Shown here: in pieces, positions 1 through 24,210 of the stretch
How positions within the stretch are numbered: the first letter of the stretch is position 1
How the letters are laid out: every line of letters begins with the position of its first letter
IMG/VR virus record: IMGVR_UViG_3300035698_014979
Span: 1-24,210 of that record
Strand: one strand, 5' to 3'
Origin: a virus
DNA length: 24,210 bases
The notes under the pieces: generated by a model
The model's input: the letters and a program-made list of their open reading frames with translations, nothing else
Databases searched by the model: none
Told to the model about the DNA's origin: nothing
Program-made: the position numbers and the translations under genes

Positions 1-871
1 AATACCAAGGAGTGCTAAAGGCCCCTGAGGCTGCGGTAAAAAGGGTTTGTATCTCTACCTCTATTGAGTCTCCAACTCTTCTAAACCTACCCACGTTGGC
101 AGCATTTGTTATCGTGCCAGTAGCGGATTGAAGGGTTGGAACGTAGCTTTGCCAATCTGTAACAATCGCACCTTTAACTTTGGGAGCACTCGCCTCCGCT
201 CTTACCTTGTCAATTTTTACCCAATATTCGAGAGCTGAAACGGTGGCAATATGTCCGATAAGCCGATAGTTAACCGAGTCAGGAAAGGCCTGAAATGAAG
301 CTGTGTAACTCCCTTTGGCGTTTGCCATAAGATCACGTGCGACGAGTTCGATAAGTCTGGAATTAGTTGTGTCGAAAACATAGATACGCATATCTCCATC
401 GACGTAATTTGGAGATGTGAAATAGTCAAAAGAAATGCTAATCATTCGTGTTTGGTCATGATTATCTATCGTGAAATCCGTACTAAATCCTTCGCCTCTT
501 CGATTGTTAGCTGACTTATAAAACTGGGCATGTTTTGTGCCACTCATCGATGTATCATCTAGGATACTAAAGGTTGATGCCGGGGAGCCACCGTCCCCAT
601 CAACTGGAGCGTCACCTGCAGCATCGGCATAAGTGGACCAATACTGATCCGTGGCGGCCTCAAAGTTTGCGTTCCCTAAGACATTTCCGTTTCCGGTTTC
701 AATCAATCCACCCGTGACTGTCTTTACCGCTTGCCCATATGGTACTTCAAAATTAAAGTTCGTAAACTTTGGAGAGGTTGGAGATTTTAGAGAAGTTGGT
801 GGTAATCCAGCATCAACCCTTATGCCTGCAAGGGCAAAAAGTAGCGTAAAAAGTAAAATTATATTTGTCAT
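1..871 (-). CDS. Spike/fibre-like protein with signal peptide (3' end outside window)
   Basis: The minus strand is open without a stop from an ATG at 871 to the left edge (290 codons), so the C-terminus is missing. Residues 1-21 read as a signal peptide: a short N-terminus, a hydrophobic core (IILLFTLLFALAG), then VDAG as a possible cleavage site. After a Pro/Ser/Thr-rich linker, residues of about 55-220 are rich in aromatic residues, Asp and Gly and resemble a carbohydrate-binding jelly-roll domain. The last visible part (SYVPTLQSATGTITNAANVG then FRRVGDSIEVEIQ) resembles a beta repeat common in phage fibre-like proteins. The gene starts 2 bases after the stop of the 493-aa virion gene, so it belongs to the late operon. 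Role as receptor-binding spike, fibre or surface enzyme is inference; no catalytic motif is visible in the part present. A signal peptide on a virion protein would be unusual. Confidence 0.7.
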   Translation of the reverse strand, partial: MTNIILLFTLLFALAGIRVDAGLPPTSLKSPTSPKFTNFNFEVPYGQAVKTVTGGLIETGNGNVLGNANFEAATDQYWSTYADAAGDAPVDGDGGSPASTFSILDDTSMSGTKHAQFYKSANNRRGEGFSTDFTIDNHDQTRMISISFDYFTSPNYVDGDMRIYVFDTTNSRLIELVARDLMANAKGSYTASFQAFPDSVNYRLIGHIATVSALEYWVKIDKVRAEASAPKVKGAIVTDWQSYVPTLQSATGTITNAANVGRFRRVGDSIEVEIQTLFTAASGAFSTPWY

Positions 872-873
872 AT

Positions 874-2355
874 TTAAACCCCGAAAGTTACATTTATTTT
901 TTGGTTAGAAGCTGCCGACTCTGCAATCACCGAGACATTCCCACCCACTTGGAAATCTTCTGATCTCCCTGGTTGGAACTGCACCCCCGATGATACTGTG
1001 GCCGCTGCCCCAATTTTAACCCTGATGTTTACCGTATTGGTATCATCCGCGTAAACCTTGCACCACTTAGAATTTGCAGGGGCCGTAAAGGTTTGTGCAG
1101 AGTTAGTTAAGTTTAAAATCTCTTGAAAAGATCCTACCTGCGCGGCCTGGGCGACTGGAATAACTGTATTGTCTGAGGCAATTGTTACTCGCAGAGATCC
1201 CGTGCCAGTGGCACCATTTCCCATCAAGGGAGTGACACCGTTTATCTGAGCAGCGTTTACCGATTGGTTTGCTGCCAGTGCTCCGATGACATTGGCACCT
1301 GTAGGAATGGCAGAGGCCAGACTTACGCTTCCTGAAATTGGAAGTGCTGTGGCCCTGATTTGAGCATCTGTTAAAGCTCCTGAAATTGGTACAGGGGTTG
1401 CTCTAAGTTCAGTGTTATTTAGCCCACTTGTCGTAATACTCCCAGAGATAGGTACTGGAGTTGCTCTAAGTTGAGCATCGGTTAGTGGCCCGGATACAGG
1501 AAGTGCGGTGGCCCTAATTTGGGTATCTGTTAAACCTTGAACTAGTCCTGTGTTAACTGGAACCATTCCCCCCACAAGTGCTGGAGTTTTAGTATTGATT
1601 GCAGAAATTTGCACTAAAGAATCCGCATCATGAACCAATGCCTCAAGGCTTGAATTGATCCCAAGCTGATTAGTCCCATTTCCTATTCTTGTAATATCTG
1701 GATTTGCACCTTGATCCGATAGTTGGACGTTAATATCCCCGGCGGTAATGGTTATTACTGCACCACTGGCCCCGACTATCTCAACCGGGACGGCCACAGT
1801 CTCGGCAGCAACCGATGAGCTTTTATTAATTGGAAGCTGTACACCATCTTTGTAAATCATTAATTGCGAAGGGAGAGCGCGGTTATTTGCTGGGGTTGCC
1901 GTGCTTTCCACTACTTGTTGGGCGCTTCCGTTTAGAACATATTGAGTCGGGCCGGGCGAGAAGTTTACGTTCCCTTCTGAGTCGGTTTTATTAGTAACCC
2001 ATCTCATAATTTTCGCAGTATCCGTATTTAAAGGGATACTGTCGGCGGCGTTTATGATGGAAAAAATGTCTGCATCCACTATGTCTACTATTTCAAATTC
2101 GTACCCGACTAGCGCGCCGGAAGACATTCTAAGAACATCGCCCTTTCTGGCCAAATGCCCTGTGATCTCGATGAAAACAAAGTTATTATCTGGGGACGCT
2201 ACGGAGTTCACGATGTCCGCTGCGACGGCGTTAACTTCCGAAAGTGATTTTGAAGTTACGGAAGTTCCGTACCTATCTGACCCTAAATTGTGAATAGTTT
2301 TGTGTTGAGCGCCCCCAACTTTTTTTTGCGTGGTAAATCCTGATTCGCTGGCCAT
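874..2355 (-). CDS. Virion structural protein with RATPVPISG repeats (493 aa)
   Basis: No enzyme motif is seen. The protein is rich in Ala, Val, Thr, Ser, Asn and Gly, as beta-structured virion proteins are. Residues 274-342 hold four copies of a 15-16 residue unit of the form LTDAQ[IL]RAT[AP][LV]P[IV]SG, a repeat type seen in phage fibre and appendage proteins. The last 85 residues (NLTNSAQTFTAPANSKWCKV onward) look like a separate beta-sandwich domain. The start is well supported: AAGGAGGAGAGG lies 2 bases upstream of ATG 2355. It is downstream of the capsid gene and the 116-aa gene and upstream of the signal-peptide spike gene. A decoration, fibre or adaptor role is likely; which one cannot be told. 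Confidence 0.75.
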   Translation of the reverse strand: MASESGFTTQKKVGGAQHKTIHNLGSDRYGTSVTSKSLSEVNAVAADIVNSVASPDNNFVFIEITGHLARKGDVLRMSSGALVGYEFEIVDIVDADIFSIINAADSIPLNTDTAKIMRWVTNKTDSEGNVNFSPGPTQYVLNGSAQQVVESTATPANNRALPSQLMIYKDGVQLPINKSSSVAAETVAVPVEIVGASGAVITITAGDINVQLSDQGANPDITRIGNGTNQLGINSSLEALVHDADSLVQISAINTKTPALVGGMVPVNTGLVQGLTDTQIRATALPVSGPLTDAQLRATPVPISGSITTSGLNNTELRATPVPISGALTDAQIRATALPISGSVSLASAIPTGANVIGALAANQSVNAAQINGVTPLMGNGATGTGSLRVTIASDNTVIPVAQAAQVGSFQEILNLTNSAQTFTAPANSKWCKVYADDTNTVNIRVKIGAAATVSSGVQFQPGRSEDFQVGGNVSVIAESAASNQKINVTFGV

Positions 2356-2385
2356 AACCTCTCCTCCTTATGGGGATCTTAGGTA

Positions 2386-2410
2386 AGGGGGGACAAAGCT
2401 TCACCCCCCT
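2386..2410 (-). promoter_or_regulatory. Hairpin between the 116-aa and 493-aa genes
   Basis: AGGGGGG (2386-2392) and CCCCCCT (2404-2410) can form a perfect 7-bp GC-rich stem with an 11-nt loop in the minus-strand transcript. It begins 6 bases past the stop of the 116-aa gene. No T-run follows, so it is more likely an mRNA-stabilising or processing hairpin, or a weak terminator, than a strong one. Confidence 0.5.
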
Positions 2411-2416
2411 GTTAAT

Positions 2417-2767
2417 TTAGAAAAGTGTGTCTAATAAAGTTGAATGAACAAGTGATATGTAGAAATCAGCGTTAGCGTCCACTCCTGCAACCTGAGCTTG
2501 AACAGTTACCGAAGATTTATCAACTGCTGCCACGGATATAACCGCGTCTTCAGTAGCGGAAACGACAGAATCTACAACGATGTTTAATCTAGAAGGTTCA
2601 ATGAAATTTAACTTATAGTTACCGGCGCCCAGGTCTTCTACGCTTGAAATAAATGCTTTGTCTAATCCCGAATCGATAGGGGTTGCTGCTGTGCCTGATA
2701 TCAAATGGTAAGTTTTCACTAACCCAATTTGACGCGACTTTAGAGTTCTTTTGATTGAATTTTTCAT
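2417..2767 (-). CDS. Unknown virion-operon protein (116 aa)
   Basis: The product has a basic N-terminus (MKNSIKRTLKSRQIG), then alternating hydrophobic and Val/Ser/Ala-rich stretches that suggest beta strands, such as NIVVDSVVSATEDAVISVAA. No known domain was recognised. It is the first gene after the terminator that follows the capsid gene, so it probably has its own promoter in 2768-2890. GAGG lies 6 bases before ATG 2767. Its position between the capsid gene and the fibre-like genes suggests a head decoration, head-fibre or connector protein, by context only. Confidence 0.6.
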   Translation of the reverse strand: MKNSIKRTLKSRQIGLVKTYHLISGTAATPIDSGLDKAFISSVEDLGAGNYKLNFIEPSRLNIVVDSVVSATEDAVISVAAVDKSSVTVQAQVAGVDANADFYISLVHSTLLDTLF

Positions 2768-2783
2768 ATTTTTCCTCTTGTTA

Positions 2784-2813
2784 CCCTGTGGAGGGATCGC
2801 AAATTATTTTGCG
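2784..2813 (-). promoter_or_regulatory. Leader with two small inverted repeats before the 116-aa gene
   Basis: CGCAAA (2798-2803) and TTTGCG (2808-2813) form a perfect 6-bp inverted repeat with a 4-base centre. CCCT (2784-2787) and AGGG (2792-2795) can form a second, weaker stem. Both lie between a weak sigma70-like promoter candidate (minus strand TTGTTA, 17 bases, TATCCT, around 2820-2850) and the 116-aa start. They could be an operator or a leader structure. Confidence 0.3.
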
Positions 2814-2890
2814 TTATTAAAAGGATAATTTCAGGATGTAATAATAACAAGATAAAAACACTGGTCGATAGCTATGTGAAAACGTACATA

Positions 2891-2913
2891 AAATGAGGGG
2901 CCGAAGCCCCTCA
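2891..2913 (-). terminator. Rho-independent terminator after the major capsid gene
   Basis: On the minus strand TGAGGGGC, loop TTCG, GCCCCTCA form a perfect 8-bp stem closed by a stable UUCG tetraloop, followed by TTTTATG. It starts 9 bases past the capsid stop codon at 2923. On the plus strand the same stem is followed by ATTTTC, so it may act in both directions. It divides the late genes into an upstream (terminase to capsid) and a downstream (116-aa to spike) unit. Confidence 0.85.
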
Positions 2914-2922
2914 ATTTTCTAA

Positions 2923-4185
2923 TTACTTAGAAAGGTTATGTATTACAGTTTGGAAAGTCGGGTCGATAAGGTTTTGGTAATACCCTCCATATCGTGCCTC
3001 GTAAGTATCTTCGTCAGTCGTGCGAAGAAATACTGTACCGTCATCGTCAAACCAACCGAAGTCAGGACGGTGATGACGAACCATGTGCTCATCGTTTAAA
3101 AGAAAAATTTTGTCTTCAGGACAAAATCTATCTACAAACATACCGATAGCTCCGCGAGAAGTCATAAGCTCAACACCAGAAAAGCCCACTGAGCCTTTAA
3201 AATTCTTGTTTGGAAGATTGTAGATCTTTTGGTCTTCCAATTGAGCAAGAATTTTTCTCATTTGGTTGAAGTTCATGAGAACCATTTTAGGAGTTTCGCC
3301 AGTAGCTTTCTCTTGCTTAAGAACAGCGTCGTTAAGAGCGTCAGTTACGACACCCTGTCCAAGAGCGTCGATTTGCTGAGACTGCCATCTACGCTTAACA
3401 GGGATGTTGTAAAGTGACCCTGAAGTCGCCATTACTACGCCTGAAAGGCCATTTGGTTCAGCTAGGTAAGATCTCTGCATAACAAACCCAGCAGTTGTAG
3501 CAACAGGGTTAGCGCCCGATAGGGTGGCAAGAGCAGGAGATGTACCTACTAACTTAAGTTGTCTAGAAGCTGGAATAACTTCAGCAATCATAAGAAGGTT
3601 AGTTTCAGCATCTCCGCCTTCAGCGGTTCCGCCGAGGTTGTCCCCGGCGTTTAGGCCAGAAACATACTGAACATAATCTTGCTCCTCGAAATTTGACTCA
3701 TTCCAGTCAGAAGCTCTAAGCGTTACGATATATGGAGTAGCTACCGATCCGTTTCCAGATACGTTTGTGGCTCCCGCTCCACGTCCAAGAATCCCCGTAC
3801 CGTCGCCGAAAGACATACGGTTAGAGTTACGGATGAAAGACTCAACCGCTTTCTTTACGGGATACGCCATAAACTTATGAAATGCACCGTCGTTAGACGA
3901 GGCAGCTTTCAAAGATTCACGGTCAACTAGAACTCTTGCGTAGTTTTTAGTAGCTGTGATAACAGCTTGCTCGATGATCGAAGTGTTGGCCTTAGGAAGC
4001 AATTTAGCTCCTACACCCCCAGAAAACGACAATTGAGTTTCGATGTTTTTTTGCTTTCCTACGAAGTCGTACACTTTCTTGATACGGCCATCTAAAAGAG
4101 CTTTTGAATTGTAGTGATTTACTGAACGTGCTTGGAACTTGGTTAAAAAGTTACCAGACGTTTCTGTTAATGAAAATTGACCCAT
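2923..4185 (-). CDS. Major capsid protein (HK97-fold coat protein candidate)
   Basis: At 420 aa the product has the size of a phage coat protein. It follows the portal and scaffold genes in the canonical order and is followed at once by a strong terminator, as highly expressed capsid genes often are. Features: an early stretch with basic and aromatic residues (about 15-45), a long helix-like region around residues 75-130, the segment NRMSFGDGTGILG, and a C-terminal part rich in Asp, Tyr and Arg (RRHHRPDFGWFDDD-like region) seen in coat proteins of this type. There is no N-terminal protease-processed delta domain, which fits a separate scaffold protein. GGAGG sits 8 bases before ATG 4185, but a complementary sequence upstream could pair with it. 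The HK97 fold is inferred from context and sequence character. Confidence 0.85.
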   Translation of the reverse strand: MGQFSLTETSGNFLTKFQARSVNHYNSKALLDGRIKKVYDFVGKQKNIETQLSFSGGVGAKLLPKANTSIIEQAVITATKNYARVLVDRESLKAASSNDGAFHKFMAYPVKKAVESFIRNSNRMSFGDGTGILGRGAGATNVSGNGSVATPYIVTLRASDWNESNFEEQDYVQYVSGLNAGDNLGGTAEGGDAETNLLMIAEVIPASRQLKLVGTSPALATLSGANPVATTAGFVMQRSYLAEPNGLSGVVMATSGSLYNIPVKRRWQSQQIDALGQGVVTDALNDAVLKQEKATGETPKMVLMNFNQMRKILAQLEDQKIYNLPNKNFKGSVGFSGVELMTSRGAIGMFVDRFCPEDKIFLLNDEHMVRHHRPDFGWFDDDGTVFLRTTDEDTYEARYGGYYQNLIDPTFQTVIHNLSK

Positions 4186-4189
4186 AGTA

Positions 4190-4243
4190 ATGTCCTCCCT
4201 GGACTAATTAGTTGTTATTTAAACCGATTCGATGGGAGGACAT
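4190..4243 (-). promoter_or_regulatory. Hairpin that would sequester the capsid ribosome-binding site
   Basis: In the leader of the capsid gene the minus strand reads ATGTCCTCCC (rc of 4234-4243), 34 bases, then GGGAGGACAT (rc of 4190-4199). The two 10-base arms are perfectly complementary. The downstream arm contains the GGAGG Shine-Dalgarno sequence (4194-4198), 8 bases before the ATG. Folding would therefore hide the ribosome-binding site of the major capsid gene. Pairing is seen directly; a regulatory role is inferred. Confidence 0.7.
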
Positions 4244-4269
4244 GTTTTATGGGTTTTACGATTTAAGGT

Positions 4270-5553
4270 TTAATCCTCGTCATCAAAGTCCAAAGTTTCA
4301 AACTTAGAAGGAGTTTTAACTTCCTCTCTTAAGCTCTTTTTCTGAACTTCTTTAGTTCTTGATTGAAGATCTTTAACGTCTTCATCCATGAACTCTTTGC
4401 TTGCCCATTCTTGTAATTGTTCTTTTGTGAAATCTTTCGCTCGTATTTGACGTGCTAAGTTTCGAACAATCTCAGAATATTTGGAGTCATCGATAGAATC
4501 TTCAAAAGGCTCTAGAACATCTTGAACTGTAACGGTGTGCGGTTTTAGACTGGCATAGTCGACCACTTGTTCGTCCGTCATCTTGTTCGTGTCTGTGCCT
4601 TCGGACTCTAATTGATCCAAAGCTTGTAAGTATTGCTCTTCACTAACGCCATGAGCTTGTCGTATAGAATCTACTTTTTGGACTGCTTGGTTAAAAGCTT
4701 CTGTCTTCGTAGATTCGGCGATACGGGCCTGTTCGGACTTAGTTCGGAACTCGTCTTTTTTCTCAAGAAAATACGCTTTTCTTTCGACTTCAGACATAGA
4801 CATTAGATTTTCAACCTCGCCGAGATTGGCCTCTAACATCCTCTTATAAACACTATAATTATCTTGTCCGCTTTTTTCAACTAAAAAATACAGCGCATCA
4901 AGCGGATTGGCATCGGGGTCACTTAAATGCTTAATTACTTCGGAAGCGGTATTCTTGATAAAAACTTGTTGCCTTTCAATTTGAGCAGCTTTTTGTTCTA
5001 TCTCTTTTTTCTCGTTCCCCATCTCTGAGAACTTTTTGTCATAGGCAACCTTGCCCGAATAGTTATTAATTAGTTCTTGGAATGGAACTTCCTGGTATTC
5101 TCCTGCAATTTTTACTCTTACTTTAGAATCAGATTCTACACTATATAGCCCATCCGACATCCGAATCTTTAGTTTCTTGGCCTCGGATTTTTCTTCCTTC
5201 TCTTCCTTCGCTTCTTTCTCTTCAGCAGTTTCTTCCTTTACCTCTTCTTTTTTGTCAGCTTTTTCTTTTTTAGGAGCTTCTTTCTTTTCCTCTTCCTTCG
5301 CCTCTTTTTCGTCTAGAAGATCTAAGTCAGTACCTTTTTTTGATTCTTTCTTTTCTTCTTTCTCTTCCTTTTCATCTTCTACGTTTGACTTTGCCTTTTT
5401 CGCCTTGTCAATTCTGTCTTTGAATTTATCTTGGAAATCTTCGCCTAACTTCTTGCTGCCTTCAGATTCATAATCTAAATCATCGAAAGTTTCGTTAGGG
5501 TCAATATCTAGCGCGGCCATGTTTGTAGATCCCATTGATTCTTCTAAGTTCAT
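4270..5553 (-). CDS. Scaffolding protein
   Basis: The 427-aa product is highly charged. Residues of about 34-128 are almost pure Glu/Lys with some Asp and Ala, a likely flexible or coiled-coil segment. Residues 135-200 carry a short domain (KVRVKIAGEYQEVPFQELIN followed by a YSGKVAYDKKFSE segment) and then a helix, an arrangement common in phage scaffold proteins. The C-terminus ends in an acidic tail (ETLDFDDED); scaffold C-termini often bind coat protein, though the acidic character here is unusual for that. It lies exactly between portal and capsid genes. Its ATG shares one base with the portal stop (TAATG), so translation is probably coupled. No protease motif is visible. Function rests mainly on position and composition. 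Confidence 0.8.
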   Translation of the reverse strand: MNLEESMGSTNMAALDIDPNETFDDLDYESEGSKKLGEDFQDKFKDRIDKAKKAKSNVEDEKEEKEEKKESKKGTDLDLLDEKEAKEEEKKEAPKKEKADKKEEVKEETAEEKEAKEEKEEKSEAKKLKIRMSDGLYSVESDSKVRVKIAGEYQEVPFQELINNYSGKVAYDKKFSEMGNEKKEIEQKAAQIERQQVFIKNTASEVIKHLSDPDANPLDALYFLVEKSGQDNYSVYKRMLEANLGEVENLMSMSEVERKAYFLEKKDEFRTKSEQARIAESTKTEAFNQAVQKVDSIRQAHGVSEEQYLQALDQLESEGTDTNKMTDEQVVDYASLKPHTVTVQDVLEPFEDSIDDSKYSEIVRNLARQIRAKDFTKEQLQEWASKEFMDEDVKDLQSRTKEVQKKSLREEVKTPSKFETLDFDDED

Positions 5554-7664
5554 TATTGAGCTCCTTGTTCAGTCATTTGTTTTTCGATCTCTTGCTTTTG
5601 AAATTCCATTGCTCCGGTATCCGCTCCTCCCGAAGATTTTTGGGAAGCTTCCGGCGTAGGCGCAATCGGCATGGGCGGTTGAGGTACAGAAAAGAAAATA
5701 GGGTATTTCTCAAAAGCTAAAAGAAGTTGAGCAAACTTTGTGTTCTCGACAGACTTTTGCCACATCAACACTTCTATCCCTATAATGTAATCATCTACAG
5801 ACTGTTTTATGGCTTCATCTAGTTTTGTTTTGTAAATTAAACTCTCGATGAATCTTCCAAAAACAGAGTAGAACTCTAGTAGGCCATCTGTTTTGCTTGG
5901 AGGAGGCGCTTGCTCTCCATCCAGTAACATGTCTAGTATGGTTCTCGCGGTATCAATTGCGTACGTCGCTTCGTCTTTAAACGCATCGTTAAGTCCTAAG
6001 TCCAAAAGTTTAATGATCTCTTTAGGTTTAAATACCGGGTCGTTTTGAGTTACCGCGTTTAAATCTATAATGTCCGCTATCGCTCCTGTTTTAGAATCTC
6101 CGATAGAGGAAGTGTTCTCGTACCTGACATCTGCAATACTTCCTAAAGCTAATTTTTTAAACGATTTAATAATGAACTCATTGTTTTCACCAACTAGTCG
6201 AATGGTTCTCTCATCGGTCTCTTTGTAATATTGCGACATGAGAGAAACTTCTTGCCTTGTAATATCTAAAACTCTTCTCTTCCTTTTAGAAATACTTGGG
6301 TTAGCTCTTTGATGTTCTTGTTCATCCAAGTACCGAATGGCCGACGCGGCGGTTATGCCTTGGGGAACGATACCTCTAGAGATGTCAAAAACCCCTGAAA
6401 GTTCTCCGGCCCTAGATTGACAGTGCTTTTGAAAATCTAACTCTCCCCTATTTACGTATTGGTGTTGAAGTATTTTAGGTTCTACCGCTCCACGGTACTG
6501 AACGAAAGAGTATTCATTATTCCAAGACTTGGCATCTACACTTCCTTCGGGGGCAATTACTTTAGGAGCGTTTAATACTCCGTGATTTCTTGCCATACCG
6601 GAGATCAGAGAATTATTTACCTTGTAGAATTGCTCGATGTTGGTCACGAAAGGTCTTCCCCAAAACTCGTTTTCAACTTCAATGTCCCTTTCATCTACAA
6701 AAGGTAGTTTCCCATGGTCGTAAGGAAAATCTATCCATTCTAATATGAGATCATCGCACCATGTGATTCGGCATCCTTCAGGAAAATATTCAGAAGGCTT
6801 ATGCCAAAACACTCTAATCATTATTTCGTTATTTGGACGATCTAACCTATCGGTGGTAAAATCCCACTTCACGTATTCGGACGATTTTATTTTATCTTTT
6901 GCCTTGGGCCATTTATGCTCAACCAATTGCTTTGTCACCCACTCGTGAGTTTGAACGTAATCACACTCAAGAAGTTTCTTTTTGCACGATTCGGGAAACC
7001 ACTCGTAAGGTTGCCAAAGCTTACCCTTCGTATCTCCAATAAACACAGGCTTCTTTAAATCAAGTGGCAGTCCCGTAGCTTCATCTACTAGAGCGCCTTC
7101 TCCTTCTTTATACTTAGCTTTTGCCCGCACATAACTTGGAGCTAACCCGCCTTGATTTTTATCCCAGCATTTCTCGTAAATAGAATGTCCTAAAAGATAG
7201 GTAGTTCTATCCATTCGGATCATGTCGCCATCAAAGTCAGTCTCTTCGTATCGGGCCTTAACCAAAAGCTTCGCTGCCTTAGTAGCGTTGATGTCGTCTT
7301 GAGAATTTTGTACTCTAGGGATAAAAGTTAACGCCGTCTTTTGCTTAGAAACCTGAGCGATTCTTTGCTCTGTGAAAGCATAGATCATGTTATCTCTAAC
7401 TTTAGGCTTTCTTCTCGCGAGTCCAGTCGTACGGGAAGATGTCTTCATCATGCCGTCGCCTTCGTACTCATCGAGGTTCTTATACATGTTTAAGTATCTT
7501 CGATACATTATGTATCTTGGGTAAGCTTTCTCGTACTCATACTCAAACCAACACTTAAGCCATCTGTGAGTATCCTCCTCCCCTTTCTTTTCTCTAAATT
7601 GAAAAGGGATCTGCTCGTCGGAATATCCTGGGCTGTCTAAATTATCGAGCGTATTAGAGCTCAT
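5553..7664 (-). CDS. Portal protein
   Basis: The 703-aa product is in the size range of large portals of short-tailed phages. It forms the dodecameric ring at the DNA-entry vertex. The N-terminus holds a helix-rich part with many Tyr, Arg and Trp residues (residues 35-70). The central part has NDNM/RDNMIYAFTEQR and later the region around residues 350-450 with NSLISGMARNHG, FDISRGIVPQGITAASAIRY and a following RANPSISKRKRR helix, typical of the clip/stem regions of portals. The C-terminus is Pro/Ala/Gln-rich and may be a barrel or disordered tail. It starts behind GGAGG (7671-7675) that overlaps the stop of the 99-aa membrane protein gene, and it shares one base with the scaffold start. Large terminase lies two genes upstream, the usual order. 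Confidence 0.88.
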   Translation of the reverse strand: MSSNTLDNLDSPGYSDEQIPFQFREKKGEEDTHRWLKCWFEYEYEKAYPRYIMYRRYLNMYKNLDEYEGDGMMKTSSRTTGLARRKPKVRDNMIYAFTEQRIAQVSKQKTALTFIPRVQNSQDDINATKAAKLLVKARYEETDFDGDMIRMDRTTYLLGHSIYEKCWDKNQGGLAPSYVRAKAKYKEGEGALVDEATGLPLDLKKPVFIGDTKGKLWQPYEWFPESCKKKLLECDYVQTHEWVTKQLVEHKWPKAKDKIKSSEYVKWDFTTDRLDRPNNEIMIRVFWHKPSEYFPEGCRITWCDDLILEWIDFPYDHGKLPFVDERDIEVENEFWGRPFVTNIEQFYKVNNSLISGMARNHGVLNAPKVIAPEGSVDAKSWNNEYSFVQYRGAVEPKILQHQYVNRGELDFQKHCQSRAGELSGVFDISRGIVPQGITAASAIRYLDEQEHQRANPSISKRKRRVLDITRQEVSLMSQYYKETDERTIRLVGENNEFIIKSFKKLALGSIADVRYENTSSIGDSKTGAIADIIDLNAVTQNDPVFKPKEIIKLLDLGLNDAFKDEATYAIDTARTILDMLLDGEQAPPPSKTDGLLEFYSVFGRFIESLIYKTKLDEAIKQSVDDYIIGIEVLMWQKSVENTKFAQLLLAFEKYPIFFSVPQPPMPIAPTPEASQKSSGGADTGAMEFQKQEIEKQMTEQGAQ

Positions 7665-7667
7665 ATA

Positions 7668-7967
7668 TTACCTCCAATCATTTGATGTGACTTCTGGATC
7701 GCTGAGATCAGCAAAATCCTCGTCATCGTTTTTGTTTTTAAGTTTCTTGTTTGGGTTTTCTTCTTGCTCAAGCGGCGGGCCGTAGATAAAGGGATCATCT
7801 TCCTCTTCCTTCTCCGCTGGCGGTTCTACGTTCTTCCATAAAACTTGATGGGTAGAATTTTTCACCCCGACGATTAAGGCAAGAGCAAAAGAACCCACTA
7901 TTAGCCCCGCTCCTCCAACAATTAGCGCCACTAAGGCAATAATCATTTCAATAGAATCTTTAGTCAT
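7668..7967 (-). CDS. Small membrane protein, holin candidate (99 aa)
   Basis: Residues 8-35 form a strongly hydrophobic segment rich in Ile, Ala, Leu, Val and Gly (IIALVALIVGGAGLIVGSFA), enough for one long transmembrane helix or a tight hairpin. The rest is hydrophilic and acidic (EKEEEDDPF, NKNDDEDFADLSDPE). There is no cleavable signal-peptide pattern. The ATG overlaps the large-terminase stop by 8 bases, and the portal gene begins 3 bases after its stop. A holin or another lysis-related role is suggested because the NlpC/P60 peptidase encoded in the same operon has no export signal. A virion or assembly membrane protein is equally possible. Confidence 0.6.
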   Translation of the reverse strand: MTKDSIEMIIALVALIVGGAGLIVGSFALALIVGVKNSTHQVLWKNVEPPAEKEEEDDPFIYGPPLEQEENPNKKLKNKNDDEDFADLSDPEVTSNDWR

Positions 7968-9447
7968 AAAACTCCTCTGTTATGTCTTCAAAAATGTCTT
8001 CAGGATTATCTTCTTCAAATTCAGGAAAGCCTTCCTCTGGCACTAGTCTTAGGTCATCCGGCGATTTGTACCTAGTTCTTGGAATGGTATGTAAATGCGC
8101 GTCGTTAAATAGGTATCGTATGCAGTCCATTAAATGGTCGTTCTTTTTGGCCAGTCTGCCGTCTTCATCCGTCGCGTAGTTTCTTATCTCCCAAACACAC
8201 TTCGGGCATTGATCTGATACAACGAATAAATCTTCTCTGATAAAATCTTTTATCGATGAGAGTTTTACTGTTTTATCTTTTAGATCTTTCACACAAGGGA
8301 TCATCCCTTCTCGGTATTCGTCTTTAACTTCGTTTGCAAACCAAGCGGCGGCGTAATCGTAAACATCTCTCCAAAAATCTCTTCTTGGCATAATAGATTC
8401 TTTGAGCGCCCAAGCTCGTGGCCATATTTGTTTGGAAGATGTCTTATCCTTATTCTTCTCGTAAATTTCTCTTAAGATTAAAACCTTCTTAGTCCTCTTA
8501 TGAACCGAGCACATTAAGGCACCAAAGCATGACGTTGAGGCCGGATCATAAATCGCATGGTATGTGTAATCTTTCGGATGTCTGTTTATCTCTTCCATTA
8601 ATTCTGCATGAGGACGTACGTGCTTTGTGTGCCCATCAAACTTTCCGTCGGGAGAAATCCTGGGGGCCTCAAACATGGGGAATATGTGCAATGCTCCTGA
8701 AGGAACAATTTGGGCCATATACTCCCGCATCCAAACATGCCACTCGCCTCTAACGATTAGCGTTTCCTTCATCTCCTCTAACCACTCTTTTGAAATATAA
8801 GGGTTAGTGTCCGTAGGCATTTCAAACGCTGCACCTGAAGGGCTTCTCTTTATCCCCGTTTCTGTGCGACAAAAAGCATGGTCTTCCGTATCCGGTGGCG
8901 TTCCGAAAATAAAAATAGGCGCTTCGTAGGTGGCCAGGTTAGGCTCCATCCCTTCATGAAACTTAGGATGAAAATCTTTATACTCATCGTAAACTATGGC
9001 GTGAGGGTTTATTCCTCGATAAGCTTCGTAGTTCTCAGACCCATCAATCTTAATGAAGCTTCCGTTTTTAAATCTAATACGGTGTTCAGTTTCAGAAGGT
9101 TTACCCTCGATGTACTTACTTGAAAGTTTTCCCAGGAAATTAGGTAATCGCCCGTTCTCCCACACAAGCTCTTTTGCCTGTTTGTAGGTTGGAGCGATGT
9201 AGTAACAATGCTGATTAGGTTTAGACAATGCGATACGATAAAGGATGTAACAGGCCAGTTCTGTCTTACCGAATTTTCGCCCACATCTAACGAATATCTT
9301 TTTCAGGCCCTTTAAGAAATAGGCCGTACCCACTTTTAACTGTCCTGAGTGCGGAGTCCATATATCGGCCAAATCTTTTAAGACAATAGCTAGATACTTC
9401 TGAAGCATCAGAATATCTTTGGCCTTAATAGATTGATCTGGACGCAT
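7960..9447 (-). CDS. terL: Terminase large subunit (packaging ATPase-nuclease)
   Basis: The 495-aa product has the two-domain layout of large terminases. ATPase domain: Walker A GRKFGKT at residues 56-62, Walker B with catalytic acid IVYDEY at 151-156, and a coupling motif FGTPP at 181-185. Nuclease domain with RNase H-like fold: the acidic residue in YDPAS (D301), further acids around YDYAAAW (about 361-369) and the C-terminal NDHLMDCIRY (D437, D441). It drives genome packaging through the portal and cuts concatemers. AAAGG lies 9 bases before ATG 9447, next to a short inverted repeat. The neighbouring genes (small terminase upstream, portal downstream) agree with the call. Confidence 0.95.
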   Translation of the reverse strand: MRPDQSIKAKDILMLQKYLAIVLKDLADIWTPHSGQLKVGTAYFLKGLKKIFVRCGRKFGKTELACYILYRIALSKPNQHCYYIAPTYKQAKELVWENGRLPNFLGKLSSKYIEGKPSETEHRIRFKNGSFIKIDGSENYEAYRGINPHAIVYDEYKDFHPKFHEGMEPNLATYEAPIFIFGTPPDTEDHAFCRTETGIKRSPSGAAFEMPTDTNPYISKEWLEEMKETLIVRGEWHVWMREYMAQIVPSGALHIFPMFEAPRISPDGKFDGHTKHVRPHAELMEEINRHPKDYTYHAIYDPASTSCFGALMCSVHKRTKKVLILREIYEKNKDKTSSKQIWPRAWALKESIMPRRDFWRDVYDYAAAWFANEVKDEYREGMIPCVKDLKDKTVKLSSIKDFIREDLFVVSDQCPKCVWEIRNYATDEDGRLAKKNDHLMDCIRYLFNDAHLHTIPRTRYKSPDDLRLVPEEGFPEFEEDNPEDIFEDITEEFYD

Positions 9448-9449
9448 TA

Positions 9450-9483
9450 GCTAAAACCTTTAAGGCCTGGGTTTTGTTTTAGC
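9450..9483 (-). promoter_or_regulatory. Hairpin at the large-terminase ribosome-binding site
   Basis: On the minus strand GCTAAAAC (rc of 9476-9483) is complementary over 8 bases to GTTTTAGC (rc of 9450-9457), with 18 bases between. The second arm ends 2 bases before the ATG and touches the AAAGG Shine-Dalgarno sequence (9457-9461). A second copy of the first arm lies at 9493-9500 and could pair as an alternative. Confidence 0.4.
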
Positions 9484-9505
9484 GTTTTGAATGTTTTAGC
9501 GTTTT
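9475..9505. repeat. Two 14-bp direct repeats upstream of large terminase
   Basis: TGTTTTAGCGTTTT occurs at 9475-9488 and again, identical, at 9492-9505 (17-bp period). They fill most of the 59-bp gap between the 76-aa gene and the large-terminase gene. They may be a protein-binding site or alternative arms of a leader hairpin. Confidence 0.7.
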
Positions 9506-9506
9506 T

Positions 9507-9737
9507 CTATTTGTAAACAGGCTCGTTAGTAACAGGATGAAACCCAAGCAAAACGCCTTTAGAACTATTTGCCTTTGAACCTCCGCCCACATCGACCTTA
9601 ACTTCTTCCACCACGGGTTCGGGATCTTCCTCCAATTCAGTGCCCTCAAAAATATCGACCTTAACTTCTTGGGAGTTAACTTCTTCTAACTCCGCGATAT
9701 CGCTTTTAAGATCTTCTGACTTTTTCTTCTTTGCCAC
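9507..9737 (-). CDS. Unknown acidic small protein (76 aa)
   Basis: The product starts with a Lys-rich N-terminus (MAKKKK), continues with an acidic helix (SDIAELEEVNSQEVKVDIFEG), two VKVD segments and a Gly/Ser linker, and ends in LLGFHPVTNEPVYK. Short phage proteins with such a HPVT-EPVY-like tail occur, but the function is not known to me. It begins 3 bases after the NlpC/P60 gene ends, in the late operon between the lysis peptidase and large terminase. It is conserved-looking enough in codon use and spacing to be real. Confidence 0.55.
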   Translation of the reverse strand: MAKKKKSEDLKSDIAELEEVNSQEVKVDIFEGTELEEDPEPVVEEVKVDVGGGSKANSSKGVLLGFHPVTNEPVYK

Positions 9738-9740
9738 TTT

Positions 9741-10142
9741 TTACTCCTTGAAAATGTCGATAACTGCTACTAGATCTTTTCTCCAAGAAAAAGGACGGAT
9801 ACGAACCATTCCTTTATCTACGGTTTTTGAACCTCCGCCACCAGCTTCGATATATTGATAATTGTTAAGGCCAATCCCGATGTGGGTTATGCTTTCTTTG
9901 TTCTTACCGAAAAAAAGTATATGTCCGATATCCGCTTTAACCGAAGAGGATATGTCAGTTTTAGCAAAATGATTATATATCATTTGAGAACTTGCATCCC
10001 CCACTCCCCACTTTCCAATACTCCTAAGCCCTTCGAGCACCAGTCCGCTACAATCAAAACCCGAATTATATGGCCCTTCCGCACCCCATTGATACCTAGA
10101 ACCTATAAACCTAAATAAATAATTTACAAGATCGAACCGCAT
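9741..10142 (-). CDS. NlpC/P60-family peptidase, likely endolysin (133 aa)
   Basis: The product is one NlpC/P60 domain of the minimal size. Motifs in order: YQWGAEGP then FDCSGLV with nucleophile Cys31, ITHIGIGL with His87, and YIEAGGGG with the third polar residue at about position 99. Such enzymes cleave peptide bonds in peptidoglycan stem peptides. There is no signal peptide or membrane anchor, so release would need a holin; the 99-aa membrane protein is a candidate. Its place between small and large terminase is not a classic lysis-cassette position, and a virion-associated cell-wall peptidase that helps DNA entry is the alternative. It starts behind AAAGGGA upstream of ATG 10142. Confidence 0.85.
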   Translation of the reverse strand: MRFDLVNYLFRFIGSRYQWGAEGPYNSGFDCSGLVLEGLRSIGKWGVGDASSQMIYNHFAKTDISSSVKADIGHILFFGKNKESITHIGIGLNNYQYIEAGGGGSKTVDKGMVRIRPFSWRKDLVAVIDIFKE

Positions 10143-10159
10143 AATATAATCCCTTTTTA

Positions 10160-10369
10160 TTACGATGGAACGCCGTCTGTATAAAATCTCTCCAAAACTC
10201 CTGCGTGTTTAAGCGTCTTCAACTTCTTACGCTCAGACCGCATCAGCCTTTTAAACTCACGTTCTTCCGACACCACTTCCTCTCGCGATTCAAAATTATT
10301 AGGCCTATCCCACGGGTACTCCCTCTTAGGCATAACCTTTACAGACTTTTCAATCTCATCTTTACTCAT
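10160..10369 (-). CDS. Unknown basic small protein (69 aa)
   Basis: The product is hydrophilic, rich in Lys, Arg and Glu, and probably helical, with a central segment EEVVSEEREFKRLMRSERKK. No domain was recognised. Its ATG overlaps the small-terminase stop by 4 bases (ATGA), so it is probably translated by coupling and may work with the terminase or the packaged DNA. This is inferred from position only. Confidence 0.55.
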   Translation of the reverse strand: MSKDEIEKSVKVMPKREYPWDRPNNFESREEVVSEEREFKRLMRSERKKLKTLKHAGVLERFYTDGVPS

Positions 10370-10857
10370 TCAAATATACTCCCTTCTAAATCCTCATCTT
10401 CCACCGTTTCAAAATCGACCTCAATGGCGGCGAATGGGTCACAAGACTGCATAAGCTTTTTAACTTCATTCGCTGGAAGGTCTTTCATTTCTTGAAAGAT
10501 GTTTATTCCTATTTCCATTTTGTGGCTTATCTTTTCAGAATACTTTTCGGGGTTGTCGATTGAGGCCAGATATTTACGTTGGTCAAACTTCAATTTTTCG
10601 GCGGGCACTTGATCTTTCTCAATATCCTTGGCCACGCCTTTAGCTATGTCATTGAACCAAACGTCCGCCCTTCGTTTCTTTGCCTCTTCGAGTTCTTCAC
10701 GAAAAGACGATTCCTTAACTTGGTACTGAACGACCACCGCTTCCGCGAAGGTGACTTTTCTACCAATGTTCACTTCTGCTAACGCTTGATCTTCCGTCAG
10801 GCCGGAAGCAATCAGATTCAGAAAGTCATGTCGGGGAAACTCTTTAAACCAATTCAA
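10366..10857 (-). CDS. terS: Terminase small subunit (candidate)
   Basis: The 163-aa product has an N-terminal helix-turn-helix-like part (LIASGLTEDQALAEVNIG, residues 16-33), a long central helical region containing REELEEAKKRRADVWFNDIA and PAEKLKFDQRKYLASIDNPEKYSEK, and an acidic C-terminus. The segment with KRRAD-W and the KYLAS..NP.KY block matches the style of small terminases. These proteins bind the packaging site and hand DNA to the large subunit. The start is a TTG at 10857: an in-frame TAA lies two codons upstream. A 5-codon reading frame (ATG at about 10871, stop TGA overlapping the TTG) precedes it and could couple initiation. It is the first gene after a 400-bp non-coding stretch with repeats. 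Confidence 0.8.
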   Translation of the reverse strand: MNWFKEFPRHDFLNLIASGLTEDQALAEVNIGRKVTFAEAVVVQYQVKESSFREELEEAKKRRADVWFNDIAKGVAKDIEKDQVPAEKLKFDQRKYLASIDNPEKYSEKISHKMEIGINIFQEMKDLPANEVKKLMQSCDPFAAIEVDFETVEDEDLEGSIFE

Positions 10858-11257
10858 AGTTTATTTCCCATTCTTTTGGTGTGCATTGAAAAAATCATAA
10901 ACCAAAAAATCAAATAAGCCTAAAGAAATTAACACGATAACTACCATGCTTTTTCGTTAGCTTTTTCTTTTTGTAAGCCTTTTAGTTTTTGAAGGAGGGA
11001 AAAAATTTTTGGGAGGTTGGTAAGGTGGAAAATTTGGGAGGTTGGTAAGGTGGTGCCACTATGACACTAGTTGGTTTAGAATTTTGGAAAATTTTTGTGT
11101 AAAGCGTACGGATGAGATGGCCAGACTGAACTGAAGCGGGGGGTACGGGGGTGGGGTAGCGCGTTAACCCAGGCAACCAATAGGCTTCGTAACCCTATGA
11201 TATTACTAAGGTGTATCGATAAACTTTATTATAGTGCGTGTCTCTTATATATGTGAG
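10858..11257. other. 400-bp non-coding stretch, possible packaging (pac/cos) region
   Basis: No convincing gene is seen. Contents from left to right: a copy of the core AACACGATAA at 10931-10940, pyrimidine-rich AT segments, two 21-bp direct repeats at 11008-11053, and a G-rich patch (GGGGGGTACGGGGGTGGGG) at about 11138-11156. It lies directly upstream of the small-terminase gene, where packaging signals of many phages are found. It may also hold the small-terminase promoter. Confidence 0.5.
11008..11053. repeat. Two 21-bp direct repeats upstream of small terminase
   Basis: A 21-bp sequence with core GGGAGGTTGGTAAGGTGG is present at 11008-11028 and 11033-11053 without a mismatch, at a 25-bp period. 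The plus strand is purine- and G-rich, the minus strand pyrimidine-rich. Repeats of this kind next to small terminase are candidate small-terminase binding sites. Confidence 0.85.
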
Positions 11258-11641
11258 TTACGAAAGGATGTATCTAAGCTCTATGAGATCTAATGACTCT
11301 CTATCTCTATTAATCTTTCGGGCCTCATTACATTTAGCCTTTAAAACTGGATTAATAGTTATGAATCTCTGTAAGCTTAAAGCATTCATACCTAGATAAG
11401 ACTCCACCTTGCCGACGCTGTACCCAGAGGAGATTAGTAGTAGAACGACTGGAAAGAGTTTACCTATGTTATCCTTAAAGGCTTCAATGCTTAGTTGGCC
11501 ATCTACCTGAAGCGCCTTGATCTTATCGAGAGTCATGGGCTTTGAATCCGCATGAGTCGCGGCTCTTAATAGGTTCTTTTTCCTTAATGCTGCTTTCTTC
11601 TTTCTAACCTCACTAGGCCTATAAGCTTCGTAATCATCCAT
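11258..11641 (-). CDS. Unknown protein with possible helix-turn-helix (127 aa)
   Basis: The N-terminus is basic (RPSEVRKKKAALRKKNLLRA). The C-terminal half contains GYSVGKVESYLGMNALSLQR followed by a segment ending in KAKCNEARK, which has the spacing of helix-turn-helix domains in small terminases and related phage proteins. It is the most upstream gene of the minus-strand block and faces the divergent control region. A good promoter candidate ends right at its start codon, and a palindrome lies beyond it, so it may be a regulator. Alternatives are a second small-terminase-like DNA-binding protein or a packaging accessory factor. Function is not established. Confidence 0.6.
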   Translation of the reverse strand: MDDYEAYRPSEVRKKKAALRKKNLLRAATHADSKPMTLDKIKALQVDGQLSIEAFKDNIGKLFPVVLLLISSGYSVGKVESYLGMNALSLQRFITINPVLKAKCNEARKINRDRESLDLIELRYILS

Positions 11642-11648
11642 AACGCTT

Positions 11649-11677
11649 ATTATGGTATAGAAAGCCAGAACTGTAAA
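11649..11677 (-). promoter_or_regulatory. Sigma70-like promoter for the 127-aa gene
   Basis: On the minus strand TTTACA (rc of 11672-11677) and CATAAT (rc of 11649-11654) are separated by 17 bases; each matches the consensus in five of six positions. Transcription would begin at about 11641-11643, essentially on the ATG, so the message would be leaderless or nearly so. Confidence 0.55.
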
Positions 11678-11697
11678 ACTGCAATTGACTTGCAGTT
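11677..11697. promoter_or_regulatory. Perfect palindrome (operator candidate)
   Basis: AACTGCAA, 5 bases (TTGAC), TTGCAGTT is a perfect inverted repeat with 8-bp arms. It abuts the -35 box of the promoter of the 127-aa gene, a usual place for an activator or repressor site. Confidence 0.6.
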
Positions 11698-11809
11698 ACC
11701 TAACGCTCTTAGTTAAAAGACCATCGGGAAGTTCCAAGCTATGCCAGGAACATTTACAAAACTGGAACGCATCTAACTCATTAATATTAAAGGTATGTTC
11801 TTATGTTCT

Positions 11810-11826
11810 TATATATATATATATAT
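11810..11826. repeat. TA dinucleotide tract
   Basis: An uninterrupted alternating TA run lies inside a very AT-rich segment (about 11783-11870). It is preceded by two copies of ATGTTCTT. Such tracts melt easily and can serve as DNA-unwinding elements. Confidence 0.7.
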
Positions 11827-12006
11827 TAAGTATACAGTATATTTCTACACATTATTATTAAGCCCTTTTTTATAAACACCATGGGCGCAGATCCTGGCGC
11901 AATATTGTGTTTTTTTATGGTACAGTCGGAACCTAAGAAAATCAGAACCTTACAAGCCTTTTTAAATTAAATGTTCCTAGGCTTCCTCAGAACATCCCTT
12001 TCTAGG

Positions 12007-12108
12007 GCCTTTTAAGCCTCATCCCCCAGGTTAAAACCCTTTTAACCTTTTAACCCTTTTAGCCCTTTTAGCCCTTTTAAACCTTTTAACCCTTTTAAAC
12101 CTCATCCC
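12007..12108. repeat. Array of seven 9-bp units flanked by a longer repeat
   Basis: CCTTTT begins at 12038, 12046, 12055, 12064, 12073, 12082 and 12091, that is at 9-bp steps after a first step of 8. The units read CCCTTTTAA or CCCTTTTAG with one ACCTTTTAA. A 19-bp element (GCCTTTTAAGCCTCATCCC at 12007-12025) recurs with two mismatches at 12090-12108, overlapping the last unit, so the array is flanked by CCTCATCCC on both sides. Confidence 0.9.
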
Positions 12109-12156
12109 TTTTATTATGTTTGGTAAAAGTTACTTACTTAAATAAATAGCTATTGT

Positions 12157-12179
12157 AAACACGATAAAAACACGATAAA
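12157..12179 (+). repeat. Tandem copies of the AACACGATA motif
   Basis: AAACACGATAAA occurs at 12157-12168 and again at 12168-12179, an 11-bp step, about one helical turn. They lie 36 bases before the first plus-strand gene and overlap a weak promoter candidate (TTGTAA 12153-12158, 17 bases, TAAAGT 12176-12181). The same motif is found at other intergenic sites of the window. Confidence 0.65.
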
Positions 12180-12214
12180 GTATTTTTAGGCAAAAACAAC
12201 AAAGGTTAAAAACT

Positions 12215-12616
12215 ATGTCATTTTTCAAAAAGAAGCACAAAAAGAGTCAAACGCCTCAAGGCAGCTCTAAAAACTTTAAGTTTATCCCAACTTGGAAGCT
12301 TAAGCTGATTTTAGATAGTCCTAACTGCACTGGCATTGACGGTTGTGATTATGGCCCTTGGAAAGAAGAACTAGAACAAATTCTTTTTGAAAGGAACAAC
12401 CGCCTTCAGGAATGGGAATTAAGGAAAACCATGCATGGCCTAGACCAGGCAATTAAGGCCATGAGCGAAAAAAGCAACGAGACTGCAAAACTCCCAAGCG
12501 ATTGGCTCGATAGAACAGAAGCATTTTCCGAGATTAATGATTTTTGGAAGATCAAAGGCCCGAATGGGTTCAGTTACGAAATTTTAGCGATACCGCCACT
12601 AATAATGGCTTTTTAA
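12215..12616 (+). CDS. Unknown protein (133 aa)
   Basis: The N-terminus is Lys-rich (MSFFKKKHKKS). A central part with two Cys residues (PNCTGIDGCDYGPWKEELEQ) is followed by a long Glu/Arg/Gln-rich helix and a C-terminus with Trp and Pro. The CTG-DGCDYGPWK pattern is reminiscent of short proteins that tabulate pairs of Cys, but two Cys residues alone do not make a metal site. AAAGG lies 9 bases before the ATG. It is the first plus-strand gene after the control region and so possibly expressed early. Function unknown. Confidence 0.55.
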   Translation: MSFFKKKHKKSQTPQGSSKNFKFIPTWKLKLILDSPNCTGIDGCDYGPWKEELEQILFERNNRLQEWELRKTMHGLDQAIKAMSEKSNETAKLPSDWLDRTEAFSEINDFWKIKGPNGFSYEILAIPPLIMAF

Positions 12617-12641
12617 TAAACAACCAACAAAGGGGTTAAAA

Positions 12642-12836
12642 ATGAAAAAACAATACATAATCCACGATTGGGCCGGAAATCACAAATTCCAAGGTGAAGA
12701 GTTTAGAACGATAACCGCGGCCAGTGATTTTTTAGAGGATCAAGTTTTAAAGCTATATCCAGAAACTCAAGACAATGAAGAATTATTCTATGAGCAAATG
12801 AACGAATACTCTATAGATAAAAAAGAGGAGAATTAA
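12642..12836 (+). CDS. Unknown acidic protein (64 aa)
   Basis: The product reads as one small alpha/beta unit: a strand (KKQYIIHDW), then a helix (TAASDFLEDQVLKLYP) and an acidic Glu-rich tail. No family is recognised. AAAGGGG lies 7 bases before ATG 12642, and the gene follows the 133-aa gene by 25 bases, so both are likely co-transcribed. Confidence 0.6.
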   Translation: MKKQYIIHDWAGNHKFQGEEFRTITAASDFLEDQVLKLYPETQDNEELFYEQMNEYSIDKKEEN

Positions 12837-12837
12837 A

Positions 12838-13024
12838 ATGAGAATAACAGATAAAGATTTAAACGCTGTTGTGAAGCGGAGATCTCAACCAGGCCAGGGA
12901 AGGGGCAAACAGGCTCAATCACTTTTTAAGAATAGAACTCGGGGATTTAATGCCAGTCCATCTTTGGGAAGAATATCTTGATGAAGACGGTCAAAAAACT
13001 GGTGAAAAAGAGGTTTTGTTTTAG
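12838..13024 (+). pseudogene. Small phage gene with an apparent +1 frameshift
   Basis: ATG 12838 lies behind AGAGGAG and opens a 47-codon frame to a stop at 12981. Its first 14 residues (MRITDKDLNAVVKR) resemble the start of a family of small phage proteins that begin with an ITDKDLE-like segment. The rest of that frame is Gln/Gly/Arg/Ser-rich and not protein-like. In the +1 frame, open from 12875 to a TAG at 13022-13024, the translation looks natural (GDLNQAREGANRLNHFLRIE and then MPVHLWEEYLDEDGQ), but lacks an ATG near its beginning. Joining both frames near 12875-12880 gives a coherent product of about 61 aa. A mutation, an assembly error or a recoding event could explain this. Confidence 0.5.
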
Positions 13025-13075
13025 CGGGACAAACATAATTTAGCGCCTTATTAACCTTTTCGCCTCGCGCGTAGT

Positions 13076-13104
13076 TTGACCTAAAAATTTAATGCTGATA
13101 AAAT
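13076..13104 (+). promoter_or_regulatory. Near-consensus sigma70 promoter of the ribbon-helix-helix gene
   Basis: TTGACC (13076-13081) and TAAAAT (13099-13104) are separated by exactly 17 bases; each matches consensus in five of six positions. Transcription would start near 13111, inside the palindrome at 13106-13123, which lies directly downstream. Confidence 0.75.
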
Positions 13105-13105
13105 G

Positions 13106-13123
13106 TGTAAACATTATTTTACA
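13106..13123. promoter_or_regulatory. Operator candidate TGTAAA-N6-TTTACA
   Basis: TGTAAA, CATTAT, TTTACA is a perfect inverted repeat with 6-bp arms over the predicted transcription start. Binding here would block the promoter. A 13-bp part (TAAACATTATTTT) recurs at 14882-14894. Confidence 0.65.
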
Positions 13124-13138
13124 AAAAAGAGAACAGTT

Positions 13139-13363
13139 ATGCCGCGCCCTAAGCTTAATAGTCGTAAACCTACCCGGTCCGTTACGCTCAAAGAGTCAAC
13201 CATACAAATGCTAAACTCTTTGGGTGAAGGCAACCTATCTGCTGGCATCGAAATGGCCTTTCAAGGATATATGGCCTTCAGAGCTATGCAAGGCATGGGC
13301 ACAATAACCCCAACGGCGCACGTTGCCCCGAACGAAGTTAAAAAAACAGCTAAGAAGAAATAG
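13139..13363 (+). CDS. Ribbon-helix-helix DNA-binding regulator (74 aa)
   Basis: The segment TRSVTLKESTIQMLNSLGEG (residues 12-31) followed by NLSAGIEMAF matches the strand-helix-helix pattern of small RHH regulators: a strand RSVTLK, a first helix, the turn GEGN, and a second helix starting at LSAGIE. The rest is a Lys-rich tail (VKKTAKKK). Such proteins bind DNA as dimers, strand in the major groove. An upstream in-frame ATG at 13103 would place the -10 box and the palindrome inside the gene, so ATG 13139 is preferred; AAGAGA lies about 10 bases ahead. The palindrome at 13106-13123 suggests autorepression. It is convergent with the recombinase gene, as in a lysogeny-control region. A plasmid-maintenance or excision-control role is also possible. 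Confidence 0.7.
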   Translation: MPRPKLNSRKPTRSVTLKESTIQMLNSLGEGNLSAGIEMAFQGYMAFRAMQGMGTITPTAHVAPNEVKKTAKKK

Positions 13364-13396
13364 AGCTTAAGAAGAAAAAAAGCCTTACGCGCGAGA

Positions 13397-14410
13397 CTAA
13401 CTTGCGCTTTCCGTTTCCTCATCTTCAAAATAGTTAACCCCATAGGCTGCAGACTTATCTAAGTTTCCGCGCCTTTTATCGTATCTTTCAGTGGTCGTGA
13501 TATTGGTATGCCCCGCGAAGGTGGCGACGTCGCGGATAGATCGCCCCTGGGTGTCCAGAAGATGAGAGATTGCCGTCGCGCGACACGAATGTGGAGAAAC
13601 ACGCTTATTTATCTTTAGGTTTTTAGCGTACTTGTTTATGAGCCTGTAGATAGTGGAGCCATTCATGGGAGTTTTATTTTTTCGCCCCTGATCGCTTCCC
13701 TGGAGTAAAAAGTCCGCGCCTTCAAGCGGACAGACTTTAAAGGCTTCGGCGTAGCGGGTTATTTCAGATAAAACGTAAGGGTTTAAGGGGATTACTCGCA
13801 CTTTATCCCCCTTCCCGCGAATCCTCAAAACGGTGTGCCCCCTATCTTCGTAAATATGCTCCATTCGGACGTTTACGAGTTCAGAGCGTCTTAGTCCTAG
13901 ATTGAATAAAAGCGCCATAGCGAGGCGGTGAGTGCGTCCCCGGTGGTGGCGCACATCGGGCGCGGAGATCATCTGCACAACCTCTTTATCATCAAAAGCG
14001 AGAGTTTCGGCCTCGGTTTGAACCTTCGGAAGTTTAACGCTATCTAAGGGATTCGAGTCTATAAGCTTCATTGCGACTGACCATTTCATGAATGAGCGTA
14101 TAGATACGAGGCGGCGGGCGATAGTGGCGCTGGCCCGGCCTTGCTGGATAAGTTCGTCCCTATATAGTTGAAAATGAAAGGCCTCTATCTGCCTAGGATG
14201 AGTGATTATGACGTCGCCTGACCGCAGAAAGGCAAAGAAGGATTTAAGATCTTTAATGTACGCTATTTTTGTGTCGTTTGATATAAACTGACACAAAAAG
14301 TCTGAGATAAAATCGTCAATGAAGGCCTTATTTTTCCCTGCGTTTTGAAATTTTCGGGCCAGATCCGGGTTTCTAATTAGTGCCAGATCAGTCGTTTTTG
14401 GTGGTTTCAT
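13397..14410 (-). CDS. Tyrosine recombinase / integrase
   Basis: The 337-aa product has an N-terminal SAM-like core-binding domain (about 25-125, with YIKDLKSFFAFL and ATIARRLVSIRSFMKW) and a C-terminal catalytic domain. All expected catalytic residues are visible: Arg174 in LGLRRSELV, Lys200 in RIRGKGDKV, His274 and Arg277 in PHSCRATAI, His301 in AGHTNITTT and nucleophile Tyr310 in TERYDKR. The compact size and the motif spacing are Xer/phage-integrase like. It implies integration, excision or resolution of genome multimers. AAGGAAAC precedes ATG 14410 at 6 bases. The gene is visibly more GC-rich (many GCG, CGC and CCC codons) than its neighbours, which hints at a separate origin. No attachment site could be identified. 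Confidence 0.93.
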   Translation of the reverse strand: MKPPKTTDLALIRNPDLARKFQNAGKNKAFIDDFISDFLCQFISNDTKIAYIKDLKSFFAFLRSGDVIITHPRQIEAFHFQLYRDELIQQGRASATIARRLVSIRSFMKWSVAMKLIDSNPLDSVKLPKVQTEAETLAFDDKEVVQMISAPDVRHHRGRTHRLAMALLFNLGLRRSELVNVRMEHIYEDRGHTVLRIRGKGDKVRVIPLNPYVLSEITRYAEAFKVCPLEGADFLLQGSDQGRKNKTPMNGSTIYRLINKYAKNLKINKRVSPHSCRATAISHLLDTQGRSIRDVATFAGHTNITTTERYDKRRGNLDKSAAYGVNYFEDEETESAS

Positions 14411-14436
14411 GTTTCCTTTAAGGTTTTAGGGTTCTT

Positions 14437-14450
14437 GTTTTTATCGTGTT
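14437..14450 (-). promoter_or_regulatory. AACACGATAAAAAC motif upstream of the integrase gene
   Basis: On the minus strand the 14-mer AACACGATAAAAAC begins at the stop codon of the secreted-protein gene and lies 26 bases before ATG 14410. The identical 14-mer is at 12158-12171 on the plus strand. Confidence 0.5.
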
Positions 14451-14833
14451 CAAAGTTCTTTCTCATGAAATATTAAGGGTTGCTTAACTTCAATTTCCTT
14501 TTCCGCTTCGTATGGCTGAAATTGAATGGCCAATAAGGAAGCAATCAAACAATCTTTAAGCGTTTTAGGCGCATCTTCTTCAATAAGTGGAGAGTTAACA
14601 AAGCCGTTGAGGCCTATGTTGAATTTAAGGGTGAGGCCATTAACTTTTCCCCCTCCTTTCTCTATGTGAGACTGATGACATGATCTAAAAGAAGGCATAC
14701 CGTCCACAAAATCGTTACGAATCATTTCAGAAGTTGGATGTCCAGTAAGTACACTCCTGACCAAAACGGGCTTTTGAGCGAAAGCTAAGAAGGTTAAACC
14801 TAAGCCTAATGACATTGTAATAGATAATCGCAT
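14450..14833 (-). CDS. Secreted protein with AgmX/PglI-type C-terminal domain (127 aa)
   Basis: Residues 1-20 form a signal peptide (basic Arg2, core SITMSLGLGLTFLAFA, cleavage likely after AFA or nearby). The mature part resembles the AgmX/PglI C-terminal (TonB-C-like) fold: SFRSCHQSHIE with Cys52, GLTLKFNIGLNGFV, LKDCLIASLLAIQF with Cys95, and a final strand VKQPLIFH. The two Cys residues match the disulfide pair common in this family. Such domains occur in periplasmic proteins of predatory and gliding delta-type bacteria. AGGAG lies 7 bases before the ATG. As a periplasmic protein it is not needed for virion building and is probably an accessory (moron) gene acting on the host envelope, or a host gene captured with the recombinase. 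The exact role is unknown. Confidence 0.7.
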   Translation of the reverse strand: MRLSITMSLGLGLTFLAFAQKPVLVRSVLTGHPTSEMIRNDFVDGMPSFRSCHQSHIEKGGGKVNGLTLKFNIGLNGFVNSPLIEEDAPKTLKDCLIASLLAIQFQPYEAEKEIEVKQPLIFHEKEL

Positions 14834-14868
14834 AGCTAACTCCTTTAGTAGGCTTTATATCGGTTAAA

Positions 14869-14897
14869 AGATAACACGATATAAACATTATTTTCAA
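14869..14897 (-). promoter_or_regulatory. Promoter candidate of the secreted-protein gene with operator-like core
   Basis: On the minus strand TTGAAA (rc of 14892-14897) and TTATCT (rc of 14869-14874) are spaced 17 bases. The spacer contains the motif GTTTATATCGTGTT (rc of 14873-14886), and the -35 box overlaps TAAACATTATTTT (14882-14894), a 13-bp identity with the operator candidate of the RHH gene. Confidence 0.5.
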
Positions 14898-15076
14898 ATA
14901 AATTTGATTTTTAGAATAAATTACACGGTTTAGCAAACTAATCTATAGCTATGTCGTTTTTTAAGCTATCTAACAAAATCTTACCTTAACGAAAACATAA
15001 GGATTATCGTAGACAAACATTTTTATCAGATTTAATCTCCATGAGTACCAAAATTTAGGAAAGTGAAAAAATAGAA

Positions 15077-15778
15077 ATGAGACTAAGTAAACCGTCGCCT
15101 TTTCTATCGTGTAACGAGGGAAGTCAAGAATCTTTCTTATCGTGCATCATAGAGAAAAGACCTAGAATATCAGCAAGTAACACGCGCATATTAAGTGCTA
15201 CGTCGGCCATGGCCATAATTGCAAATGCACCTAAACTAAACAACATTCAAAACCCTAGTTATAGTGCGGATTTTGAGGCGATTAGCCTCATAGTCGGAAT
15301 TGACCCCGGAGTAACGGGCGCAATTGCTCTTATATCTTCGGGGAAAAAACCTAAGCTAGTGGGCGTTTATGACTTCCCTTTGGCCGACGTCAAGATAGGC
15401 AATAAGCTAAAATCACGTATCGACTTAGTTGATCTTTCTTTTCTAATCGAAAGCTACGCCAAAGATATAAATTTAGCTTGCATTGAGGAAGTTGGCCAGA
15501 TTGGAACGAAAGCGGATCCCTTTAGTTCGTTTGTTTTTGGCTTTTCCACGGGCAGCGTTCACGGCGTTTTAGCTTCTCATGGCATACGAATCCAAACGGT
15601 AAAGCCGCTGGTTTGGAAAGGCGCTCTAGGCTTAGACGCTGACAAAAATAAAGCAATCCAAAAAGCTATAAAACTATTCCCCGAATCCCAAAAATATTTA
15701 ACACGAAAAAAAGACCACGGCAGAGCTGAAGCTATTTTAATAGCTCACTTCGCATGGGTACTGAGCGGTGAAAAATGA
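15077..15778 (+). CDS. RuvC-like Holliday-junction resolvase
   Basis: Residues 71-233 form an RNase H-like nuclease domain: IVGIDPGVTGAIAL with catalytic Asp76, CIEEVGQ with Glu137/Glu138, and KKDHGRAEAILIAHF with Asp213 and Glu218. Phage enzymes of this group cut four-way or branched DNA before packaging or during recombination. Residues 1-70 precede the usual start of such proteins, are Ser/Asn/Ile-rich and show no domain. The only in-frame ATG inside is codon 45 (15209), without a Shine-Dalgarno sequence; for ATG 15077 the nearest AGGA is 16 bases away. The real start is therefore uncertain. The next gene overlaps by 4 bases. Confidence 0.85.
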   Translation: MRLSKPSPFLSCNEGSQESFLSCIIEKRPRISASNTRILSATSAMAIIANAPKLNNIQNPSYSADFEAISLIVGIDPGVTGAIALISSGKKPKLVGVYDFPLADVKIGNKLKSRIDLVDLSFLIESYAKDINLACIEEVGQIGTKADPFSSFVFGFSTGSVHGVLASHGIRIQTVKPLVWKGALGLDADKNKAIQKAIKLFPESQKYLTRKKDHGRAEAILIAHFAWVLSGEK

Positions 15779-16002
15779 ATTGTAGATTGATTTTAGAGAA
15801 AACAGTTAAAGACTTGAAAGCCGATGGAAGAAGGAAAAATGTAAGTTTTGAATTTGCAGGAAGTCACTTCCCTTTAGGGCCAACAAAACAGTTTTTAAAA
15901 ACCTTTAAGCCTAAAGACGAGTTGTGGGTTAGTTCCGCCGATTCGTCTTTATTCTTCACATGGAAAACAGGCCACGCGCACATTAATTCGGTGAAAAAGT
16001 GA
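15775..16002 (+). CDS. Unknown small protein (75 aa)
   Basis: The ATG overlaps the RuvC-like stop by 4 bases (ATGA), and the stop overlaps the GTG of the helicase gene (GTGA). The product is a basic alpha/beta protein: a helix with LEKTVKDLKADGRRK, then beta-like parts (VSFEFAGSHF, ELWVSSADSSLFFTW). No family recognised. Tight coupling on both sides suggests that it works with the resolvase or helicase. Confidence 0.65.
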   Translation: MNCRLILEKTVKDLKADGRRKNVSFEFAGSHFPLGPTKQFLKTFKPKDELWVSSADSSLFFTWKTGHAHINSVKK

Positions 16003-17306
16003 AAATATCTCAATACCAAATAGATGGCGCATATTTTCTGGCCCAGAACCGTTTTGCTCTTTTAGCTGACGAACCTGGCGTAGGTAAAACACTTCAGGCC
16101 ATTCTGGCGTCAGACATGGTTAACGCTAAAAACATACTGGTGATATGCCCGGCCGTCGCTCGGGTTAATTGGAGAAGAGAATTTGCTGAGTGGAGCGTTT
16201 TCTCTTCGGAGTTTACTGTTTGCTTTGAAATAAAAGACGCACACGGAGACAAGACTATCTGCTCTTATGAGTATGCGACTGAAAACTTTTTAGAATTAAA
16301 AACGACTCCTTGGGATTTAATTATATGCGATGAAAGTCATTTCATAAAAGAACCGACGGCGAAAAGAACTCAGAGGATATATGGTAAAAACGGAATTATC
16401 AGATCAGCAAATAGATGTTGGGCCCTTTCAGGAACCCCGGCCTCAAACCATATCGCTGAATTATGGCCCTTACTTTTCACTTTTAACGTCACAAATCTTA
16501 CCTACGATAGTTTCGTTGAGCGCTTCTGCAAAACCCGCCCAACATTTTACGGCGGTAAAAGAGAAGAAAAAATCATCGGAACTCGAAAGGATAAAGTTTC
16601 TGAGATTAAAGAGATGCTTTCGGGAGTTATGCTAAGGCGTATGAAAGCTGACGTTATAGAAGACTTACCTTCCATTTCTTTTTCTCAAGTATCCGTCGAA
16701 GGTACTCCCCTCCTCGAAGTTATAAATTTAGACATGACGGAAGTTAAAAAGCAGGAAAAACTTTTAAACTCGCAGACCGATCTGGCTTTTGCCATTGAAA
16801 GCCTTGGCGATTCCGTTTCCTCCCTTCGTAGGTACGTTGGTCTCCAAAAAGTCGCAGCGGTGGCGCAGTTAGTTTCCCAAGAGTTAAAAGACGGAGCTTA
16901 CGACAAAATAGGCATTTTCGCGATTCACACAGATGTTATCGCTAACCTTAAAGAGCTCTTAAAGCCGTTTAACCCCGTAGTTGTAAACGGAGCAGTTACG
17001 CCTTTAATGCGACAAAAAGCTATCGATTCTTTCCAGACTGACCCCAAGACAAAAGTTTTTATAGGAAACATTAAAGCTGCTGGAACTGCAATTACTCTTA
17101 CGGCCGCTCATCAGTGCCTTTTTCTTGAGCAAAGTTGGGTGCCAGGAGAAAACAAACAAGCTGCTGATCGCTTTCACAGAAGAGGACAGAAAAAGTCCGT
17201 TACGGTGAGACTGGCCAGTTTAGCGGACTCTATAGACGAGAAAGTTACGGCGGTATTAAAAAGAAAAACAGAAGAATTAAACCAGATATTTGAATCTGGA
17301 AATTAA
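15999..17306 (+). CDS. SNF2-family DNA helicase/translocase
   Basis: The 435-aa product has the two RecA-like lobes of a phage SNF2/DEAD-type ATPase. Motif I DEPGVGKT (24-31), motif Ia region VICPAVARVNW (48-58), motif II DESH (111-114), motif III LSGTPAS (143-149), motif V region around residues 354-372 (FIGNIKAAGTAITLTAA) and motif VI DRFHRRGQ (390-397) are all present. Such enzymes use ATP to move along or remodel duplex DNA, including replication forks and branched molecules. Translation starts at a GTG that overlaps the previous stop. Its place among nuclease, polymerase and primase genes supports a role in phage replication or recombination. Confidence 0.92.
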   Translation: MKISQYQIDGAYFLAQNRFALLADEPGVGKTLQAILASDMVNAKNILVICPAVARVNWRREFAEWSVFSSEFTVCFEIKDAHGDKTICSYEYATENFLELKTTPWDLIICDESHFIKEPTAKRTQRIYGKNGIIRSANRCWALSGTPASNHIAELWPLLFTFNVTNLTYDSFVERFCKTRPTFYGGKREEKIIGTRKDKVSEIKEMLSGVMLRRMKADVIEDLPSISFSQVSVEGTPLLEVINLDMTEVKKQEKLLNSQTDLAFAIESLGDSVSSLRRYVGLQKVAAVAQLVSQELKDGAYDKIGIFAIHTDVIANLKELLKPFNPVVVNGAVTPLMRQKAIDSFQTDPKTKVFIGNIKAAGTAITLTAAHQCLFLEQSWVPGENKQAADRFHRRGQKKSVTVRLASLADSIDEKVTAVLKRKTEELNQIFESGN

Positions 17307-17318
17307 AGGAGAAATAAA

Positions 17319-17759
17319 ATGATTGAAGTTAAAGTTAGCGCACAAACGGCCCCCGAACTGGCCGATCTCGTAAGAAGCCTTGCCCAGCAGTTTGGAGTAA
17401 GTCTATCTAAAGTTGAAGCGGATACAGTAGTGGAAGCTGAAACCCAAGAAGTTAGTAAGGAAGTCAAAGAAGAGAAGATTAAGAAAGAATCCAAAAAAGA
17501 AGAGAAAAAAGAAACCAAGAAAGAAACTAAAAAAGAAGAGAAAAAAGAAACGGTAGAGGCTCCCGCTTCCGACTACACCAAAGAAGACATAGCTACTGCC
17601 TGTCAAAAAGTTAGTTCTAAGATAAACCTAGATGCGGCCAAAGACATTCTATCTAAGTTTGATAGCGAAAAAGGCGAACCTTGTCGCAGGATTTCAGATG
17701 TCCTAGTAAGTGATTACGCGGGATTCATAGTTAAGTGTGATGAGGCTTTGAAAAAATGA
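17319..17759 (+). CDS. Lys/Glu-rich protein of the replication operon (146 aa)
   Basis: Three parts can be seen: residues 1-40, a small alpha/beta segment (IEVKVSAQTAPELADLVRSL); residues 42-80, an almost pure Lys/Glu linker with repeated KKE[ET]KK units; and residues 85-146, a helical C-terminal domain (YTKEDIATACQKVSSKIN, then a helix ending in CDEALKK). The C-terminal helices look like those of short phage proteins found next to DUF2800 and DUF2815 genes. AAGGAG precedes the ATG, and the next gene overlaps its stop by 4 bases. It may bridge or regulate proteins of the replication complex; this is inferred from position. Confidence 0.6.
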   Translation: MIEVKVSAQTAPELADLVRSLAQQFGVSLSKVEADTVVEAETQEVSKEVKEEKIKKESKKEEKKETKKETKKEEKKETVEAPASDYTKEDIATACQKVSSKINLDAAKDILSKFDSEKGEPCRRISDVLVSDYAGFIVKCDEALKK

Positions 17760-18862
17760 GTGCTCATTCTCGGATAGGAGCGTCCAGTATGTCCCGTTGG
17801 GCAAAATGCCCTGCTTCTGTAAGGTTGTCGGTGGACATGCCGAACGTATCAAGCTCTTACGCTCAAGAGGGAACTAACGCCCACGATTTAGCGGAGAAGA
17901 TTCTCACTAACGTAAAAACGGACCTATCAGGTTACGACGACGAAATGGTCGACGCGGTTATGACTTACGTAGATTACATCAGATCGTTTACGCCTACTTG
18001 GATGAAGGTAGAAGAGAGATTTCACTTAGAATCCCTTCATCCTGACTTGTACGGGACTTCCGATTGTATTTTGTATTTCTCGGAAGAAAAACTTCTTTCC
18101 GTTATAGATTACAAACATGGGAAGGGTTTAGCGGTAGAGGCCGAAAACAATCATCAACTTATGTATTACGCTCTTGGAGCTTTGATGAAAACTGGAGCCG
18201 CGTGTTCTCATGTGGAAATGGTAATAGTCCAACCCAGATGCTTTCACCCTGTCGGGCCTATCCGATCTTGGAAAGTTTCTGTAAGTGACCTTATAGATTT
18301 TTCTGCTGACTTGGTTGATTACGCTAAGAAAACAGAAGACCCACAAGCGCCTACATTTGCCGGAGATCATTGCCGTTTTTGCCCCGCCGCACCTCTCTGC
18401 CCAACTCTCCATGAGACTGCGATTGTTTCAGCTCAAGAAGAATTTTCACCTGCTTTTTCTTACAACCCTGAAAAGCTTGGAGACATCTTAGGCAAAATAC
18501 CAGCGATAGAAGCATGGGCAAAATCGGTAAAGGACTTTGCTTTTCGCGAAGCTCAAGAGGGACGAGTCCCCCCTGGTTATAAATTGGTGCCTAAACGTGC
18601 CAACAGAAAATGGAGAAACGAGGAAGATGCGGAACATTTTCTTTTGATAGAGCTCGGGCTTAGTTGTGTTGAAGCACGAAAAGACCCTCAACTTAAAACA
18701 CCTGCACAAATCGAAGCTCTTTTACCAAAAGAGGATAGAAAGCGTTTGGAAGAAATAGTTTTAAAAGAATCTAGCGGCGACACCCTTGCACCAGTGGCCG
18801 ATAAACGTCAAACCTCTAAACCCGCTATAGAAACTGAATTTACTAAAATTGAAAAGGAATAG
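17756..18862 (+). CDS. DUF2800 nuclease (Cas4/RecB-like, four-Cys)
   Basis: The 368-aa product has PD-(D/E)XK motifs: Glu38 and His43 in EGTNAHDL, Asp103 in YGTSDCIL, Asp118 and Lys120 in VIDYKHGKG, and Gln134 with Tyr137 in HQLMYYALG. Cys18 together with Cys206, Cys209 and Cys215 (CRFCPAAPLC) match the Fe-S-binding Cys set of Cas4 and AddB-type nucleases. DUF2800 proteins are phage exonucleases of this type, presumably producing single-stranded ends for recombination. The C-terminal 110 residues are Lys/Glu-rich and helical. The ATG overlaps the stop of the Lys/Glu-rich protein gene by 4 bases. The following gene starts 11 bases after its stop. An early step of recombination or end processing is the likely job. 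Confidence 0.88.
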   Translation: MSAHSRIGASSMSRWAKCPASVRLSVDMPNVSSSYAQEGTNAHDLAEKILTNVKTDLSGYDDEMVDAVMTYVDYIRSFTPTWMKVEERFHLESLHPDLYGTSDCILYFSEEKLLSVIDYKHGKGLAVEAENNHQLMYYALGALMKTGAACSHVEMVIVQPRCFHPVGPIRSWKVSVSDLIDFSADLVDYAKKTEDPQAPTFAGDHCRFCPAAPLCPTLHETAIVSAQEEFSPAFSYNPEKLGDILGKIPAIEAWAKSVKDFAFREAQEGRVPPGYKLVPKRANRKWRNEEDAEHFLLIELGLSCVEARKDPQLKTPAQIEALLPKEDRKRLEEIVLKESSGDTLAPVADKRQTSKPAIETEFTKIEKE

Positions 18863-18873
18863 AGGAGAAAATT

Positions 18874-19179
18874 ATGATTACGAAACAAGTTATCAACGCA
18901 ACGGCCCTTCTTAAAGAACTTAAAACCAACCCTGGAGTTAAGTTAAAAGACTTCTGCTTAAAGTCCAATATCAGTAAGCCCCTTATGGAGCAAATTGGTA
19001 GAAAGCTTGTGGCCGAAAAGATCATTTTATCTAAAAGAGGCCCTGGCGGAGGCTACACCCTGGCCAGAGAGGAAGTGACCCTTTCAGCGCTAGTCAAGAT
19101 CTTCAAGACCATTAGGTCAAAAGAAGATTTAGTCGTGAAGGCAATGGCGGCTTTAGAAACAATTAACGTATTAAACTGA
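18874..19179 (+). CDS. Rrf2-like winged helix-turn-helix protein (101 aa)
   Basis: Residues 20-70 form a winged helix: VKLKDFCLKSNISKPLMEQI as helix-turn-helix, then ILSKRGPGGGYTLAREE as wing. The GPGGGY-x-LA signature (residues 56-64) and the following VTLSALVKIF match Rrf2-family regulators. The product is shorter than usual Rrf2 proteins and lacks their C-terminal Cys triad, having only Cys28, so an iron-sulfur sensing role is unlikely. It is embedded between the DUF2800 and DUF2815 genes. GAGGAG precedes the ATG. It could repress the replication operon or act as an accessory DNA-binding protein; neither is shown. Confidence 0.8.
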   Translation: MITKQVINATALLKELKTNPGVKLKDFCLKSNISKPLMEQIGRKLVAEKIILSKRGPGGGYTLAREEVTLSALVKIFKTIRSKEDLVVKAMAALETINVLN

Positions 19180-19181
19180 TC

Positions 19182-19195
19182 GCTCTAAAAAGAGC
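19182..19195 (+). promoter_or_regulatory. Small hairpin between the Rrf2-like and DUF2815 genes
   Basis: GCTCT, loop AAAA, AGAGC form a perfect 5-bp stem directly after the stop of the Rrf2-like gene. No T-run follows. It may be an mRNA-processing or stabilising element ahead of the abundant putative ssDNA-binding protein. Confidence 0.4.
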
Positions 19196-19219
19196 ATAAA
19201 CCGACTAAAGGAGAAAACA

Positions 19220-19774
19220 ATGTCGAAAAACGTACACACACCTAAGTTCCGAGTTTCTTACCCTAAAGTATTTAAGCCTGAGCTAAACAAGCTGAGTGGA
19301 AAAACTGAATACTCCGTTGTGGCCCTGTTCAAGAAAGGACAAGACCTTTCAGTTTTGAAAAAAGCAGCGGAAGAAGTTTTAATCGAAAAGCTAGGAGCGG
19401 ATAAAACTAAGTGGCCTAAAAATTTGAAATCCCCTTTTAGAGATCAGACAGACAGAGAAAAAGACGGAGTTTTGCCTGCTGGACACGAAGCTGGCGCAAT
19501 TTTCATGAACATTAAGAGTCAGCAAAAACCTGGCGTAGTTAACGAAGATGTTCAACCAATTATGGACGAGGCAGATTTTTATGCTGGATGCTATGCCCAC
19601 GCCACTACCCGACCTTACTACTATGACCAGGCGGGAAATCGAGGCATAGCTTTTGGATTACAAAATATCCAAAAACTATCTGACGGTGAACCTCTAGGCG
19701 GCGGTAGAACAAGTGCTACCAGTGAGTTCACTCCGGTAGAAAACACTTCTACTGAAGCGGACATGTGGTCTTAG
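19220..19774 (+). CDS. DUF2815 protein, putative ssDNA-binding protein (184 aa)
   Basis: The N-terminal part (TPKFRVSYPKVFKPELN then YSVVALFKKG) and the central PFRDQTDREKDG with ADFYAGCYAHATTRPYYYDQ region match DUF2815 proteins of phages. This family is thought to be functionally like a single-stranded DNA-binding protein. The C-terminus is Ser/Thr/Glu-rich and ends in EADMWS, an acidic tail with an aromatic residue, as SSB tails have. AAGGAG lies 7 bases before the ATG. Neighbouring nuclease and polymerase genes agree with a role in protecting ssDNA. Confidence 0.85.
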   Translation: MSKNVHTPKFRVSYPKVFKPELNKLSGKTEYSVVALFKKGQDLSVLKKAAEEVLIEKLGADKTKWPKNLKSPFRDQTDREKDGVLPAGHEAGAIFMNIKSQQKPGVVNEDVQPIMDEADFYAGCYAHATTRPYYYDQAGNRGIAFGLQNIQKLSDGEPLGGGRTSATSEFTPVENTSTEADMWS

Positions 19775-19789
19775 TTTTTTAATTTTTAA

Positions 19790-19839
19790 GGTGGATGACA
19801 AAAAATCACGCTTGGGGAGCGCCACCATCCCCCATTTTT
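19790..19839 (+). promoter_or_regulatory. Overlapping hairpins before the polymerase gene (attenuator candidate)
   Basis: GGGGA (19814-19818) pairs with TCCCC (19828-19832) around a 9-nt loop, and a T5 run follows at 19835-19839, as in a weak intrinsic terminator. GGTGG (19790-19794) can instead pair with CCACC (19822-19826), which lies in that loop. The two folds exclude each other. Partial termination here would lower polymerase relative to the DUF2815 protein. Confidence 0.4.
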
Positions 19840-19852
19840 AAACGGAAACTCG

Positions 19853-21838
19853 ATGAAAGTGCATTTGGATTTTGAAACAAAAAGCGACATAGACCTCCAA
19901 AAAAGAGGCCTGGCCGTTTATGCAAAATCCCCTCTTACTGACATCTTGTGTATGGCCTACGCTTTCGGGGATAGCGCCCCTGAATTGTGGCTTCCTGGTA
20001 TGCCGTTTCCTAATGATCTAGAAACGCATATATCTGAAGGTGGAGAAATTCACGCACACAACGCTCCTTTCGAGTTTACAATTTGGAACATAGTGGGCGT
20101 AAAAAAATATAACTTTCCAATTTTAAACATAGGCCAAGTTTACTGCAACATGGTGAGCGGGTATTCTATGGGGCTACCTGGAAAGCTAGAAAAGCTTGCC
20201 ATTGCGCTAAATCTCGATGTTAAAAAAGATATGGCCGGAAGCCGAGTTATGCTCCAACTATCTAAACCGCGAAAAATAGAAGATGGAAATCTCATTTGGT
20301 GGGAAAAGAAAGACTATCCTGAAAAATTTGAAAAGCTTTATGCCTATTGCGTTCAGGACGTTATCGTCGAAAGGGAAGCTGGAAAACTAATTAAACCTAT
20401 TTCACCACAAGAAAGAAGAGTCTGGCTTTTAGACCAAGATATAAACGCTAGAGGTATTAAAATAGACATCGAAGCTGTGGCCTTAGCTGAAAAAATGATC
20501 TTAGATGAGAAAGAGCGACTAGATTTAGAAATAAGAACCCTTACGGGCGGGGCTGTCGAAGCTTGCTCCTCCGCTACACAAATCGGAAATTACCTGAGAG
20601 ATCAGGGGCTAGAAGTGGATAGCGTTGCCAAAGATCAAGTTATCGCGCTCTTAGATTCTGCGCTTTCCGATGTTTGCAGAAGAGTTTTAGAACTAAGACA
20701 AGAAGCTGCAAAGTCCTCTACAGCTAAATTAACAGCGATGTTACTTAGATCTTGCGATGACGGTAGAGCGAGAAACACCTTGCAATTCAACGGTGCGGGA
20801 ACTGGCCGTTGGGCAGGAAGAGGCATTATGCTTCACAACCTCCCCCGGCCTAAACTTAAACAAAAAGAAATAGAAGAAATATTTGACGCTTTAATTAAAG
20901 GCGCGGAATGGATAGACGTATTCCACGGAGCAATTACAACCGTAATCGCCGATTGCCTTAGAGGTTTTCTAATTGCAGAAGAGGGGAAGCAGCTACTTGC
21001 TTCGGATTGGTCTAACATTGAAGGAAGATGCTTATCTTGGCTGGCCGATGAGACTTGGAAAATAAAGGCTTTTGCAGATTTTGATAACGGCATCGGCGCA
21101 GACATTTACAAACTTTCGTACTCAGCTTCTTTTCACCTATCTCTTGATAAGGTTGAAGATCAGCACCGTCAGATAGGTAAAGTGCTAGAGCTTTCTATGG
21201 GTTATCAAGGCGGAGTCGTTGCCTTCCATTCCATGGCCAAAAACTACGGCGTAAAAGTTACAGATGAAAGAGCTAATGAACTTAAACATGCTTGGAGAAA
21301 TGCTCATCCTAAAATAGTTTCGTATTGGGAAAAGCTTAACACCGCTGCACTAAACGCGGTTACTTACCCCGGAAAAGTATTCAGTGCAGGGCCTAAAGAC
21401 CACCGGGAAATTAAGTACAAAGTGGACGGATCTTTCCTCGTATGTCGTTTACCTTCTGGCCGATGCCTGTACTACCCCTTCCCCCAAGTTAAACAAAAAG
21501 AAACTCCATGGGGAGAGATGCGGGACAGTCTTACCTACATGACTGAAAACTCGTTAACCAAACAATGGGAACGTAGTCATTTTTATGGCGGACTCGCTGC
21601 GGAAAATATAACCCAAGCAGTAGCTAGAGATTTCCTGGCGGAAGCATTGCTAAGGCTTGATGAGAGGGGCTACAATGTTGTTCTACATGTACATGATGAA
21701 ATAGTTTGCGAAACCGATCTAAACGATAAAACTCAAAACATTAAACAACTTTCTGAACTGATGTGCGCTCTACCCGCTTGGGCCAAGGGCCTACCTATCG
21801 CTGCGTCCGGCTGGTCTGGAAAAAGATTTAGAAAATGA
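19853..21838 (+). CDS. Family A DNA polymerase with 3'-5' exonuclease
   Basis: The 661-aa product lacks the 5' nuclease domain, as phage Pol A proteins do. Exonuclease motifs: LDFET (Asp6, Glu8), AHNAPFE (about 68-74) and YCVQDV with Asp169. Polymerase motifs: A, ASDWSNIE with Asp385; B, RQIGKVLELSMGYQGG with Arg439, Lys443 and Tyr451; C, HVHDE with Asp615 and Glu616. At the position of E. coli Pol I Phe762 it has Leu447. It is the replicative polymerase of the phage, with proofreading residues intact. The preceding 78-bp gap holds a hairpin structure; GGAAAC precedes the ATG. The PrimPol gene overlaps its stop. Confidence 0.95.
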   Translation: MKVHLDFETKSDIDLQKRGLAVYAKSPLTDILCMAYAFGDSAPELWLPGMPFPNDLETHISEGGEIHAHNAPFEFTIWNIVGVKKYNFPILNIGQVYCNMVSGYSMGLPGKLEKLAIALNLDVKKDMAGSRVMLQLSKPRKIEDGNLIWWEKKDYPEKFEKLYAYCVQDVIVEREAGKLIKPISPQERRVWLLDQDINARGIKIDIEAVALAEKMILDEKERLDLEIRTLTGGAVEACSSATQIGNYLRDQGLEVDSVAKDQVIALLDSALSDVCRRVLELRQEAAKSSTAKLTAMLLRSCDDGRARNTLQFNGAGTGRWAGRGIMLHNLPRPKLKQKEIEEIFDALIKGAEWIDVFHGAITTVIADCLRGFLIAEEGKQLLASDWSNIEGRCLSWLADETWKIKAFADFDNGIGADIYKLSYSASFHLSLDKVEDQHRQIGKVLELSMGYQGGVVAFHSMAKNYGVKVTDERANELKHAWRNAHPKIVSYWEKLNTAALNAVTYPGKVFSAGPKDHREIKYKVDGSFLVCRLPSGRCLYYPFPQVKQKETPWGEMRDSLTYMTENSLTKQWERSHFYGGLAAENITQAVARDFLAEALLRLDERGYNVVLHVHDEIVCETDLNDKTQNIKQLSELMCALPAWAKGLPIAASGWSGKRFRK

Positions 21839-24024
21839 TGATTAAGGAAGAAATGAATATGAGTAAATTGAACTCCGCCCTTGAATTGGCCGCACTAGGA
21901 TTTCACGTTTTTCCACTCTTGGAAAATTCAAAAAAGCCTTTGATTAAAGATTTCCCAAATAAGGCGTCCCGTGACCCCGAAGCGATTCGAGCATGGTGGA
22001 CAGACCCAGTTTTAGAAATGGAGCGCGGATACAACATAGGTATCTCCACTTCTAAGTTTGGAGAGGGAGAGTCTTTGATTGCCATAGATGTTGACAATAA
22101 AGGCGATAAAAAAGGCGACGAAGTTTTAGACGAGATGGACATTCTGGGGATTGAAGTTCCCGCTACGTTTACCCAAACTACGCCTACAGGGGGAAGACAT
22201 TTAATATATCGCCATAGCGAAGCACTTAAGCAGGGGGTTGATGTTTTAGGACGAGGGCTAGATATTAGATCTAAAGGAGGATATTTAGTCGGAGCAGGTT
22301 CGGAGCTTAATGGCCTAAAATATACGTACGCTCAAAGTGATATATCTTTCGTTCCCGCTTGGCTTGCTTCTAAGCTAGGCAAAGCGAGGGATAAAGACGA
22401 TTCAATAAATGTTAATAAAATATTAGACCAAGTGACAGCTATAGATAGAGCTACCTACTATTTGAGTAACGAAGCTCCTGAATCGGTTAAAGGCGAGGGC
22501 GGCGACCAAACGGCCTATAAAGTGGCCGCAAAAGTTAAAGACTTCGGAGTTGATGAAGCTACGTGTTTGGAGATTATGCTGGATCATTGGTTCGACGGAT
22601 CTGGTTGGATTCCTGAAAAGCTTCAAGCAAAAATATCTCACGCATATAAGTACGGAACTGAAAGCGTAGGTGCGGAAGCGCCAGAGGCGGTATTTTCTCC
22701 CGTTAAAAAGGAGGATGACGAGGTATCTCACTATTTGAAAGAGATCAATAAGTCCCACGCGCTAGTTCTTTTAGAAGGTAACTATTTCGTTATCCAAGAG
22801 ACAATCGACGAAAAAGGTATGCCGAAGAGAAACTTTTTAAACGAAGCTGCCTTTAAAAGAAAGTTTTCCCCAAACAAGCTTCAAAAAAGCGACACTTTCG
22901 CCACGCAATGGCTGGACTGGCAAGGGAGAAGAGAATACCAGGGAATTTGTTTCGCTCCTGAAAGAGAGGCCAGAAACAATTACTATAATCTTTGGCGCGG
23001 ATTTTCTTACACTCCTCTTTCTTACGAAGATGCTAATTCAGAACAACGGAAAGGGTTTGACATGTTTATGTCGCACGTTAAAGAAAACGTGTGTCGAGGA
23101 AACTCAGACCTAACAGTTTGGCTAATGGGATACTTCGCTCACTTGATCCAAAAGCCTTATGAAAGACCTCTAACTACTGTAGTTTTCAGGGGGTCAAAAG
23201 GTGTGGGTAAAAATGCTCCAATTGATCGCATTGGTAAACTCATACAGGGCCACTACATGGTGGCACATAATAAGCGGTACTTAACTTCAAACTTTAACGG
23301 CCACATGGATTCATGCTTATGCCTGGTGTTGGATGAGGCTTTTTGGTCAGGGGATAAAGATTCTGAGGGCCAGTTAAAAGGTTTAACTACCGCACCAGAA
23401 ATTTTAATCGAGCGCAAAGGTAAAGAACCTTATTCAGTTGATAACCTCGTTAGACTCATAATTATTGGAAACGAAGATTGGTTAGTTCCTGCATCAACGG
23501 ACGAGCGACGGTACGCTGTACTAGACGTTGGCGAAGGTAAGAAACAAAACAATGCGTTTTTTGAAGAAATGCGAATCCGCATGGATGACAAAGGTGGAAA
23601 CAAAATACTTTTGGATTTTTTGAAAAAGTTCGATTTGTCTGCCGTTGACGTTAATAGAGCGCCACAAACTCAGGCCCTATTGGAGCAGAAGATCTCGTCA
23701 CTAGATCCCTTTGCATCTTGGTGGTATGAGTGCTTGAACCAAGGACAGGTTATAAACGCCGAATTTAGCGGCGAGTGGCCACTGTCGATAGATACTCACG
23801 TTTTCAGAAGCGCCTTCGCTAGATATTGCAAAGACAGAAATATCCATTCTCGTATACCTACACCCACCGTTATAGGTAAGGCGTTTAAGAAAATGGTGAC
23901 AGCGCCTACATCTAAACGTCGTGAAAACGAAAACACAATTTGGATTTATAAGCTTCCGCTTTTGGAAGATGCGAGAAAAGAATGGGAAAAATACATTGGC
24001 CACGAAACAACGTGGGAAGATTAG
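21835..24024 (+). CDS. PrimPol (archaeo-eukaryotic primase) fused to a D5/DUF5906-like ATPase
   Basis: The 729-aa product joins two activities. N-terminal PrimPol domain (about 10-180): LGFHVFPL near the start, catalytic pair IAIDVDNK (Asp85, Asp87) and TPTGGRHLIY with His122. A linker to about 300 contains PriCT-like helical sequence. C-terminal helicase-type ATPase (about 400-600): RGSKGVGKNAP (Walker A, with Asn after the Lys as seen in relatives), LCLVLDEAFWSGD (Walker B, 496-507), and IIGNEDW with the DERRYAVLD arginines (sensor/finger region). It should prime and unwind DNA for the adjacent polymerase. ATG 21835 overlaps the polymerase stop by 4 bases; ATG 21859 (codon 9) has AAGGAAG 8 bases upstream and may be the true start. 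Confidence 0.93.
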   Translation: MMIKEEMNMSKLNSALELAALGFHVFPLLENSKKPLIKDFPNKASRDPEAIRAWWTDPVLEMERGYNIGISTSKFGEGESLIAIDVDNKGDKKGDEVLDEMDILGIEVPATFTQTTPTGGRHLIYRHSEALKQGVDVLGRGLDIRSKGGYLVGAGSELNGLKYTYAQSDISFVPAWLASKLGKARDKDDSINVNKILDQVTAIDRATYYLSNEAPESVKGEGGDQTAYKVAAKVKDFGVDEATCLEIMLDHWFDGSGWIPEKLQAKISHAYKYGTESVGAEAPEAVFSPVKKEDDEVSHYLKEINKSHALVLLEGNYFVIQETIDEKGMPKRNFLNEAAFKRKFSPNKLQKSDTFATQWLDWQGRREYQGICFAPEREARNNYYNLWRGFSYTPLSYEDANSEQRKGFDMFMSHVKENVCRGNSDLTVWLMGYFAHLIQKPYERPLTTVVFRGSKGVGKNAPIDRIGKLIQGHYMVAHNKRYLTSNFNGHMDSCLCLVLDEAFWSGDKDSEGQLKGLTTAPEILIERKGKEPYSVDNLVRLIIIGNEDWLVPASTDERRYAVLDVGEGKKQNNAFFEEMRIRMDDKGGNKILLDFLKKFDLSAVDVNRAPQTQALLEQKISSLDPFASWWYECLNQGQVINAEFSGEWPLSIDTHVFRSAFARYCKDRNIHSRIPTPTVIGKAFKKMVTAPTSKRRENENTIWIYKLPLLEDARKEWEKYIGHETTWED

Positions 24025-24034
24025 GAGTTATTAA

Positions 24035-24210
24035 ATGATTAAAAATTCTTGGCATACTAAACTGGCCATTGGAATTCTGATAAACGACGAGCCGGACATA
24101 AACGCCAAACTAGAGCTTTTGACTTGCATAGGGATACAGTCTCATAACAAAGAAGTTTTTGGTATCTGTGAAAACATCCGGGAATACATTATCCAAAAAG
24201 ATGCGATAGA
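24035..24210 (+). CDS. Unknown protein (N-terminal 58 codons, cut by window edge)
   Basis: TAGGAG lies 7 bases before ATG 24035, 10 bases after the PrimPol stop, and the frame is open to the right edge. The visible part (MIKNSWHTKLAIGILINDEP then INAKLELLTCIGIQ and ENIREYIIQKDA) is an alpha/beta sequence without a recognised motif. It continues the replication operon; nothing more can be said from the part present. Confidence 0.6.
   Translation, partial: MIKNSWHTKLAIGILINDEPDINAKLELLTCIGIQSHNKEVFGICENIREYIIQKDAI

Follow-up and report, generated by a model that had tools for sequence, protein, structure and literature searches.

A predicted long-range helix over the Shine-Dalgarno sequence and start codon of a phage major capsid gene, with likeness to T4 late-gene leaders

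The closest described counterparts of the leader analysed here are the inhibitory structures of the phage T4 genes e, soc, 49 and I-TevI, in which an upstream strand pairs with the Shine-Dalgarno sequence (SD) and/or the AUG in read-through transcripts; gene e transcripts begun at the late promoter are without this 5' strand and are well translated (PMC3014915). The coat start region of the RNA phage MS2 also lies in a hairpin, the stability of which determines expression, and relative expression was 0.001 (0.1 %) at -12.85 kcal/mol (PMC9894550). The leader stems of RNA thermometers (ROSE, fourU) pair with the SD, and the autogenous operators of T4 gp43 and gp32 are phage mRNA structures by the SD that serve translational control. 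For major capsid genes, unrestrained translation is the usual assumption.

The present leader, a predicted structure, precedes the major capsid gene in a phage of a group unrelated to T4. The window, that is, the whole stretch of DNA analysed, is a virus record of 24,210 bases with its virion genes on the minus strand. Its relevant features are the following.

9447-7960, minus strand: terminase gene
7664-5553, minus strand: portal gene
5553-4270, minus strand: presumed scaffold gene, stop codon 4272-4270 (ORF list)
4254-4248, minus strand: predicted outer helix, 5' strand ACCCATA (anti-start), pairing with 4180-4186 (p 0.89-1.00)
4243-4234, minus strand: predicted inner helix, 5' strand ATGTCCTCCC (anti-Shine-Dalgarno), pairing with 4190-4199 (p 0.90-1.00)
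4200-4233, minus strand: AU-rich loop of 34 nt; transcripts begun here would be without the 5' arm
4192-4204, minus strand: local mini-hairpin GTCC-AGGGA-GGAC
4190-4199, minus strand: predicted inner helix, 3' strand GGGAGGACAT, carrying the SD GGAGG (4194-4198; unpaired probability 0.00)
4180-4186, minus strand: predicted outer helix, 3' strand TATGGGT, holding the start codon
4185-2923, minus strand: major capsid protein gene, ATG 4185-4183 (ORF list; phrog_14242 major head protein, E 1.1e-15)
2767-2417, minus strand: gene of 116 amino acids, next after the capsid gene

The product of 5553-4270 is presumed to be the scaffold from its acidic, coiled character and the placement of its gene between those for portal and capsid; it had no PHROG match, and its homologues in two relatives (L002 and L083) are 65-69 % identical to it. 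A strong intrinsic terminator (TGAGGGGCTTCGGCCCCTCATTTT; 2894-2913, minus strand) stands right behind the capsid stop, so the capsid gene may close its own transcription unit. The window also holds a tyrosine recombinase gene (13397-14410, minus strand; Pfam Phage_integrase) and the phage may therefore be temperate; such a lifestyle, if true, would be a reason for keeping capsid translation locked on stray transcripts.

As lettered in the window, the 10-base arms at 4190-4199 (ATGTCCTCCC) and 4234-4243 (GGGAGGACAT) are perfect complements and the GGAGG at 4198-4194 has its last base 8 nt ahead of the ATG at 4185, as claimed in the initial annotation. Because the capsid gene is read from the minus strand, the arm nearer the mRNA 5' end is 4243-4234, and 4199-4190 is the arm with the SD. 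In mRNA sense the order across the 84-nt gap between scaffold and capsid is ACCCATA-AAAC-ATGTCCTCCC, the 34-nt loop, then GGGAGGACAT-TAC-TATGGGT, with 26 nt between the end of the scaffold stop (4270) and the inner 5' arm. The hairpin observation was thereby confirmed, and had been understated: the initial annotation did not include the outer 7-bp helix (4248-4254 with 4180-4186), which pairs the AUG and codon 2.

Taken alone, a perfect inverted repeat of 10 nt within 100 nt is unremarkable in 24 kb (another, I23, was found); what goes beyond chance is the fit of the repeat to the SD and start, not the repeat itself. When the 126-nt minus-strand fold was compared with shuffled sequences, a check proposed in the initial annotation, z was -4.65. 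Opening energies, all of which are equilibrium predictions, were then compared with 500 shuffles in which the SD-start (3') side was fixed and the remainder of the leader shuffled: exposing the SD and AUG costs 24.2 kcal/mol in the window against 10.8 +/- 2.3 kcal/mol in the shuffled leaders, none of which reached the observed value. The capsid start is the most occluded of the 22 gene starts in the window (24.1 kcal/mol, the next being 10.0), and the median for the capsid leaders of the family is 5.6 kcal/mol. With the 5' arm deleted in silico, the cost was about 6 kcal/mol instead of about 24; all three phages that carry the structure come to about 6 kcal/mol without the arm, near the family norm, and the mini-hairpin at 4192-4204 adds about 1-4 kcal/mol in silico once the arm is gone. 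On these folding predictions it is very probable that the capsid leader does fold in this way and that the start region is buried.

The relatives were gathered from IMG/VR and GTDB scans, and the collections searched held three independent leaders. L001/L082 are the window phage again (99.6 % DNA identity, identical leader); the two independent relatives are L002 (capsid 85 % identical) and L003/L083 (capsid 84 %), with leaders of 90 and 85 nt, respectively, about 45-55 % identical to that of the window. The cost of opening the start region is 19.1 kcal/mol in L002 and 22.1 kcal/mol in L003, and in each case 0 of 500 shuffles reached the observed value. In L002, GAGAAAGCCATAG pairs with CTATGGCTTTTTCTC, spanning the start codon, and CCTCC pairs with GGAGG at a probability of about 0.55-0.83, a local hairpin competing; in L003, AGTCCTCCC pairs with GGGAGGACT and CCAT with ATGG. 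The sequence GTCCANGGGAGGAC in the mini-hairpin is invariant across all three leaders.

A two-sequence RNAalifold run on a MAFFT alignment returned no pairs, because the arms shift register, and covariation was assessed instead by pair-by-pair comparison and arm swaps. Four positions proved to be changed on both sides: position +5 is G-C in the window and C-G in L002; position -1 is U-A in the window and L002 and A-U in L003; position -2 is C-G in L002 and A-U in L003; and the base after GGAC is paired A-U in the window and U-A in L003. Cognate 5' and 3' sides gave 24.2, 19.1 and 22.1 kcal/mol, and all six swaps 12.5-17.3 kcal/mol. When the 5' side of one phage was allowed to drift, free of constraint, by 20-40 %, the observed value was reached in 0-2.8 % of 1000 trials. 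This is good evidence, from three leaders only, that the pairing is under selection. Compensatory arm changes in relatives, which the initial annotation had named as a check, were thus found in L002 and L003, and its claim that the ribosome-binding site is buried is upheld by them together with the opening cost.

The distribution of the lock is narrow. Capsids 61-64 % identical to that of the window (L084, L090-L095) and the remaining members of the 80-locus family are without it, as are the relatives at 40-51 % identity; in all, about 95 more distant capsid leaders have no comparable conserved lock, and the element is therefore lineage-specific. The initial annotation had taken retention of the SD with loss of its complement as evidence against the idea; that condition holds in part, the complement being kept in L002 and L003 and absent where capsids no more than 64 % identical retain the SD. 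The scaffold-capsid gap has a median of 19 nt over 100 leaders and is mostly short in the distant relatives; the lock, like the lengthened gap, is therefore confined to one small lineage. The z of the other leaders is at most about 3, with the sole exception of L047 (4820-5000), whose unusually long, hairpin-rich gap of 181 nt buries the SD (z 4.1). L047 seemed an independent case of the lock, but in its 76 % relative L105 the gap, also unusually long and hairpin-rich (115 nt), does not bury the SD (z 1.0), and L047 is at most a possible case. A pattern search of DNA for GTCCANGGGAGGAC plus ATGG gave extra matches that were unrelated and probably due to chance; genome contigs yielded one further relative only (48 %), and a phage collection one match at 23 %. 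Rfam covariance models run over 2300-5700 gave no match up to E = 5, so a known RNA family was set aside.

The fold probably works as an off-switch for capsid translation in cells, as judged from its predicted burial of the start and the joint change of its two sides. By the MS2 scale, which comes from another hairpin in E. coli and is a guide only, a leader costing 19-24 kcal/mol should be almost silent. The MS2 hairpin is short and local, about -8 kcal/mol, and is not limiting in the wild type; the helix predicted in the window is long-range and two to three times as costly. Virions need much capsid, and something must therefore open or bypass the lock. The reading favoured here, held tentatively and at somewhat less than an even chance, is that the leader is a cis-acting lock and that the mRNAs translated into capsid are those with a 5' end within the loop. 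On read-through mRNA from the scaffold and portal genes the two-part helix would cover the SD and AUG, and scarcely any capsid would be made; a late start site or a cleavage would place the mRNA 5' end in the loop, the 5' arm would be lost, and the ribosome-binding site, now free, would allow the capsid to be translated. As with e and soc of T4, genes for lysis or the virion that are expressed late, the site would become accessible once the 5' arm is gone; the gene here is the major capsid gene, and no late promoter was recognised inside the leader. The T4-like mode of opening is a guess from precedent. No sigma-70-like promoter was seen in the loop (4200-4233), and the host may use promoters of another type; the AT-rich loops of the three phages share no motif at a constant position. 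Their A/T runs lie at differing distances from the SD, so no conserved start site backs a T4-type opening. If the mRNA were merely cut in the loop, the 5' arm would stay base-paired, which counts against the favoured reading. The device is of a known kind; what is unusual is to find it on a major capsid gene and at this strength. A conserved helix that nearly silences the capsid would imply that scaffold and capsid, or early and late transcripts, are separated at the level of translation, and the major capsid gene of an unrelated phage would be a rare place to meet a control scheme known from T4 lysis and decoration genes.

The main rival, rather unlikely as it stands, is that capsid synthesis is timed by an RNA-binding protein, of the phage or the host, that opens the hairpin or locks it; candidates would be, for example, the capsid or scaffold protein acting autogenously, a helicase or chaperone, or a CsrA-type protein reading GTCC-A(N)GGGA-GGAC. 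The best clue to it is the invariance of GTCCANGGGAGGAC in leaders otherwise about half identical, although the SD itself accounts for part of that invariance. The lock is also too stable to open unaided, and in relatives hairpins of the CsrA-like A(N)GGA type follow closely behind the capsid gene; against this, these partial phage records hold no CsrA gene, the GGGA of the loop is out of register with the CsrA consensus in two of the three phages, and no candidate protein was identified. The T4 gp43 and gp32 operators dock proteins, whereas no binding protein is known here. A leader regulated by CsrA in the strict sense was rejected: the predictor of PMC4066749 calls for A(N)GGA on the SD and at least three sites, and only one site, GGGAGGA, occurs in the leader of the window. 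Translational coupling, by which ribosomes ending the scaffold gene would unfold the helix or restart and so link capsid to scaffold output, agrees with the gene order, scaffold before capsid, and with the SDs of distant relatives, which follow the scaffold stop by about 20 nt. A terminating ribosome covers about 9-12 nt past the stop codon. The distance from the scaffold stop to the first base pair is 15, 21 and 23 nt in the three phages with the lock, so scaffold ribosomes would halt 3-14 nt short of the stem; the gap is moreover lengthened there to 84-90 nt, and coupling is improbable. Melting by scaffold ribosomes, as proposed in the initial annotation, was discarded, there being no stop codon within or next to the stem in any of the three phages.

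Temperature, another of the initial proposals, was likewise rejected: in the window the cost of opening the SD falls from 24.9 kcal/mol at 4 °C to 18 at 37 °C and at 60 °C is still 12.6 kcal/mol, far beyond what a thermometer such as ROSE or fourU would allow. Of the gating originally envisaged, burial of the ribosome-binding site is strongly supported, and ribosome passage and temperature are not supported. There is a slight chance that the stem serves RNase III-type processing or stabilises the capsid mRNA at its 5' end, its burial of the start being incidental. The two stems with an internal loop between them would suit this, the terminator behind the capsid gene makes a defined capsid mRNA plausible, and other hairpins occupy the scaffold-capsid gap in some distant relatives (L021, L029); yet the conserved part is exactly the complementarity to SD and AUG, including the both-sided change at +5, and amounts to only about 17 bp in two pieces. 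That the arms are a DNA inverted repeat for a transcription factor, and not an RNA structure, is very unlikely: they do form an inverted repeat, which compensatory change would keep too, but the spacer is 34-38 bp, the arms are aligned to the SD and start codon, L002 and L003 contain G-U pairs, and the arm architecture differs in L002. Two further candidates fell away. The stem is not an intrinsic terminator, being without a U-run and having a 34-nt loop, with the real terminator at 2894-2913; and the start of an upstream mini-ORF (ATGTCCTCC...TAA) in the leader is not retained in L002 or L003.

Downstream of the capsid gene, the gap before the 116-amino-acid gene contains in relatives a stable hairpin whose apical loop includes or adjoins GGA, for example CACACGGATGTG in L092 and GAACATGGATGTTA in L090. 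Such A(N)GGA hairpins, with unrelated stem sequences, are located in diverse members of the family as follows.

L090:8648, L091:8481, L092:7913, L093:6262, L095:8344: downstream hairpins
L083:8656, L053:6237, L152:3746, L011:4275, L020:6242: downstream hairpins

Those of L011 and L020 look like a terminator stem, and the same gap in the window has no A(N)GGA hairpin. Hairpins with A(N)GGA loops are about 8 times denser downstream (18 in 9.4 kb against 88 in 370 kb of upstream coding sequence), in a count that takes in some SD-overlapping hairpins and compares two sequence classes of different composition. Their resemblance to CsrA/RsmA sites (PMC4066749) is a lead, not a result. That the family controls its virion genes post-transcriptionally, by the lock ahead of the capsid gene in one clade and conserved A(N)GGA hairpins behind it in others, with a host RNA-binding protein such as CsrA/RsmA as the reader, is distinctly doubtful. 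The leader of the 116-amino-acid gene is itself structured: in L083 (8681-8800) its SD is buried at about 16-17 kcal/mol (z 4.3), and in the window (2768-2862, minus strand) weakly, at about 5 kcal/mol. A small hairpin there, CCCTCCACAGGG / CCCACCAATGGG (window 2784-2795), shows one both-sided change.
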